DNA from: Tabrizicola flagellatus
Lineage (GTDB): Bacteria; Pseudomonadota; Alphaproteobacteria; Rhodobacterales; Rhodobacteraceae
Assembly (NCBI RefSeq): GCF_008271465.1
Contig: NZ_VMDU01000004.1
Span: forward strand, 1 to 64,000
Length of the DNA stretch: 64,000 bases
Reading direction: 5' to 3'
The notes beneath the pieces were generated by a model, which saw only the letters and a list, made by a program, of their open reading frames with translations, had not been told where the DNA came from and searched no databases. A program made the translations under genes and the position numbers. Positions 1 to 64,000 of the stretch are shown here, piece by piece (the stretch's first letter is position 1; every line of letters begins with the position of its first letter).

Positions 1-221
1 GACGCGCCGGGATCAGGCCCGAAGTTCCCTCTTGCGCAAGGGGCGGTTACACATGTTGCATATCCGCCACCTCGCGCTCCAATAGCGATCTCATGCCTGC
101 ACGCGAGGCTGCCGCTTGCGCGATCCGGCGCATTTCCCCTTTCCGATCCGAACCGAGGCTAATAACGTGGAGTCAACGCTGACGTGCCCCCTTTCATCCG
201 GGGGCCAAGGAGAGTCTTGTC

Positions 222-827
222 ATGTCCATCCTTCGTCGACTTGCCGTCGCCCTATTCATCGTGCCGTTCCTTTCGCTTGTGGCAACCGCCCAGGATTACC
301 GCATCCGTCCCGGCGACGTGCTGCAGATCGAAGTTCTTGAAGACAACACGCTGAACCGCAGCGCCATCGTGCTGCCGGACGGCCAGATCACCCTGCCGGT
401 CGCGGGCACGATCCGGGTTGCCGGCCGCAGCCTTGCCCAGGTTCAGGCCGACCTCGCCCAGCGCCTGGCCCCGGGCTTTGCCACCACTCCGACCGTCTAT
501 GTGTCGATGAGCGCCCTGGCCGAGCGGCCGGCCTCGACCCCCGCCGCCGCCCGCACCATCGCCATCTACGTCCTCGGTGCCGCCAACAGCCCCGGCAAGG
601 TCGAGGTCGCCCCCGGCGCCACCTTCCTTCAGGCCCTCGCACAGGCGGGCGGGCCCTCCCCCTTCGCCGCCAAGAAGCGCATCCAGCTGCGTCGCGTGGA
701 CAAGTCGGGGGTCGAGCGGGTCTACAAGCTGGACCTCGACGCCATCGAGAACGGCGCCTCGGGCGGCAGCACCCGCCTGATGAACGGCGACGTCATCGTG
801 ATCCCGCAGCGCAAGCTGTTCGAGTAA
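222..827 (+). CDS. Polysaccharide export protein, Wza/Poly_export family
   Basis: A 201-residue secreted protein that fits the periplasmic/outer-membrane polysaccharide export family. An N-terminal signal peptide of about 23 residues (hydrophobic VALFIVPFLSLVATA, then QDY) is followed by the typical Poly_export start YRIRPGDVLQIEVLED and a C-terminal SLBB-like segment around IYVLGAANSPGKVEV and MNGDVIVIP. No lipobox cysteine is visible, so it is not an obvious lipoprotein. It is preceded by the Shine-Dalgarno-like AAGGAGAG. It is short compared with E. coli Wza (about 380 residues), as is usual for alphaproteobacterial members. It opens the exopolysaccharide locus and sits 6 bp before an outer-membrane barrel gene, suggesting that the two form the exit route. 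Confidence 0.85.
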   Translation: MSILRRLAVALFIVPFLSLVATAQDYRIRPGDVLQIEVLEDNTLNRSAIVLPDGQITLPVAGTIRVAGRSLAQVQADLAQRLAPGFATTPTVYVSMSALAERPASTPAAARTIAIYVLGAANSPGKVEVAPGATFLQALAQAGGPSPFAAKKRIQLRRVDKSGVERVYKLDLDAIENGASGGSTRLMNGDVIVIPQRKLFE

Positions 828-833
828 GGCCGC

Positions 834-2171
834 ATGCGCCGCTCTGGCCACCTTGTTGGGGGTCTCTGTGCCCTTGGCGTTCCGTTCCTGCCTGGCGTGG
901 CCATGGCGCAGGAGGGCGGCGTCCTGCTGACCTTCGGGATCGAGAACCGGATCGAGATCAGCCGCAACGCCGGCCTCGCCATTCCGGCCGAGGGCACCGA
1001 AGTTGCGAATGTGACGCTCTTGTCCTTCGGCGTGGTCAGCGAAACCGCGCTGGACCGGCTGACCTTCGGGGTGACCGGCGGCCTGATCGCCCGGACGAAC
1101 GACGACGGCAGCGAGTTCGATTTCGGGCGTGGGGCCGTGAATTTTGCCTATCACCGAGAGGTGCCGGCGGCAGTGCTAGATCTGACGGCCGACTTCCGCT
1201 CGGATGACGCCGATGCCTTCGGCGACGATCTCGGCGACATCGGCGCCGAAGGGACACGCAGCGACCTGTCGCTGTCGGCGCGGAAGGAGACCGGGCGGAC
1301 CTCGGGCGTGGGCCTGGCCTTCGGGCTGGCCTATGACCGGACCGACTACCAGGACACCACCGACCCCGACCTTGTCGATACCGAGGAATGGCGTGGCGAC
1401 ATCGCCGCGATCCTGCGGTTTTCGGAGATCGCGACCGGACGGGTCGGCGTGCGCTATCGTCACCGCGAGGAGGACGATCTCGGCACAACCACGACCGATG
1501 AAGCCACAGCCTTCGCGGGACTGGACTACGCCATCAGCGAACGTGCCGACCTTTCGGTCGAACTGGGCTACACCCGGACCGAAACCGAAGACTCCGACAT
1601 CATCACCCGCGAACGCGGCCCCGAGGCCAGTGTCCGGTTGTCCTACGACATGCCGGTCGGCACCGCCTATGCGCAGCTAAGTCTGGCGACGGATGCCGAC
1701 GAAGGCCAGCGCGAGACGTTCGAGATCGGCCGCGCGCTGGAAACCGGGCGCGATACCCTGTCAGCCCGACTGGGGGTGACCCATGGCGACGAGACCGGGA
1801 CCGACCTGATCGGCGGACTGGCATGGACCCGCGCCCTGCCCGATGGCAGCTTCGGGATCACGCTGGAACGGCGCGTCAGCTATGATGCCGATGCCGACGA
1901 GCGGGTGGCGGATTCGATCTTCAGCCTGAGCTGGGCCAAGAATCTCAACGAAAGCACGACCCTGCTGTTCGACGCGACCTACGAGTTGAGCGACGCGCCC
2001 TCCGAACGGATCGAGCAGGTGGCGCTGGACGCGGGCTTCACCCATGCGCTGACCGCGGATTGGAACCTGTCGGGCGGGGTGGGCTACACCGTGCGCAACG
2101 ATGCCGACGGCCAGGCGGAATCGCCGCGGCTGTTCGTGGCGATCAGCCGGGATTTCCAGTTCCGTCCCTGA
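834..2171 (+). CDS. Outer-membrane beta-barrel protein of the EPS locus
   Basis: A 445-residue protein with a signal peptide (GLCALGVPFLPGVAMA, then QEGG). The rest is made almost entirely of alternating polar/hydrophobic strands rich in Gly, Asp, Thr and aromatic residues, ending in FVAISRDFQFRP, as expected for an outer-membrane beta-barrel. It lies immediately downstream of the Wza-like gene and is probably co-transcribed with it. Barrel proteins of this kind occur in many alphaproteobacterial exopolysaccharide loci, but I cannot name a family or substrate. A role in polymer export or surface anchoring is inferred from position only. Its last 29 bases overlap the 3' end of the convergent methyltransferase gene. 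Confidence 0.7.
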   Translation: MRRSGHLVGGLCALGVPFLPGVAMAQEGGVLLTFGIENRIEISRNAGLAIPAEGTEVANVTLLSFGVVSETALDRLTFGVTGGLIARTNDDGSEFDFGRGAVNFAYHREVPAAVLDLTADFRSDDADAFGDDLGDIGAEGTRSDLSLSARKETGRTSGVGLAFGLAYDRTDYQDTTDPDLVDTEEWRGDIAAILRFSEIATGRVGVRYRHREEDDLGTTTTDEATAFAGLDYAISERADLSVELGYTRTETEDSDIITRERGPEASVRLSYDMPVGTAYAQLSLATDADEGQRETFEIGRALETGRDTLSARLGVTHGDETGTDLIGGLAWTRALPDGSFGITLERRVSYDADADERVADSIFSLSWAKNLNESTTLLFDATYELSDAPSERIEQVALDAGFTHALTADWNLSGGVGYTVRNDADGQAESPRLFVAISRDFQFRP

Positions 2172-3147
2172 CCGACGCCCGGGCGAACAGCCCGACGCAA
2201 TCGTATTTCCGGTCCGGCGCGGCGAAGGCGGTTCGGGCAAGCAGCCCCAGATCACGGGCCAGTAACCGTGGCGGGGTCTGGCGCGCGCCGCCATGGTCCC
2301 GCAACAGCCGATACACCCGGTTTTCCCAGGCCCGCCAGCGCGCATCGAAGTGCCGGGTATGACCATGATGCACCTCGGCCACGATCTCGAAGCCGTTCCG
2401 TTCCATCAGCCGCCGCAGCGACCGCCCGGTGAAGAAGTGCACATGACGCGGCACGTCAAGCATCTCCGAGATCTCGGCATAGGTCTGGAAATGAAGGGCA
2501 GCGCAGTTCGGCACCTCGCAATAGAACCCGCCCCCGGGGGCAAGCAGAGCCCGCACGTTGCGCAAGGCCAGGCCCGGGTCGGCACAATGTTCCAGCACAT
2601 GTGTCATCAGCACCAGGTCGAACCTCTGCGCCGCCGTCCCGGGCGGGATCGCCTCCGCGGTTCCCGCGGCGACCGCCACGCCGCGCGCGGCGGCAACCTT
2701 CCGCGCCTCTGCGTCGGGCTCGACCCCGTGCAGGCTGCGCCCGGACCCGGCAAGGGTGGCGAGAAGATCCCCGCCGCCGCAGCCGATGTCCAGGATCCTC
2801 TTCGCCTGCGGCTGCAGGGTCAGTAGCCAGTCGGCATCCATCATCCGGCCATGGTCTGTCAGCCAGGCGAGCTTGAACAGCACGCGTTCGGCAAGGCTGG
2901 CGCGGACATCGGGGAAATGCGACCGACCATGCGTGTAGTAGGCCGCCATCTCGTAGCTCGCGCGCACTTCTTCGGCTGTCGGCCGGCGCCGCATCAGTCC
3001 GACATCGCAGGCGGGGCACCACACGAGCCTCCCCGACCCGATCGGCTGTCGGGTCTTCACATCGACCGGGATCTCCAGCCAGGGCGACAGATCACCGGCC
3101 TGCGTTCCGCAGATCGGGCAATGCAGGTCTTGCAGCGGCGCGTCCAT
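2143..3147 (-). CDS. SAM-dependent methyltransferase with N-terminal Cys4 knuckle
   Basis: A 334-residue class I methyltransferase. The N terminus carries two CxxC pairs (CPICG near residue 10 and WCPACDVG near residue 45), which look like a small zinc ribbon. This is followed by the SAM-binding motif ILDIGCGGGDLLATL and by the acidic GVEPD. The later motif FDLVLMTHVLEHCADP matches the Methyltransf_23 type, common in surface-polysaccharide loci, where members methylate sugars or lipid-linked intermediates. The acceptor is unknown. It is transcribed convergently with the outer-membrane barrel gene. Confidence 0.75.
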   Translation of the reverse strand: MDAPLQDLHCPICGTQAGDLSPWLEIPVDVKTRQPIGSGRLVWCPACDVGLMRRRPTAEEVRASYEMAAYYTHGRSHFPDVRASLAERVLFKLAWLTDHGRMMDADWLLTLQPQAKRILDIGCGGGDLLATLAGSGRSLHGVEPDAEARKVAAARGVAVAAGTAEAIPPGTAAQRFDLVLMTHVLEHCADPGLALRNVRALLAPGGGFYCEVPNCAALHFQTYAEISEMLDVPRHVHFFTGRSLRRLMERNGFEIVAEVHHGHTRHFDARWRAWENRVYRLLRDHGGARQTPPRLLARDLGLLARTAFAAPDRKYDCVGLFARASVRDGTGNPG

Positions 3148-3209
3148 GGCCTTCGCCCAGTTGGCTGGGATTGCAGAGACTATGGGGGCAATCCTGGCAC
3201 GGGACCAAG

Positions 3210-4187
3210 CTAATTGCCATCAACACTCCGTTTCCTGCCCAGGCTGCGCAGGGCATGTCCCACGAGGTCACGCAGGAAATGCGGCGGGCCGGGCGGGATC
3301 TTCGGCTGCACCAGACGCCGCGCCCGCAGGATCAGGGCACCAGCCAGATGCGCAAGCGTCGCCATGATCGCCCGGGCGGTGCCGCCGGCCTTGCGGAAAT
3401 AGTGCCAGCGGCTGTCGAACCAGTAGTCGGGCACCCGCTTCCAGCCCTTCATGCCCGTCGAGACCGAGCCGATATGTTCTACCCGGCTTTCCCTGACGAA
3501 ATGCGTGGGCCAGCCGGCCTCGGCCGCCCGGCGGCAGAGGTCGGTTTCCTCGAAATAGAGGAAGAAGGCCTCGTCGAACATGCCCACGTCGCGGATCACC
3601 GCCTCGCGCAGCATCATGCTGGCGCCGGCCAGCCAATCGACCGGCCCGCTCGTCTCGGGAACACCGATCGCCACCGAGCGGTGCCGCAACAGCCGCGAGA
3701 TCGGCCCGGTCCGCGCCGCGCCCTCGAACTCCGAGGCGACCGAGGGGAAGCGGAAACAGGTCACATGCGGCTCGCCGTCCGGGCCATGGATGTAGCTGCC
3801 CGCGATGCCGACCTGCGGATGGGTTTCCAGATAGTCGAGGAGACGCCGGATCGCATCCGGGGCGGGGAAGGCGTCCGAGTTGAGGATATAGACGTAGTCG
3901 GGCCGCACCCCGCCCGGCAGTCCCAGCCGGATGCCCACGTTGTTCCCGGCCCCGAAGCCGCCGTTGCGGCCCGACTGCACCACGCGGAAGCGGGGGCGGT
4001 CCTTCAGCGCGGCGCTCATCTTCTCGAACGAGCCGTCGCCGGAATCGTTGTCCACCACGACGATGCCGCCGGCGATCCCCTGCATGGCAACTTCGGCACT
4101 GTCGGCCGCGCGCAGGGTCATGTCCGCCGTGCGCCAGTTCAAGAGCACGGTCAGGACGGTCGGGCCTTTCAGGTCGGCGTCGCTCAT
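3210..4187 (-). CDS. Family 2 glycosyltransferase (GT-A fold)
   Basis: A 325-residue glycosyltransferase. The N-terminal half shows VLTVLLNWRTADMT, the nucleotide-binding VVVDNDSGDGS and the metal-binding region YILNSDAFPAP. Further on, DWLAGASMMLREAVIRDVGMFDEAFFLYFEETDLC is the typical GT2 acceptor region (rhamnosyltransferase-like, WbbL type). The start was chosen because its ATG overlaps the stop of the upstream WecG/TagA-type gene as ATGA, which implies translational coupling. Donor and acceptor sugars cannot be read from sequence; a role in building the repeat unit of the local exopolysaccharide is inferred from context. Confidence 0.85.
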   Translation of the reverse strand: MSDADLKGPTVLTVLLNWRTADMTLRAADSAEVAMQGIAGGIVVVDNDSGDGSFEKMSAALKDRPRFRVVQSGRNGGFGAGNNVGIRLGLPGGVRPDYVYILNSDAFPAPDAIRRLLDYLETHPQVGIAGSYIHGPDGEPHVTCFRFPSVASEFEGAARTGPISRLLRHRSVAIGVPETSGPVDWLAGASMMLREAVIRDVGMFDEAFFLYFEETDLCRRAAEAGWPTHFVRESRVEHIGSVSTGMKGWKRVPDYWFDSRWHYFRKAGGTARAIMATLAHLAGALILRARRLVQPKIPPGPPHFLRDLVGHALRSLGRKRSVDGN

Positions 4188-4975
4188 TGCCCCTGCCCCT
4201 CCTTGCGCGCCTTCAGCGCCGTGACGGTCAGCGAGGGCAGCACCAGTGCGCAGTCCAGATAGCGCCGCGCCAACCGGCGCGGGTTCGACAGCATCCGCCA
4301 CAGCCACTCCATCGCGATCTTCCGCACCCAGACCGGCGCCCGGGTCTGGTGGCCGGCGATGAAATCCAGTCCCGCGCCGATCGACAGGAACCCCAGCCCC
4401 GGCTGCCGCGCAAGGCCCCGCGCCGCCAGCACCTCCTGCTTCGGCGCGCCCAGCGCCAGCAGGCAAATGCGGGCACCGGAGGCCGCCACCTGGTCGATGA
4501 GCGCATCCGCCGCGGAACTTTCGGGATCGAACCCGTAGGGCGGCGCGAGGCAGGCCGCGACCTTCAGCCCCGGATGGTCGGCCCGCAACCGCTCGGCCGC
4601 CGCCCGCAACACCGGCTCGGTCGAGCCGAGGAAGGCGAGCGGCACGCCCAGACGCGTCGCCATCGCCGCGACCGGCGCGATCAGCTCGGACCCCGGCACC
4701 AGCGCCACGTCGCGCCGTCCCGACAGCCCCGCCATCCAGACGATGGGATTGCCGTCCGCGACCACATGGCTGTGCGCCTGATAGGCTGCGCGGAAGGTCG
4801 GGTTCCGCCGCAGCTTGACCACATGGTCGAGGTTGAGCGTCGCCACCGCAAAGCCATGTCCCCGGCCGAGGCAGGCCTCCATGTCGGCCAGAAGCGCCGC
4901 CTCGGTCGGGAAGTTGACCAGCGACAGGGCATCCAGCCCCGACGCCCCTGATTCCGCCTGTCCCTCGCGCACCAT
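4184..4975 (-). CDS. WecG/TagA/CpsF-family glycosyltransferase
   Basis: A 263-residue protein of the GT26 family, whose members transfer a sugar to a lipid-linked acceptor early in cell-surface polymer synthesis. Diagnostic segments are ATLNLDHVVKL, VADGNPIVWMAGL and LLALGAPKQEVLAA near the C-terminal third. The frame is open further upstream, but the ATG chosen is preceded by GGGAG five bases away, and the extra N-terminal residues do not look like the family. It is coupled by ATGA to the downstream GT2 gene. Upstream it is divergent from another GT2 gene across about 117 bp, which must hold both promoters. Confidence 0.85.
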   Translation of the reverse strand: MVREGQAESGASGLDALSLVNFPTEAALLADMEACLGRGHGFAVATLNLDHVVKLRRNPTFRAAYQAHSHVVADGNPIVWMAGLSGRRDVALVPGSELIAPVAAMATRLGVPLAFLGSTEPVLRAAAERLRADHPGLKVAACLAPPYGFDPESSAADALIDQVAASGARICLLALGAPKQEVLAARGLARQPGLGFLSIGAGLDFIAGHQTRAPVWVRKIAMEWLWRMLSNPRRLARRYLDCALVLPSLTVTALKARKEGQGQ

Positions 4976-5092
4976 CGACACTCCCGCCATCCTCTTGCCA
5001 CACAGCTCTGGCACCTGTCCCGACGGGCAGGCGATTGTCCATTCGCCGTCAAGCAGATAGTCTGAATCATATCGGGATTTACAGGGTTTTTC

Positions 5093-6070
5093 GTGGCATT
5101 CGCGCAAGGATCATTCGGACAGGGGAACGATCCCGCGCCCACGGCCGGATTGTTGCCGGTCTCCTTCAGCATCGTCGTGCCGACCTTCCGGCGCGAAGCC
5201 TATCTGCCCCCGCTCTTCGCCGCCGTCGCCCACCAGCGCGCATCGATTCCCGAAACCGTCGAACTGCTTCTCGTCGACAATTCGCCCGAGGCCTCGGCCC
5301 GCGCCGTGGCGGGCGATGCCCCCGATTTCGTTCGCTACGTCCACGAACCCAGGACCGGCGTCGCCCGTGCCCGCAACCGGGGCGTGACCGAGGCGCGGGG
5401 CAGTCATGTCATCTTCCTCGACGACGACGAAACCCCCGCCCCCGGCTGGCTGGCCGCCTTCGCCACCGTCGCCCGCAAGGGCGCCCGGGCGGCCTTCGGC
5501 GCGATCGAGCCCCGGTTCGAGACCGACCCGCCCGCCCCCCTGCGCGCGCCCCTCGACCGCATCTTCAGCCGCCGCCTGCCCGCCCCGCCGGGGGCCGAGG
5601 TCCAGCACCTGCGCGCCTGGCTCGGCTCGGGCAATTCCATGTTCGCCCGCGCGACCCTGACCCTGGCCGATCCCCCCTTCGACCCTGCCTTCGACCGGGG
5701 CGGAGAGGATGTCTGGCTCTTCCGCCAGCTGGCCGAGGATCACCGCGTGCCGATGCTGTGGTGCCCCGAGGCGCGGGTGGAGGAGATCGTGCCCGCATCC
5801 CGCGCGACGCTGGCCTTCCTGCGGGCGCGGCGGTTCAGCGACGGACAGTTGCGCTGCCTCGTCGAAAGCGGCCATGGCGGCCTGCGCGGCGTGGCGCGCG
5901 TCGCCTTCTGGATGGCCGCCGGCGCGGCGCAGCTTCTGGGCCATGGCCTCCTCGCGCTGCTGACTCGACCATTTTCCCCGGCCCGCTCCATCCGTCACCA
6001 GCTTGCCGCCTGGGGCGGCGCGGGCAAGCTGATGTGGCGCCGCCGCAGGCTGAACCGGCAGGACGACTGA
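5093..6070 (+). CDS. Family 2 glycosyltransferase
   Basis: A 325-residue GT2 enzyme. It has FSIVVPTFRREAYLPPLF at the N terminus, LLLVDNSPEAS, the donor/metal motif VIFLDDDETPAPGWL near residue 105 and WLGSGNSMFAR plus GGEDVWLFRQL in the acceptor region. The carboxyl end is hydrophobic, suggesting membrane association. The start used is GTG with a weak AGGG ahead of it; TTG codons about 20 residues later, just before PVSFSIVVPTF, are alternatives. It is followed with no gap by the next glycosyltransferase gene, so the two are one transcription unit. Confidence 0.8.
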   Translation: MAFAQGSFGQGNDPAPTAGLLPVSFSIVVPTFRREAYLPPLFAAVAHQRASIPETVELLLVDNSPEASARAVAGDAPDFVRYVHEPRTGVARARNRGVTEARGSHVIFLDDDETPAPGWLAAFATVARKGARAAFGAIEPRFETDPPAPLRAPLDRIFSRRLPAPPGAEVQHLRAWLGSGNSMFARATLTLADPPFDPAFDRGGEDVWLFRQLAEDHRVPMLWCPEARVEEIVPASRATLAFLRARRFSDGQLRCLVESGHGGLRGVARVAFWMAAGAAQLLGHGLLALLTRPFSPARSIRHQLAAWGGAGKLMWRRRRLNRQDD

Positions 6071-7315
6071 ATGACCGACACATCCGACACCCGACCAGTG
6101 GCCTACCTGACCGGCGATTACCCCAAGGTCTCGCATACCTTCATCCTGCGCGAGGTGCAGGCGGTCCGCGCCGCCGGGATGCCGGTCGTCACCTGCTCGA
6201 TCCGCCGCCCGCCTGCCGCCGAGTTCAAGGGCCGCGAGGAGCAGGAGGCTCGCGCCGAGACATTCTACGTCATCGCCGCCGCGAAGAACCCGCTGCGGCT
6301 GTTGCGCGCCCATGCCGCGGCCTTCTTCCGCTCTCCCGGCACCTGGGTCTCGACGCTGGCGCTGGCGATCCGCATGCGCGCGCCGGGGCTGAAAGCCTTC
6401 CTCTGGCAGATCTTCTATTTCCTCGAAGCCGGCGTCCTGGCCGAGCACCTGCGCGCGCAGAACGCCCGCCACCTGCACAACCATTTCGGCAATTCCAGCT
6501 GTTCGGTCGCCGTGCTGGCCGCGAAACTGGCGGGCATCCCCTTCAGCTTCACCGAACACGGGCCGGCGATCTTCTTCGAGGTGGACCGCTGGGCGCTTCC
6601 GGAAAAGATCGCGCGGGCAGAGTTCGTGGTGGCGATCACCCATTTCTGCCGCTCGCAGCTGATGCTGTTCTCGGACCCTTCGCACTGGGGCAAGATCGCC
6701 ATCGTCCATTGCGGCGTCGATCCCGCGATGTATCGCCGCGCGGTGCCCGGCTTCGGCAAGCGGGTGGCCTTCGTCGGCCGGCTGGACCCGGTGAAGGGCG
6801 CGCTTCTGCTGATCGAGGCGATGGCCAGGGTGCTGAAGGCCCACCCCGACGCCACGCTGACGCTCGCCGGCGACGGCCCCGCCCGCGCCCCGGCCGAGGC
6901 GCGGGCCGCCGAACTCGGCATCACCGGCTCGGTGCGCTTTGCCGGTTTCATGACCCAGCCACAGGTGGCCGAGCTGCTGTCCACCTCGGACATGCTGGTC
7001 CTGCCCTCCTTCGCCGAGGGGCTGCCGGTCGTCTACATGGAGGCGCTGGCCAGCCGAATTCCGGTCGTCGCAAGCCGCGTCGCGGGGGTGCCGGAACTGG
7101 TTCAGGACGGCGTGACCGGCTTCACCGTGCCGCCGGGGGATGTGGACACGCTCGCCGAGCGGATGATGCAGCTGATGGCCGACCCCGAACTGGCCGCGCG
7201 GATGGGCCAGGCCGGACGGCAGGCGGTGGAACGCGAGCATGACATCGCCCGGGAGGGCGCCTGGCTGGCAGACCTTTTCCGAAACGGCGGCCCCGGTGGC
7301 CGCCTCAGGCCATGA
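6071..7315 (+). CDS. GT4-family glycosyltransferase (colanic-acid WcaL-like)
   Basis: A 414-residue glycosyltransferase of the GT-B fold. The N-terminal domain begins VAYLTGDYPKVSHTFILREVQAV, a pattern seen in WcaL/AmsK-like exopolysaccharide transferases. The C-terminal GT4 signature is present as VAFVGRLDPVKGALLLIEA and the donor-binding SFAEGLPVVYMEALASRIPVV, containing the E-x7-E motif. The ATG follows directly after the stop of the preceding GT2 gene. The product probably adds one sugar to the lipid-linked repeat unit on the cytoplasmic face of the membrane; its specificity is unknown. Confidence 0.85.
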   Translation: MTDTSDTRPVAYLTGDYPKVSHTFILREVQAVRAAGMPVVTCSIRRPPAAEFKGREEQEARAETFYVIAAAKNPLRLLRAHAAAFFRSPGTWVSTLALAIRMRAPGLKAFLWQIFYFLEAGVLAEHLRAQNARHLHNHFGNSSCSVAVLAAKLAGIPFSFTEHGPAIFFEVDRWALPEKIARAEFVVAITHFCRSQLMLFSDPSHWGKIAIVHCGVDPAMYRRAVPGFGKRVAFVGRLDPVKGALLLIEAMARVLKAHPDATLTLAGDGPARAPAEARAAELGITGSVRFAGFMTQPQVAELLSTSDMLVLPSFAEGLPVVYMEALASRIPVVASRVAGVPELVQDGVTGFTVPPGDVDTLAERMMQLMADPELAARMGQAGRQAVEREHDIAREGAWLADLFRNGGPGGRLRP

Positions 7316-7320
7316 CGAAA

Positions 7321-7387
7321 GCTCCTCGTCGGCCTCCGGCCGCTCGTCGCAGCGCCCGCGACGAGAAGCCGAAGGCGCACGAGGAGC
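7321..7387. repeat. Palindromic intergenic repeat, copy A
   Basis: This sits between two convergent glycosyltransferase genes. A perfect 9-bp outer inverted repeat (GCTCCTCGT at 7321, ACGAGGAGC ending 7387) encloses a perfect 8-bp hairpin (CTCGTCGC, loop AGCGCCC, GCGACGAG) and the segment GAGAAGCCGAAGGCGCAC. The same 18-base segment recurs in reverse at 37889-37906, and a two-mismatch version lies near 29732. It may act as a bidirectional transcription end, but no T-run follows. Confidence 0.6.
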
Positions 7388-7392
7388 AGCCC

Positions 7393-8364
7393 TCACTTGT
7401 ATTCGATCAGCCGCGACCGGCGCTGCCGAAGGCGGTTCAGCCAGTATTCCAGCACGCCCTGCGCCTCGGGAAACTTGGCAAGCGTCATGAAGAAGGCCCG
7501 CTCCCAGCCATGCCTCCGCGCCAGCCGCAGCACCTGCAGCGGATAGAGCGCCAGAAGAAGCAGCGCCCAGGGCGTCACCAGCGCCCCGGCCAGCGCCAGG
7601 ACCGGCAGCACGGCGCCCCAGAGGACAGCCCGGCGCGTCTCGGCCACCCAGTGCCGCTCCGGCGGCGCGCCGTGCAGCGCCGCGCCTTCGGCAAAGGCAT
7701 GGCCGCCGCGCCGCGTGCGCTTCCACCACTGGCCGAACCGGGTCATCGCCGCATCGTGCAGCGTCATCTCCTCGCCGATCCGCCAGACCTGCCAGCCCGC
7801 CGCGCGCAGCCGCACGCACAGCTCCGGCTCCTCGCCCGCGATCAGGCCGGGATCATAGCCCCCGACCTCCCGCACCGCCGCCGTCCGCATAAGTGCATCG
7901 CCCCCGCAGGCCCTTGCCTGGCCCAGGGGCGTGTCCCATTCCGCGTCGCACAGCCGGTTCCAGACCGAGGCCTCGGGCCGGATCTCGCGCCGTCGGCCGC
8001 AGACCACCGCTGCCTCGGGATGCACCGCGAGGAAGGCGCGCGCAGAGGGCAGCCAGCCCGGTTGCAGCACGCAGTCGCCATCGACGAACTGCACGAACTC
8101 GGAAGCGCCAAGATCCATCAGCCGCGCGAAGCCCGCGTTGCGCGCCCTTGCGGCGGTGAAGGGCACCGACATGTCCAGCGCCACGACCTCGGCCCCTGCC
8201 GCACGCGCCGCCGCCACGCTGCCGTCGGTGGATCCGGAATCGACATAGACCAGCGGACGCACCCAGTCCGGGAACGAGGCCAGACAGGCCACCAGCCGCG
8301 CCCCTTCGTTGCGCCCGATGATCACGGCCCCGAGGCCGGTTGCGGCAGGCGGAAGGTCGGTCAC
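7393..8364 (-). CDS. Family 2 glycosyltransferase, membrane-associated
   Basis: About 323 residues from the GTG start used. The GT2 domain reads GAVIIGRNEGARLVACL, LVYVDSGSTDGSVAAA and VQFVDGDCVLQPGWL (donor/metal region). It continues with ACGGDALMRTAAVREVGGYDP and GEEPELCVRLRAAGW, the acceptor region. A hydrophobic segment (VLPVLALAGALVTPWALLLLALYPL) near the C terminus predicts one or two membrane helices. The start is uncertain: the frame stays open to a TTG at 8427, but the family normally begins just before the first beta strand, which favours the later codon. It converges on the preceding GT4 gene across repeat copy A. Confidence 0.75.
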   Translation of the reverse strand: MTDLPPAATGLGAVIIGRNEGARLVACLASFPDWVRPLVYVDSGSTDGSVAAARAAGAEVVALDMSVPFTAARARNAGFARLMDLGASEFVQFVDGDCVLQPGWLPSARAFLAVHPEAAVVCGRRREIRPEASVWNRLCDAEWDTPLGQARACGGDALMRTAAVREVGGYDPGLIAGEEPELCVRLRAAGWQVWRIGEEMTLHDAAMTRFGQWWKRTRRGGHAFAEGAALHGAPPERHWVAETRRAVLWGAVLPVLALAGALVTPWALLLLALYPLQVLRLARRHGWERAFFMTLAKFPEAQGVLEYWLNRLRQRRSRLIEYK

Positions 8365-8543
8365 GCGGAACGCTCGAAGCCACGGTCGGTCATGTCGCCA
8401 GAAACCACAAAACCGACAACCTTCCAAGGGTCGCCGGAAACCCGGAAATCGCCCGCCGTGGCCACCCGGAGGTCAGGCGGCCATTTTCCTTGCCCACCAG
8501 ACCGGATAGAAGACGAACAGTCAGCGCGCGCGGACGGGTCTTG

Positions 8544-10031
8544 ATGCCGAACGTATTTGCCTACCTGGTGCTCTTTGCCTCGCCGCTGGCCGCGGTCGCG
8601 CTGTTTCGTGCGCTGACCCTGGAACGTGCTCTGGCCTGGACGATCATCGGCGGCCATCTGCTGCTGCCCTCGGAAACCGTCATCAAGTTTCCGATGATCC
8701 CCGCAATCGACAAGCATCTGATCCCCGCGATCACGGCCCTGATGCTGTGCCTGCTGATTGCCCCAAGGCAGGTTGCGTCCATGGAAGCCCCCGCCCGGTT
8801 CGGGCGGCAGATCCTGGTCGGGCTGCTGCTTCTGGTAGTCGTGACGCCGGTCCTGACCGTGATGTCCAATACGGAGCCGATCATCGACGGCCGCACCTTC
8901 CTGCCCGGGCTCAGGCTCTACGATGCCTGGGGCCTGATTTCGCAGATCCTCGTCGCGCTGGTGCCGTTCTGGCTTGGCCTGCGCTACCTGAACAGCCAGA
9001 CGGGCCACCGCGCGCTGATCGAGGCCTTCGCAATCGGCGGGCTGGTCTACACCATTCCCGCCCTGATCGAGGTGCGCCTGTCGCCCCAGCTGCACACCTG
9101 GGTCTATGGCTTCTTTCCCGCCGATTTCGTGCAGCACATCCGCGCCGGAGGCTTTCGTCCGGTCGTCTTCCTGAACCACGGCCTCATGGTGGGCATCTTC
9201 TTCTGCCTGTCGATCATCGCGGCCGCGATCCTGTTCAGGGAAGCCCGGCGCGAGGGGCGGCTGGCCTTTCCCTGGCTGGCCGCGATGTTCTGGCTGCTTC
9301 TGGTCCTCTACCTGAGCAAGAGCCTTGGCGCCCTGATCATCGCCGTCCCTTCGGCGCTGATCGTGCTGCTGCTCGGTCCGCGGTTGCAGGTGGCGCTGTC
9401 GGTCATCGTGGCCTTCGTCGTCATGTTCTACCCGATGCTGCGCGGTGCGGGCTGGATCCCGGTCAATGCGGCCTATGAACTGGCGCTGTCGATCGACGAG
9501 GAACGGGCCGCCTCGCTGAAATTCCGGCTCGACAACGAGGACGTGCTCCTCACCAAGGCGAACCTCAAGCCGCTGGCGGGCTGGGGCAGTTGGGGCCGTA
9601 ACGCGATCTTCGACCCCGAAACCGGGCAGATGACCAGCATCACCGACGGCATCTGGCTGATCTTCATCGGGGTCTATGGCTGGCTCGGCTATATCGGCCG
9701 CTTCGGTCTGCTGACGGTGCCGATCCTGCTGTTTGCCCTGCGGCGCAAGACCTTCGGGCCTTCGCTGCTGATGCCCGGCATGACCGTGTTGCTCAGCGCG
9801 GCCTTGATCGACCTTCTGCCCAATTCCGGGCTGGTGAACTACGTCTGGCTCATGGCGGGTGCCGTCGCCGGGATCGTGGTCTGGCGGCCAGCCGCAGATG
9901 CAACGGCGACCGACGGGTCACGGGCCGCCAATCCTATCGCCGGCGCCTATCGGGCAAGCTGGCTGATGCCGGAGGAACGCAACGCCCCGCCGGGGCGGCA
10001 GAAGCAATCCGAGCGGAGGGATGTGCGCTGA
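8544..10031 (+). CDS. Wzy/O-antigen-ligase-like polysaccharide polymerase
   Basis: A 495-residue polytopic membrane protein with roughly ten to twelve hydrophobic segments, beginning MPNVFAYLVLFASPLAAVALF. A large periplasmic-type loop in the middle to C-terminal half contains FRLDNEDVLLTKANLKPLAGWGSWGRN, the layout of the Wzy_C/O-antigen ligase family, where this loop carries catalytic Arg and His residues. In this locus the natural role is block-wise polymerisation of the repeat unit in the periplasm. TTG one codon earlier is an alternative start. It stands alone between two divergently or loosely spaced genes. Confidence 0.7.
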   Translation: MPNVFAYLVLFASPLAAVALFRALTLERALAWTIIGGHLLLPSETVIKFPMIPAIDKHLIPAITALMLCLLIAPRQVASMEAPARFGRQILVGLLLLVVVTPVLTVMSNTEPIIDGRTFLPGLRLYDAWGLISQILVALVPFWLGLRYLNSQTGHRALIEAFAIGGLVYTIPALIEVRLSPQLHTWVYGFFPADFVQHIRAGGFRPVVFLNHGLMVGIFFCLSIIAAAILFREARREGRLAFPWLAAMFWLLLVLYLSKSLGALIIAVPSALIVLLLGPRLQVALSVIVAFVVMFYPMLRGAGWIPVNAAYELALSIDEERAASLKFRLDNEDVLLTKANLKPLAGWGSWGRNAIFDPETGQMTSITDGIWLIFIGVYGWLGYIGRFGLLTVPILLFALRRKTFGPSLLMPGMTVLLSAALIDLLPNSGLVNYVWLMAGAVAGIVVWRPAADATATDGSRAANPIAGAYRASWLMPEERNAPPGRQKQSERRDVR

Positions 10032-10143
10032 GATGATTTTGCCGATCCGGCCGGCATCGCGCCCTGTCGCCCTGCCACCGGGGCCCGGGAAGGAATGGAG
10101 CGGTGGCGCCCGCTGATGATCGCGATTTGAGAGTGGACTGGAG

Positions 10144-11061
10144 ATGGCAACATATCTGATCACCGGGGGCTGCGGCTTTGTCGGCTCACATCTGGCGGAT
10201 GCGCTCCTGGCGCGGGGCGATGGGGTGGTCGTGCTGGACAACCTGTCCACCGGCAAGCGTGCCAATCTGGCTCCGGAAGTGCGGGTCATCGAAGGGGATG
10301 TGGCGGACCCCGCGGCCGTGGCGCGGGCCATTGCGGGCTGTGCGGGCGTGTTCCATCTGGCGGGGATCGCGTCGGTCGCCTATTGCAACGAACACTGGCG
10401 CGAAGGGCATCTCACCAATCAGACAGGCACCGTGACGGTGTTCGAGGCAGCGGCGCGGGCGGGGCGCGTGCCGGTGGTCTATACATCCTCTGCCGCCATC
10501 TATGGCGATGCGGGCCCGGGGGCGGTGGACGAGACGCGGGTGCCGCGCCCGCAGACGCCCTATGGCGTGGACAAGCTGGGCTCCGAACTGCACGGGCGCA
10601 TCGCGATGGCGGTGCATGGCCTGCCGACCGTGGGACTGCGGCCCTTCAACATCTACGGGCCGCGGCAGGATCCGTCCTCGGCCTATTCGGGGGTGATCTC
10701 GATCTTCAACAGCCGCCTGGCACAGGGATTGCCTGTGACCGTCTTCGGTGACGGGTTGCAGACGCGGGATTTCGTCTTCGTCGCCGATGTGGTGCGCTTT
10801 CTCCTGGCGGCGATGGCGCGCGCGCCCGAGGCGGCCGGACAGGTGTTCAACATCTGTACCGGACGGACCACGACGCTTCTGGCGCTGATCGACACGCTGG
10901 CGCGGCTGCATGGGCGGGTGCCAGTGGTGCAGCATGGCGATCCGCGCGTTGGGGATATCCGGGACTCGCTCGGCGATCCGACCCGCGCGCAGGCGGTGCT
11001 GGGCGTGAGGGCCGAAGTGGCGCTGGAAGACGGGCTGGCGGCGCTGCTCCGGCAGTCGTAG
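10144..11061 (+). CDS. NAD-dependent epimerase/dehydratase (GalE-like extended SDR)
   Basis: A 305-residue extended short-chain dehydrogenase. The Rossmann motif TGGCGFVGSHL is at residues about 7-17, followed by VVVLDNLSTGKRANL, which is typical of UDP-glucose 4-epimerase relatives. The catalytic Ser/Tyr/Lys are visible in YTSSAAIYGD and TPYGVDKLGSE (YxxxK). The later RPFNIYGPRQDP and GDGLQTRDFVFVADV are hallmarks of nucleotide-sugar epimerases. It probably supplies an epimerised UDP-sugar for the polymer made by this locus; the exact sugar cannot be told from sequence. A strong terminator follows. Confidence 0.85.
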   Translation: MATYLITGGCGFVGSHLADALLARGDGVVVLDNLSTGKRANLAPEVRVIEGDVADPAAVARAIAGCAGVFHLAGIASVAYCNEHWREGHLTNQTGTVTVFEAAARAGRVPVVYTSSAAIYGDAGPGAVDETRVPRPQTPYGVDKLGSELHGRIAMAVHGLPTVGLRPFNIYGPRQDPSSAYSGVISIFNSRLAQGLPVTVFGDGLQTRDFVFVADVVRFLLAAMARAPEAAGQVFNICTGRTTTLLALIDTLARLHGRVPVVQHGDPRVGDIRDSLGDPTRAQAVLGVRAEVALEDGLAALLRQS

Positions 11062-11151
11062 GCCGCCGTAGAAGGCGCGCCGTCCCCGCGCCGCGCCCCA
11101 AGTTCCTTGACAGTACCTGCCGGTTCCGTTCAGTCTTCGCTGGCGAAAGGC

Positions 11152-11187
11152 GCCGGGCGGAATGCCGATTACGCCCGGCACGTTTTT
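11152..11187 (+). terminator. Rho-independent terminator after the epimerase gene
   Basis: An 8-bp GC stem, GCCGGGCG and CGCCCGGC, encloses a 12-base loop and is followed by ACGTTTTT. It lies 90 bp after the epimerase stop and about 95 bp before the next glycosyltransferase start, so the latter should have its own promoter. Confidence 0.8.
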
Positions 11188-11282
11188 GGTCATGAAAGTG
11201 AATTTGGTCGGTCTTCCTCCGAGATGTCGGTAACTCAGCACTCCTTGCGAAACGTCCGGACTGCCCGGCCGAGAGGGCATGC

Positions 11283-12491
11283 ATGACCAAAGCCTGTGAA
11301 GTCCGCCCGCTGCGGATCGGTTTTGTCACTCCGGCATGGCCGGGTATTCGGACGCCGAACGGGATCGTGACGGCCGTCAGCCACCTCGCTTCGGGTCTGG
11401 AGAGCACGGGGCACGAAGTCACCATCATCGCGGACATGGTGGATGGCCCGCACGACCACCCGCGTGTTGTCGTGATGACCGATCCGAGGTTGCGGCTGGT
11501 GGATCGTCTGAGGCGGAAGCTGGACCCCGAGGGCGGGCTGGTCCGCTTCATGGTGGATCGCCACGCCGAGGCGATCCGGCGCGCTGTTGCTCTCCACGGT
11601 ATCGAATTTGTCGTGATGGAAGAGACGCAGGGTTGGGTCGGGGAGGTTCGGGAAAAGGTTTCCATCCCTGTCGTCGCGACCTTGCATGGGCCGTGGTGGC
11701 TGCACCGCATGGCCGGCAGTGCCCCCGATGACGCCGTCAGCGCCCGCCGAGAGGCGCGCGAGGCCAGGGGCCTGCGGCATGTGGATGGCATAACCTCGCC
11801 CTCGGCCGCCGTCCTGCGCCAGACCGAGGCGCTGTGGGGCCTGCCGCAGGTCCCCAAGGCCGTGATCCCGAACCCGTTTCCGGTTCCGGCACAGGGCATT
11901 GATCTGACGGATGACCTTCTGAACCATGTCCTTTTCGTCGGCAGGTTCGACCACATCAAGGGCGGCGATCTTGTCGTTGACACGTTCGCACGGATTGCCG
12001 AGGCGCACCCCGCCGCGCAGTTCACCTTTGCCGGGCCGGACGAGGGCCTGCCGCGGGCCGGGGGCGGAAGGGACACGCTCTTCGACCGGCTTGCCCGCCT
12101 GCCCATGCCGATCCGGTCTCGGATCAAGGCGGTCGGAAAGCAATCGCGCGAGGAAGTTGCCCTCCTGCGCGCACGGCACGGGGTCACGCTGATCGCATCC
12201 CGCTATGAAAACTTCGGCGGCACGCTGATCGAGGCCATGGCGGCCGGGTCAGCGGTGGTGGCAACCAGCGTCGGCGGCCAGCAGGAGATCGCGACGCATG
12301 AGGAGACAGCCCTCATGGTTCCCTCCGAGGACACCGAAGCGATGGCCAATGCCTGCCTTCGGCTGATGCGCGACCCGTCCCTGGCGCGGCGTCTGGGGGC
12401 TGCTGCGCGCGACCATGTGGCCGCCAGCTATGCGCCCGACGTCATCGCCAGACGCATGGCCGATTTCCTGACCTCGGTCCGGCGCCAGTAG
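11283..12491 (+). CDS. GT4-family glycosyltransferase
   Basis: A 402-residue GT-B glycosyltransferase. The N-terminal acceptor domain starts LRIGFVTPAWPGIRTPNGIVTAVSHLASGL, with the Gly-rich loop and following His typical of GT4. The donor domain shows HVLFVGRFDHIKGGDLVVDTF and the E-x7-E signature ENFGGTLIEAMAAGSAVVATSVGG. It is transcribed alone, 5 bp from the convergent end of the oxygenase gene. Its substrate is unknown; the context indicates exopolysaccharide assembly. Confidence 0.85.
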   Translation: MTKACEVRPLRIGFVTPAWPGIRTPNGIVTAVSHLASGLESTGHEVTIIADMVDGPHDHPRVVVMTDPRLRLVDRLRRKLDPEGGLVRFMVDRHAEAIRRAVALHGIEFVVMEETQGWVGEVREKVSIPVVATLHGPWWLHRMAGSAPDDAVSARREAREARGLRHVDGITSPSAAVLRQTEALWGLPQVPKAVIPNPFPVPAQGIDLTDDLLNHVLFVGRFDHIKGGDLVVDTFARIAEAHPAAQFTFAGPDEGLPRAGGGRDTLFDRLARLPMPIRSRIKAVGKQSREEVALLRARHGVTLIASRYENFGGTLIEAMAAGSAVVATSVGGQQEIATHEETALMVPSEDTEAMANACLRLMRDPSLARRLGAAARDHVAASYAPDVIARRMADFLTSVRRQ

Positions 12492-12496
12492 GATCC

Positions 12497-13336
12497 TCAG
12501 ATGCCCAGCTTGCGCAGCCGGTGGCCAAGCCGGCGGTAGATCACCGGCGGCAGCAGGTCCTGCATGATCCGGTGGCGCTGCTCCAGCCGGTCCACCTTGT
12601 CCTTGGTGCCGGGGCGCGGCTTGAACAGGGTGCTGTGCGACACCTTCGTCGAATCCCACGTCGCGGTGTAGTAATACAGCGCGATCGACATCCGCGGCTC
12701 CTTGTCGGGATGGTTAACCGGCTCGGGGTTACCGTGCCAGGTGTTCGACCCGGTATTGAAGCAGCACATCCGGTTGAACAGCGGCACGAAGCTAGCGACC
12801 TTTGCGGTCATGTCGTCGTTCCAGACCTCGAAGGACCCGCCGTATTCCTCCTTCCAGTCCTTGTTGAGGTAGATCAGAACGTTCAGCCGCCGTTCCAGGT
12901 TCAGCTTGCCCTGGCGGTTGAAGTCGGCGTGGATGTCGAGATGCCCGCCGTTCGACACCACATGGATGCCGCCGCCGGCAAAATAGGGGTCGGGGATCAG
13001 CCCGTCGATGCCGGTCAGTTCCTCTAGGAAGGCGAGAAAGGCCTTGGAGTTCAGCGAATGGAACAGCGCCCGGGTATAGGGGCCCAGGCGTTCCGGCATG
13101 TAGGCCGCCTTAAGCTTTTCCTGCGGCCGGTTGAAGAAGCTTTCCGCCGCCGGCAGTTCCCGCAACTCCTCGCGCACGCGGTCCAGGATCTCGGGCGGCA
13201 TGAAATTGTCGAAACAGCCGTAGGGATAGGGTTTCTTCGACCGATACTCCTCGGCCGCGGCCTTGGCATATTCACGGGCGCCATCGGCATCGATCAGGAG
13301 CGTCTCGGGATCGATCGGCAGAGTGTTCACGGACAT
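12497..13336 (-). CDS. 2-oxoglutarate/Fe(II) oxygenase (prolyl-4-hydroxylase-like)
   Basis: A 279-residue protein of the P4Hc-type double-stranded beta-helix superfamily. The iron-binding HxD lies in GGHLDIHADFNRQ, around residues 132-138. The distal His is in NTWHGNPEPVNHPDKEPRMSIALYYYTAT, whose Arg is placed to bind 2-oxoglutarate. A tyrosine/aspartate-rich insert, YLNKDWKEEYGGSFEVWNDD, precedes it. Such enzymes hydroxylate proteins, sugars or small molecules. Its place between a glycosyltransferase and an ABC exporter in an exopolysaccharide locus suggests a sugar or lipid carrier as substrate, but this is inference. Confidence 0.8.
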   Translation of the reverse strand: MSVNTLPIDPETLLIDADGAREYAKAAAEEYRSKKPYPYGCFDNFMPPEILDRVREELRELPAAESFFNRPQEKLKAAYMPERLGPYTRALFHSLNSKAFLAFLEELTGIDGLIPDPYFAGGGIHVVSNGGHLDIHADFNRQGKLNLERRLNVLIYLNKDWKEEYGGSFEVWNDDMTAKVASFVPLFNRMCCFNTGSNTWHGNPEPVNHPDKEPRMSIALYYYTATWDSTKVSHSTLFKPRPGTKDKVDRLEQRHRIMQDLLPPVIYRRLGHRLRKLGI

Positions 13337-13424
13337 GACAACCTCTCAGTCTTCTTGTCGATAAGCATTGCGTGGTCAGAACGGGAGCGACACCGGGCCT
13401 CGCCCGGATTTGGTTCATTCATAT

Positions 13425-15245
13425 TCATAATGCAGCATGCACCTCTTCGGCATCCCCGGCGACCATGCGCCGGAAGGTCGCATTGCCGGCCAGAAGTTCG
13501 TCATAGCTGCCCTGCGCCAGCAATCGGCCGCGGTCCATCAGGAAGATCGTGTCGCAGGTCTTTACCGTCGTCAGCCGGTGCGCGATCAGGATGATGGTCT
13601 TGTCGGCGCGGATGCGGTTCACCGCCTCCATCACCACCCGCTCGGTGATGTTGTCCAGCGCCGAGGTCGCCTCGTCCATGATCAGAAGTGTCGGGTCGCG
13701 ATACAGCGCCCGTGCGATGCCGATCCGTTGCCGCTGGCCGCCCGACAATCGCACGCCCCGTTCGCCTACGAAGGTCTGATAGCCCTGCGGCAGATCCGAC
13801 ACCACGAAGTCGTGCAGGGCGGCGATTCGCGCCGCGCGCTCGACGGCGCCCATGTCGATCTGATCCTTCGGCACACCGAAGGCGATGTTCGAGGCGATGG
13901 TCTCGTCGGTCAGGAAGATCGTCTGCGGCACATAGCCCAGCGTCCCCTGCCAGGCGCGCATGTTCTCGGGCGTGATCCGCACCCCATCCACCCGAAGTTC
14001 GCCCTCGTCCGGCGTCAGAAGCCCCAGGATCAGGTCGACCAGCGTCGTCTTGCCCGCCCCTGTCCCGCCGACGATGCCCACCGTCGTCCGGGCCGGGATC
14101 ACCAGATCCACCCCGCGCAACGTCGGCTTCTCGGCCTGGGCATAGGCGAAGCTGACCCCGTCCAGTTCCAGCGCGCGCTCAAGCCGCAGGGGCTCGGTCC
14201 GCACCGCATCGGCCATTGGCAGGGCCGGCGTGGACCTGAAATCGGTCACGATGGCGTCGAGGATCGCGGTCGCCCCCCGAAGCGCGACCAGCGCGTGGTA
14301 GATCTGCTGCAAGGACGGCAGAAGGCGCATGGTCGAGAAGGCTATGACGCCCAGGGTCGGCACGATCTCGGTGACATTGCCCCCGCTTTTCAGCAAGAGC
14401 AGGAGGATCAGCGCCAGCATGGTGCCGAAGGTGATCGCTTCCAGCGCAAAGCGGGGCAGTTCCGACATGGCGCCCATCGTGGCCCCCGACTGCGCCGCCG
14501 TCCGGGCCGCGGTCGAATAGCTGCGCACATAGCTTGCCTCAAGGCCCATCAGCTTGACATCCTTGATCCCGCCGGTCGCCTCCTGCGCGACCAGGAAACG
14601 GTTCTCGAAGGCGTCCATCATCACCCGGCCCAGCCGGTGCAGACGCCCGCGGAACCGCAGGTAGATCAGCCCGTAGCCAAGGCCGAGCACACCACCCGAG
14701 AACAGGGTGACCAGCGGATCCACCATCAGCAGGAAGCCGAGGATCGCCAGGACCAGAAGGCTGTTCGCGACCAGGCGCAGGCAGGGCAGGATCACCCGGT
14801 CCACCAGGCCATCGACTTCGCTCAGGACGTTCTTTTCCAGTTCGGCGCTGTTGCGATCCAGGAACCAGGCGTAGGGCTGGCTGAGATAGGCCGCCAGAAG
14901 CCGCGACGAGATCGAATAGCCGCGCATCAGCGAGAACCGGATCGTGGCGTAGGTCCCCAGCGCCTTTACCGTCAGGCCCGCCATGACCACGAACAGCACC
15001 AGCACCGCAAGGCCGATCTGGAAGCTGAACGCGCTTTCCAGACCCGACAGATGCATCAGCCACGACAGGGTCCGGTTCGACTGGATGGTTTCAGGGGCCG
15101 CAAGCACGTTCAGCAGCATCAGGACCGCCGAAATGCCCGCGATCTCGGCCGCAGCGACCAGAAGCATGACCCCGGTCAGGATCCAGAACCTGCGCCGTTC
15201 GGTCTGGTCGAACAGCGAGAAAAGCTTGCGATACGTCCCGATCAA
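13425..15245 (-). CDS. ABC exporter, flippase-type (PglK/MsbA-like)
   Basis: A 606-residue fused ABC exporter. Six hydrophobic helices occupy roughly the first 330 residues (for example FWILTGVMLLVAAAEIAGISAVLMLL). The ATPase domain has Walker A GIVGGTGAGKTTLVDL, signature VRLSGGQRQRIGIAR, Walker B LLIMDEATSALD and the switch histidine in LIAHRLTTV. The TTG start is chosen because GGGGGA precedes it by six bases. No Wzx-type flippase is visible in the locus, so this exporter is the best candidate for moving lipid-linked oligosaccharide across the inner membrane, as PglK does. Confidence 0.85.
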   Translation of the reverse strand: MIGTYRKLFSLFDQTERRRFWILTGVMLLVAAAEIAGISAVLMLLNVLAAPETIQSNRTLSWLMHLSGLESAFSFQIGLAVLVLFVVMAGLTVKALGTYATIRFSLMRGYSISSRLLAAYLSQPYAWFLDRNSAELEKNVLSEVDGLVDRVILPCLRLVANSLLVLAILGFLLMVDPLVTLFSGGVLGLGYGLIYLRFRGRLHRLGRVMMDAFENRFLVAQEATGGIKDVKLMGLEASYVRSYSTAARTAAQSGATMGAMSELPRFALEAITFGTMLALILLLLLKSGGNVTEIVPTLGVIAFSTMRLLPSLQQIYHALVALRGATAILDAIVTDFRSTPALPMADAVRTEPLRLERALELDGVSFAYAQAEKPTLRGVDLVIPARTTVGIVGGTGAGKTTLVDLILGLLTPDEGELRVDGVRITPENMRAWQGTLGYVPQTIFLTDETIASNIAFGVPKDQIDMGAVERAARIAALHDFVVSDLPQGYQTFVGERGVRLSGGQRQRIGIARALYRDPTLLIMDEATSALDNITERVVMEAVNRIRADKTIILIAHRLTTVKTCDTIFLMDRGRLLAQGSYDELLAGNATFRRMVAGDAEEVHAAL

Positions 15246-15485
15246 ATCACGTCCCCCGGGTCTGCGACCGCGCCACCTTGCTGCGAGGGAGTGACAAAAG
15301 AAAGGCAATCCTGAAGCAGTTCCCGGCCCATGCCCGCAAACTGGCCGTCGGGAACGCGCCCAAGCGTTGCAAGGCGGCGCCTCGGGCCGGATCCTGGAAT
15401 TTCTCGCACGGGCCGCACGACCGACACCTCGTTCATCGGTCCGAAAGGATGCTCAGAGTGCCATATTCGATGCTGCCGGATTCTG

Positions 15486-15509
15486 CGTCCCGGCCCCGGA
15501 ACCGGGACG
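15486..15509. other. 8-bp GC hairpin in a gene-free stretch
   Basis: CGTCCCGG and CCGGGACG form a perfect 8-bp stem around CCCCGGAA. It lies in the 344-bp non-coding stretch between the ABC exporter and a small membrane protein gene. AACTTTAACC follows, so it is not a convincing terminator. The rest of that stretch must hold both divergent promoters; I see no other clear element in it. Confidence 0.45.
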
Positions 15510-15589
15510 AACTTTAACCAAAGCTTGGCCATATTCCCGCCATGGGCGAATTGCAGACTCACCACATGCTTCCTTTGGAGGGACAGGAA

Positions 15590-15799
15590 ATGATTGCGGG
15601 GTTGTTGCTCTTGTCTGCTGCCGTCGGGATCGTGGCGACGGGTGTGGCTTTCACTCTGGATGTTCCGACCTGGGCCGCCCTGCTTGCCTACCCGGTCATA
15701 TCCTGCATGTCTCTCGCGCTCTTGGCGTCGATGTGGAGCGCCCGGGCCAGCGTCGCGCCGGCGCACGACAGGCTGCAACCGAATGCCACGACCGGCTGA
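15590..15799 (+). CDS. Small two-helix membrane protein, paralogue 1
   Basis: A 69-residue hydrophobic protein. It starts MIAGLLLLSAAVGIVATGVAF (helix 1) and continues DVPTWAALLAYPVISCMSLALLASMW (helix 2), then a polar tail. The ATG is chosen because GGAGG lies eight bases ahead; an upstream in-frame ATG has no ribosome-binding site. The segment PTWAALLAYP matches PVWVALLAYP in the next small gene, so the two are paralogues. I do not recognise the family. Its place among exopolysaccharide genes suggests an accessory membrane role, which is inference. Confidence 0.65.
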   Translation: MIAGLLLLSAAVGIVATGVAFTLDVPTWAALLAYPVISCMSLALLASMWSARASVAPAHDRLQPNATTG

Positions 15800-16022
15800 C
15801 AGGCCGACCGAGTGGCGGGTGCCGGCCCGTCTGCTGTCATCGGCGGAAGTGCCGCCAAATCGGAAGTGGATATCGGCTGAGTCTTGCCAACTACAACGCG
15901 AACAGCAGAACCGGTAGAATTGAATCACTTTTCGCATCTCGACATACGTCCGGATAAGCCTAATCTGAAAGCCTGCCGCGGGACGTTAATGTTGCGGATC
16001 TTCTCCGATCAGGAGGACGGGG

Positions 16023-16277
16023 ATGGCGTTGGGGCTGCTACTGATCGCGATGTTTGGCGCAGCCAGCGTTTCGGTGGTCCTTTTCCTGTACGGCTTTCCG
16101 GTCTGGGTCGCCCTTCTGGCCTATCCGGCAACGGGCTTCACGATCCTGCTTCCCGGCGTCCTGTTGGTGGGCTGGATCCGCCAGCATCGGCCGGACGGAT
16201 CCTCGGCGTCGATCCTCACTTCCCAGTCGCCCGCAGGACCACACCCACAGTCGCCAGCAGGATCTTCAAATCCGTAA
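16023..16277 (+). CDS. Small two-helix membrane protein, paralogue 2
   Basis: An 84-residue protein with an excellent ribosome-binding site (AGGAGG six bases before ATG). MALGLLLIAMFGAASVSVVLFLY and FPVWVALLAYPATGFTILLPGVLLVGW form two predicted helices, followed by a polar Ser/Pro-rich tail. It resembles the preceding small gene across both helices. The last 62 bases overlap the 3' end of the convergent sugar transferase gene, so the tail's composition may be dictated by that gene's coding need. The function is unknown. Confidence 0.65.
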   Translation: MALGLLLIAMFGAASVSVVLFLYGFPVWVALLAYPATGFTILLPGVLLVGWIRQHRPDGSSASILTSQSPAGPHPQSPAGSSNP

Positions 16278-16995
16278 GGAACGACACGTTCCGTTCGTAT
16301 TCGGCATCGAACTCGGCACGCTGGGCAAAGGTGGACTGGTTGCGATCCGAGATCTGCCAGGTTCCTGTCAGACCCGGTCTCAAGGCGTAATAGGCACTGC
16401 CGGGATACAACTCCTGCTGATCCAGCATCATCGGCCGCGGCCCCACCAGGCTCATGTCGCCGATCAGCACGTTCCACAACTGCGGCAACTCGTCCAGGGA
16501 ACTCTTGCGAAGGAACTGGCCGAATTCGGTGATGCGCGGGTCGTGCGACAGCTTCTGGTAGGCATCCCATTCCCGACGGGCTGCCTCGTTCTCCTGAAGA
16601 TAGGCCTGAAGCCGCGCCTCGGCGTCCGGGACCATGGTCCGCAGTTTCCAAAGGCGGAACGTCTTGCCGCCCAGCCCTACGCGCTCCTGCGTGTAAAACG
16701 GCGAGCTGCCGCCCAGCTTCAGCACGGCGGCAAGGGCCAGCACCACCGGCAGTACGATGGGAAGCGCCATGACCACGAAGGCAACGTCAAGCCAGCGCTT
16801 GATCACGCGGCGGTACAGAGGCTCCCGACGGACCTTCACCCAACCGTCTGCTACGTTTGGGCACGGCCGTTCGAAATCCTGCCCTGCCAGTCCGGAACGA
16901 ACGTCCATCTGCAACGCCTCCGCAAGGGTGCCAATCGCTAAGCCAATTTCCGAAGCCCGGGCGCTTTGCCGCGGACCCAAAATGAACTCTCGCAC
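16216..16995 (-). CDS. ExoY/WbaP-type initiating sugar transferase
   Basis: A 259-residue polyprenyl-phosphate hexose-1-phosphate transferase, which starts lipid-linked repeat-unit synthesis on the cytoplasmic face. One membrane-embedded hydrophobic segment (WLDVAFVVMALPIVLPVVLALAAVL, near residue 70) precedes the catalytic core. That core contains FYTQERVGLGGKTFRLWKLRTM, LRKSSLDELPQLWNVLIGDMSLVGPRPM and RPGLTGTWQISDRN. These are the standard motifs of the bacterial sugar transferase domain. The extra 60 N-terminal residues are polar. It is the one clear initiating enzyme of the locus. Confidence 0.9.
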   Translation of the reverse strand: MREFILGPRQSARASEIGLAIGTLAEALQMDVRSGLAGQDFERPCPNVADGWVKVRREPLYRRVIKRWLDVAFVVMALPIVLPVVLALAAVLKLGGSSPFYTQERVGLGGKTFRLWKLRTMVPDAEARLQAYLQENEAARREWDAYQKLSHDPRITEFGQFLRKSSLDELPQLWNVLIGDMSLVGPRPMMLDQQELYPGSAYYALRPGLTGTWQISDRNQSTFAQRAEFDAEYERNVSFLTDLKILLATVGVVLRATGK

Positions 16996-17456
16996 TCGCT
17001 ACTCCCGTCACTCACCCTCATTCTTCTACCATCCGGAACGTGCCGCCGCAATGCGGTCTTCCTGACCTGACCGCCCGAAAAGTGTTGTAATCTCATTGAG
17101 TTACACGCTATGGTTGTGCCGCATCCGCCCTGATGCGGCAGGCGCGAAACAGCGCCCGCACAAGGAAAACGGCAGTCCGAACGACAGTCCCCGCGGGCCG
17201 GGAAAGCACCTGTATGATTTTCAACGCCTTTTAATTAAGGCCTCGGCGACCATCCAATCCGTCCGCATCTTCACCTTGCTTCAGGATGCAAGATCTTTGG
17301 TCTTTCGGAGCCGCGCTCCCATTTTATTGTGCGGCTTTCCGAAACGGTGAATTTTTCGTTAAAGTGATTCAGCGACCACATTTGGCCGTCAAGATGCCAT
17401 CTGGCCGGGCATATGCGGGCCAGGGTCGGGTCGGTTTGATTCGATTTCCCTGACGA
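16996..17456. other. 461-bp non-coding region with AT-rich core
   Basis: No convincing gene is seen here. The stretch is markedly more AT-rich than its surroundings between about 17210 and 17390. It holds the inverted repeat GCCTT-TTAATT-AAGGC (17226-17241) and the imperfect repeat TGTAA-N10-TTACA near 17086-17105. It lies upstream of the minus-strand sugar transferase gene, so the promoter and possible regulator sites for that gene are expected here. The specific binding protein is unknown. Confidence 0.4.
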
Positions 17457-18035
17457 TCAGTCCGGAAGGCGTGCCCTCCGCAGCATCGCGAAGAGGGCGA
17501 CCAGGGCCGGACCGGGCACTTCCAGAAGCCAGTTCAGCTTGATCCCCGCAAGTCTGCTGCCCAGCGCGAGGTCCACATGGTGAAAGCTGGCCGCGCGCAC
17601 CACGATAAAGCCGCAGACGAACCCCAGCCCGACCAGCGCCAGCCAGACCCGCCCCAGGATGTCTCGCAGGGACAGTGCAAGCACCCCAAGCACCAACAGC
17701 CCGCCAACGGCTACCAGAAGGATGAAGCCTTCCTGCACCCGGCGCCGGGCCTCGTACCAGCCGGCCAGCTGGGAATGGCAGCGCGCGATCATCGTCAGAA
17801 GGCTTTGCAGGTCCAACTGCTTGTTCAGCGCCAGGGCCAGCATCAGCCCCGCCGCCAGGATCCAGAACCGCCGCTCGCGGCCGTCCAACCCCGTCGCCCC
17901 GGACAACTGAAGCGCCGCCAGGCCAGAGGCAACGGCCGCCAGCAGATAGACCGCGACCGTCAGCCAGCCCATCCAGTGATTGTCACCGAGGCCCGGGCTC
18001 CATTGCGTGAAGGCGCAGGTCAGCGTCGTGCGCAT
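17457..18035 (-). CDS. Polytopic membrane protein of unknown function
   Basis: A 192-residue protein with about five hydrophobic segments: MGWLTVAVYLLAAVASGLAAL, RFWILAAGLMLALAL, GFILLVAVGGLLVLGVLALSL, VWLALVGLGFVCGFIVV and ALVALFAML. Between helices 2 and 3 is a polar stretch (DLQSLLTMIARCHSQLAGWYEARRRVQ). I do not recognise the family. It starts 23 bp after the PIG-L-type deacetylase stop on the same strand and is therefore probably the last gene of a manC-deacetylase-membrane protein unit at the end of the exopolysaccharide locus. Confidence 0.6.
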   Translation of the reverse strand: MRTTLTCAFTQWSPGLGDNHWMGWLTVAVYLLAAVASGLAALQLSGATGLDGRERRFWILAAGLMLALALNKQLDLQSLLTMIARCHSQLAGWYEARRRVQEGFILLVAVGGLLVLGVLALSLRDILGRVWLALVGLGFVCGFIVVRAASFHHVDLALGSRLAGIKLNWLLEVPGPALVALFAMLRRARLPD

Positions 18036-18058
18036 CCGCCCGGTCCGATCCGCATCGC

Positions 18059-18892
18059 CTATCGCGCCCGACGCGCGTTCAGCCAGGACAACAGCTTGCG
18101 CGCCAGCTCGCGCCGCTTGGGCAGATGCTTGCGCCAGGCATCGCTGTCTGCCGGCAGCACAATCCGCTGCACATCGGCGGGCGTGGCCCGCTGCCCGTCC
18201 GGAAGCGCCTCTGCCACCCAGGGCAGGAAATGCTCGGACGCCGGCCACACATAGCTGTCCGACCAGGTCCAGGTCTGCGTCCGCTTGTAGATCCGGGCAA
18301 TCTCTTCCGCGAAACCCGCGTCGATCGGCATCGGCGGCGTCGGCTTGCCGAAGTACTTCAGGTTCCGCAGCATCAGCGCCTCGGACTTCGGCCCCACATA
18401 GGCCGGCACCCACAGCCGGAACCCCACCTCGGCCGCAAGGCTCGCCACCGCGCGGAAGACCAGCACATGTTCCTCGTGGCCGTATTCGCCCCAGGGTCCA
18501 TGCGCGATCACGTTCCGGAAGCCCGCCAGCCGCGGGCGCAGCACTTCGCGCAGCTTGCCGAACTGGGCGCGATACTGATCCGGGTTGAAATGGTCCAGGA
18601 TCCGCAGCGAGCGATGCGGATACAGCCCGTAGTCGGTCTCGCGCACCTCGGGCCAGGAGGCGCTGTCGAACACGCCCGTTTCCGGCATCGCCAGCCAGTC
18701 GAGTGTCGGCAACGGAAAGGCAGCCATCGCCTCGCGGCGCCCTTCGGTGATCGTCGCGGCACCCGGCCATTCGCCATAGACGAGGATGATCTTCCCGGCC
18801 GCCTTCAGCGCCGACGAGGCCCACAGGACCTCGTCGTCGGGATGGGCCATCACGATGGCCAGCCCGTCCAGAATGTCGTCCCCGTCCATCAT
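18059..18892 (-). CDS. PIG-L/LmbE-family deacetylase
   Basis: A 277-residue protein beginning with the zinc-binding motif AIVMAHPDDEVLWASSAL of the PIG-L (LmbE-like) N-acetylglucosamine deacetylase family. The second zinc ligand region is GPWGEYGHEEHVLVFRAV, around residue 135. Family members remove acetyl groups from GlcNAc-containing glycolipids, mycothiol precursors or antibiotic sugars. Here a nucleotide- or lipid-linked amino sugar of the polymer is a plausible substrate. Its ATG overlaps the manC stop (ATGA), so the two are translationally coupled. Confidence 0.8.
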   Translation of the reverse strand: MMDGDDILDGLAIVMAHPDDEVLWASSALKAAGKIILVYGEWPGAATITEGRREAMAAFPLPTLDWLAMPETGVFDSASWPEVRETDYGLYPHRSLRILDHFNPDQYRAQFGKLREVLRPRLAGFRNVIAHGPWGEYGHEEHVLVFRAVASLAAEVGFRLWVPAYVGPKSEALMLRNLKYFGKPTPPMPIDAGFAEEIARIYKRTQTWTWSDSYVWPASEHFLPWVAEALPDGQRATPADVQRIVLPADSDAWRKHLPKRRELARKLLSWLNARRAR

Positions 18893-20331
18893 CGCGCGGT
18901 CTTCTCGTCGCCACGGGCGTATATGTCCTCGTAGCGGATGATGTCGTCCTCACCCAGATACGCGCCGGTCTGCACCTCGATCAGCACCACCGGCACCTTG
19001 CCGGGATTGGCCAGCCGGTGGATCGCGCCCAGCGGCACATAGACCGACTGGTTTTCGGTCAGAAGCTTCACCTCCTCGCCCACCGTGACCTGCGCAGTGC
19101 CCGAGACGACGATCCAGTGCTCCGCCCGGTGGACATGGCTTTGCAGCGACAGCGCCGCGCCGGGCTTGACCACGATGCGCTTCACCTGGAAGCGGTCGGC
19201 GAGCGCCAGGGTCTCGAACCAGCCCCAGGGCCGGTGGTCGCGCGGGAAGACCTCGGCCTGCCGGACCGAGCGCGCCTTCAGCTGCGCCACCGCCGTCTTG
19301 ACGTCCTGTGCCCGCGCCCGGTCGGCCACCAGCACGGCATCGGGCATTGCGACCACGACCAGATCCTTCAGCCCGATGCCCACGACATGCTGTCCCTCGA
19401 CCTCGGACCGCAAGAGACTGCCCTCGCAATCCATCGCCGTGACCGGGCCCTGCGTCACCGCCCCGCCCGACGCGCCGGCATTCTCGCGCCAGACCGCGTT
19501 CCAGTCGCCCAGGTCCGACCAGGCGGCGCCAAGGGGCACGACCTCGATGTTGGCGGCGTGCTCCATCACCGCATAGTCGATAGAGATGTCACGCACCCCG
19601 GCCCAGGGGCCCTCTGCCAGGCGCAGGAAATCCAGATCGCTCCGCGCCCCGCGCACCGCCTCGGCCACCGGGGCCACCAGATCGGGGGCATGGGCCTCGA
19701 AGGCCGCGACCAGGGCCTTCGCCTGGATCAGGAAGATGCCCGCGTTCCAAAGATACCGGCCTTCGGCCAGCATGGCCTGCGCCTTGTCCAGCGGCGGCTT
19801 CTCGACAAAGCGTGCCACCCTTTGCGCCTGGCCATCGACTGGGGCCGTTGCCAGTTCGATCCAGCCATAGCCGGTCTCCGGCCGGTCGGGACGGATGCCG
19901 AAGGTCACGATCTGCCCCGCCTCGGCCCGCGGCACCCCGGCCGCGACGGCGGCGCGGAAGGCGTCCACGTCCGGGATGCTGTGGTCGGTCGGCATGACCA
20001 GCATCAGCGCCTCGGGGTGATCCGTCAGCAGATGCAGCGCCGCGGCCAGAATTGCAGGGCCGGTGTTCCGTGCCGCAGGTTCGATCAGGATCGCGGCGGG
20101 ACGGATGCCTTCCGCCGCCAGCTGCTCGGCCACAATGAAGCGGAAATCGGAATTGGTCAGGATCAGCGGCGCCGCCACGCCGTCCACTCCGCGCATCCGT
20201 GCCGCAGCCGCCTGGAACAGCGTGCCCTGCCCGGTCAGCGGCACGAACTGCTTGGGGAAACTCTTGCGCGACACGGGCCAGAGGCGGGTGCCCGACCCGC
20301 CGCACAGAAGAACCGGAAAGATCTCAGGCAT
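18889..20331 (-). CDS. manC: Mannose-1-phosphate guanylyltransferase / mannose-6-phosphate isomerase
   Basis: A 480-residue bifunctional ManC/AlgA-type enzyme. The nucleotidyltransferase signature FPVLLCGGSGTRLWPVSRKSFPKQF is at the N terminus. The C-terminal third is a cupin of the type II phosphomannose isomerase kind: RPWGWFETL, KPGAALSLQSHVHRAEHWIVVSG and VPLGAIHRLANPGKVPVVLIEVQ. Length and domain order match the family. It supplies GDP-mannose, implying that the polymer contains mannose or a GDP-mannose-derived sugar. The ATG after the short MEFVQV extension was chosen because it matches the family start. It is divergent from hisB across 268 bp. Confidence 0.9.
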   Translation of the reverse strand: MPEIFPVLLCGGSGTRLWPVSRKSFPKQFVPLTGQGTLFQAAAARMRGVDGVAAPLILTNSDFRFIVAEQLAAEGIRPAAILIEPAARNTGPAILAAALHLLTDHPEALMLVMPTDHSIPDVDAFRAAVAAGVPRAEAGQIVTFGIRPDRPETGYGWIELATAPVDGQAQRVARFVEKPPLDKAQAMLAEGRYLWNAGIFLIQAKALVAAFEAHAPDLVAPVAEAVRGARSDLDFLRLAEGPWAGVRDISIDYAVMEHAANIEVVPLGAAWSDLGDWNAVWRENAGASGGAVTQGPVTAMDCEGSLLRSEVEGQHVVGIGLKDLVVVAMPDAVLVADRARAQDVKTAVAQLKARSVRQAEVFPRDHRPWGWFETLALADRFQVKRIVVKPGAALSLQSHVHRAEHWIVVSGTAQVTVGEEVKLLTENQSVYVPLGAIHRLANPGKVPVVLIEVQTGAYLGEDDIIRYEDIYARGDEKTAR

Positions 20332-20599
20332 GACCTGAACAAACTCCAAACCAAGGTCCGGCCCCTGGTCGAGGCCGTCACGAATGTCTTGCTGCCAGTC
20401 TGGGCAATACTAAGCCCAGAATCGGGCAAAGGGGATACCAATCGCCACCGGAATACAACCTTTGATCCGACGCAACGGACGGATTGCGGAAGTGGCGCAT
20501 CTGTGCGGCCCTTCCGGGTCCGATCGCCCCGCGCGCCGAACCGCCTTCCCCTCGCCCGCCCCGCGCCCTATAACGCCCGCGTCGTCAGGAGAGCCGCCC

Positions 20600-21187
20600 A
20601 TGCGCGAAGCCACCGTCACCCGCACCACCGCCGAGACCGCGATCTCGGTCACCGTCAATCTGGACGGCACGGGCCGGCACGACTGCCAGACCGGCGTCGG
20701 CTTCTTCGACCACATGCTGGACCAGCTCGCGCGGCACAGTCTGATCGACGTGACCGTGCGGGCAAAGGGCGACCTGCATATCGACGATCACCATACGGTC
20801 GAGGACACGGGCATCGCGCTTGGCCAGGCGCTGGCGAAGGCCTTGGGCGACAAGCGCGGCATCCGCCGCTATGGCCATTTCCGGCTGGCGATGGACGATG
20901 CGCAGATCGCCTGCGCGCTGGACCTGTCCGCGCGGCCCTTTCTGATCTGGACCGTCGATTTCCCGACACCTAAGATCGGCACCTTCGACACGGAACTGGT
21001 GCGCGAATTCTTCCAGGCGCTCGCCACCCACGGCGGCATCACCCTGCATGTGGACAAGCTGCACGGGCTGAACAGCCACCACATCGCCGAAGCCGCCTTC
21101 AAGGCCGTCGCCCGCGCCCTGCGCCAGGCGGTGGAGCCCGACCCGCGGCTTGGCGACGCGCTTCCCTCGACCAAGGGCGCCCTGTAA
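20600..21187 (+). CDS. hisB: Imidazoleglycerol-phosphate dehydratase
   Basis: A 195-residue HisB of the monofunctional type, catalysing dehydration of imidazoleglycerol phosphate in histidine synthesis. Manganese-ligand motifs are present: [15 protein letters not shown] near residue 38, [16 protein letters not shown] near residue 65, [21 protein letters not shown], and the C-terminal STKGAL. AGGAG lies nine bases before the ATG. A TATAAC hexamer about 30 bp upstream may be its -10 element. It heads the plus-strand histidine gene group. Confidence 0.95.
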
Positions 21188-21199
21188 CCTCCGGGCGCC

Positions 21200-21244
21200 G
21201 CAAATCTTTTCGAAAGGATTTGCAAGAGTCTCCGAAAACTCTTG
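21200..21244. other. Two tandem hairpins in the hisB-hisH spacer
   Basis: A nearly perfect 24-base palindrome (arms GCAAATC and GATTTGC, centre TTTCGAAA with one G-T pair) is followed without a gap by CAAGAGT - 8 bases - ACTCTTG. The two structures share one C. There is no T-run, so mRNA stabilisation or partial attenuation is more likely than full termination. Confidence 0.6.
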
Positions 21245-21268
21245 CCCGCACCTGAGAAGACCGAACGC

Positions 21269-21910
21269 ATGCCCCTGACCGTCCTTGTCGATTACGATTC
21301 CGGCAACCTGCACTCGGCCGAAAAGGCCTTCCAGCGCATGGCGGCCGAGACGGGCGGCGGCGATGTCCTCGTGACCTCCCGCCCCGAGGACGTGGCCCGC
21401 GCCGACCGGATCGTCCTGCCCGGCGACGGCGCCTTTCCGGCCTGCCGGGCGGCGCTCGGCAGCTATGGCGGGCTGTTCGAGGCCATCGAGGAGGCCGTGA
21501 TCCGCCGCGCCCGCCCCTTCCTCGGCATCTGCGTCGGCATGCAGATGCTGGCCTCGCGCGGGCACGAATACCGCCTGACCGAAGGCTTCGGCTGGATCCC
21601 CGGCGATGTCGTCAGGATCGAGCCCGCCGACCGGTCCCTCAAGGTGCCGCACATGGGCTGGAACGATCTGGTGGTGGAACGTCCGCACCCGGTGCTGGAC
21701 GGCATCGCCACGGGCGACCACGCCTATTTCGTCCACTCCTACCACTTCCGCGTCGCCGATCCGGCGCACCGGCTGGCCTTCTGCGACTATGGTGGCCCCA
21801 TCACCGCCATCGTCGGCCGCGACACCATCGTCGGCACCCAGTTCCACCCCGAGAAATCGCAGGGACCCGGCCTGCGCCTGATCGCCAACTTCCTGCGCTG
21901 GCGACCCTAG
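21269..21910 (+). CDS. hisH: Imidazole glycerol phosphate synthase, glutamine amidotransferase subunit
   Basis: A 213-residue class I glutamine amidotransferase that supplies ammonia to HisF. The start [21 protein letters not shown] is typical. The nucleophile Cys lies in [17 protein letters not shown], and the catalytic His/Glu lie in [15 protein letters not shown] near the C terminus. [10 protein letters not shown] and AYFVHSYHF are further family signatures. It is separated from its partner hisF by more than 3 kb, with three minus-strand genes and hisA between them. It converges with a DMT transporter gene, overlapping it by 4 bp. Confidence 0.95.
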
Positions 21911-22797
21911 GGGCCGACCGGCAGCCTGCGCCGCAGGACTCTCCCGTCGATCACTGCAAGACCCGCCAGGATCAGGGCAAGCCCCGCCAATTGCGCGGGC
22001 TCCAGCCGTTCGTCCAGCACCAGCCAGCCCAGAAAGCTCGCGCTGACCGGGATCAGGAAGGTCACCAGCGACAGGTTCGTCGCCCCGGCGCGGGCCAGCA
22101 GGCGGAAATAGATCAGATAGGCCAGCGCCGTGGACAACCCGGCCAGCGCGATCACCGCCAGCACCGGCCCTTTCCCCGGCCAGCCCAGCGTCCAGGGCGC
22201 ATCGGCTGCCAGCCAGAGCGGAAAGAGGAGCAGACTGCTCGCCACGACCTGCCCGAAGGCCGTCGCCAGCGGCGCAATACCCATGGCGCGGAACCGGCGC
22301 CCCCAGACTCCGGCGATGCCATAGGACAGTGCCGCCGCAAGGCAGGCCCCCATCGCGACCGCCTCCCCGCCAAGGCCCTCTCCGGCCAGCATGACGACGA
22401 CCCCGGCAAAGCCGAGCCCGATCCCCGCAGCCTTTGCCGCCGTGATCCGCTCGTCCCGCGTTGCCAGATGCGCCACCATCAGGGTGAAAAGCGGAGTCGT
22501 CGCATTCAGGACCGAGGCCAGCGCCCCGGTGATCTGCCCTTGCGCCGTCACCAGCAGCGTGAAGGGCAGCGCGTTGTTGAACAGCCCCATCACCAGAAGC
22601 GCCAGCCAGGCGCGCCGCGGCGGCAGTCCCACCCGGGTGACGGCCAGTACCAGACCCAGGATCAGCGCCGCCAGCGCCACCCGCACCCAGACGATGGTCA
22701 GCACCGGCAGCCCGGCCAGCGCGATCTCGGCGAACAGGAAGGATCCGCCCCAGAGCAGGGAAAGGATCGCAAGCAGCAGCCAGTCATTCCGGGTCAT
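21907..22797 (-). CDS. EamA/DMT-superfamily permease
   Basis: A 296-residue membrane protein with ten predicted helices arranged as two EamA repeats, typical of the drug/metabolite transporter superfamily. Helix 1 is [21 protein letters not shown]. The loop [20 protein letters not shown] and the C-terminal [24 protein letters not shown] are characteristic. GGAGG eight bases before the chosen ATG decides the start over a GTG three codons upstream. The substrate is unknown; it lies on the strand opposite to the histidine genes. Confidence 0.85.
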
Positions 22798-22860
22798 CAC
22801 AGGCACCTCCGCCCCCCGGTCTAGCCAGGGCGCGGGGCCCGCACGACCCGGACCTTGCGC

Positions 22861-23250
22861 TTAGTTCACCCGCTTCCAGGTGCCACCGTCACGGCAGATG
22901 CCCAGCACGCAGCCGCGCACCGACAGGTTGTTGCCCTTCAGCGTCATCTCGCCGTTGTAGGTCTTGTCGCGGTCGGGCGACCAGATCTTGCCGTCATCAT
23001 ACAGCCCGTCGGGATAGGCCACCATGTCCCAGACGATGCGCTTGCCGATGTTGGGGCTGGCGATCTCCTTGCCGGTGCTGTCGAAGGCCTTGACCAGCGT
23101 GCCGCAGAAGGCCGGCCCGCAGGCCTTGATCTGCACATGGCCGTAATTGCCGTTGTCGTCCTTGCGGGTCTGCCAGGTGCCCTCGACCGGATCGGCCAGC
23201 GCCGCCCCGCCGATGACCGCCAGCGCGGCGGCAAATGCGAAAATCCTCAT
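22861..23250 (-). CDS. DUF2147-family periplasmic protein
   Basis: A 129-residue secreted protein. The signal peptide [19 protein letters not shown] is followed by [25 protein letters not shown], the usual DUF2147 opening, and ends with [30 protein letters not shown]. Four cysteines (in KACGPAFCG and GCVLGICRD) could form two disulfides. The family has a lipocalin-like fold and no firmly assigned biochemical role. It is transcribed away from hisA, sharing a 141-bp intergenic region. Confidence 0.85.
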
Positions 23251-23391
23251 GGGTGTCCTCCTCACGAAATCCCTGCGGGCGAGATTGCCGCAGCCGCCGA
23301 ACCGATCAAGCGTGACGTGGGGTCGCTTTTGCTGCCTTTTCATTCGGCCCGCCCCGTGCCAAAGACCCGCCGACCAGCGATGGAGCCGCCC

Positions 23392-24111
23392 ATGATCCTC
23401 TACCCCGCCATCGACCTGAAGGACGGCCAATGCGTCCGCCTCCTGCGCGGAGAGATGGAGGCCGCCACCGTCTTCGGCGATGACCCCGCCGCCCAGGCGC
23501 TGAAGTTCGAGGCCGCCGGCTGCGAATGGCTGCACCTTGTGGACCTGAACGGCGCCTTCGCCGGCCGACCGGTGAACGCGGCTGCCGTCGAGGCGATCCT
23601 CGCCGCCGTCAGCGTGCCCTGCCAGCTTGGCGGCGGCATCCGCGACATGGCCACCATCGAGCTGTGGCTGGACAAGGGCCTCGCCCGCGTCATCCTCGGC
23701 ACCGTGGCCGTGGAAAACCCCGCGCTCGTGCGTGAGGCCGCCCGCGCCTTCCCCGGCCGGGTCGCCGTCGGTATCGACGCCCGCAAGGGCCGCGTCGCCA
23801 CCAAGGGCTGGGCGATCGAGACCGACGTCATGGCCACCGACCTTGCCCGCAGCTTCGAGGATGCGGGCGTGGCCGCGATCATCTACACCGACATCGACCG
23901 CGACGGCGCGATGCAGGGCCCGAACGTCGAGGCGACCGAGGCGCTCGCACGGGCGGTGTCGATCCCGGTCATCGCCAGCGGAGGCGTCAGCCGGATGCAG
24001 GACCTCATCGCGCTGCGCGACACCGGCGTGATCGCCGGCGCCATTTCGGGCCGCGCGCTCTATGACGGGGCGATCGACCTGGCCCAGGCGCTGCGCACAC
24101 TCGGAGGTTAG
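23392..24111 (+). CDS. hisA: ProFAR isomerase
   Basis: A 239-residue TIM-barrel enzyme converting ProFAR to PRFAR in histidine synthesis. It opens [20 protein letters not shown] (catalytic Asp in AIDLKDG). It contains [18 protein letters not shown] (phosphate-binding), IYTDIDRDG (second catalytic Asp) and [12 protein letters not shown]. The length is typical. The upstream reading frame is open for another 500 bp, but the family start is clear. Its last 4 bases overlap a convergent membrane-protein gene, which separates it from hisF. Confidence 0.95.
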
Positions 24112-25106
24112 GCGGGGTGTTGCGGATGGTCGCCGTCTGCCTGACCATGCCGGTCGGCCGAAGCGGCCGCGCCGGCCGCGATGGCTTTCAACAACAGCCA
24201 TAGCCATAGCGCCAGCCCTGCCGGCCCGAGCGACAGGGCGGCGACGATGTTTGCGGCATGGCCTCCGGTGCCGCGCCAGAGGAAGGCCGCCGCAAGCGCC
24301 GTCAGCAGCGGGGCCAGCAGGAACACGGACTGTCGCGCCAGCCCGGCCTGCGGGAAGGCTGGCAGATTTCCGGCCCTGCCCAGCCGCCGCATGGCCCAGA
24401 GGGTCGCCCCCAGCATGAGCGGAAAGGCAAGCCGCTGCGGACGCGGATCCGCAATCCCCTGGATGATCCAGAGCACTGCGGCCAGCGCGGGAACCAGGGC
24501 GAGGACGACCGCCGGCGGGCGACGCAGGCTGCCCATCCGGCCCAGGATGACGAACCCGAGAACCGCCACGCCACCCGAGCCGATCTGGTAGACCAGGATC
24601 TCCCGCGTCGAGGGCAAGACCGGCCGCTCCATCGGCCAGTATCCCGCAAGGAGGCCTCCCGCAGCCCCCAGAGCCAGCAGTGCGAGCAGGTGCCTTGCCC
24701 ACCCCGTCTGCATCGCGCTCAGATGCAGCCCGCTCACGGCCAGACCGGTCACCAGCGCATGCCAGGCAAGTGGGGTCCAGACCAGCTGGAACGGGAAGGC
24801 ATCATACATCGTTGCCACGATGACCCCCTCGACCACGAAGCCCATCACCGCCCCGCCCAGAAACAGCGCCCGCCAACCGACAAGGCCGCTCCAGATCACC
24901 GCCGACAAGGCGCAAGCCCCAGCCAGAGCGTAGGCGACAACCGTGCTTGCCCAGGCGGCCAGGGTGATACCCTCGGGCGGATAGGCCCAGAACAGGGCCT
25001 CGGACCCGAGATAGCCGATGGCGCCGATTGCGATGGCTGCAAGGGCATATTGCCAGGTGCCGGACACGTCCACTCCTTGCGCTTGGAGTTCGCGCGAGTG
25101 TATCAC
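24108..25106 (-). CDS. Polytopic membrane protein of unknown function inside the his group
   Basis: About 332 residues with ten or so hydrophobic segments, beginning [27 protein letters not shown] and including [82 protein letters not shown] and [25 protein letters not shown]. The C terminus is polar. I cannot assign a family. It lies on the opposite strand between hisA and hisF, overlapping hisA by 4 bp and starting 33 bp before hisF. The start is uncertain: an in-frame codon before GTWQYAL is also possible. Confidence 0.65.
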
Positions 25107-25138
25107 GCCCGCACGTCCCGCACAGGCCGAAGGCGACC

Positions 25139-25900
25139 ATGCTCAAGACCCGCATCATCCCCTGCCTCGACGTGGCCGACGGTCGCGTGGTGAAGGGCGT
25201 GAACTTCGTCGATCTGGTCGATGCCGGCGACCCGGTCGAGGCCGCCAAGGCCTACGATGCCGCCGGGGCGGACGAGCTCTGCTTTCTCGACATCATGGCG
25301 ACCGAGGACAACCGGGCGACGATGTACGACCTCGTGACCCGGACGGCCGAACAGTGCTTCATGCCCCTCACGGTCGGCGGCGGCGTGCGGACGCCCGAGG
25401 ACGTGCGCAAGCTGCTCCTGGCCGGGGCCGACAAGGTCAGCTTCAACTCCGCTGCCGTGGCCCGCCCCGATGTAGTCGCCGAGGCCGCCGACCGCTTCGG
25501 CAGCCAGTGTATCGTCGTCGCCATCGACGCCAAGACGGTCACGCCGGGCCGGTGGGAAGTCTTCACCCACGGCGGCCGCCGCTCGACGGGTATCGACGCT
25601 GTCGAGTTCGCCCGCACCGTCGCCGCCAAGGGGGCGGGCGAGATCCTCCTGACCTCGATGGACCGCGACGGCACCCGGGCGGGCTTCAACATCACCCTGA
25701 CCCGCGCCATCGCCGATGCGGTGGACATTCCCGTCATCGCCAGCGGGGGCGTCGGCACGCTGGACCACCTCGTCGAGGGCATCACCGAGGGCCACGCCTC
25801 CGCCGTCCTCGCCGCCTCGATCTTCCATTTCGGCACCTTCACCATCGGCCAGGCCAAGGCCCACATGGCCGCCGCCGGCATCCCTGTCCGCCTTTCGTGA
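25139..25900 (+). CDS. hisF: Imidazole glycerol phosphate synthase, cyclase subunit
   Basis: A 253-residue TIM-barrel cyclase that, with HisH, converts PRFAR to imidazoleglycerol phosphate and AICAR. Clear motifs are [21 protein letters not shown] (catalytic Asp in CLDV), [35 protein letters not shown] (second catalytic Asp) and [16 protein letters not shown] was chosen on family length. It is 8 bp from hisE, so the two are one transcription unit. Confidence 0.95.
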
Positions 25901-25907
25901 GGCTCAG

Positions 25908-26213
25908 ATGACCCTCGAACGCCTCGCCTCCACCATCGCCGCCCGAAAGGGGGCCGACCCGGAAACTTCATGGACCGCAAAGCTTCTTGCCAAGGGACCC
26001 GAAAAATGTGCCGAGAAGTTCGGCGAGGAAGCGGTGGAAGCCATCATCGAGGCGGTGAAGGGTGACCGGGCGCGACTGACCTCCGAAGCCGCGGATGTCA
26101 TTTACCACCTGCTCGTCATGCTCGCCGCCCGCGATGTGACGCTGCAAGACGTTGTGAAAGAGCTGGAGCGCCGCGAGGGCACCTCGGGCATCGCCGAGAA
26201 GGCCGGGCGCTGA
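25908..26213 (+). CDS. hisE: Phosphoribosyl-ATP pyrophosphatase
   Basis: A 101-residue all-alpha NTP pyrophosphohydrolase that hydrolyses PR-ATP to PR-AMP. The metal-binding signature is [17 protein letters not shown] followed by [16 protein letters not shown] (E-x-x-E/D plus E-x-x-D). It begins [27 protein letters not shown], normal for the family. It is a stand-alone HisE, not fused to HisI, as usual for alphaproteobacteria. It ends the histidine gene group. Confidence 0.95.
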
Positions 26214-26261
26214 TCCGCAGGCGAGCAGCAAAGCCCGACCGATGACCAGCGGACCGGGCTG

Positions 26262-26678
26262 TCAAATCCCGAGGTGCGGAATCTCGATGGCCGGGCAGCG
26301 GTTCATCACCACCCGCAGGCCGGCATTGCGGGCGCGCGAGGCCGCGGCCTCGTCGACCACTCCGATCTGCATCCAGACCACCTTGGCGCCGATGCGCACC
26401 GCCTCGTCCGCCACCGCACCGGCTTCCTCGCTGCGGCGGAAGATGTCGACCATGTCGATGGGCGCGACCGCGGCCGCCTCGGCCAGCGTGGCCACCACCG
26501 TTTCGCCCAGTGCCTGCTGCCCCGCCTGTCCGGGGTTCACCGGGATCACGCGATAGCCCTTGTGTTTCAGGAACTCGGCCACCCGGTGACTGGGGCGGTC
26601 GGGCTTGGGCGACCAGCCCACCAGGGCGATGGTCTTGACCGAAGTCAGGATGTCACGAATGTCGGCATCGCTGGGCAT
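26262..26678 (-). CDS. CoA-binding domain protein (YccU-like)
   Basis: A 138-residue single Rossmann-fold protein. It contains KTIALVGWSPKPDRPSHRVAEFLKHKGYRVIPVNPG near the N terminus, then VDIFRRSEEAGAVADEAVRIGAKVVWMQIGV and NRCPAIEIP at the C terminus. This matches the stand-alone CoA-binding (succinyl-CoA synthetase alpha-like) family exemplified by YccU; the physiological role is not established. A terminator lies just upstream of its ribosome-binding site (CCGGAGG). Confidence 0.85.
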   Translation of the reverse strand: MPSDADIRDILTSVKTIALVGWSPKPDRPSHRVAEFLKHKGYRVIPVNPGQAGQQALGETVVATLAEAAAVAPIDMVDIFRRSEEAGAVADEAVRIGAKVVWMQIGVVDEAAASRARNAGLRVVMNRCPAIEIPHLGI

Positions 26679-26693
26679 GGCACCTCCGGCAGG

Positions 26694-26723
26694 AAAAAGG
26701 CGCCCGAGGGAACCTCAGGCGCC
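26694..26723 (-). terminator. Rho-independent terminator on the minus strand
   Basis: Read on the minus strand, GGCGCCTGAGG and CCTCGGGCGCC form an 11-bp stem (one G-T pair) with a TTC loop, followed by TTTTT. It is about 120 bp downstream of the rlmB stop and immediately precedes the ribosome-binding site of the CoA-binding protein gene. It probably ends rlmB transcription, or that of a short RNA starting in the gap. Confidence 0.75.
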
Positions 26724-26846
26724 AAGTCGCGGAACGAGGGACAGTGAAGAGAAGTACGGGGTTCCGGTCCCGTGCCTCTTCAATGTCATTTAGAAAGCTG
26801 AATGCGACCTTGAAGACCTGTCGCAAAGACGTGAACGGGGAAGACG

Positions 26847-27635
26847 TCATGGCCGTGTCGCGGCGTACAGCGACACTGCGGCCGCGTTGGACACGTTGAG
26901 GCTGCCGAAGGTCCCGGCAAAGGGGATCCGCGCCAGCACGTCGCAGGTCTCGCGCGTCTTTTCCCGAAGGCCCGGACCCTCTGCGCCCAGCACCAGCCCG
27001 ATCGGCCGCCCGCCCACATCCGCCACCGCATCGGCCAGGGTGACCGGCGCCTGGCCGTCCAGACCGATCAGCGTGAAGCCCATGTCCTTCAAGGCCTGCA
27101 TGGCCTCGGCGAGATTGGTGACCTTCAGATAGGGCTGCCGCTCCAGCGCGCCGCTTGCCGTCTTGGCCAGCGCCCCGGTTTCCGGCGCCGAGTGATGCTT
27201 CGGGGCGATGACGGCGCGGGCCCCGAACACCTCGGCCGATCGCAGGATGGCCCCCACGTTGTGCGGGTCGGTTACTCGGTCCAGCAGGATGACCAGCGGC
27301 AGGCCCTCGCCGGTCGCGCAGACATCTGTGAACTTGCCCCAGTTCAGCGGGCGCACCTCGACCGCCGCGCCCTGGTGGACCGAGCCCTCGTCGATCGGCA
27401 CGTTGAACCGGCGCGGTTCCACCACCTCAGGCACCATGCCCGAGGCCGCAACCGCCGCCTCCAGCTTGTCCAGCGCGTTCTTAGTGACCACCAGCCGCAG
27501 CTTTTCGCGCCGCGGATTCATCAGCGCATCGCGCACCGCGTGCAGGCCGAACAGCCAGACGGTTTCCCGCGCCTCGCGCCGCTCGCCGCGCTCCTTCTCC
27601 ACCACCCAGGCCGGTTTCTTTCCGCCAGCCGCCAT
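26847..27635 (-). CDS. rlmB: 23S rRNA 2'-O-methyltransferase, TrmH/RlmB family
   Basis: A 262-residue SPOUT-fold methyltransferase. An N-terminal substrate-binding domain (LFGLHAVRDALMNPRREKLRLVV) is followed by the knotted catalytic domain. SPOUT motifs are LVILLDRVTDPHNVGAILRSAEVFG (motif 1), IGLVLGAEGPGLRE (motif 2) and IPFAGTFGSLNVSNAAAVSLY (motif 3). Members 2'-O-methylate a guanosine of 23S rRNA. The frame stays open upstream across the tRNA gene, so the start at MAAGGKK is set by family length. tRNA-Tyr is divergent and adjacent, an arrangement I recall from other Rhodobacterales. Confidence 0.85.
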   Translation of the reverse strand: MAAGGKKPAWVVEKERGERREARETVWLFGLHAVRDALMNPRREKLRLVVTKNALDKLEAAVAASGMVPEVVEPRRFNVPIDEGSVHQGAAVEVRPLNWGKFTDVCATGEGLPLVILLDRVTDPHNVGAILRSAEVFGARAVIAPKHHSAPETGALAKTASGALERQPYLKVTNLAEAMQALKDMGFTLIGLDGQAPVTLADAVADVGGRPIGLVLGAEGPGLREKTRETCDVLARIPFAGTFGSLNVSNAAAVSLYAATRP

Positions 27636-27715
27636 CTGCGCATCCCTCGAAAACCAGCCCGGACCATTGCGCGGCCCCGGCCTCCGATGCAAGCCGAAAT
27701 CTTGCCCCTTCACCC

Positions 27716-27744
27716 TTGACGCCCCCCGCACCCTTGAGTAGACG
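27716..27744 (+). promoter_or_regulatory. Sigma-70-type promoter of tRNA-Tyr
   Basis: TTGACG (27716-27721) and TAGACG (27739-27744) are separated by exactly 17 bases and end 10 bp before the tRNA 5' end. Both match the housekeeping consensus at five and four positions respectively. Confidence 0.65.
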
Positions 27745-27754
27745 GACCCCCGGC

Positions 27755-27838
27755 GGGCGACGAGCTGCAAGGTGCGGCAGGGGACTGTAACTCCCCCGGG
27801 GCGACCCATGCCTGGTTCGATTCCAGGGTCGCCCACCA
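27755..27838 (+). tRNA. tRNA-Tyr (anticodon GTA)
   Basis: An 84-base class II tRNA. It has a perfect 7-bp acceptor stem GGGCGAC/GTCGCCC and an anticodon arm GGGGA-CTGTAAC-TCCCC with anticodon GTA. It also has a long variable arm of 14 bases, a T-arm CCTGG-TTCGATT-CCAGG and an encoded CCA end. The D arm has a 3-bp stem with a GG-containing loop, which fits class II tRNAs. Long variable arm plus GTA identifies bacterial tRNA-Tyr. Confidence 0.93.
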
Positions 27839-27936
27839 TTCTCCTACACATGTTCCGCATGCACCCGCCCCGGTCGTATCCTCTTGCGCAGCCCGGCGCG
27901 GGATGCGACACCCGAGGTGCATCCTTCGGCCCCGCC

Positions 27937-28728
27937 ATGTCCGCCTCCATCCGCTTTACCCATGCCATCACCCGCCGCCCGGCGGCCTCGATCATCCGGG
28001 GCCTGCGCGCTGTCGATACCGGCAGCCCGGACCTGACGCGGATGCTGGACCACCACGCCGCCTATGTCGCGGCCCTGCGCGAGACGGGCGCGACCGTCGT
28101 GGAGCTTCCGCCGCTTGACGCCTTCCCCGACAGCGTGTTCGTCGAGGACACTGCGCTCTGCCTGCCGGAAGGCGCCGTCGTCATGCGCCCCGGAGCGCCC
28201 TCGCGCCTGGGCGAGGCCGCCGAGATGGCGCCGAATCTCGCCGCGCTTTATCGCGAGGTTATGGCGATCACCGGCCCCGAGAGTTTCATCGAGGGCGGCG
28301 ACATCCTGGTGACCGAGCGCGAGATTCTCGTCGGCCGCTCGGCCCGCACCAATGCCGCCGGCATCGCCGAACTCGCCCGCCTTGTCGCCCCCTGGGGCCA
28401 TAAGGTGCGCGAGGTCCACACGCCGCCGGGCATCCTGCACTTCAAGACCGACTGCTCGCTTCTCGACGCAGAGACGATCCTGTCCACGACGCGACTTTCG
28501 GCCTCGGGCTGTTTCGCCGGTTACCGGATCATCGACGTGCCCGAGGGCGAGGAGGCTGCCGCCAACACCATCCGCTTCAACGACCTGGTGCTGATGCCGG
28601 CGGGCTTCCCCCGGACCCGGGATCTCCTGGATGCGGCGGGCTACCAGGTCCGCGAGATCGGCAATTCGGAATGCGCAAAGCTGGACGGCGGCATGTCCTG
28701 CCTCTCCCTGCGCTTCACGCCCGCATGA
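27937..28728 (+). CDS. Dimethylarginine dimethylaminohydrolase-like amidinotransferase-fold enzyme
   Basis: A 263-residue guanidino-group-modifying enzyme, closest by motifs to N-omega,N-omega-dimethylarginine dimethylaminohydrolase. Substrate- and catalysis-related segments are FPDSVFVEDTALCLPEGAVVMRPGAPSR, FIEGGDILV, HFKTDCSLLD (catalytic His) and the C-terminal KLDGGMSCLSLRF (catalytic Cys). The start ATG matches the family; upstream lies tRNA-Tyr. The last bases overlap the next gene's ATG (ATGA). An arginine deiminase-like activity on another guanidine is the main alternative. Confidence 0.8.
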   Translation: MSASIRFTHAITRRPAASIIRGLRAVDTGSPDLTRMLDHHAAYVAALRETGATVVELPPLDAFPDSVFVEDTALCLPEGAVVMRPGAPSRLGEAAEMAPNLAALYREVMAITGPESFIEGGDILVTEREILVGRSARTNAAGIAELARLVAPWGHKVREVHTPPGILHFKTDCSLLDAETILSTTRLSASGCFAGYRIIDVPEGEEAAANTIRFNDLVLMPAGFPRTRDLLDAAGYQVREIGNSECAKLDGGMSCLSLRFTPA

Positions 28729-29699
28729 GCTTCAACATCCTCGCCATCGCGCAGGCCGGGCGGCTGGAACACGAGGCAATTCTGCTGGCGGCCTCGCTGC
28801 GCCTGTCCGACCCGGACTTTCCGGGCACGCTCTACATCGCCGAGCCGCAACCGGGGCCGAAATGGGCCGAGGATCCACGGATGTCGGACCGGACGCGCCG
28901 CGTGCTGACCGGGCTTGGCGCCGTGATCCTGCCCTTCGAGACGCGTGTCTTCGGATCCGACTACCCGCACGGCAACAAGATCGAGGCCCTGGCCGCCCTG
29001 CCGGACGCGCCCTTCCTGTTCCTCGACACCGACACGCTGGTGACCGGGCCGGTCAGTGCGATCCCGTTCGATTTTGCCAGGCCCTCCGCCTCGATGCGGC
29101 GCGAGAACACCTGGCCGAAGGTGGAACTTTACGGCCCTACGCCGACCCGGACCTGGAAATCCCTGTACGACCGCTTCGGGCTGGAGTTCGAGACCAGCCT
29201 CGACCGCAGCTGGCCCGAGGACTACTGGCAGCGCTTCCTCTACTTCAACGCGGGCTGGTTCTTCCACGAAAGCCCCCGCGCCTTTGGCAACCGCTTCCTC
29301 GCCTGGGCGCGCGAGATCCGCGATGCCCCGCCCGAGGAGCTGGTCTGCCAGGAGCTTTACCCCTGGCTCGACCAGATCGCCCTGCCGCTGGTGATCCATT
29401 CCTTCGGCGGCGGGCGGCCAGGGCCGGAGCTGGCGGCGCTCGACGGCACAGCCACCTGCCATTACCGCACCCTGCCGCTGCTCTACGCGCGCGAGGCGGA
29501 CCGGGCGGTCGAGGTGCTGGAGGCGATCGCCGCCGATTCCGCCCTGCGCCCGGTGCTGCGGCACTGGGGGGCGTTCAAGCGGATGGTCATCCAGGGCGAG
29601 GGGGCAATGGCACGGGCGCTGTTCGACAGGGACGACCTGCCCCGGCGCGAGCAGATGATGCGCAACCGGCTGAAGCGCGAGGGGCTCTGGATCCGTTGA
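28725..29699 (+). CDS. Putative nucleotide-diphospho-sugar-transferase-like protein
   Basis: A 324-residue soluble protein. After MSFNILAIAQAGRLEHEAILLAASLR it shows PFLFLDTDTLVTGPV, a DxD-like metal/nucleotide site of GT-A glycosyltransferases, and later FLYFNAGWFFHESPRAFGNRFLAWARE and HSFGGGRPGPEL. This layout resembles GT8-like or uncharacterised GT-A proteins, but I cannot name a substrate. Its ATG overlaps the stop of the DDAH-like gene (ATGA), so both are made from one message, an unexpected pairing. Repeat copy B separates its end from the convergent phosphatase gene. Confidence 0.6.
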   Translation: MSFNILAIAQAGRLEHEAILLAASLRLSDPDFPGTLYIAEPQPGPKWAEDPRMSDRTRRVLTGLGAVILPFETRVFGSDYPHGNKIEALAALPDAPFLFLDTDTLVTGPVSAIPFDFARPSASMRRENTWPKVELYGPTPTRTWKSLYDRFGLEFETSLDRSWPEDYWQRFLYFNAGWFFHESPRAFGNRFLAWAREIRDAPPEELVCQELYPWLDQIALPLVIHSFGGGRPGPELAALDGTATCHYRTLPLLYAREADRAVEVLEAIAADSALRPVLRHWGAFKRMVIQGEGAMARALFDRDDLPRREQMMRNRLKREGLWIR

Positions 29700-29711
29700 C
29701 CCGACGGAGGC

Positions 29712-29755
29712 GCGGCCGGAAAGCCCCGACGAGAGGCCGCAGGCGCACGAGGAGG
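29712..29755. repeat. Palindromic intergenic repeat, copy B
   Basis: This lies between convergent genes. It contains GCGGCC - 17 bases - GGCCGC as an inverted repeat and the core CGACGAGAGGCCGCAGGCG followed by CACGAGGAG. The core differs from copies A and C at two positions within the shared 18 bases. It is the most diverged copy. Confidence 0.5.
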
Positions 29756-29768
29756 GAACGCGCTGCCG

Positions 29769-30557
29769 TCAGGCGCGCAGCGTGTCGGCCAGCGGCTTGA
29801 ACAGCGCGTCGTTCGCCGCGATCAGCGCGCCGTCCAGCGGATCGGTCCCCTCGCGCAGACCTTCGACCAGACCGCCGGCTTCCTTGACCAGAAGCACGCC
29901 CGCCGCCACGTCCCAGGCGGACAGCTCGCGCTCCCAGTAGCCGTCGAAGCGGCCGGCGGCGACATAGGCGAGGTCCAGCGCCGCCGCCCCCCAGCGCCGC
30001 ACCCCGGCGCAGGCGGGCATCAGCCGGCCCAGATCCTTCAGCATCGCGGGCAGCGTCGATTTTGCACCGAAGGGCACGCCGGTCGCGAACACCGCCTCGT
30101 GCATCGCGCGGCGGCCCGAGACCCGCAGGCGGCGGTTGTCGTTCAGCCAGCAGCCCGCGCCCTTCTCGGCCCAGAACATCTCGTCCTTGGCCGGGTCATA
30201 GACCACCGCCGACACGATCTCGCCCTTGTGCTCCAGCGCGATCGACACCGCCCAGTGCGGCATCCCGTGCAGGAAGTTCGTCGTCCCGTCCAGCGGATCG
30301 ACGATCCAGCGCCGGGTCGGGTCGGCCCCGGCCGCGCCGCCGGTTTCCTCGCCCAGCCAGCCATAGGTTGGCCGCCCGCCAAGGAGTTCCTCCTTGATCA
30401 GCCGCTCCGCCTCGCGGTCCGCTTTCGACACGAAGTCGCCCGGCCCCTTGGTCGAGACCTGAAGGTTCTCGACCTCGCGGAAATCCTTGACCAGGCTGCG
30501 CCCCGCCTTGCGTGCCGCCTTGATCATCAGGTTGAGGTTGGCCGAGCCCTGCATCAT
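29769..30557 (-). CDS. suhB: Inositol monophosphatase family protein (SuhB-like)
   Basis: A 262-residue Mg-dependent sugar/inositol phosphatase. The metal-binding motifs are GWLGEETGGAAGADPTRRWIVDPLDGTTNFLHGMPHWAVSIAL (E..., then DPLDGT) and ELSAWDVAAGVLLVKEAGG (WDxAAG). It opens with MMQGSANLNLMIKAARKAGRSLVKDF; the second Met is an equally good start. It hydrolyses inositol monophosphates or related sugar phosphates; in other bacteria SuhB also associates with ribosomal transcription. Its 3' end faces repeat copy B. Confidence 0.88.
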   Translation of the reverse strand: MMQGSANLNLMIKAARKAGRSLVKDFREVENLQVSTKGPGDFVSKADREAERLIKEELLGGRPTYGWLGEETGGAAGADPTRRWIVDPLDGTTNFLHGMPHWAVSIALEHKGEIVSAVVYDPAKDEMFWAEKGAGCWLNDNRRLRVSGRRAMHEAVFATGVPFGAKSTLPAMLKDLGRLMPACAGVRRWGAAALDLAYVAAGRFDGYWERELSAWDVAAGVLLVKEAGGLVEGLREGTDPLDGALIAANDALFKPLADTLRA

Positions 30558-30635
30558 CCGCTCCCGCAGCTTTTCAAGCCCGGCGCTATAGCGGGTCGGG
30601 GGCGGGAAAGAAAGGGGGCGGCCGGCCTAAGCTTG

Positions 30636-31058
30636 CTACTGGACGATCACCACCCGCATGTTCTCCATCCCTTCGGCCTTGACCATGTTGAACAGGATCT
30701 TGGCGTTGTCGGGATGCAGCCGCACGCAGCCGCGGCTGGCCGGGGCGCCCAGCTTCTTGATCTGGTCGGTGCCATGGATCGCGTAGTGACCGTCGTAGAA
30801 GATCGCAAAGGGCATCGGCGCGTTGTTGTAGCGGCGCGAGCGGTGGTTCTTCGACAGGAATTCGGGCGCGAAGGTGCCGGTCGGAGTGATCTTGCCCGGC
30901 TTCGCGGTCGAGACCGGCCAGGTGTAAAGCAGCCGGCCCTCGTGATAGACCTTCATGGTCTGCGAGGAAATCGAGACCCGGGCCAGAACCCGTTCCGCAA
31001 GGGCATGGCCCGGCATGAGGGCCAGTATCACGGCAAGCGCGGCAAAATGGCGGCGCAT
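30636..31058 (-). CDS. L,D-transpeptidase (YkuD family), secreted
   Basis: A 140-residue periplasmic enzyme. The signal peptide MRRHFAALAVILALMPGHALA is followed by a compact YkuD domain: VSTAKPGKITPTGTF, the His of DGHYAIHGTDQIKKLG and the nucleophile Cys of ASRGCVRLHPDNA. Such enzymes make 3-3 crosslinks or attach proteins to peptidoglycan. GGAGG precedes the chosen ATG. It lacks an additional peptidoglycan-binding domain, so it is a minimal member. Confidence 0.9.
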   Translation of the reverse strand: MRRHFAALAVILALMPGHALAERVLARVSISSQTMKVYHEGRLLYTWPVSTAKPGKITPTGTFAPEFLSKNHRSRRYNNAPMPFAIFYDGHYAIHGTDQIKKLGAPASRGCVRLHPDNAKILFNMVKAEGMENMRVVIVQ

Positions 31059-31172
31059 GGAAACCTCCGAATATATCGACCAATCACGGGCAGGATTCCC
31101 GCTCCTGCACATTAGTCAATGAAAAACCGGCAAAAATCCGGTCCGGATTCCCGGGATTGTGGCGGGTTTGGG

Positions 31173-31862
31173 TCAACCGGCGTCCTGGATCGCTGTTTCA
31201 AGCGCGCCGATCTCGGGGCCCCGAAGCTCGCGCAGAAGCTTGCGGCGGATCGCGGCCGGGTAGTCGGTCTGCCGCGGCGCGCTTTCGACGAAGGCGCCGG
31301 GGCCGCGGATAACCTGGCTCCGGTAGTAGTCCAGAAGGCCCGCCTCGTGTTCGCCCACTGCCAGACCGTTGACGGTGATGCCGGTGAAATCCTCGCGCTC
31401 GTAAGTCCGCGCGACCGAGATGCCCTCGTTGTTCTGCCCGTCCCCGGCCACGTCGATGACCCGCCTTTCGCAGTCGGGCGCGCTCTCCATCAGCGCGCGG
31501 CCATAGCGCAGCGCGTCGCCCAGCGCGGTCGCCAGCCGCGCCTCGGGGCGCGGGGTGCGGCGCAGGGTCCAGATCACGCCGTCCAGCGCCTCGGGGCTGT
31601 CGAGCATGACCCAGGGCTGAACCAGATCCTGTGCCCCGCGGCCCGACCAGTGGTAGATGGCCAGCGCGACGCGGCCTTCGGGACCGAGGATCGCACGGCG
31701 CACTTCGGGATCGGACAGCGCCCCGGCCAGCCCCTCGGTCTGGATGACATAGTCCTGCGCGTCGATCGAGCGCGAGACATCGACCGCAAGGGCCAGCGCA
31801 AGCCGACACTCGGCGCGAGCGGGCGCGGCAAGGCAGAGGGCAAGAACCGCAAGACGAAGCAT
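31173..31862 (-). CDS. DUF1194-family secreted von Willebrand A-like protein
   Basis: A 229-residue protein with the signal peptide MLRLAVLALCLAAPARA. The mature part begins ECRLALALAVDVSRSIDAQDYVIQTEGLAGAL; DVSRSID resembles the MIDAS DxSxS metal site of vWA domains. VIDVAGDGQNNEG and NGLAVGEHEAGL are further DUF1194 signatures. The biochemical role is unknown. It stands alone, downstream of the rhomboid gene on the same strand. Confidence 0.85.
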   Translation of the reverse strand: MLRLAVLALCLAAPARAECRLALALAVDVSRSIDAQDYVIQTEGLAGALSDPEVRRAILGPEGRVALAIYHWSGRGAQDLVQPWVMLDSPEALDGVIWTLRRTPRPEARLATALGDALRYGRALMESAPDCERRVIDVAGDGQNNEGISVARTYEREDFTGITVNGLAVGEHEAGLLDYYRSQVIRGPGAFVESAPRQTDYPAAIRRKLLRELRGPEIGALETAIQDAG

Positions 31863-31913
31863 CGGGGCCTCCGCCGGCGATCCTAGGCCAGGACGGGCGA
31901 TACGCCTAGGGCA

Positions 31914-32654
31914 TCAGCGCCGACGGCGGATCAGCGGAACGTTCGACCGTGAGGCCTCGAAATGGGTCTCGGGATGCGGGGGATGGCCTTCCGTCCTTTG
32001 CCAGTAGCCCTGCCCCCCGCGCCGCAGCCAGGCCGGCAGGGTCAGCACCAGCCCCGCGACGAAGCCGCCGACATGCGCCCAGTAGGCCACGCCACCGACA
32101 TCCGAAGGGGTCGAGACGCCGGAAAAGATCTGGATCGCCAGCCACAGGCCCAGCACGACCCAGGCCGGGATCGCGAAGATGCGGAAGAAGATGATGAAGA
32201 TGAACAGCACATCGACCTTCGCCCGCGGGAACATCAGAAGATAGCCACCCATCACACCGGCAATCGCCCCCGAGGCCCCGACCATCGGGATCGGCGATGC
32301 GGGATCGGGCAGTGCCTGCGCCAGCCCCGCCGCGGCGCCGCAGGCGAGGTAGAAGACCAGAAAGCCTGTGTGGCCCATCTCTTCTTCCAGGTTGTCGCCG
32401 TAGATCCAGAGGAACAGCATGTTGCCGCCCAGATGCAGGAAACCACCGTGCAGGAACATCGAGGTGAACAGCGTTTCCAGCCCCGCGCCCGAGGTGAAGC
32501 GCGCCGGGACCAGGCCCCAGGTCATGAAGAACCGTTGCAGATCCCAGTCATCCATCGAGACGTAGCCGAGGAAAACCAGCACGTTGATCACGATCAGCGC
32601 GAAGGTGACATAAGGGGTCTTCCCCGAGGGATTGTGATCGCGGATCGGAAACAT
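31914..32654 (-). CDS. Rhomboid-family intramembrane serine protease
   Basis: A 246-residue protein with six to seven membrane helices. The catalytic serine is in PMVGASGAIAGVMGGYLL and the catalytic histidine in AYWAHVGGFVAGLVL. The conserved first-loop FTSMFLHGGFLHLGGNMLFLWIYGDNLE is present, with the N-terminal IRDHNPSGKTPYVTFALIVINVLVFL. The tail is polar and basic. It cleaves membrane-embedded substrates that are not identifiable here. The gene ends about 50 bp upstream of the DUF1194 start on the same strand. Confidence 0.93.
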   Translation of the reverse strand: MFPIRDHNPSGKTPYVTFALIVINVLVFLGYVSMDDWDLQRFFMTWGLVPARFTSGAGLETLFTSMFLHGGFLHLGGNMLFLWIYGDNLEEEMGHTGFLVFYLACGAAAGLAQALPDPASPIPMVGASGAIAGVMGGYLLMFPRAKVDVLFIFIIFFRIFAIPAWVVLGLWLAIQIFSGVSTPSDVGGVAYWAHVGGFVAGLVLTLPAWLRRGGQGYWQRTEGHPPHPETHFEASRSNVPLIRRRR

Positions 32655-32685
32655 GGGCGCAGCCTTTCCGATCCGCGAAGGTGCG

Positions 32686-35600
32686 TCAAGCGTCGGCCAC
32701 GGCGGCCAGAAGCTGGGCGTTGCCGCCCGAGGCCGTGGTGTCGATGCACAGATGCCGCTCCAGATGCGTATGGCCCGCGTCGGGGGCGCCGATCAGCGGC
32801 AGGATCGGGCCCGGTCGCGCGGCAAGCGCCCGGGCATAGGCCCGGCCCGCCTCGGCCTCGCCCCACCACAGCGCGCCGGAGAAATCCTTCAGCGATGTCA
32901 GTGCCTCGGGGGCAAGTCCGGGCGCTTCGACGGCATGGCCGCCAAGCTTGCGCACGGCCTCGGCCTGCGCCAGCGCGGCGGCCCGGCCCGGCCCCAGACA
33001 GACCAGCGGCGCCCGGGGGGTCAGCGTCAGCCGGTTCGACTCGCCCGTGGGGCCCGGCATGTCCTCGGTGATCGGGGCAAGCACGGGCCAGGGGGCGGCC
33101 AGCGCCTTGCCGACCTCGCCGGCCGAGGTGGTCGCATCGTCCGGTGTCGCCGCAGGTGTCGGGGCCCTGGTGAACCGCGCCAGGTAGTGAGGACCGCCAG
33201 CCTTGGGCCCGGTGCCCGAAAGCCCTTCGCCGCCGAAGGGCTGGCTGCCGACCACCGCGCCGATCTGGTTGCGGTTGACATAGGTGTTGCCGACCCGCAT
33301 CCCGTCCACCACGTGCTGCACGCGGTCGTCGATCCGGCTGTGCAGTCCGAAGGTCAGGCCGTAGCCCGTGGCATTGATCGCGGCGATGACCCGGTCGATT
33401 TCGGCCGACTTGAAGGTGGCGACGTGCAGGACCGGGCCGAAGATCTCGCGCGGCATGTCCTGGATGCCGTTGACCGACAGCACGGTGGGGGCGATGAAGG
33501 TCCCCTGCCCCGGCGCCTTCAACTCCTTCAGCACCCGCCCCTCGGCGCGGGCGGCATCGACATAGGCGCGGATGCCGGCCTGGGCCTCGGCGTCGATCAC
33601 CGGGCCGATGTCGGTGGCAAGGTGCCAGGGATCGCCGAGGCTCAGTTCATCCATCGCGCCGAAGAGCATTTCCGTGACGGTCTCGGCCACGTCCTCCTGC
33701 ACATAGAGGCAGCGGAGCGCGCTGCACCGCTGGCCCGCCGACTGGAAGGACGACGCGATGATGTCGCGCACCGCCTGTTCCGGCAGCGCGGTCGAATCCA
33801 CCAGCATCGCGTTCAGGCCGCCGGTTTCGGCGATCAGCGGCGCGGTCGGGTCAAGGTGGTCGGCCATCGACCGCCGGATCGCCTGCGCCGTCTCGGTCGA
33901 GCCGGTGAAGGCCACGCCGTTCACCCGCGGGTCGCGGGTGATGGCCGCACCGATGGCGCCGTCCCCGGGGAGGAGCTGCAAGGCGGTCGCGGGCACCCCC
34001 GCCGCCAGCAGGTGATCGACGGCGATCCCGGCGATCAGCGGGGTCTGTTCGGCAGGCTTGGCCAGGACCGCATTCCCCGCCGCCAGCGCCGCCCCGATCT
34101 GGCCGCAGAAGATCGCCAGCGGAAAGTTCCAGGGGCTGATGCAGGCAAAGACACCCCGCGCGGGATGCGGCTGGGCGGTCTGGGTCGCGTAATAGCGCAG
34201 GAAATCCACCGCCTCGCGCAGTTCGGCGACGGCATCGGACAGGGTCTTTCCGGCCTCGCGCGCGAGGACCGCGAAGATGCGGCCGAAATCGGCCTCCATC
34301 CGGTCGGCCGCGCGGTTCAGCACCGTCGCCCGCTCGGGCGCAGCGGCGGCCCAGGGCTCGGCCAGGCGCAGGGCGGTGTCCACATCCGGCAGGCCCGCCG
34401 TCGTCACATGGCCGACCAGAGCGCCCGTCGCCGGGTTCAGGACCGCAAGTTGCGCCCCCCCCACGACCCGGCCCGCTAGGCGCGGCGCGGCAGTGAGCCG
34501 CTCTTCGGCATGCGGGGCGCGGGCGGCCTCGATCGCGGCCAGATCGGCGGCATCGGTGAGATCCCAGCCGCGGCTGTTCTTCCGATCACCGAAAAGCTGC
34601 GGCCCGGTCTTCAGCGCCGGGTTCGGGATCGCGGCCAGTCCCTCCACCGCCGTCAGCGGGCAGGCGGCGACGGTTTCCGGCGGCACGTCTTCATCGACGA
34701 TCTGGTTGACGAAGCTGGAGTTCGCCCCGTTCTCCAGCAGGCGGCGGACGAGGTAGGCCAGAAGGTCGCGATGTGCCCCTACCGGCGCATAGATGCGGCA
34801 GCGCGTTCCCCGGTCGGTCAGCACGATGTCGTGCAGGCGTTCGCCCATCCCGTGCAGGCGCTGGAATTCGTAGTCGAGCGGGGTCAGGCCCTGCTGGTCC
34901 GCGATGTGCAGGATCGCCGCGACGGTATGGGCGTTGTGGGTGGCGAACTGGGGATAGATGCGGTCGGTCAGGGACAGAAGCTTGCGTGCATTGGAGATGT
35001 AGCTGACATCCGTCGCCTGCTTGCGGGTGAACACGGGGAAGCTTTCCAGTCCCATGACCTGCGCCCGCTTCACCTCGGCGTCCCAATAGGCGCCCTTGAC
35101 GAGGCGGACCATGATCCTGCGGTCCAGCCTTGTGGCCAGCGCATGCAGCCAGTCGATCACCGCCCCCGCCCGGCGGCCATAGGCCTGCACCACCACCCCG
35201 AACCCGTCCCAGCCCTTCAGCGCGGGGTCCGACAGCGTGGCCTCGATCACCTCCAGCGACAGGGCCAGCCGGTCGGCCTCCTCGGCGTCGATGTTGAAGC
35301 CAAGGCCCGCCGCCTTGGCCAGCGTCGCCAGCGCCCGGACGCGGGGCACCAGCTCCTCCATCACGCGGTCATGCTTGGCGACCTCGTAACGCGGGTGGAG
35401 TGCCGAGAGCTTGACCGAGATGCCGGGGTTGGTGCGGATGTCGTTGCCCTTTGCGGCCCGTGCGATGGCGGTGATCGCGCTGGAATAAGCGAGGTGATAG
35501 CGCCGCGCATCGGCCTCGGTCCGCGCGGCCTCGCCCAGCATGTCGTAGCTGTAGGTATAGCCCTTGGCCTCCAGCTCCTCGGCGCGGTCCATCGCCTTGT

Positions 35601-36135
35601 CGATCGTCTCGCCCAGGACGAAGTTCCGCCCCATCTCCTTCATCGCGCGGGAGACGGCGGTGCGGATCACCGGCTCACCTAGCCGCCGCACCGCACCCCG
35701 CAGCGCGCCCGCGATCCCACCCTCGCGGTCGTCCAGCACCTTGCCGGTCAGCATCAGGGCCCAGGTCGAGGCGTTGACGAGGCTGGACGCCGACTTGCCC
35801 AGATGCCGCCCCCAGTCGCTGGGTGCGATCTTGTCCTCGATCAGCGCGTCCATCGTCTCGGCGTCCGGCACCCGGAGGAGCGCCTCGGCCAGGCACATCA
35901 GCGCGATGCCCTCGTCGGTCGAAAGGCCGTATTCGGCGAGGAAGACCTCCATGAGACCGGGCCGCGCACTGGCCCGGATCCGCTTTACCAGGTCCGCCCC
36001 CTGCGCCACGATGGCGGCTCGGGCCGGCGCGTCCAGCGCGGCCTCGGCCACCAGGCGCTGCACCAGCGCGGTCTCGTCGGTCAGCGCGCCGGTGGTGATG
36101 ACGGACCAGGCGGCGGGGGCGGTGATGGTATTCAT
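32686..36135 (-). CDS. putA: Bifunctional proline dehydrogenase / P5C dehydrogenase
   Basis: A 1149-residue PutA. The FAD-dependent proline dehydrogenase domain occupies roughly residues 170-470 (NPGISVKLSALHPRY, VRLVKGAYWDAEVKRAQ, YAPVGAHRDLLAYLVRRLLENGANSSFV). The NAD-dependent aldehyde dehydrogenase domain follows (FACISPWNFPLAIFCGQ, IAETGGLNAMLV, SFQSAGQRCSALRCL with the catalytic Cys). An extra C-terminal domain completes it. There is no N-terminal ribbon-helix-helix DNA-binding domain, matching the separate divergent Lrp-type regulator. It converts proline to glutamate at the membrane. Confidence 0.95.
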   Translation of the reverse strand: MNTITAPAAWSVITTGALTDETALVQRLVAEAALDAPARAAIVAQGADLVKRIRASARPGLMEVFLAEYGLSTDEGIALMCLAEALLRVPDAETMDALIEDKIAPSDWGRHLGKSASSLVNASTWALMLTGKVLDDREGGIAGALRGAVRRLGEPVIRTAVSRAMKEMGRNFVLGETIDKAMDRAEELEAKGYTYSYDMLGEAARTEADARRYHLAYSSAITAIARAAKGNDIRTNPGISVKLSALHPRYEVAKHDRVMEELVPRVRALATLAKAAGLGFNIDAEEADRLALSLEVIEATLSDPALKGWDGFGVVVQAYGRRAGAVIDWLHALATRLDRRIMVRLVKGAYWDAEVKRAQVMGLESFPVFTRKQATDVSYISNARKLLSLTDRIYPQFATHNAHTVAAILHIADQQGLTPLDYEFQRLHGMGERLHDIVLTDRGTRCRIYAPVGAHRDLLAYLVRRLLENGANSSFVNQIVDEDVPPETVAACPLTAVEGLAAIPNPALKTGPQLFGDRKNSRGWDLTDAADLAAIEAARAPHAEERLTAAPRLAGRVVGGAQLAVLNPATGALVGHVTTAGLPDVDTALRLAEPWAAAAPERATVLNRAADRMEADFGRIFAVLAREAGKTLSDAVAELREAVDFLRYYATQTAQPHPARGVFACISPWNFPLAIFCGQIGAALAAGNAVLAKPAEQTPLIAGIAVDHLLAAGVPATALQLLPGDGAIGAAITRDPRVNGVAFTGSTETAQAIRRSMADHLDPTAPLIAETGGLNAMLVDSTALPEQAVRDIIASSFQSAGQRCSALRCLYVQEDVAETVTEMLFGAMDELSLGDPWHLATDIGPVIDAEAQAGIRAYVDAARAEGRVLKELKAPGQGTFIAPTVLSVNGIQDMPREIFGPVLHVATFKSAEIDRVIAAINATGYGLTFGLHSRIDDRVQHVVDGMRVGNTYVNRNQIGAVVGSQPFGGEGLSGTGPKAGGPHYLARFTRAPTPAATPDDATTSAGEVGKALAAPWPVLAPITEDMPGPTGESNRLTLTPRAPLVCLGPGRAAALAQAEAVRKLGGHAVEAPGLAPEALTSLKDFSGALWWGEAEAGRAYARALAARPGPILPLIGAPDAGHTHLERHLCIDTTASGGNAQLLAAVADA

Positions 36136-36165
36136 GGCAGGCACCTTTCTTTCCGCCCAGCATAT

Positions 36166-36178
36166 CGCGAAATTCGCG
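36166..36178. promoter_or_regulatory. Palindrome CGCGAA-A-TTCGCG in the putA-putR spacer
   Basis: A perfect 13-base palindrome lies 31 bp before putA and 63 bp before the regulator gene. It is the most symmetric element in this 105-bp divergent promoter region and a reasonable operator for the Lrp-type regulator. Binding itself is inferred. Confidence 0.45.
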
Positions 36179-36240
36179 GGCTGTTTTCCTGAAGATTGTG
36201 CTATATGCAGCCGAATATGGGCTGAAACCGGGAAAAGAGC

Positions 36241-36702
36241 ATGCCAAACGACCGCGCCGATCTGGACCGTTTCGACCTTGCGATCCTGCGGGTCCTCCAG
36301 ACCGAGGGGCGCATCGCCGCCGTCGAACTCGCCCGCCGGATCGGCCTGTCGAAATCGCCCACCCAGGCGCGCATGAAGCGGCTGGAGGAGATCGGGATCA
36401 TCACCGGCTACCGCGCGATCCTGGACCCGATCAGGATGGGCCAGGCGCATGTGGCCTTTGTCGAGGTGCGCCTGTCCGACACGCGCGAGGCCGCGCTGAC
36501 CGCCTTCAACAAGGCCGTGCTGACGGTGCCCGAGGTGGAACAGTGCCACATGATGGCGTCGTCCTTCGACTACCTGCTCAAGGTCCGCACCGCCGATATC
36601 CAGAGCTATCGCCGCGTCCTGGGCGAGGTAATCTCGGCCTTGCCCCATGTCGCCTCGACCTCGACCTACGTCGCGATGGAGGCGGTGAAGGAAGTGTTCT
36701 GA
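36241..36702 (+). CDS. putR: Lrp/AsnC-family regulator of proline utilisation
   Basis: A 153-residue Lrp-type regulator. The winged helix-turn-helix is at residues about 8-60 (DRFDLAILRVLQTEGRIAAVELARRIGLSKSPTQARMKRLEE). The ligand-binding RAM domain follows (HVAFVEVRLSD, VEQCHMMASSFDYLLKVRTADI). Divergent placement against putA is the classic arrangement of PutR, which activates putA when proline is present; the symbol rests on that context. The Rieske oxygenase gene follows 53 bp downstream on the same strand. Confidence 0.88.
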   Translation: MPNDRADLDRFDLAILRVLQTEGRIAAVELARRIGLSKSPTQARMKRLEEIGIITGYRAILDPIRMGQAHVAFVEVRLSDTREAALTAFNKAVLTVPEVEQCHMMASSFDYLLKVRTADIQSYRRVLGEVISALPHVASTSTYVAMEAVKEVF

Positions 36703-36755
36703 CGGGCTTGCCCGACTCGGCTCCCGCACGCAGTCTGGCCGCGAAGGAGACCCCG

Positions 36756-37874
36756 ATGAGCCTTGACCGCGCCGAGATCGAAGCCGCCACCCGACCGCTG
36801 AACCGCGCGCGGTCGATGCCGGCGGGATTCTACGCCGACCCGGCGATCTTTGCGGCGGAACGCGAGCGGGTGTTCCTCAAGCATTGGTTCTTCCTCTGCC
36901 GCGCCGAAGAACTGCCGAACCCCGGCGACTACCGCGCCTTCGACAGCCCCGGCGGGCCCATCGTGCTGATCCGGGGCCATGACGGGCTGCTGCGCTGTTT
37001 CGCCAACTACTGCCGCCATCGCGGCTCGATCCTGCTGGAAGGGTCGGGCAATGTCGGCGGCCGCATCACCTGCCCCTACCACGCCTGGAGCTATCTGAAC
37101 GACGGCCGCCTCTACGGCTGCCCGGACATGAAGGACGCCGAGGGCTTCGACAAGGTGGAAAACGGGCTGGTGGCGCTCGACCTCGACCATTGGGAGGGAT
37201 TCGTCTTCGCCCGGTTCACCCGCGAGGGGCCAAGCCTGCGCGAACACCTGGGCGACTTTCCCGACCGGATGGCCTCGCACAAGCTGGGGTCCATGCGCTG
37301 CACCTGGCGGGTGACGCTGGACGTGGCCGCGAACTGGAAGCTGATCCTGGAAAATGCGGTCGAGACCTATCACACCGGCATCGTCCACCGCGACACCGTG
37401 GGGGCGCAGCAATCGCGGTCCCCGGCGACGAAAGGCAACTGGATCGCCATTCAGGTCATCTCGGGCCGGTCCATCGCCACCTTGGGCACCGACCAGCCGC
37501 CCTTCCCGCCCATCGACGGACTGGACGACGACGCGCGGATGGGGACCTATTTCACCGTGGTCTTTCCCACCGTCCAGTTCGCCGTGGCGCAGGATTGCCT
37601 GTGGTGGCTGAACACGATCCCGGTCAGCGAAAGCCGCACGCTCTTGGAAGTCGGCGGCTGCTTCCCCGAGGACCGGCTGGCCTTGCCGGATTTCCAGGCC
37701 CGGGCCGAACCCTATTACGACCGCTGGGAACGGGTCGCGAAGGAAGACCTGGGCATCCTGGAAAAGCAGCAGCGCGCGCTGGGATCGGCGCTTTACCGGC
37801 CGGGGCCGCTTTCGTGGCGCGACGACATGGTGCAGGCAATGGGCCTCTGGGTGGTGGACCGTCTGGGCCTCTGA
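36756..37874 (+). CDS. Rieske-type aromatic-ring-hydroxylating/N-demethylating oxygenase alpha subunit
   Basis: A 372-residue two-domain oxygenase. The Rieske [2Fe-2S] ligands are C86-x-H88 (NYCRHRGS) and C106-x2-H109 (CPYHAWSY). The mononuclear iron site is NAVETYHTGIVH, with H206 and H211. The closest recognisable relatives are choline/glycine-betaine/stachydrine-type monooxygenases rather than benzene dioxygenases. GAAGGAG precedes the ATG. No reductase gene is adjacent, so it must borrow an electron donor. Its neighbours putR and putA suggest that its substrate may be an N-methylated proline (see findings). Confidence 0.85.
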   Translation: MSLDRAEIEAATRPLNRARSMPAGFYADPAIFAAERERVFLKHWFFLCRAEELPNPGDYRAFDSPGGPIVLIRGHDGLLRCFANYCRHRGSILLEGSGNVGGRITCPYHAWSYLNDGRLYGCPDMKDAEGFDKVENGLVALDLDHWEGFVFARFTREGPSLREHLGDFPDRMASHKLGSMRCTWRVTLDVAANWKLILENAVETYHTGIVHRDTVGAQQSRSPATKGNWIAIQVISGRSIATLGTDQPPFPPIDGLDDDARMGTYFTVVFPTVQFAVAQDCLWWLNTIPVSESRTLLEVGGCFPEDRLALPDFQARAEPYYDRWERVAKEDLGILEKQQRALGSALYRPGPLSWRDDMVQAMGLWVVDRLGL

Positions 37875-37880
37875 CCGGAC

Positions 37881-37950
37881 GGCTCGTCGTGCGCCTTCGG
37901 CTTCTCCTCGCGAGGCGACGCTCCGACGAGGAGACGCAGTCGAACGAGGA
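37881..37950. repeat. Palindromic intergenic repeat, copy C (inverted)
   Basis: This lies between convergent genes. GTGCGCCTTCGGCTTCTC at 37889-37906 is the exact reverse complement of the core in copy A. CTCCTCG - 16 bases - CGAGGAG forms an adjacent hairpin, and CTCGTCG/CGACGAG arms recur. It occupies most of the space between the two coding ends. Confidence 0.55.
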
Positions 37951-37952
37951 AG

Positions 37953-38873
37953 CTATCCCTGCGGCGTCATCGCCTTGCGCTGCCGCGCCCGTTCAAGGCC
38001 GAGCTTCCGTTCGCGCCAGATGATGAGGATGCCCGCCGTCACGATCAGCGCCGCTCCGCCCAGCATCGGCCAGGTAGGCACCTCGCTGAACACGAAATAG
38101 CCGATCCCCAGCGCGAAGATCATCGAGGCATAGTCGAAGGGCGCCACCAGCGAGGCATCGGCCTCGCGGTAGCTGGAGGTCAGCAGGATCTGCCCCAACC
38201 CGCCCAGGAGCCCCGCGCCGACGAGGATCGCGGCCTCTCCGGCCGTGGGCCAGACCCAGCCGAAGGGCAGCGTGACCAGTGACAGCACCGCAGCCGTGAC
38301 CGAAAACCAGAAGACGATGGCCGAGGTCTGCTCGGTCATCACGAGCTTGCGCACGAAGACCTGCGCCAGGGCCGCGAAGACCGCGCCGCCCAGGACCAGC
38401 AGCGCCCCCAGCGCCTCGGCTATCCCTGCCGCACCCGGGTCGATGGACAGCCGAGGCGCCAGCACGATCAGCACGCCGATCATGCCCAGGATGACGGCCG
38501 AGATGCGGAAGGCCCGCACCTCCTCGCCCAGGAACATCGCGGCGAAGATGACCGTCAGCAGCGGCGCGGCATAGCCAATGGCGGTGACTTCCGGCAGCGG
38601 CAGATAGCCCAGCCCGGCGAAGCCCAGCCCCATCGCCATCGTCCCCACCACGCCGCGCCAGACATGGCCGAGGGGCTGCACGGTCTTGAGCCCCGTCGTC
38701 AGTTCCTTCCGCCAGGCGAGCCAGGCCACGATGACCGGAATCGCGAAAAACGACCGGAAGAACACCGCCTGCCCCGCCGGGATGTGCTGGGCGGTGGACT
38801 TGATCAGCGAGGCCATGACGATGAACACCATCACCGAGGCCAGTTTCAGGGCAATGCCGCGCAGGGGGCGCAT
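37953..38873 (-). CDS. EamA/DMT-superfamily permease
   Basis: About 306 residues with ten hydrophobic helices in two EamA repeats. It opens IALKLASVMVFIVMASLIKSTAQHIPAGQAVFFRSFFAIPVI, a common pattern in rhodobacterial DMT permeases of the RhaT/S-adenosylmethionine-uptake-like group. The second repeat ends ASLVAPFDYASMIFALGIGYFVFSEVPTW. An upstream GTG is an alternative start. The substrate is unknown. It is divergent from the adenine deaminase gene, sharing about 75 bp. Confidence 0.85.
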   Translation of the reverse strand: MRPLRGIALKLASVMVFIVMASLIKSTAQHIPAGQAVFFRSFFAIPVIVAWLAWRKELTTGLKTVQPLGHVWRGVVGTMAMGLGFAGLGYLPLPEVTAIGYAAPLLTVIFAAMFLGEEVRAFRISAVILGMIGVLIVLAPRLSIDPGAAGIAEALGALLVLGGAVFAALAQVFVRKLVMTEQTSAIVFWFSVTAAVLSLVTLPFGWVWPTAGEAAILVGAGLLGGLGQILLTSSYREADASLVAPFDYASMIFALGIGYFVFSEVPTWPMLGGAALIVTAGILIIWRERKLGLERARQRKAMTPQG

Positions 38874-38948
38874 GGAAGGGTCCGCACAGGTCACGGCCAC
38901 TAGACGCCGCGTCGGCTTTCAGCTTCCCTGATCGGGAAGGAGAATGCC

Positions 38949-40649
38949 ATGCCGAAAGCGCCGCTTGCCGACAGAATCGACCAGGGCCGGGGTCTGGTGC
39001 CCGCCGACCTCGTGCTGAAGGGGGGCCGGGTGTTCGACCTCATCACCGGCGATCTGGTGGAAACCGACGTGGCGATCTGCGGCGACACCATCGTCGGCGT
39101 GTTCGGAAGCTACACCGGGCGAAAGGAGATCGACGTCTCGGGCCGCGTCCTCGTGCCGGGCTTCATCGACACCCACCTGCATGTGGAAAGCTCCCTCGTC
39201 ACCCCGCACGAGTTCGACCGCTGCGTGACCCCTCGCGGCGTGACCACGGCGATCTGCGACCCGCACGAGATCGCGAATGTCTGCGGGATCAAGGGGATCC
39301 GCTACTTCCTTGAGTCCGCGTCGCAACTGGTGATGGACCTGCGGGTGCAGCTGTCGTCCTGCGTGCCCTCGACCCATATGGAGACGACCGGGGCGCGGCT
39401 GGTCGCGGCGGACCTCGTGCCGTTCAAGGACCACCCGAAGGTGATCGGGTTGGCCGAGTTCATGAACTATCCCGGCGTGTTGATGAAGGACCCGGAGTGC
39501 CTGGAGAAGCTGGAGGCGTTCCAGGGCCGCCACATCGACGGCCATGCGCCCCTCCTGCGCGGGAACGACCTGAACGGCTACATCAGCGCGGGTATAAGGA
39601 CCGAACACGAGGCGACCAGCCATGACGAGGGGCTGGAGAAGCTGCGCAAGGGGATGCGGGTGCTGATCCGCGAGGGGTCGGTGTCGAAGGACCTGCACGC
39701 GCTGGCGGGCCTTCTGACCGAACGCTTCTCGCCCTACCTTGCCTTCTGCACCGACGACCGCAACCCGCTCGACATCGGGGAACACGGGCATCTGGACTAC
39801 ATGATCCGCACGGCCATCGCGCTGGGGGCGCCGCCCCTGGCGGTTTACCGGGCGGCGAGCCTGTCGGCGGCCGAGGCCTTCGGGCTGAAGGACCGCGGCC
39901 TGATCGCGCCGGGCAAGCGCGCCGATATCGCGGTGATCGACAGCCTGGAGGGGTGCCACGCGAGCCTCGTGCTGGCTGGGGGCGTGGTGGCCGACGACGC
40001 CGCCTTCGCCGCCCGGGCCATGACCGAGCCGGTGGCGCGGAACTCGGTCACGTCGGCGCGGCTCGAGGCTTCCCATTTCCGCACCGGCGGCAACCGGGTG
40101 GAGACGCCGGTGATCGGCATCCTGCCGGGCAAGATCATCACCGAACACCTGAGTTTCGACATCGCGCCGCAGGACGGGGACAAGCGGCCCGACCCTGCCC
40201 GCGACCTGGTGAAGATCGCGGTGATCGAGCGGCACGGGGTGAACGGCAACCGGGCGACGGGCTTCGTCAAGGGCTTCGGGCTGCAAAGGGGGGCGATCGG
40301 GTCCACCGTCTGCCACGACCACCACAACATCGCCGTGGTGGGGGCCGACTACGCCGACATGGCGCTGGCCGCGAACCGGCTGGTCGAGATCGAGGGCGGT
40401 TTCGTCGTGGTGGAGGGTGGCCGGGTGCTGGCCGAGCTGCCCCTGCCCGTGGCGGGGCTGATGAGCCTGAAAGGCTTCGAGGCGGTGCGGGAGGATCTGG
40501 TCGCCCTCCGCGCCGCGGCGCGGTCGCTGGGGGTGACGCTGGACGAACCCTTCCTGCAACTGGCTTTCCTGGCCCTGCCTGTCATCCCGCACCTCAAGAT
40601 CACCGATCACGGCATGGTCGATGTGGACCGCTTCGAGGTGATCCCGTGA
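38949..40649 (+). CDS. ade: Adenine deaminase
   Basis: A 566-residue amidohydrolase converting adenine to hypoxanthine. Metal ligands are visible in [23 protein letters not shown] (HxH). [22 protein letters not shown] follows, and the C-terminal domain holds [27 protein letters not shown], which is diagnostic of the AdeC/Ade family. Length matches the family. GGAAGGAG lies upstream of the ATG. It appears to be a single-gene unit and is followed by a perfect palindrome. Confidence 0.93.
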
Positions 40650-40653
40650 AAAG

Positions 40654-40668
40654 TGTCCACGGTGGACA
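40654..40668. promoter_or_regulatory. Perfect palindrome TGTCCAC-G-GTGGACA
   Basis: A 15-base operator-like palindrome begins 5 bp after the adenine deaminase stop codon and is flanked by A-rich and T-rich triplets. The remaining gap to the convergent nuclease gene shows nothing else. No known regulator motif is assigned; a weak terminator is unlikely because there is no loop. Confidence 0.45.
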
Positions 40669-40764
40669 TTTCCGGATTACCTTTCGATTCCAGTATCTTG
40701 CTCGCGGACGTAAAGATTCTGGAAAGCATGTTCCATCCAGACTTCGGCCGGTCGGCGCCTCGGG

Positions 40765-41469
40765 TTACAGCCAGCGCAGATCGGCCAGCACCGGGAGGTG
40801 ATCCGAAGGCTGATGCCCCTCGGCCCGGTCGGGCGGCAGGGGATGAAGTTCGAGGTCCGGCGAATGCACGATCCGGTCGAGCGGCAGGAAGGGCCGGCGC
40901 GAGGGATAGGTTGGGGCGGTCGGCAGGATCACGAAGGGCGTGGCGATCCGCCCCAGACCCACGCGGCGCGAGCGTTCGTTGAAATCGCCCAGGATCACCG
41001 TGGGCCGCGCCGCATGCCGGCCGAGCGCGGCCTTGATCGCATCGAGCTGCCGCCGCCGTGCCACCCGCAACAGGCCGAGATGCACCGCCACCACCCGAAG
41101 CGGCGCGGGCGTGTCCAGATCGGCGATCACCGCGCCGCGCGGTTCCAGCCCCGGCAGGTCGAGATGTTCAAGCCCCGACAGCCGTATCCCCGGCCGGGCC
41201 AGCAGCGCATTGCCGTGCCAGCCGAGACTGACCGCATTGCGCCCGATGGGCAGGGGTTCCAGCCCCGTCACCTCGACGATGCGGTCGCGCGGCAGGGCCG
41301 AGGGCCGGTCACCCAGACGGTGATCGGCCTCTTGCAGCGCCACGATGTCGGCCCCCAATGCAGCGATCCCCGCGAGGACCCGGTCGGCATCGCGGCGCAG
41401 ATCGGTGCCCAGGGCCTTGCGGATGTTCCACGAGGCAAGACGCAGCACGGGCTTTGAATCGGCAGTCAT
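40765..41469 (-). CDS. Endonuclease/exonuclease/phosphatase-family protein
   Basis: A 234-residue EEP-fold hydrolase. Conserved segments are LRLASWNIRKALGTDLRRDADRV (Asn metal ligand), DIVALQEADHRLGDR (Glu ligand), RVVAVHLGLLRVARRRQL, TVILGDFNERS (Asp/Asn) and the terminal GHQPSDHLPVLADLRW (Asp-His). These residues are complete, so it should be catalytically active as a phosphodiesterase or phosphatase. The substrate is unknown; there is no signal peptide. Confidence 0.88.
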   Translation of the reverse strand: MTADSKPVLRLASWNIRKALGTDLRRDADRVLAGIAALGADIVALQEADHRLGDRPSALPRDRIVEVTGLEPLPIGRNAVSLGWHGNALLARPGIRLSGLEHLDLPGLEPRGAVIADLDTPAPLRVVAVHLGLLRVARRRQLDAIKAALGRHAARPTVILGDFNERSRRVGLGRIATPFVILPTAPTYPSRRPFLPLDRIVHSPDLELHPLPPDRAEGHQPSDHLPVLADLRWL

Positions 41470-41507
41470 GACGCCAATATAGGCATCACACCAACCGAGC
41501 GGGAGAA

Positions 41508-42155
41508 ATGGCGAACACATCGACCCTGGTCCTTTCGGCGATCCGGCTGATCCTGGCGCTGGAGGCGGCAGTCGCCCTGCTGCGCGGGGTCTGGCCGGCG
41601 GCCTTCGTCACCCTGGCCGCACTGGGGCTGACGGTCCTGCCCGGGCTTCTGGCCAGCCGCATCGGCCTGCGCCTGCCGCCGAGTTTCCTGGCCGCCATCG
41701 CCGCCTTCGTGCTGGCGACGCTGTATCTGGGCGAGGTCTACGATTTCTACAACCGCTTCTGGTGGTGGGATCTGGCGCTGCATTTCGGCTCGGCCATGGG
41801 CTTCGGCATCCTGGGCTTCCTTCTGGTCTTCATGCTGTTCGAGGGCGACCGCTATGCCGCCCCGCCCTGGGCGATCGGGGCGCTGTCCTTCTGCCTTGCG
41901 ATCACGGTGGGCACATTGTGGGAGCTGTTCGAATATGCGATGGACACGTTGTTCGGCTTCAACATGATGAAGTCGGGCCTGCCCGACACGATGGGCGACT
42001 TCATCGTCAACACGCTGGGCGCGGCCTTGGCGGCGGTGGCGGGGGTGATCTATCTGCTGGACCGGGCCGGCCGGCTGGGCGCGCCCTTCGATCTGTTCAT
42101 CCAGACCAACCGGGCGCGGTTCCGCAAGCTGTTCGCCCGCAAGCACGGCGGCTAG
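41508..42155 (+). CDS. DUF2238/YjdF-like membrane protein
   Basis: A 215-residue polytopic membrane protein with about six helices. Characteristic segments are WWWDLALHFGSAMGFGILGFLL, FCLAITVGTLWELFEYAMDTLFGFNMM and DTMGDFIVNTLGAALAAVAGVIYLL, matching the YjdF/DUF2238 family. The acidic and His residues in WDLALH and WELFEYAMD lie at helix ends. The role is not established. It is divergent from the EEP-hydrolase gene, sharing 38 bp. Confidence 0.8.
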   Translation: MANTSTLVLSAIRLILALEAAVALLRGVWPAAFVTLAALGLTVLPGLLASRIGLRLPPSFLAAIAAFVLATLYLGEVYDFYNRFWWWDLALHFGSAMGFGILGFLLVFMLFEGDRYAAPPWAIGALSFCLAITVGTLWELFEYAMDTLFGFNMMKSGLPDTMGDFIVNTLGAALAAVAGVIYLLDRAGRLGAPFDLFIQTNRARFRKLFARKHGG

Positions 42156-42173
42156 GCGGCGCGGCCGCCGGGG

Positions 42174-42635
42174 TCACGAAGGGTCTTCCGTCGGCGGTCC
42201 GAAACGTTCCAGCATCCGCGCCTTGATCTGGTCGCGTGCCTGGCGGTAGGCGGCCAGTTTGGCCTCGCGCGTCTCGCCCAGCCCCGTGGGGTCGAGGATC
42301 GGCCAGTATTCGATCTCCAGGTGATGGAACCGCGTCAGTTCCAGCGCCATGCGCTGGCTGGCGGGGCTGAGCGCGATGATGAGATCGAATTGCGACAGGT
42401 CGTCGCCCCAGTCCTGCATCTCCTCGAAGCTGCGCGAGCGGTGGCGGCTGAGTTCGATCCCCAGTTCCTTGCAGACTGCGACGGAAAAGCCGTCGATCTC
42501 CATGTCGTTCTTGACGCCGGCCGACTGCACATAGGCGCGCTGGCCGTAGAGCTTCTTCATCAGCCCTTCCGCCATGGGCGAGCGGACGGCATTGTGGTCG
42601 CAGCAGAAGAGGACGGATTGGGGGAAGTCGCCCAA
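42174..42635 (-). CDS. Low-molecular-weight protein-tyrosine-phosphatase / arsenate reductase-like
   Basis: A 153-residue protein of the LMWPc fold. The P-loop is VLFCCDHNAVRSPMAEGL (C-x5-R with CDHNAVRS instead of the usual CxGNxCRS). The catalytic Asp region is DDLSQFDLIIALSP. The asparagine and Cys/Arg positions are kept, so phosphatase activity is plausible. The residues that give thioredoxin-coupled arsenate reductases their extra cysteines are not obvious. It follows the UPF0262 gene by 4 bp, in the conserved hisD block. Confidence 0.85.
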   Translation of the reverse strand: MGDFPQSVLFCCDHNAVRSPMAEGLMKKLYGQRAYVQSAGVKNDMEIDGFSVAVCKELGIELSRHRSRSFEEMQDWGDDLSQFDLIIALSPASQRMALELTRFHHLEIEYWPILDPTGLGETREAKLAAYRQARDQIKARMLERFGPPTEDPS

Positions 42636-42639
42636 GGTC

Positions 42640-43119
42640 TCAGCCCCAGTGCAGGACGCAGATCAGGGTGAACAGGCGCCGCGCGGTGTCGGTGTCGACC
42701 TCGGCCTTGCCCTCCAGCCGCTCGCGCAGGATCGCGGCACCCTCGTTGTGGATGCCGCGCCGCGCCATGTCGATCGCCTCGATCTGGCTGGGCGGCAGGC
42801 GCTTGACCGCGTCGAAGTAGGACTCGCAGATCTGGAAATAGTCCTTCACCACCTGGCGGAAGGGGCCGAGCGAGAGGTGGAACTCGGCCGCCTTCTCGCC
42901 GGCTTCGGTGGCGATGTCGAACACCAGCCGTCCCTCGCGGATCGCCAGGAGGACGCGGTAGGGGCCTTCGGGCATCTCGCGGTCGGGGCGGCGGGCGGGG
43001 GTGAAGGAGTTTTCCTCGAGAAGATCGTAGATCGCCACGCGGCGTTCCTGTTCGATCTCGGGCGTCGGGCGCGCGAGGCCCTTTTCGTCGATCTCGATCT
43101 GGCAGATGCGGTTGGTCAT
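42640..43119 (-). CDS. UPF0262 family protein
   Basis: A 159-residue soluble protein opening MTNRICQIEIDEKGLARPTPEIEQERRVAIYDLLEENSF. It continues with FHLSLGPFRQVVKDYFQICESYFDAVKRLPPSQIEAIDMARRGIHNEGA, the UPF0262 signature. No function has been assigned to this alphaproteobacterial family. It lies between hisD and a low-molecular-weight phosphatase, an order I recall from other Rhodobacterales, which suggests a conserved operon. Confidence 0.88.
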   Translation of the reverse strand: MTNRICQIEIDEKGLARPTPEIEQERRVAIYDLLEENSFTPARRPDREMPEGPYRVLLAIREGRLVFDIATEAGEKAAEFHLSLGPFRQVVKDYFQICESYFDAVKRLPPSQIEAIDMARRGIHNEGAAILRERLEGKAEVDTDTARRLFTLICVLHWG

Positions 43120-43190
43120 GGGCGGTTCCTTGCGACCGGACCGTGATGCCCCACCCGGTCAGGCGGATCAAGCGAGAAGGTGGCGGGGCG

Positions 43191-44492
43191 TCAGCCGTTC
43201 AGCCGGTCGAGCCGCGCCCGCACCGACAGCCCATGCGCCTGCAGGCTTTCGCTGGTCGCCAGCCGTTCCGCCGCCGGGCCGATGGCCTTGAGCGCCGCGG
43301 GTGTCATCTTCGCCAGCGTGGTGCGTTTCATGAAGTCCAGCACCGAGAGGCCCGAGGAGAAGCGGGCCGAGCGGGCGGTGGGCAGGACGTGATTTGGCCC
43401 GCCGATGTAGTCGCCGATGGCCTCGGGCGTGTAGGCGCCGAGGAAGATCGCGCCGGCGTGGGTGATGTCGCGGACCAGCGCCTCGGGGTCGGCCACGCAG
43501 AGTTCCAGATGTTCGGGAGCGACGCGGTTCGACAGCGCCGCGGCCTCGGCCAGGTCGCGGGTGACGATCACCGCGCCGTGCCGTGCCCAGGATGCCCCGG
43601 CGATGGCGCGGCGTTCGAGGGTTTCCAGGCGCCGCGCGACGGCCTCGGCCACGGACCGCCCGAAGGCGGCGCTGTCGGTCACCAGGATCGACTGCGCGCT
43701 TTCGTCGTGTTCGGCCTGGGACAGAAGATCGAGTGCGATCCAGTCGGGATCGTTGTCCCGGTCGGCGATGACCAGGATCTCGGAAGGCCCCGCGATCATG
43801 TCGATGCCGACGCGGCCGAACACCCGGCGCTTGGCGGCGGCGACGAAGGCATTGCCGGGGCCGGTGATCTTGTCCACCGGGGCGATGGTCTCGGTCCCGT
43901 AGGCCAGCGCCGCGATCGCCTGCGCGCCGCCGATCCGATAGACCTGGTCCACCCCGGCGATGCGGGCGGCGAGAAGGACGAGCGGGTTCACCTTGCCGTC
44001 CGGTGTGGGGCAGGCGATCACCAGCCGCTCCACCCCGGCGACCTTGGCCGGAATGGCGTTCATCAGCACCGACGAAGGATAGGAGGCCAGACCGCCGGGG
44101 ACATAGAGCCCCGCGGCCGAGACCGGCGTCCAGCGCCAGCCCAGGGTGGCGCCCGCGCTGTCGGTCCAGCTTTCGTCCAGCGGCTTCTGGCGCGCGTGGT
44201 AGGCGCGGATGCGTTCGGCGGCCAGTTCGAGGGCGGCCCGGTCCTCGGGGCTGACCCTGACGATTTCGGCATCGATCTCGGCCCCGGAGAAGGCCAGGGA
44301 GCCCGGCGTCAGCGTCAGGCGATCGAAGCGGGCGGTCAGGTCGATCACCGCCTGATCGCCCCGGTTGCGGACATCGGCGATGATCGCGGCGACGGCCTCG
44401 TCCACATCCTCGGCCTCTTCGCGCTTCTGCCCGAGAAGGCTCTGGAAGGCGGTCTCGAAGTCCGGGTCGGTCGTGGTCAGGAAGACGGGCAT
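43191..44492 (-). CDS. hisD: Histidinol dehydrogenase
   Basis: A 433-residue zinc- and NAD-dependent enzyme performing the last two steps of histidine synthesis. Conserved segments are ASYPSSVLMNAIPAKVAGVERLVIACP, VYRIGGAQAIAALAYGTETI, ITGPGNAFVAAAKR, GPSEILVIAD and SQAEHDESAQSILVTDS, with C-terminal NHVLPTARSARFSSGLSVLDFMKR. It lies about 17 kb from the other histidine genes, in the murA block, as in related genomes. Confidence 0.95.
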   Translation of the reverse strand: MPVFLTTTDPDFETAFQSLLGQKREEAEDVDEAVAAIIADVRNRGDQAVIDLTARFDRLTLTPGSLAFSGAEIDAEIVRVSPEDRAALELAAERIRAYHARQKPLDESWTDSAGATLGWRWTPVSAAGLYVPGGLASYPSSVLMNAIPAKVAGVERLVIACPTPDGKVNPLVLLAARIAGVDQVYRIGGAQAIAALAYGTETIAPVDKITGPGNAFVAAAKRRVFGRVGIDMIAGPSEILVIADRDNDPDWIALDLLSQAEHDESAQSILVTDSAAFGRSVAEAVARRLETLERRAIAGASWARHGAVIVTRDLAEAAALSNRVAPEHLELCVADPEALVRDITHAGAIFLGAYTPEAIGDYIGGPNHVLPTARSARFSSGLSVLDFMKRTTLAKMTPAALKAIGPAAERLATSESLQAHGLSVRARLDRLNG

Positions 44493-44616
44493 CGGGGCCT
44501 CCGGCTGGTCGCGGGTCAGATAGCGCGCGCGAAGGCCGGGCTCAAGGCCGGACGTCCCGGGGGCAAGTGTCCTGGACGACGTCAGCAGCTTCCCTCGAAG
44601 GAATCTGCGCCCGGCC

Positions 44617-45090
44617 TCAGTCGTGGCGCGGAACCTTGCCCGATGGCGCGCGGTAGGGCCGCGTCACGTCGTCGAGCCGCACCTCCAGCGCCTCCACGTC
44701 CAGCGCGATGGCCCCGTCGCCGGCAAGCACGATGGAAACGCGCCCCGTTCCGTCCTCGCCCGGCTCGAACGACATGGACAAAACGGACAACACAAGATCC
44801 TTGTCTGCCCGATCAAAGCCCATGCTTTGCACTTTTCGCACATCCTCGACCACAAGCAACGAACGCACCCGTTCATAGGCACGGCCGAGCCGCTCGGCCT
44901 CCTCGCGGTCTTCCCAGCGGAAGCGGTTGAGCAGAACGGCAAAGCGCCGGCGCCGTGCGTCATAGCTGATCTCGGTCACCGGCAGGACGGCGTCCTGGAC
45001 CAGGGCCGAGACGACCTTCAGGTCGTCGGCATCCTGCGCCACCAGCCGCAGCGGGGCCTCGCCGCCATCCTCGAACCGGGCGTCGGTCAT
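44617..45090 (-). CDS. DUF2948 family protein
   Basis: A 157-residue soluble protein: [50 protein letters not shown], then [47 protein letters not shown]. This is the whole DUF2948 pattern; its function is unknown. Its ATG overlaps the murA stop (ATGA), so it is translated from the murA message. That persistent link with cell-wall synthesis is the main clue to its role. Confidence 0.88.
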
Positions 45091-46355
45091 GCCTGGATAC
45101 GCTCGATATGCGCCCCGCAGGCGCGCAGTTTCTCTTCCACCCGCTCATACCCCCGATCCAGGTGGTAGACGCGGCTGACGACCGTCTCCCCCTCGGCGGC
45201 AAGCCCCGCGAGGATCAGCGACACGCTGGCGCGCAGGTCCGTGGCCATCACCGGCGCCCCCCGCAGCCTTTCGACGCCGGTGACCGTGGCCGTCCCGCCC
45301 TGCACGTTGATCCTGGCCCCCATGCGCATCAGCTCGGGGGCGTGCATGAAGCGGTTCTCGAAGATCCTCTCCTCCAGCACCGACACACCGTCCGCAGTGC
45401 AGAGAAGCGCCATCATCTGCGCCTGAAGATCGGTCGGGAAGCCGGGGAACGGCTCGGTCGTGACGTTCACCGCCTTCACCCGCCCGTTCTTGCGGGAAAC
45501 CTTCAGGCCGCGATTGGTCTGCGTCACGGAAACCCCCGCCGCGTCCAGCTTTTCGGCGAAACTTTCCACCAGGTCCAGCGTGCCGCCGATACATTCCACC
45601 TCGCCGCCACAGATCGCCGGGACCAGCATGTAGGTCCCCAGCTCGATCCGGTCCGTCACCACCTGATGCGTCGCTCCACCCAGCCGGTCGGTGCCCTCGA
45701 TGGTGATGGTGGACGTCCCCTCGCCCTCGATCTTCGCGCCCATCTTCTTCAGGCAGCGGGCGAGGTCCACGATCTCGGGCTCGCGCGCGGCGTTCTTCAG
45801 GACCGTGGTCCCCCTGGCCAGCGTCGCCGCCATAAGCGCGTTTTCCGTGGCGCCGACCGAGACGAAGGGGAACTCCACCACCGCGCCCTTCAGCCGTCCG
45901 CCGGGGGCCTTGGCATGGACATAGCCGTCGCGCAGGTCGAGGTGCGCCCCCATCGCCTCCAGCGCCTTGAGGTGCAGGTCCACCGGCCGCGCGCCAATGG
46001 CGCAGCCGCCGGGCAGCGAGACGGTCGCCGCACCGTAACGCGCCAGCATCGGGCCAAGAACGAGGATAGAGGCGCGCATCTTGCGCACGATGTCGTAGTC
46101 GGCCTTGAGGTTGGTGATCGAATGCGAAGACAGGGCCAGCACCAGGCCGTCCTGCAGGCTGGCGACTTCCGCGCCGAGCGACTGGAGGAGTTGCGTCATG
46201 GTGCGGATGTCGGACAGCCGCGGCGCGTTGGTCAGCGTCAGGGGTTCGTCCGACAACAGCGTTGCCGGCATCAGGGTGAGGCAGGCATTCTTCGCCCCCG
46301 CGATCGGGATCGCCCCGGACAGAGCCCCATTGCCGCGCACCAGAATCGAATCCAT
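45087..46355 (-). CDS. murA: UDP-N-acetylglucosamine 1-carboxyvinyltransferase
   Basis: A 422-residue MurA, catalysing enolpyruvyl transfer to UDP-GlcNAc, the first committed step of peptidoglycan synthesis. It starts [39 protein letters not shown]. The catalytic loop keeps the fosfomycin-sensitive Cys in [40 protein letters not shown] and [16 protein letters not shown] are further signatures. It is preceded at 5 bp by a small basic protein gene and overlaps the following DUF2948 gene. Confidence 0.95.
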
Positions 46356-46360
46356 CTGCC

Positions 46361-46531
46361 CTAGTCCCTTTCGGTATCGTCGGCCGCGTCTTCGGCGGTC
46401 CGAGCCCTTGCCTGTGCCTTCCGACGCGCCATGTTCGCCTTCAGCGCCGCCTTGAGCCGGTCTTCCCGGCTGGCGGGTCGCTCGGGTTTCCGGGACGTTT
46501 CGTCTTGCGGGGGGTCCGAGGGGCTGCGCAT
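46361..46531 (-). CDS. Small basic protein upstream of murA
   Basis: A 56-residue hydrophilic, highly charged protein starting [19 protein letters not shown], with the central helix-like segment [20 protein letters not shown] and an acidic tail. The stop is 5 bp from the murA ATG, so they share a message. The murA ribosome-binding sequence overlaps its last codons. The core motif resembles small conserved proteins I recall at this position in other Rhodobacterales, but no function is known to me. It could bind nucleic acid. Confidence 0.65.
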
Positions 46532-46644
46532 GGGGATGCCTTCTAGCGCAAGGTCGCCGGTGGGTCCAGAGAGGGCCCCGATTTCGCGCCCGAACCCCCT
46601 TGCGCCCCGGTTCGATTGCGTCTATTCCCGCCGCCACCAACGGC

Positions 46645-46719
<75 letters not shown>

Positions 46720-46846
46720 TCCATCCCCTTCAAGGCGACGGGTCATGTGCGATCGACGATCCGGGTCGATTGTGGGCATGGTTTGATGCAGGGATGCCAT
46801 CGCCAAGGGCAGGTCCGGCATCGCCCCGCCTTGGCAGCAGGTCATA

Positions 46847-47122
46847 CTAGGCGGGTGGAGGCACAACCGCCTCCCAGGCCTCTCCCATTGCCAGGATGCA
46901 GGCCATCCCGTCGGGATAGCTTTGCACCAGCGTCCAGTCGCCCGACGGGCGGGTCCAGACCTCCAGCACCGTCTCGGTGTCGCGCAGACCCGAGCCGGAA
47001 ACCGACGCACCGGACAGTTTCCGAACCAGTTCCTCGCGCTGGACGCAGACCACTTCGGCAATCGGGCTTTCCGCCAGGGCCGGCGTCGCGCAGCACAGAA
47101 GAAGGGCGAGTCGCATCCGCAT
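46847..47122 (-). CDS. Small secreted protein of unknown function
   Basis: About 91 residues. The signal peptide MRMRLALLLCCATPALA is followed by ESPIAEVVCVQREELVRKLSGA. The protein then has SGSGLRDTETVLEVWTRPSGDWTLVQSYPDGMACILAMGEAWEA. Two cysteines in the mature part could form a disulfide. Similar short proteins are widespread in Rhodobacterales as far as I recall, without an assigned role. The start is uncertain between two nearby ATGs, as neither has a strong ribosome-binding site. Confidence 0.6.
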   Translation of the reverse strand: MRMRLALLLCCATPALAESPIAEVVCVQREELVRKLSGASVSGSGLRDTETVLEVWTRPSGDWTLVQSYPDGMACILAMGEAWEAVVPPPA

Positions 47123-47263
47123 ACATGGAATCGTAACACAAGCATGACAGTTGCGAAGCGATTTTCCGAATGGCCGTTCAGCCATCCCGGACGAATGGCC
47201 AGACCGGAAAGCGGAATCCGGCCTCGCAAAGGATGCCGCATAGCCGCTGCGTTTCGGTGCGCA

Positions 47264-47428
47264 TCAGCCCGGAGCCCGCGCCAGGACAACGGTGGTGCCG
47301 TCCGTGCTGGCATCGTCGCAGATGACCACCTCGGACACCCCGAGCACCTTCCAATGCGCCAGCCATTCGATGCGGCTCCGGATCTCGTTCCGGACGATGG
47401 CACAGAGGGCGACATGGGGTGCGCTCAT
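47264..47428 (-). pseudogene. Truncated family 2 glycosyltransferase N terminus
   Basis: An open frame of 54 residues with ATG preceded by AGAAGG. It starts MSAPHVALCAIVRNE and continues RSRIEWLAHWKVLGV and VICDDASTDGTT, the first third of a Glyco_tranf_2_4-type enzyme (conserved IVRNE, EW..H....G, DD.S.DGT). It then stops after a few more residues. No continuation is evident in other frames over the following 80 bp, before the small secreted protein gene. It is therefore best read as the remnant of a decayed or truncated glycosyltransferase gene; an independent short protein is less likely. Confidence 0.6.
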
Positions 47429-47622
47429 GCCTTCTCTGCGCTTCCAGCCCGGCCCGCGGCAAGTCGGGCGTGAGTCCGAGCCGCCACAGTGCCGGCCCCA
47501 TATTCTGGGCCGCGATTATATGCCTTCCCCAGATGCAAGGCCCGCCCCTATAGTCAGTGTGGGAAACCGGGGAAAACACCGGGCCTAGAGGCAGGACCAA
47601 CACCAAAGCAAGGAGGGAGCCG

Positions 47623-48090
47623 ATGCGCTGCCCGTTCTGCGGCAACATCGACACGCAAGTGAAGGACTCGCGTCCGGCCGAGGATCACGTCTCGATCCGC
47701 CGCCGCCGGTTCTGTCCGGCTTGTGGCGGCCGCTTCACCACCTACGAGCGCGTCCAGCTGCGCGATCTTGTCGTCATCAAGTCCAGCGGCAAGCGCGAGG
47801 ACTTCGACCGTTCGAAACTGGAACGCTCGATCCGCATCGCGATGCAGAAGCGGCCGATCGACCCCGAACGCATCGACCAGATGATCTCGGGCATCGTGCG
47901 GCGGCTGGAAAGCCTGGGTGACACCGACATCCCCTCAAAGACCATCGGCGAGATCGTGATGGAAAGCCTGGCACGGATCGACACGGTCGCCTATGTGCGA
48001 TTTGCCAGCGTCTACAAGAACTTCCAGACGGCCGACGATTTCGACGGCTTCGTCAGCGAGCTTCGGCCCGGAGCCGCCGGGGAAGAGTGA
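47623..48090 (+). CDS. nrdR: Transcriptional repressor NrdR
   Basis: A 155-residue regulator of ribonucleotide reductase genes. The zinc ribbon is [18 protein letters not shown] ... [17 protein letters not shown]. The ATP-cone follows ([30 protein letters not shown]). AGGAGG lies six bases before the ATG, which settles the start. It overlaps ribD as GTGA. The nrdR-ribD pairing is common in alphaproteobacteria, where further riboflavin genes often follow; they do not follow here. Confidence 0.96.
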
Positions 48091-49196
48091 GCGATCCCGC
48101 CCAAGACCGGGCCCATATGGCCCATGCCCTGCGCCTGGCGGCGCGGGGCCTTGGCAATGTCTGGCCGAACCCGGCGGTGGGCTGCGTGCTGGTCCGCGAC
48201 GGGATGGTCGTCGGACGCGGCTGGACCCAGCCGGGCGGGCGGCCCCATGCCGAGGTGCGGGCGCTGGCACAGGCCGGCCCCCTTGCACGCGGCGCCACGG
48301 CCTTCGTCACGCTGGAGCCCTGCGCCCATCACGGCAAGACCCCTCCTTGCGCCGAGGCGCTGATCGCCGCCGGTGTGGCACGGGTCGTCACCGCCCTGAC
48401 CGACCCCGATCCGCGCGTCTCGGGCAAGGGGCATGCGATGCTGCGCGCGGCAGGGATCGAGGTCACGGAAGGCGTGCTGTCCGACCAGGCCGCCCGGCTG
48501 AACGCGGGTTTCCTGAAGCGGGTGACGCGCGGCCTGCCTTTCCTCACTCTGAAGCTTGCCGCGACGCTGGATGGCCGGATCGCCACCGCCTCGGGCGAAA
48601 GCCGCTGGATCACCGGACCGGAGGCACGGCGCAAGGTGCATGCCCTGCGGCTGGCGCATGATGCGGTGATGGTCGGCTCCGGCACCGCCGTTGCCGACGA
48701 CCCGGATTTGACCGTGCGCGACCTGGGGGCAGCGCATCAGCCGGTGCGCGTGGTGCTGGACCGGATGCTGCGACACGCGCCGGACAGCCGGCTGGGCCGC
48801 AGCGCCCGGACGCATCCGGTATGGCTGCTGCACGGACCCTCCGCGCCCGAGCCCGCCCGGCAGGCCTGGCTGGCCATGGGGGCCGAGCTGATCGAGGGGA
48901 CCGAGACCGGAGGCCGTCTCGACCTGCCGGCCGCACTGGGGGCGCTGGCCGCACGGGGCCTGACGCGGGTCCTGAGCGAGGGCGGCGGCACGCTGGCGGC
49001 AGCCCTGGTCGGCGCGGGCCTCGTGGACGACCTGGCTCTTTTCTCGGGCGCGGCGCTGATCGGTGCCGACGGGCATCCCGCCCTTGGGTCGCTCGGCCTG
49101 GGCCGCCTGGCCGAGGCCCCACGGCCGACCCTCGTCGAGACGGAACGGCTTGGGCCGGATCTCTTCGCGCTTTGGCGGATGCCGGCCGCGAGGTGA
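48087..49196 (+). CDS. ribD: Bifunctional riboflavin deaminase/reductase
   Basis: A 369-residue RibD. The N-terminal deaminase domain has the zinc motifs [15 protein letters not shown] and [18 protein letters not shown]. The C-terminal reductase domain begins [26 protein letters not shown] and includes [25 protein letters not shown]. Together they perform the second and third steps of riboflavin synthesis. The start is GTG, overlapping the nrdR stop by four bases, so translation is coupled. It converges with the PAS-like gene, leaving 38 bp. Confidence 0.95.
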
Positions 49197-49234
49197 CGCC
49201 AGTGGCCGCAGGGGCCGGACCGGACAGGCCCGCG

Positions 49235-49816
49235 TCAGGACCGCAGGTGGTCGTCGTCCACCGGCGCGTCGGTGTGGACGCCCGAGCGGACCTCCTCGAC
49301 GGCACGGTCGATCGCCTCGATGCAGCTCTGGCAGATGTCATAGGTGACATGCGTCGGATGCCGCTCGCCGATGTCGTCGCAGGATGTCCACTGCGCTTCG
49401 CCATGCAGCCGGACATTGCCGCAGAACGAACATTTCACGTCCCTGGCCGAGGGGTCGTAGTGCCAGCGGTTCAGCGGCGGCGAGAAATGCCAGGCATCCT
49501 TCAGGTCATGGACCATCAGCGCGCGGTCGTCCTTCATCGGCTGGATGGTCATCAGGAATTTCCGCGCCATGCTGGGGGAATCGCAGCGGTATTCCAGCCG
49601 CAGCGTGCGCTTGTGCTGCAACACGGCGTCGATCATCTTCGCGGTTTCGGCGCGGGTCTCTGCACCGGCGATATGTGCCATGATCGAGGTCGAGAGCACC
49701 GCGTTCGAGGTGGCCGACTGCGCCCCGCCGTTGAGCGCGAACTCATCCCACTCGCCGCCAACCCAGAGGACGCGATATTCGCTGTCTACGACCGCGTAGA
49801 CCTGCAGGAACTTCAC
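49235..49816 (-). CDS. Uncharacterised PAS-like protein with C-terminal Cys4 zinc site
   Basis: A 193-residue soluble protein. Residues about 1-110 look like a PAS fold: FLQVYAVVDSEYRVLWVGGEWDEFALNGG, then LEYRCDSPSMARKFLMTIQPMKDDRALMVHDL. RCDSP and the W-EFA-NG pattern recall a group of small PAS-fold proteins. The C-terminal half has KCSFCGNVRL and DICQSCIEA, two CxxC pairs spaced like a zinc-binding treble clef. There is no HTH or kinase domain. The GTG start follows GGGAGGG by nine bases. A TGT-N12-ACA site lies 112 bp upstream, suggesting co-regulation with the photosynthesis genes. The function is unknown. Confidence 0.65.
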   Translation of the reverse strand: MKFLQVYAVVDSEYRVLWVGGEWDEFALNGGAQSATSNAVLSTSIMAHIAGAETRAETAKMIDAVLQHKRTLRLEYRCDSPSMARKFLMTIQPMKDDRALMVHDLKDAWHFSPPLNRWHYDPSARDVKCSFCGNVRLHGEAQWTSCDDIGERHPTHVTYDICQSCIEAIDRAVEEVRSGVHTDAPVDDDHLRS

Positions 49817-49927
49817 TGCTCTCGCCCTCCCAAGCGTCGTCAGCGGAAGGACCTTAGCACAGTTCTGCAGGAAATCGCGTCCGAAGTTTACACTTCCCAC
49901 AGGATTCTGCGGGCTTCGTGGCGGCCA

Positions 49928-49945
49928 TGTCAACGCAGATTGACA
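49928..49945. promoter_or_regulatory. PpsR/CrtJ-type site upstream of the PAS-like gene
   Basis: TGTCAACGCAGATTGACA matches TGT-N12-ACA, with fully symmetric six-base half-sites TGTCAA and TTGACA. On the minus strand TTGACA can serve as a -35, with CAGAAT 18 bases later as a -10, so bound repressor would block that promoter. The site overlaps the dxs stop codon. Confidence 0.6.
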
Positions 49946-51870
49946 ACCCCCATTGATCTTGCGGGTAGAACCACGGCGCGGACCGTCGCGGCGATGTCGG
50001 AGGCGGCAAGTCCGGCCCAGGCATACATCTGCGCCGGGCTGGCCTGGTCGATGAAGCGGTCGGGCAGCGTCATGGTGCGGACTACCCCGCGCCGGTCGAG
50101 CGCGCCGCTGGCCGCGAGATGGTGCAGCACCAGCGCCCCGAAGCCCCCGGTCGAGCCCTGCTCCAGCGTCACCAGCGCGCGGTGGTGGCGGTGCAACTGG
50201 TCGATCAGCCCCTGATCCAGCGGTTTGGCAAAGCGGGCATCGGCGACGGTGGCGGAGATGCCCTCGGCCTCGAGGATCGTGGCCGCGGCCAGCGCCTCGG
50301 ACAGATGCGCCCCGAAGGAGACGAGCGCCACATCGCTGCCTTCGCGCAGGATGCGGCCCTTGCCGATGGCAAGCGGCTCGCCCCGGTCGGGCATCGGCAC
50401 GCCGACGCCTTCGCCGCGCGGATAGCGCAGAGAGATGGGGCCGTCGTCATGGGCCGCGGCGGTGGCGATCATGTGGACCAGCTCGGCCTCGTCGCCGGCG
50501 GCCATCACCGTCATGTTGGGCAGGTTCGCGAGGAACATGGTGTCGAAGGCGCCGGCATGGGTGGCGCCGTCCTGTCCGACCAGCCCCGCGCGGTCGATCA
50601 TGAAGCGGACGGGCAGGTTCTGCAGTGCCACGTCATGCACGATCTGGTCGTAGCCGCGTTGCAGGAAGCTGGAATAGATCGCGCAGAAGGGCTTCATCCC
50701 CCCCGCCGCCAGCCCCGCCGCGAAGGTGACGCCATGCTGTTCGGCGATGCCCACGTCGAACACCCGCGCCGGGAACCGCTTCTGCATCACGTCGAGGCCC
50801 GTGCCCCCCGGCATGGCCGCCGTGATCGCGACGATGCGCGGATCGCGCGCGGCCTCCTCGGTCAGGGTCTGGCCGAAGACGGCGGTGTAGTTCGGCGCAT
50901 TGGCGGGCGTCTTGTGCTGCCTGCCGGTGGCGATGTCGAACTTGCCCACCCCGTGATACTTGTCGTCCGCGCCTTCGGCCGGGGGATAGCCGCAGCCCTT
51001 CTTCGTCACCACATGCAGAAGCACCGGCCCCTCGGCCCGCTCGCGCATCGAGCGCAGCGCGTGCAGGAGCATCGGGATGTCGTGGCCGTTCACCGGGCCG
51101 AAGTAGGAAAAGCCCAGCTTCTCGAACAGTGTCACGCCGGTCGGACGGTCGCCGACCATCTCGCGCGCACGGCGGGCGCCTTCGCGCAGGGGGGCGGGCA
51201 GGTGGTCCTCCAGCCCCTCGGCGATGGCCTTGAGCGTGGCGAGCGGCCCCTTGCTGGCGATGGAGTTCAGGTAGGTCTGCATCGCGCCCACGGGCGGGGC
51301 GATGGACATGTCGTTGTCGTTCAGGATCACGAACAGTCGCTTGCCGAGATGGCCGGCGTGGTTCATCGCCTCGTAGGCCATGCCGGCGGTGATCGCCCCG
51401 TCGCCGATGACGGCCACGGTGTCGCCCACCGCCTGCCCCATCTCGCGCGCCATGGCAAAGCCAAGCGCGGCCGAGATCGAGGTCGAGGAATGGGCCGCCC
51501 CGAAGGGGTCGTATTCGCTTTCGCTGCGCTTGGTGAAGCCGCTGAGGCCCCCCGCCTGGCGCAGGGTCAGCATCCGGTCGCGGCGGCCGGTGAGGATCTT
51601 GTGCGGATAGCACTGGTGACCCACGTCCCAGATCAGCTTGTCGCGGGGCGTGTCGAAGACCGCGTGCAGGGCGACGGTCAGTTCGACCACCCCCAGCGAG
51701 GATCCGAGATGCCCTCCGGTCTGGCTGACCACCTCGATCACCTCGCGCCGCAATTCGTCGGCCAGTTGCGGCAGGTCGCGGTCGGGCAGCGCGCGCAGGT
51801 CGGCGGGGCTGGCCACGCGGTCGAGCATGGGTTTGGGGGACAGGGCGGCGATGGAACCGGGCGCGGTCAT
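49930..51870 (-). CDS. dxs: 1-deoxy-D-xylulose-5-phosphate synthase
   Basis: A 646-residue thiamine-diphosphate enzyme making DXP from pyruvate and glyceraldehyde 3-phosphate, the entry to the MEP isoprenoid pathway that feeds bacteriochlorophyll phytyl tails and carotenoids. Motifs are [51 protein letters not shown] with [10 protein letters not shown] (TPP/Mg binding), and [19 protein letters not shown] in the transketolase pyrimidine domain. AAAGGAGG precedes the ATG. It lies just after the puf operon terminator; dxs downstream of pufX is known from R. capsulatus. Confidence 0.95.
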
Positions 51871-51890
51871 GGCGGCCTCCTTTCCGGGGC

Positions 51891-51924
51891 AAAAGGTGCC
51901 GTGTGGGGGTTGGCCACACGGCAC
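51891..51924 (-). terminator. Strong terminator between pufX and dxs
   Basis: Read on the minus strand, GTGCCGTGTGG - CCAACCC - CCACACGGCAC is a perfect 11-bp stem followed by CTTTT. It ends the puf message and lies only 21 bp before the dxs ATG, so dxs must rely on read-through or on a promoter very near or within this structure. Confidence 0.85.
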
Positions 51925-51928
51925 AAGT

Positions 51929-52041
51929 GCCTGTCGTCCGACAGGAAGGGAACCGGGGCCCGAAGGTCCCGCATCCGGCCCGTGGGAGAGCCGGATCATG
52001 GCCATCCGGGCCGCGCGGATCAGCGCCGCACGGCCCGGATG
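51929..52041 (-). other. Three further hairpins after pufX
   Basis: In order after pufX (minus strand): CATCCGGGCC - 19 bases - GGCCCGGATG, a perfect 10-bp stem; ATCCGGC - 10 bases - GCCGGAT; and CCTGTCGGACGACAGG, a 7-bp stem with almost no loop. Together with the terminator they form a compact 3' structure, as expected to protect the stable pufLMX message from 3' exonucleases. Confidence 0.7.
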
Positions 52042-52045
52042 AAGC

Positions 52046-52276
52046 TCAGGTCACGGCGCGCGCCTCGACCGTCAGGGGCGCCTCGAGCGCACCATAGGGC
52101 GAAGGCGTCTGCCGGCTTTCCTCGGGCAGCAACAGCCCGATCAGGTAGATCGCCCAGAGGAAGAGCCCGATGGCCAGAAGGAAGGCCGCGGCATAGAGCG
52201 CGCCCTTCAGCATGTGGCCGAGGCTCCAGTACACCAGGCTCGTCTGCTTGCTCTCGCTGAAATAGTCGTTCGGCAT
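52046..52276 (-). CDS. pufX: PufX, LH1-reaction-centre core accessory protein
   Basis: A 76-residue single-helix membrane protein. An N-terminal polar part [25 protein letters not shown] is followed by the helix [25 protein letters not shown]. The C-terminal [16 protein letters not shown] corresponds to the proline-rich tail of Rhodobacter PufX. The protein opens the LH1 ring for quinone exchange. Sequence conservation in this family is low, so position directly after pufM weighs heavily. Its AGGAGG ribosome-binding site overlaps the pufM stop. The GxxxG motif of R. sphaeroides PufX is not obvious here. Confidence 0.9.
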
Positions 52277-52285
52277 CGTGCCCTC

Positions 52286-53209
52286 CTATTGCACCGGCGC
52301 GTAGCCGTGCTCCTGTGCCCAGACGTACCAGTTGTCGACGACCGTGCCCGTGAGCAGGATGCCGATGCCGCCGGTCAGCGTGACCAGCACCGCGAACCAC
52401 CAGGCCCAGCGGTGGATCCCTTCCATGGTCGCGTTGAACCCCATGGTCCAGCGCCAGAAGAGGGCCGCCCGCTCGGAGGCGGTGCCGCGATCGACGATCT
52501 GCTCAAGCTCCCGGTCGCCGCCAAAGCGGGAAACGGCCAGGATGGTCGCCCCGTGCATCGCGAAGAGGAGCGCCGACCCGTAGAGGAAGGCGATGCTCAG
52601 CGCGTGGAAGGGGTTGTAGAACAGGTTGCCGTATTGCAGCGAGAAGTTGTTGGTCCAGTCGAGGTGGCTGAAGATGCCGTAGGGCACGGCGTGGCTCCAG
52701 GACCCCATCAGGATCGGCCGGATGAGGCCCAGCACCAGGAACAGCCAGATGGCGCTCGCGAAGGCCCAGCTGACATGCTTGCCCATGCCCAGCGCCTGCG
52801 CCCTGAGCCAGGTCCGGACCCACCAGGAACAGACCGAGATCAGCAGGAAGAAGCTGGCGATCAGCCACCAGCCGCCTTCCTTGAGCGGCGCGAAGCCCAG
52901 GCCGTATTCCTCGGCCGGGGGTTCCAGGCTGAACCAGAACAGGTCGCGCAGGAAGACCGCCGGGTTGAAGCCCGCCTGATACCAGAACCACAGGCCCACC
53001 ATGACGAACCAGGTCAGGCCCGAGGCCAGCGAGATCACCCCCATCGTGCCGAGATAGACCGGCCCGAGCTGGGCGTTGCCGAACCAGCCGGCCAGCGTCG
53101 AGAAGCTGGCGCCCCTGGTCCGGTTCGACAGTTCGACATCCTCGGTCATCCCCATTTCGGGAGCACCGCGCACCTGAACCTGGGTGAAGATGTTCTGATA
53201 CTCAGCCAT
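52286..53209 (-). CDS. pufM: Photosynthetic reaction centre M subunit
   Basis: A 307-residue five-helix subunit of the type II reaction centre. It starts [21 protein letters not shown]. Helices are recognisable as [89 protein letters not shown] and [19 protein letters not shown]. Chlorophyll and iron histidines lie in [16 protein letters not shown] and GIHRWAWW. It overlaps pufL by 8 bp, typical translational coupling. Confidence 0.98.
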
Positions 53210-54050
53210 TTACGCCTCCCGGAATGTCGGCCCACCAGGGCAGTTCAAGCCACCAGTCCCACCAGACGACCCACTGGTCGAACCAGATGGTGCCCGAGAT
53301 CACGATGCAGACCGCCGACCAGAAACCCGCGTTCAGCGCCAGAAGAAGGCCCAGGCGGTGGATCCCCAGCGTGCCGACCGAATAGCCGATGAGGTCGCGG
53401 AAATAGGTGTCCTCGTGGTCGGGAGTGCGCATCTCCTTGCCCTTCTCGGGGTTGGCGGCCGACAGAATCAGCGCGCCGTGGAGCGCAAGCGCCAGCGCCG
53501 TGGTGAAGAAGAAGCTCACCGCGATCATGTGCGCCGGGTTGTAGTGGAAGTTGCCGTAGGTGTAGCCGGTATTGGACACCCAGTCGAGGTGCGTCCAGAT
53601 CCCGTAGGGGAAGGCATATCCCCAGGCCCCCATCAGCACCGGCCGGATCACCACCAGGGTGACATAGGCCAGGATCGCGAAGCCGAAGGCCACGGGCACA
53701 TGGTAGCCCATCCCCAGCTTGCGGCAGATCTCCACCTCGCGCAGCGCCCAGGTCACGAAGGCGCCGATCGCGCAGATGGTGATGATCTGCCAGAGCCCGC
53801 CTTCGCGCAGGGGCGCCATGGCGAGACCCATCTCCACCGGAGGCGGGTTGATCGAGATCAGCCAGGGGTTCCAGGTCCCTTGCAGCACGGCCCCGTAGAA
53901 GATCAGGATCGTGCCGAGGACCGCGAAGAAGAAGGTCAGGACCCCGAAGAACCCGACGTAGAAGGGGCCGACCCAGAAGTCGAACAGGTTGCCCCCGATC
54001 AGCGTGCCCCCCGGCACGCGGTATTTTCGTTCGAAGCTGAGCAGTGCCAT
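53202..54050 (-). CDS. pufL: Photosynthetic reaction centre L subunit
   Basis: A 282-residue five-helix subunit starting [36 protein letters not shown], which is diagnostic. Ligand histidines appear in [29 protein letters not shown] and [41 protein letters not shown] precedes the last helix. With PufM it binds four bacteriochlorophylls, two bacteriopheophytins, quinones and iron. It is preceded by a 134-bp intercistronic region carrying a strong hairpin. Confidence 0.98.
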
Positions 54051-54137
54051 GCTTCCCTCTCCGTTTCTCTCCGGTCACAGCCGCCGTCGGGCGCGGGCGG
54101 TCGGGCTTGCCGGATGTGTGTCTGACGTCAGGTTGTC

Positions 54138-54169
54138 GCGGGCGGCAGACGGCGAGGCCCGCCGCCCGC
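54138..54169 (-). other. Intercistronic hairpin between pufA and pufL
   Basis: A perfect 9-bp GC stem (GCGGGCGGC with GCCGCCCGC, 14-base loop) starts about 16 bases after the pufA stop, with the palindrome TGACGTCA just beyond. In Rhodobacter such hairpins stabilise the pufBA segment relative to pufLMX and set the excess of antenna over reaction centre; the same role is expected here. Confidence 0.8.
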
Positions 54170-54184
54170 AACGGTCAGTTGGAC

Positions 54185-54361
54185 CTACTGGCCGGCGGTG
54201 ACATAGCCGTGCTTGGCAGCGGCGATGTCGAACCAGTTGTAGGCCGGGGTGCTGAGCAGCACGAGGTGGATCATGGCCGCCAGGAGGAACAGGAACACGC
54301 CCTGTGCCACGAAGACGCGACGAGGATCGAAGATGAGCCAGATCTTGTAGAATTTGGACAT
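54185..54361 (-). CDS. pufA: Light-harvesting 1 alpha polypeptide
   Basis: A 58-residue single-helix antenna protein: [21 protein letters not shown], then the helix [17 protein letters not shown] with the bacteriochlorophyll ligand H32, and [20 protein letters not shown]. The FDPRRVF and AAMIHLV patterns are diagnostic of LH1 alpha. GAGGAGG precedes the ATG. It follows pufB by 13 bp. Confidence 0.97.
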
Positions 54362-54374
54362 TTATCGTTCCTCC

Positions 54375-54524
54375 TCAGAACCACGGGCGCCAGATGTACA
54401 CCGCCAGGTGAGCGACGACGGCGATGGCCACGAAAAGCCAGAGCCCGCTCATGTAGACGGAGTGCAGTTCTTGCGCCTGCTCGTCGGTGAGACCTGTGAA
54501 ACTCAGGTCGGATTTATCAGCCAT
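54375..54524 (-). CDS. pufB: Light-harvesting 1 beta polypeptide
   Basis: A 49-residue antenna protein: [21 protein letters not shown], then [29 protein letters not shown]39 is the bacteriochlorophyll ligand, and H21 and the terminal WRPW are conserved. GGAGG five bases before the ATG sets the start, excluding eleven upstream in-frame residues. A small hairpin (GCCGCA-TCCCC-TGCGGC) lies 27 bp upstream, in the pufQ-pufB spacer. Confidence 0.97.
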
Positions 54525-54688
54525 TCTATCCTCCGGATTGGCAGACTGACGCCGCATCCCCTGCGGCTGGGTACACGGGGCAGCGGAGTGCTGCTCCGTA
54601 GGTTCCGGAAAGGCCGGGTTTCCCCGCCCTCCCCGAAGGCTTCACCGGACGGGCGGGCGCACCGCGTCGGGTCTTCTGCTCCGCCCGT

Positions 54689-54922
54689 TCAGGGGCGGAA
54701 GATCGAGGGCGTGATCTCCTCGGCGTCGCGCAGCGCGCGGGCGAGCGGACCAACAGCCGGAAGTCGCATGTGGCGGAGCGCCGAGCCGAGCCAGGCCAGG
54801 CACTGTACCGGCAGCGCCAGGATCAGGATCAGCGCGAAATAGGTCGCGTATTCCGCCTTCGGCGTGCGCCTGTGATGCGCCGCCTTGGGCTGCACGTGAG
54901 AAATGTAGCTCTGGTCGCTCAT
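54689..54922 (-). CDS. pufQ: PufQ, bacteriochlorophyll synthesis/assembly cofactor
   Basis: A 77-residue protein with one membrane helix. It starts [25 protein letters not shown], continues [24 protein letters not shown] and ends [16 protein letters not shown], the recognised PufQ layout. It is thought to help bacteriochlorophyll intermediates reach the antenna. The ATG overlaps the bchZ stop (ATGA), so it is coupled to the bch genes. A 164-bp spacer, likely holding the puf RNA-processing region, separates it from pufB. Confidence 0.9.
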
Positions 54923-56400
54923 GCTCTCTCTCCCCTTTCGACCCCGGCGGCACTTCCCCCCGCCAGGGGTTCGACGAATTCCAGGACGACCCGCTCGGCC
55001 CCGTGGTCGAGCGCGGCTTTCTCGGCCGCATCCCGCAGCGTGCGGGCGGCGGAAATGCGGGTCAGCACCGGGTGCTGTTGCAGGATGCGGTCCAGCGCGA
55101 GTTGCGCGTCGGTGTCCCAGGGCATGTCGCGGCGCAGCGTCGTGGGCGTCGCGGCGGCGCTGTCCATCTCCGACCCGAGCGGCAGGATGTGGAACAGCGC
55201 GTCGAACAGCCCGTTGCAGACCTCCTGCAAGAGGTAGACCGCGCCGGCGTAGCCCATGAACGGCGTTCCCGTGGCGCGGCGGATCGCGGCGCCGGGGAAG
55301 CTGGCCGGGATGAAGCTGGGCGCGGGGCCGTGCCCGCCCTTCAGCTCGGCCAGGTACATCTTCTCGTTGATCGACCCCAGCACGATCAGCGGCCGGTGCT
55401 GCTTCATCAGCGCGCGGACGCCCTCGTTGTTGGTCTTCTGCCCCGCGAGTCTGGGCACCGCGAAGGCGCATGGCAGGCCGAGGTCTTCCTCGAGATACTT
55501 GCGGATGCCACGGGTGTAGGTCTCGTTCGCGACGATGGCGAAGCTGGCGGTGGCGAAGAAATCCTGCGTCACCGACCGCCAGAGGTCCCAGAGCGGCTTC
55601 AGCGTCGAATGCTTCTCCTGCGCGATGAAGGGTTCGGGGTCCAGTCCCAGCATCTCGCCCAGCGTCCGCAGGAACAGCGTGGTCGACTCGAGCCCGATCG
55701 GCGCTTGCAGGTAGGGCTTGCCCAGACATTCGGCGAGTCCCCGGCCGAATTCGCGGTACATCACGATGTTGGCGTCGGCATTCACCAGGTTGCGCATCTC
55801 GGCCAGGTGCGCGCCCAGGGGCATCACCATGTTCACCTCGGCCCCGATGCCTTCGACCAGACGGCGGATCTCGTGCAGGTCCGAGGCCATGTTGAAGGTG
55901 CCATACATCGGGCCCAGGATGTTGACGCGCGGCTTCGATCCATCGGGACGCGGGGTCTCGGGCGGCATCCGGCCCTTGGTCATGCCGAATTCGGTGAAGA
56001 TCCAGGTCATCGCCCGGTCGGCGGCCTGCCACTGGTCCTCGTCGATGGTGCGCGGCAGGAAACGCTGGATGTTGGTGCCCTGCGGCGTGACCCCGCCGCC
56101 GATCATCTCGGCGATGCTGCCGGTCACGACGACCGCCGGCAGCGCGGGGTCGAGCGTCTTCCACGCCCGTTTCATCGCCCCTTCGGTGCCGTCGCGGCCG
56201 AGTTCCTCCTCGCCGAGGCCCGTCACCACGATGGGCAGTTCATGCGGCGGCAGCGCATCGGTGTAGTGCAGGACCGAGGTCACGGGCAGGTTCTCGCAGC
56301 CCACCGGGCCGTCGATCACCACCTGCAACCCCTTGACGGCGCAGAAGGCATAGATCGCCCCCCAGTAGCCACCCGCCCGGTCATGATCCTGCACCAGCAT
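54919..56400 (-). CDS. bchZ: Chlorophyllide a reductase subunit Z
   Basis: A 493-residue catalytic subunit, related to nitrogenase component 1, of the enzyme that reduces ring B of chlorophyllide a. It opens [68 protein letters not shown]. The cysteines in this region (AFCAVK and VGCENL) are candidate Fe-S ligands. [10 protein letters not shown] and [17 protein letters not shown] are further conserved segments. The ATG overlaps the bchY stop by one base (TGATG). Confidence 0.97.
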
Positions 56401-57905
56401 CAGATCATCTCCTCGGCTTTGGCAGCCTTGGCCGCCTTGTCGAGTTTCTTCTGGTGGATCGCCCGGAAATCGGGGCGCAGGTTCGGCGCACCTTCCCAGA
56501 TGCCGGCGGCATCGCCCGAGCCGACCCCTTCGAAGAAGGCCTTCATGCCCTCCATCCGGGTCCTGTTGGCCATCGCGGCGTTGACGACCTGCGCCAGCGA
56601 CCCTGCCCCCGCCGGTCCCATCAGGGGCCGCGCCGAGATCAGGTTGGTGAAGTAAAGGGACGGGATCGCCCGCTCCTTGGCCTTCTGCACGACCGGAGTC
56701 GTCCCGACCGCCAGGTCCGGCTTGAATGCCTCCATCGCGGCCAGGTCGTCCTCGAGGTTCGCGCGGTATTTCACCACGCAGCCCCTGGCCTCCAGCCAGT
56801 CGCGATCCGCCTGGGACCATTCGTTCCGCGCGCAGGCCGTGCCGACATACGGCACCTCGGCCCCGCTTTCGATCAGCAGGCGCGCGACCAGCAGCTCGCT
56901 GCCCTCGTAGCCCGACAGCGTGATCCGGCCCCTGATCGGATTGGCCGCCAGGGCGCCCTTGATCGCCCCACCAAAGGCATTCTGCGCCGCCGCGATCCGC
57001 TCGGGCGCCACGTCGCAGGCCGCCCCGATCGCCGCCAGCCAGTCCATCGTGCCGTCATGCCCCACGGGGGCCGAGCCGACGATGGTCCGCCCCGCCGCCT
57101 GGAACTCGCGGATCGCCGCCGTGTAGAACGGGTGGATCGCCGCCACGACGCCCGAATCCAGCGCCGCATAAAGCTCGCGCCATTCGCGGCAGGGCACCAC
57201 CGGCCCGGCGGCAAGGCCCATGGGCGCCAGCATCGCGCCGATCATCATGGGGTCGGCGGGGAACATCTCGCCCAGAAGCGTGACCGTCGGACGGTCGGAG
57301 CGACCCGCAGCGGGGGCCGCCACCGGCCCCGCCTCGATCTCGGACCGCGCATAGGCCAGCATCGCGCCCGCCAGCACGTCCTTGGCCTCGGCATGGGTCG
57401 GCACCCCGAAGCCCGGCACGTCGATGCCGATGATCCGCACGCCGTTGATTTCGTTCGGCAACAGCCGCAGCGGCACGCCCGATGCGGTGGGCACGCAAAG
57501 GTTCGTCACCACCACCGCGTCATAGCGGTCGGGGTCGGCGAGTTCATGCACCGCGTCGCGGATGTCCTCGAAGAGCTTGCCCGTGACCAGCGTCTCGGAG
57601 TTGAAGGGCACATAGCCCACCGACCTGCGCGCGCCGTAGAAATGGCTGACGAACGACAGGCCATAGACGCAGCAGGCCGATCCCGACAGCACCGTCGCCA
57701 CGCGCCGCATCCGAAGGCCCACGCGAAGCGAGCCGAAGGCCGGGCACATCGACTGCGGCTTGTCATGCGGGCCCTGCGGATAGTCGGCCGCGTAACGGTC
57801 CAGCACCTCGGAGTTGCCCGCCGCGCGCGCGGCTTCCGCCATCTGCCCCGCGCCGGCGTGGCAACCCAGTCCGTCAACCGGAGGGGTGGCGGAGAGGTCG
57901 GTCAC
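56400..57905 (-). CDS. bchY: Chlorophyllide a reductase subunit Y
   Basis: A 501-residue partner of BchZ. Conserved segments are [70 protein letters not shown] and [22 protein letters not shown], whose cysteines carry the shared cluster. The start is GTG, with GGGAGGG six bases upstream; that ribosome-binding site lies inside a 21-codon frame described separately. It overlaps that frame's stop (GTGA). Confidence 0.97.
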
Positions 57906-57967
57906 TTGCGACCCTCCCGCGCCTTCAGCGCCTGTTCGATGATGGCAAGGGCGTCGAGGTCAAACAT
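57902..57967 (-). CDS. Possible 21-residue coupling ORF between bchX and bchY
   Basis: An open frame starting ATGTTTGA, so its start region contains the bchX stop codon. It encodes [12 protein letters not shown] and then a basic tail ending AREGRK before TGA, and that TGA overlaps the bchY GTG as GTGA. It therefore fills the 54-bp bchX-bchY gap exactly. The bchY ribosome-binding site is inside it. I see no strong ribosome-binding site of its own, so it would be reached by re-initiation after bchX. Whether it is translated is unknown. Confidence 0.35.
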   Translation of the reverse strand: MFDLDALAIIEQALKAREGRK

Positions 57968-58961
57968 TGTCGTAGACCACTTCCAGGCTGGGTTTCACGG
58001 CGGCGAAGGACCCGCGCATGTCGGCGTCCGAGGCGGGCTCCAGCACGAAGTCCTTGCCCGTCGTCTCGGCATCGAAAAGGCCGAGGAGCGCATCCTGCGT
58101 CAGCGGCTTCGGGCGCAGCGGCGGGGCCTCGGCCACGGCGGCGGCAAGGGTTTCGAACAGCGGGCCCCATTGCGTCGCATTGGTGCCAACGATCTGATAA
58201 TTCGCGGATTTCCGGCGCAGATCCTCGTCCGCCGGGATGCTGGCCAGCACCGGGATGTTCACCGCCCTGGCGAAGGCCGCGGCCTCGCCGGTCCCGTCAT
58301 CCTTGTTGATGACCAGCCCCGCGACGCCGACATTGCCGCCAAGCTTGCGGAAATATTCGACCGCCGAGCAGACGTTGTTCGCCACATACAGCGATTGCAG
58401 GTCGTTCGAGCCGACCACGATCACTTTCTGCGCCATGTCCCGCGCGATGGGCAGGCCGAAGCCGCCGCAGACCACGTCGCCGAGGAAGTCCAGGAGCACA
58501 TAGTCGAAGTCCCAGTCGTGGAACCCCAGCTTCTCCAGCAGCTCGAAGCCGTGGATGATCCCGCGCCCGCCGCAGCCGCGGCCGACCTCGGGCCCGCCCA
58601 GCTCCATCGCGAAGACGCCGCCGCGTTTGAAGCAGACGTCGCCGATCTTCACCTCTTCGCCAGCCAGCTTCTTGCGGGTCGAGGTCTCGATGATCGTCGG
58701 ACAGGCCTTGCCGCCGAACAGCAGGCTGGTGGTATCCGACTTCGGGTCGCAGCCGATCAGCAGCACGCGCTTGCCCATCTCGGCCATCATGTGGCTCAGG
58801 TTCGCCAGCGTGAACGACTTGCCGATCCCGCCCTTGCCGTAGATCGCGATGATCTGGGCCTTCTTCGACGGCGGATCCTGGGGGATCTCCAGCGAAGGCT
58901 CCTCGGATGCCTCGTCGCGCAGGCGGGCGTCGAAATCCTTCAGATTGGGAACTTCGGTCAT
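57960..58961 (-). CDS. bchX: Chlorophyllide a reductase iron protein subunit X
   Basis: A 333-residue ATPase homologous to nitrogenase NifH and BchL. Walker A is [23 protein letters not shown] near residue 42. [20 protein letters not shown] follows. The cluster cysteines are in [12 protein letters not shown] and [15 protein letters not shown]. It passes electrons to BchYZ. The ATG overlaps the bchC stop (ATGA). Confidence 0.97.
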
Positions 58962-59893
58962 GCAGAGGCACTCCAATCCAGGATCATCTTCAGGCAGGCG
59001 GGGTCGGTGAAGGCGGTCTCGTAAGCCGCCCCGGCATCCGCCGCAGCCGCGCGGTGGGTGATGAGGCCGGCAAGCGACAGGCGCCCCTCGTCCAGAAGGC
59101 GCCGGGTGGCGTCGAGGTCGGCCGGCTGCCATTCCGAGGCGATGCGCAGCCGCAGCTCCTTCATGAAGGCGGGCGGGAAGGCGAAGCTGATGGCCTCGGT
59201 GTAGAAGCCGCACAGCACGACCTCGCCACCCCTGGCCAGACGCGGGACCAGCTGGTCCAGCAGGCCCGAGGCCCCCGAGGCGTCGAAGATCACCCGGTAG
59301 TCGCGGCGCGGATCGTCCTCGGGCGCGATGACCTGATAGCCGTCGGCACCCAGGCGTCGGGTCGGGTCGATTTCCCAGACGGTCGGGGTGGCACCCATGG
59401 TCAGCGCGATGCGGGCCAGAAGCCGGCCCAGCGTCCCGTGTCCGATGATGAGGTCGGGCAGCGCCCCGCCGGCCAGCGCGTGATGGGCCGTTGCGGCCAG
59501 CGCCAAGAGCGCGCCCTCGGCGCCATGGCCGCCGTCCAGTCTGGCAACCCGCGCGGCGGGCGTCACCAAGAGGCCCGCAGCCCCGCCGAACAAGCCCCGC
59601 ACCCCGCCCTCATAGCAGTTGGCGCCCGGCACGAAGACCGCATCGCCGACCGCAAGGCCGGTCTCGCCGCAGGTCTCCACCACCTCGCCGAAGGCTTCAT
59701 AGCCGGGCACCAGCGGATAGCCCATGCCCGGGAAGGGCGGCATCGTGCCCAGCCAGAACAGCTTTTCCGTGCCGGTCGAGATTCCCGAGTGCCGCACGCG
59801 GACGACAACGTCCCCCGCGACCGGAGCCTTCAACCCGACCGTGCCCAGTTCCAGGGACTTGGGGCCAGAGAGGATGACGGCATTGGTGTCCAC
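58958..59893 (-). CDS. bchC: Bacteriochlorophyllide a dehydrogenase
   Basis: A 311-residue zinc-independent MDR-type dehydrogenase oxidising the C-3 hydroxyethyl group of bacteriochlorophyllide precursors. It starts [24 protein letters not shown] (GTG as Met) and shows [39 protein letters not shown], then [18 protein letters not shown] for nucleotide binding. AGGAAGG lies nine bases before the GTG, which decides the start over a GTG twelve codons upstream. It leads the bchCXYZ-puf superoperon and is preceded by paired PpsR-type sites. Confidence 0.95.
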
Positions 59894-59933
59894 GACTTGC
59901 AGCCTTCCTGAATCATGCGGACTCCGCACTAGG

Positions 59934-59977
59934 TGTAAGTCTAGACTGACAGTTTAGGATGTCAAATTAATTGGACA
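59934..59977 (-). promoter_or_regulatory. Paired PpsR/CrtJ sites and promoter of bchC
   Basis: TGTAAGTCTAGACTGACA (59934-59951) and TGTCAAATTAATTGGACA (59960-59977) both fit TGT-N12-ACA and are 8 bp apart. On the minus strand TTGACA (within the second site) and TAGACT (within the first) are 16 bases apart, so the two sites cover the -35 and -10. Two sites at this spacing in front of bchC are the known CrtJ/PpsR arrangement for aerobic repression in Rhodobacter. Confidence 0.9.
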
Positions 59978-60022
59978 CTTTTTCGGCATTCGGGGGGATC
60001 GAAGGCAAATAAACCGCGTTTG

Positions 60023-61135
60023 CTATCCCCGGATCGCGGTCAGGACCGAGGTCACATAGGGCCTGTCGCCCGGTCTCGGCCGAATTTCGGTGAAACCGGT
60101 TGCACCAAGAAGGCCCGCGATCTCGGCGGCAGACCGGGTGCGGCCGGTCCGCATGGCCAGGGTGTAGATGGCGAAATAGACGTCCGTCGCGGGATCGGGA
60201 CGGTCGCCGCCCGACATGGGTTCCGACATCAGGATCATGCCACCAGGCGGCAGGGCGGCGTGGACCTTGGCGAGGAGCGCCGCCACGGTCGCGTCGTCAT
60301 GGTCGTACAGCACCCGGACCAGGCTGATCGTGTCGGCGCCCACCGGCAGGGGATCGCTGCGGAAGCTGCCGGGATGGAGCCGCAGCCGGCTGCGCAGGGC
60401 GGCGGGCACCCCGGCCAGCACCGCGGGCATGTCGAAGAGCGACAGCGTCAGCCCCGGATGCGCGCGGCCGACCTCGGCCAGGAAGGCCCCGGTGCCGCCG
60501 CCCACGTCGAGGAGATGCTTGCGCTGCGACAGGTCCACCAGCCGCAGCGTGTCCTCGGCTACCAGCACCTGGCTTTCGGCCATCAGGCGGGAATAGCGCG
60601 CGGCGAGCCCCACATCCTCTTGCGCCAGCGTGCCGAAGACATAGGGCCAGAACCCGGCCAGCTCGGTTTCCGTCTGACCCCGGAAGAACGCCAGCGGATC
60701 CGTCAGATCGCGGTAAAGCACATGGTGGTGCCGCACCATCGGCTCCAGCCCCGGCACGGTCAGGAAGGCCGCCCCGCGCGGGGCCAGATGCCAGCGCCCC
60801 TTGCGGTCGCCGGCCAGGAGCTTCAGCGCCGCGCCCGCGCGCAACAGCACCACAAGCGGCGCGGGCGGGATGGCGCAGCGGCGCGACAGGTCCTCTGTCG
60901 TCATCGGGCCGGAAGCCAGGACATGCAGCACCCGCCCCTCGACCAGCGCGACCAGGGCCTGCGACTGGACAAAGCCCGACAGGATGGAAAACAGCTCCGC
61001 CCCCTCGCGCCTTGCCTTCCAGCGCAATCCCGGAATCCGCGCGGCCAGGCGGTGAAAGCGCGGCGACAGCGCAAGGCGCGTGAGGAGCCCCAGCGCCCCG
61101 GGCCGCGCGGGCGGCGGGCGCGGCTCGGCGTTCAT
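60023..61135 (-). CDS. crtF: Demethylspheroidene O-methyltransferase
   Basis: A 370-residue SAM-dependent O-methyltransferase that methylates the C-1 hydroxyl of demethylspheroidene. It has an N-terminal winged-helix dimerisation domain (GFVQSQALVALVEGRVLHVLASGPMTTEDLSRRC). The catalytic domain has KHLLDVGGGTGAFLAEVGRAHPGLTLSLFDMPAVL and LVRVLYDHDDATVAALLAKVHAALPPGG. Its ATG overlaps the crtE stop (ATGA). An approximately 45-bp AT-rich stretch after it precedes the bchC promoter region. Confidence 0.93.
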   Translation of the reverse strand: MNAEPRPPPARPGALGLLTRLALSPRFHRLAARIPGLRWKARREGAELFSILSGFVQSQALVALVEGRVLHVLASGPMTTEDLSRRCAIPPAPLVVLLRAGAALKLLAGDRKGRWHLAPRGAAFLTVPGLEPMVRHHHVLYRDLTDPLAFFRGQTETELAGFWPYVFGTLAQEDVGLAARYSRLMAESQVLVAEDTLRLVDLSQRKHLLDVGGGTGAFLAEVGRAHPGLTLSLFDMPAVLAGVPAALRSRLRLHPGSFRSDPLPVGADTISLVRVLYDHDDATVAALLAKVHAALPPGGMILMSEPMSGGDRPDPATDVYFAIYTLAMRTGRTRSAAEIAGLLGATGFTEIRPRPGDRPYVTSVLTAIRG

Positions 61136-61995
61136 CTGGCGGTCTCGGGCAGGACGGTCATCTTGCGGGCGTAGGCCGTGACCAGACCCGCCAGCATCGC
61201 CTCGCCCGGGCAGGAGGGGATCGAGGCGATGGCTCCCGCGAGGATGTCCTTCATATGCGCCACCGCCCCCTCGACCCCCATCTGGGCCACGGCATTGGGC
61301 CGCAGATGCGCCGCATCCTGCCCCGCCGGCTTGCCGGTCTGGTCGCTGGTCAGCAGCGCGTCCTTCAGGTCGTCCGCCACCTGGAAGGCCGCGCCGATGC
61401 GGTCACCCAGTTCGGCCCAGGGTTCGGCCTCCTGCCCCGCCGCGATGGCGCCCATCTGGGTCGCCGCGACGAAGAGGGCCGCCGTCTTGGCCCGGTGATA
61501 GGCCAGAAGGTCCACCTTCGGCTCGCTTTCCCAGCCCTGCCCCGCGCAGATGCCGAAGGGCGCGCCGGTGTGCCGCGCGAGGGCCCCGGTCAGCGCCAGG
61601 GCCCGGTCGGGCGCCGCGTGGCCGGCCCGCGCAAGCACCTCGAAGGCAAGGACAATCAGGCTGTCGCCGGCCAGCACCGCCAGGGGTTCGCTGAAGGCCC
61701 GGTGCAGCGTGGGCTTGCCGCGCCGGAGGTCGGCATCGTCGAAGGCCGGCAGGTCGTCATGCACGAGACTTGCGCAATGGATCAGCTCCAGCGCCACCGC
61801 CGCCGCCGTGGCGATCTCGGGCCGGTCGTCGCCGCAGGCCGTGGCCACCGCCAGAAGGATCGTCGGCCGGATCCGCGCCCCACCGGGAAAGACCGCGTAG
61901 GGAATGGCGGCCGCCAGCCTTGGCGGGGCATCCTTGCGGTTCAGGGGGGCAAGGCTGTCGTGCAGGGCCTTCTCGATACGTTCGGCGAACGGCAT
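61132..61995 (-). CDS. crtE: Geranylgeranyl diphosphate synthase
   Basis: A 287-residue trans-prenyltransferase supplying GGPP for carotenoids and phytyl chains. The first Asp-rich motif is LVHDDLPAFDDADLRRGKPT (with the bacterial DDxxxxD spacing) and the second is FQVADDLKDALL. FPGGARIRPTILLAVATACG near residue 36 is also typical. It is divergent from crtD across 106 bp containing two PpsR-type sites. Confidence 0.95.
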   Translation of the reverse strand: MPFAERIEKALHDSLAPLNRKDAPPRLAAAIPYAVFPGGARIRPTILLAVATACGDDRPEIATAAAVALELIHCASLVHDDLPAFDDADLRRGKPTLHRAFSEPLAVLAGDSLIVLAFEVLARAGHAAPDRALALTGALARHTGAPFGICAGQGWESEPKVDLLAYHRAKTAALFVAATQMGAIAAGQEAEPWAELGDRIGAAFQVADDLKDALLTSDQTGKPAGQDAAHLRPNAVAQMGVEGAVAHMKDILAGAIASIPSCPGEAMLAGLVTAYARKMTVLPETAR

Positions 61996-62045
61996 GGGCG
62001 CACTCCTGGGGCCTGTCGATTCAGTTTGGCATTGCGACCGGCATG

Positions 62046-62087
62046 TGTAAACTTGAATTTACACTAGTTTGTCATATGAAGCTGACA
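62046..62087. promoter_or_regulatory. Paired PpsR/CrtJ sites in the crtE-crtD divergent promoter
   Basis: TGTAAACTTGAATTTACA (62046-62063) and TGTCATATGAAGCTGACA (62070-62087) both fit TGT-N12-ACA, separated by 6 bp. The first has fully symmetric TGTAAA/TTTACA half-sites. They lie 51 bp from the crtE start and 15 bp from the crtD start, so binding could repress both directions. Confidence 0.85.
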
Positions 62088-62101
62088 AGAGGTCCCCCGC
62101 A

Positions 62102-63667
62102 ATGCCTGCCGCCGACATCAAGGGACAGCCCCGCGCGGTGGTGATCGGGGCGGGCATGGGGGGCCTTGCCGCCGCGATCCGGCTGGCCGCCGGGGGCTGC
62201 CGCGTGACGGTCGTGGAGGCCGCCGAGACTCCCGGCGGCAAGGCCCGCTCCCGCGCGACCCTCGCCGGGCCCGCCGCGATGGGCCCCACCGTCCTCACGC
62301 TGAAAGCCGAGGTCGATGCCCTGTTCGCGCTGGCAGGCACCACCACCGAGGCCGAGGTCGGGATCACCCGCCTGCCCCGCCTCGCCCGCCACTGGTGGCC
62401 GGGGTCCGGCCCGCTCGACCTCTTTCCCGACCGCGAGGCCAACATCGAGGCGATCCTCGCCTTCGCCGGCCCGCGCGAGGCGCAGGGTTTCGCCCGGTTC
62501 GACACCGCCGCCCGCGCGCTTTACGACGCCTTCGAGACGCCCGTGATGCGCGCCCCGAAGCCCGACCTTGCCGCCATCGCCCGCACCGCGCTGCGCCGGC
62601 CGAACCTCTGGCCCGCGCTCCTGCCCGGCATGACGCTCGACCGCTGGCTCGGCCGGTTCTTCCGCGACCCCCGCCTGCGCCAGCTGTTCGGCCGTTATGC
62701 CACCTATGTCGGCGGCCGCCCGGCCCATACCCCCGCCGTCCTGTCGCTGGTCTGGCAGGCCGAGGCGCAGGGGGTCTGGGCCGTGACCGACGGCATCCAG
62801 GCCCTTGCCGCCGCGCTGGCCCGCGCGGCAGAACGGCTGGGCGTCCGCTTCCACTTTGCCACGCAGGCCCGCCGCATCACCCGCCAGTCGGGCCGCGTCG
62901 CCCATGTCGAGACCGACCAGGGCCACCACCCGGCCGACATCGTCGTCTTCAACGGCGACCCGCGCGCCCTGACAGATGGCCTGCTGGGCGAGGCCGCGCA
63001 ATCGGCGCTGAAGCCCCCCGGCAAGCCCAGCCTCTCGGCCTGGGTCTGGTCCTTCGCCGCCACGCCCGAAGGCCCGCGCGCCGCAGACCTCCTGCACCAC
63101 AACCTCTTCTTCACCGCCGACCCGGATGCCGAATTCGGCCCCATCGGCCGGGGCGAGATGCCGCAAAGCCCCACGCTCTACCTCAACGCCCAGGACCGCG
63201 AGCTTGGCCCGACCCCGGCCACAGAACGTTTCCAGATCATCCTGAACGCGCCCGCAAACCGCCCCGACCATCCGAACGAGGACCCCTCATGCCACGACCG
63301 CAGCTTCCCGCCCTTGGCACGCATGGGCCTGACCTTCTCGCCCCCGCCGGGACCCGAGGCGCTGACCCGACCGAAAGACCTGGCGCAACGACTCCCGGCC
63401 TCCCTCGGCGCGATATATGGCGCCTCGCCCGAGGGGGCACTGGCGGCGTTCCGGCGCCCGGTGGCGCGGACGGGCCTGCCGGGGCTCTACCTCGCGGGGG
63501 GCGGAGTGCATCCGGGGGCGGGGGTGCCGATGGCGCTTTTGTCCGGCCGGCAAGCCGCCTTACAGGCGCTTCAGGACCTGACTTCTCCCTCCCCGTCGGG
63601 CCGGACGGCTATGCCTGGTGGTATGTCGACGGCATCTCGGACGACGGCACAAAGGCCGTCTCGCTGA
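62102..63667 (+). CDS. crtD: Methoxyneurosporene/hydroxyneurosporene dehydrogenase
   Basis: A 521-residue carotenoid 3,4-desaturase of the CrtI/CrtD flavin family. The FAD-binding AVVIGAGMGGLAAAIRLAAGGCRVTVVEA is at the N terminus. The C-terminal family signature LPGLYLAGGGVHPGAGVPMALLSGRQAALQAL lies near residue 465. The last 25-30 residues (Ser/Thr/Arg/Pro-rich) are encoded over the start of crtC and look non-conserved. AAGAGG precedes the ATG chosen; an upstream in-frame ATG would sit inside a PpsR site and is rejected. Confidence 0.93.
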   Translation: MPAADIKGQPRAVVIGAGMGGLAAAIRLAAGGCRVTVVEAAETPGGKARSRATLAGPAAMGPTVLTLKAEVDALFALAGTTTEAEVGITRLPRLARHWWPGSGPLDLFPDREANIEAILAFAGPREAQGFARFDTAARALYDAFETPVMRAPKPDLAAIARTALRRPNLWPALLPGMTLDRWLGRFFRDPRLRQLFGRYATYVGGRPAHTPAVLSLVWQAEAQGVWAVTDGIQALAAALARAAERLGVRFHFATQARRITRQSGRVAHVETDQGHHPADIVVFNGDPRALTDGLLGEAAQSALKPPGKPSLSAWVWSFAATPEGPRAADLLHHNLFFTADPDAEFGPIGRGEMPQSPTLYLNAQDRELGPTPATERFQIILNAPANRPDHPNEDPSCHDRSFPPLARMGLTFSPPPGPEALTRPKDLAQRLPASLGAIYGASPEGALAAFRRPVARTGLPGLYLAGGGVHPGAGVPMALLSGRQAALQALQDLTSPSPSGRTAMPGGMSTASRTTAQRPSR

Positions 63668-64000
63668 TCGCCTTCATCGGGTCGGTCTTCTCGCCCTGGT
63701 ACAAGTGGTCGGGCCGGCGGGATCCGCAGAACCACTGCTGCCTCAACGTGGTGACCTCGGGCCTGAACGGCCGCTTCACCATGACCGACCGCGGGCGATC
63801 CGCCCTGAAACAATCCCCCGAAAGGCTGGAAATCGGCCCCTCCAGCGTCACCTGGACCGGTCGCCAGCTGGTGATCGAGGTCAACGAATGGGGCGCGCCG
63901 CCGATGGTGACGCCGGTCAAGGGGCGCATCACCCTGACCCCCCGCGCGGTGACAGGGGCCGAGGTCTGGCTGACGCCCGACGGCGCCCATCTCTGGCGCC
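63580..64000 (+). CDS. crtC: Carotenoid 1,2-hydratase (hydroxyneurosporene synthase), partial
   Basis: The 5' part of crtC, cut by the window end; about 140 codons are visible. Conserved family segments are GPDGYAWWYVDGISDDG, LIAFIGSVFSPWYKWSGRRDPQNH, FTMTDRGRSALKQS and PPMVTPVKGRITL. CrtC adds water to the psi end group before CrtD and CrtF act. The true start is unclear. No ATG, GTG or TTG lies in this frame between an ATG at 63289, deep inside crtD, and the conserved region; a CTG at 63664 precedes IAFIGSVFSP. The coordinate given is where recognisable homology begins. Confidence 0.9.

Follow-up and report, generated by a model that had tools for sequence, protein, structure and literature searches.

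In purple bacteria, the textbook switch that responds to oxygen and light is the PpsR/CrtJ circuit, whose co-regulators vary from species to species. A PAS domain that lacks an output domain would work through contact with another protein. LOV domains carry a flavin-cysteine signature, GxNCRFLQ, and we know of no four-cysteine module in the LOV protein LdaP. LdaP (Dshi_1135) of Dinoroseobacter shibae is a PpsR antirepressor that binds FMN and requires Cys61 (PMC10890935). AppA and PpaA/AerR likewise modulate PpsR/CrtJ by contact (PMC10890935; PMC9144470), and PpsR in turn targets ppaA in R. sphaeroides (PMC4344238, Table 2). Within the 64,000-nucleotide stretch of Tabrizicola flagellatus DNA analysed here (the window), we identified a gene for a 193-residue protein that combines a PAS domain with four cysteines. 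Like LdaP, a PAS-superfamily sensor that is tied to the control of photosynthesis genes by PpsR in one member of the Rhodobacteraceae (PMC10890935), this protein may belong to that circuit. However, LdaP acts through FMN bound in its LOV domain and through Cys61, whereas the translation of the 193-residue protein was checked and lacks the LOV signature, and contact with PpsR is a conjecture. The comparison with AppA and PpaA/AerR has a similar limit, because these proteins rely on BLUF/FAD and B12 chemistry, respectively, and the 193-residue protein gave no BLUF or B12 match in Pfam at E values up to 10.

The gene spans positions 49235-49816 on the minus strand, from a GTG start at 49816 to a stop at 49235, and begins 113 nt downstream of the dxs stop codon. 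This ORF call is consistent with the homologous start in aligned close relatives and with the sequence GGGAGGG (49825-49831, minus strand), a likely ribosome-binding site 8 nt before the GTG. The dxs ORF in its longest form occupies 49930-52005 on the same strand and runs with its final codons and stop into a palindrome, so that the interval 49235-49945 contains the gene and this palindrome together. In a profile search of the 3.6 Mb genome, the sole match of the gene was itself. The same cluster contains, as read by eye, ppsR and an AerR/PpaA-like gene, and no match to a BLUF domain was found in this genome; a place for another input to the circuit therefore exists. Combined-term literature searches returned no published description that we could recognise as this gene, and PMC5362033 gave no match for the terms tried. 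The list of Rhodobacteraceae photosynthesis-cluster genes given in D. shibae order in PMC6052148 places idi directly after DXPS and shows no such gene at that point. The gene at the end of the cluster is probably an unrecognised part of photosynthesis control.

The original prediction described a PAS-like N-terminal part, two C-terminal CxxC pairs and no output domain, and our analysis agrees on all three. The AlphaFold2 model, computed with 35 aligned relatives as input, has a mean pLDDT of 91 and a pTM of 0.85, with low confidence confined to residues 183-193. In this model residues 5-110 (49487-49804, minus strand) adopt a PAS fold composed of a five-stranded sheet, flanking helices and a long F helix, and are followed by a four-cysteine module that ends in a helix. 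Comparison with the PDB by VIA-align supported this assignment, with a best Z of 12.1 (3mxq_A; rmsd 2.6 over 98 aligned residues) and mostly PAS, PYP, ARNT/HIF and phytochrome chains among the titles of the 50 rows listed. At the sequence level the query gave no Pfam PAS match, and PAS_4 was the only consistent Pfam or NCBIfam match among the relatives (8 of 35 with an E cut-off of 1; lowest E 7.5e-4). Searches of Pfam and NCBIfam identified no family that names the protein and returned weak zinc-finger-like matches only, and a sequence search of solved structures gave weak zinc-finger and ribosomal matches with E values of 0.03 or worse. Neither these two collections nor the model contained a DNA-binding or kinase domain for this protein. 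When the full model was compared by Foldseek, R. sphaeroides PpsR (4hh2) ranked third, with an E value of 2.2e-3. We do not claim a special kinship to PpsR on this basis, because many other PAS chains have similar Foldseek scores.

The four-cysteine module corresponds to residues 126-178 (49283-49441, minus strand). Its two CxxC pairs, C129/C132 and C162/C165, are invariant in all 35 aligned relatives, and in the models the first pair follows a strand and the second lies at the start of a helix. This order of elements would fit a treble-clef-like arrangement, as far as predicted structures can indicate. The isolated module gave five Foldseek rows against the PDB, the best at E 1.7, and no VIA-align row with Z of at least 2, which does not imply a new fold. 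Based on the motif and on knowledge of the family, the module probably binds zinc, the model itself being metal-free, and the cysteines raise the prospect that it senses metal or redox state.

The PpsR/CrtJ-type palindrome TGTCAA-N6-TTGACA occurs as the exact sequence TGTCAACGCAGATTGACA at positions 49928-49945 (assigned to neither strand), 111 nt before the GTG, and has the symmetric halves that had been reported for it. It is not purely intergenic, because it overlaps the last codons and the stop of dxs. With up to two mismatches allowed, five TGTCAA-N6-TTGACA sites are present in the window against 0.64 expected, and the plain TGT-N12-ACA pattern occurs nine times against 3.4 expected. The 3.6 Mb genome holds four exact copies, of which the other three, with genes assigned by eye, are located at bchE, in the divergent promoter of rpoE-chrR and in a gap flanked by an mtnK-like and an ABC-transporter-like gene. 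In R. sphaeroides, bchE is among the targets of PpsR (PMC4344238, Table 2). The copy between the mtnK-like and sugar-ABC-transporter-like genes (G000:C21:21499-21516, in L004; genes by eye) may belong to another regulator.

We scored sites with a PpsR matrix made from the 15 R. sphaeroides ChIP motifs that are placed upstream of operons (PMC4344238, Table 2), leaving out rows 16-19 of that table, which lie upstream of no gene. The palindrome reached 24.5 bits, within the 12.6-27.2 bits obtained by the 15 source sites on the matrix made from them, and when the window was randomised 200 times under a first-order Markov model, the highest score at any position was 22.3 bits. It ranks third in the window, after 59960 at bchC (27.7 bits) and 62046 between crt genes (25.1 bits; genes by eye). 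These two sites form part of the pairs 59934/59960 (bchC) and 62046/62070 (crt genes), in line with the original prediction of same-class sites elsewhere in the window. The palindrome described here is single, with a half-site-like TGTAAAC box 35 nt away and no other strong site nearby in the window. CrtJ usually binds two palindromes, either about 8 nt apart or looped (PMC9144470), and several targets in the R. sphaeroides ChIP table have one motif only (PMC4344238). The same source reports two R. sphaeroides genes whose PpsR sites were bound and which were not differentially expressed; its ChIP table lists no target after dxs, in a species that may or may not carry the gene (PMC4344238).

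Comparison of homologous loci shows that the palindrome accompanies the gene. It was present in 16 of 18 distinct dxs-linked loci, with 17.1-24.5 bits at positions -123 to -132, the two dxs-linked loci without it being L015 and L019; repeats of counted loci (L022, L023, L024, L052-L056 and L072-L079) were left out of this count. Among 555 control tiles of 300 bp from 11 of the loci, three scored at least 10 bits. No palindrome was found at the four tgt-lon homologues, L017, L026, L028 and L057, where the best score was 7.8 bits. The six gene-less phototrophs of the genus that we examined, of eleven, gave at most 7.9 bits anywhere in 5-kb stretches and have another gene after dxs. This gene differs between the six loci (L080-L085), since five share a similar membrane-protein-like frame and L084 has another (by eye).

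The coding function of dxs is not sufficient to account for this conservation. The first T of the palindrome falls on a wobble position of dxs, and this position is T in 15 of the 16 site-bearing loci, compared with 529 of 4513 third positions (11.7%) in the 3' parts of dxs from the 18 loci. The non-coding CA that follows the dxs stop is kept in 16/16, and the amino acids encoded at the palindrome vary (VNLR, VRLR, VHPR, VQPT and others). It is this violation of codon bias, the conservation beyond the stop and the variability of the residues that argue against dxs coding alone. The loci share ancestry, so the counts are not independent. Because the palindrome is conserved in most dxs-linked loci and was not found in the tgt-lon loci or in the gene-less loci examined, we assign the PpsR-type operator to the 193-residue gene. 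The original prediction of a PpsR/CrtJ-class operator thus gains support from sequence and position conservation, codon-bias violation and co-occurrence with the gene, and knowledge of this motif and its regulator family leads us to expect PpsR binding and oxygen control.

Between the palindrome and the gene we identified elements of a promoter. The conserved box TGTAAACTTC (49883-49892, minus strand), a 10-mer that is single in the genome, contains TGTAAAC, which lies 34-36 nt after the palindrome in 16/16 site-bearing loci; the ten distinct spacers of 35 nt average 41% identity. An extended -10-like element, TGYTANNNT (49851-49859, minus strand), follows the box by 22-23 nt in 11 of the 16 site-bearing loci. 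The TGTAAACYT box and the extended -10 also occur in the palindrome-less L017 and L026, so the basal promoter does not seem to depend on the palindrome, and L057, again without a palindrome, has the TGTAAAC box as TGTAAACTTG. The original prediction had a plausible -35 element overlapping the palindrome. The corresponding promoter-like match, TTGACA-N18-CAGAAT (49904-49933, minus strand; 10/12 matches), with its -35 inside the palindrome, is real, but the arrangement is not conserved in the homologues, where the -10 was not recognisable by eye.

About 50 bp separate the start of the palindrome from the TGTAAACYT box downstream of it, and steric repression from this distance is not obvious. Repression by cooperation with the TGTAAAC half-site, looping and activation are all candidates for the action of PpsR, and activation has been reported for CrtJ together with LAerR (PMC9144470). 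We rejected TGTAAACTTC as a second full PpsR palindrome because the ACA half does not follow in the homologues (by eye). Since TGTAAACTTC is part of a longer inverted repeat in the window, it could also be the operator of another regulator.

Close homologues of the gene directly follow dxs in 18 of 22 distinct loci, with puf preceding dxs wherever the stretch reaches. Carriers after dxs include Rhodobacter sp. SY28-1, R. calidifons, Tabrizicola thermarum, Gemmobacter aestuarii and R. viridis, named genomes having been scanned by exact peptide words. In the other four loci (L017, L026/L087, L028/L086 and L057) the gene lies between tgt and lon. In G135 and G545 the tgt-lon locus shares a contig with pufM, at a distance of 66-69 kb. 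The gene was present in 10 of 32 genomes of the genus, all of them among the 21 with pufLM and none among the 11 without (Fisher p 0.005); when the count was limited to genomes with completeness of 90% or more and contamination of 5% or less, there were 8 carriers and 16 phototrophs. In a family sample of 394 genomes we obtained 23 matches, of which eight were strong (E at most 1.9e-45) and came from genomes with pufLM in 8/8 cases, compared with 167/394 overall. Across the 17 distinct close-carrier genomes tested, G545 included, pufLM was always present. The close clade was thus found in phototrophs only, with 0/11 carriers among the non-phototrophs of the genus, contrary to the equal frequency that would have refuted the original prediction.

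No close homologue was identified outside the family in an order-wide profile search (20 of 292 genomes matching) or in a class-wide search (8 of 385 matching, including that of the window; best other E 1.4e-9), and the plasmid collection contained no homologue at E 1e-5. In the tree all close rows formed one group separate from the distant family, with support of 90/40 at its base and of 95/98 above L028; the dxs-linked rows may or may not be a single clade within it. The gene is missing from 11 of the 21 phototrophs of the genus, some of whose genomes are incomplete, and from most phototrophic genera sampled. Its absence from these 11 marks it as an accessory rather than a core factor, and a distribution that omits about half of the genus phototrophs argues against a role needed by all.

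The close clade belongs to a wider, uncharacterised family of stand-alone PAS proteins with CxxC/CxxC modules in Rhodobacteraceae, found in 3.2-3.5-kb loci (L029-L046) with varied neighbourhoods; murA is beside the gene in four of them (L036, L037, L039 and L040). Sequence set A2 omitted L039 (internal stop), L041 (an N) and the kinases L042 and L045, and set A3 additionally omitted L036, L040 and L043. The 14 stand-alone rows share with the 193-residue protein the domain order, W23 and the four cysteines, but are 19-27% identical over full rows and stand in varied neighbourhoods. Their upstream 200 nt contain no TGTAAAC box in 14/14 cases and one TGT-N12-ACA, in L044. The kinases L042 and L045, found by the family profile, have PAS domains with the same Y-x-C-D-x-P...R...H pattern (by eye), but there the output is a kinase, whereas the 193-residue protein has the four-cysteine module. 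The predicted tie to phototrophy holds for the close clade, which was found in phototrophs only, whereas distant relatives of the PAS-4Cys type also occur in non-phototrophs.

One of the exact palindromes (G000:C2:223353-223370; L001:1501-1518) lies in a divergent promoter, as read by eye. On one side are genes that we take to be rpoE-chrR, for the singlet-oxygen sigma factor, and on the other is an amine-oxidase-like gene, presumably RSP_1091-like. We surveyed the best score per locus around chrR (L212-L240); of the 32 genomes of the genus, 29 had a chrR match and were included. Phototrophs had at least 17 bits in 18 of 20 cases, the others scoring 13.3 and, at a truncated locus, 2.7; among nine non-phototrophs one reached 26.9 bits in a 59% complete genome and the other eight, one of them truncated, had at most 9.6. 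The association with phototrophy gave a Fisher p of 9e-6 at 13 bits with the truncated loci L239 and L240 left out. The R. sphaeroides ChIP table lists no rpoE-chrR target (PMC4344238). These sites suggest that in the genus the reach of the PpsR system extends to the singlet-oxygen sigma factor, which would link photosynthesis repression to singlet-oxygen defence. That this site tracks phototrophy provides independent support for reading the motif as a PpsR site.

Several other explanations could account for part of these observations. The palindrome might serve dxs and puf, as a boundary or roadblock at the end of the operon, or be bound but silent, with the gene driven from the TGTAAAC-box promoter without PpsR. 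Its position in the 3' end of dxs, about 50 bp upstream of the box, would suit this explanation, as would the persistence of the box and -10 in L017 and L026, and of the box in L057, without a palindrome; bound but silent PpsR sites have also been reported (PMC4344238). However, none of the six gene-less phototrophs examined has the palindrome after dxs, which ties the site to the gene and not to dxs alone, and its gap to the box of the gene is fixed at 34-36 nt; we consider this explanation unlikely. That the gene encodes an ordinary housekeeping redox or zinc protein at the cluster edge, linked to phototrophy by shared ancestry, is more improbable still. The carriers are indeed related, so that counts are not independent, and the 15 weaker family matches show no enrichment in phototrophs (pufLM in 8/15 versus 167/394, Fisher p 0.43). 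Against this stand the absence of the close clade from 11/11 non-phototrophs of the genus and the conserved photosystem-type operator.

A further alternative accepts PpsR regulation and makes the protein an assembly or quality-control factor, for example for the photosystem or for isoprenoid and pigment enzymes, with the PAS domain as a binding module rather than a sensor. The gene adjoins dxs and puf and has a photosystem-type operator, and no DNA-binding or kinase domain was found in its product, all of which would suit such a factor. Yet four close homologues retain the protein at tgt-lon, away from dxs, distant relatives occur in non-phototrophs without a photosystem link, and the PAS residue pattern resembles that of the sensor kinases L042 and L045 (by eye). 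An assembly role is possible on this evidence but somewhat unlikely.

Given the operator and the restriction to phototrophs in the genomes tested, the 193-residue protein is very likely the product of an accessory photosynthesis gene under PpsR-type control. We propose that a promoter of its own downstream of dxs would drive transcription under the PpsR/CrtJ operator, so that oxygen should repress the gene and its product should appear along with the photosystem. With no output domain, protein contact is the most likely mode of action, and by analogy the product would most likely be a sensory adaptor or co-regulator of photosystem regulators, with PpsR as the first candidate partner, through which pigment genes could be tuned to a redox, metal or small-molecule signal. 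As a whole, this reading of a PpsR-controlled accessory gene for a PAS and four-cysteine adaptor seems to us evenly poised between right and wrong. A more specific form of it, which we regard as speculative and rather unlikely, would add a further PpsR/CrtJ co-regulator to AppA (BLUF/SCHIC), PpaA/AerR (B12) and LdaP (LOV). This sensor, built of PAS and zinc parts, would in its turn be under PpsR control and so close a feedback loop. In Rhodobacteraceae of the Tabrizicola type and some others, the loop would respond to redox state, to zinc or to an intermediate of the pigments. A PAS-zinc protein whose close clade occurs in phototrophs only, under a PpsR-type operator, is a testable candidate for a missing input in species where, as in this genome, no BLUF protein is found.
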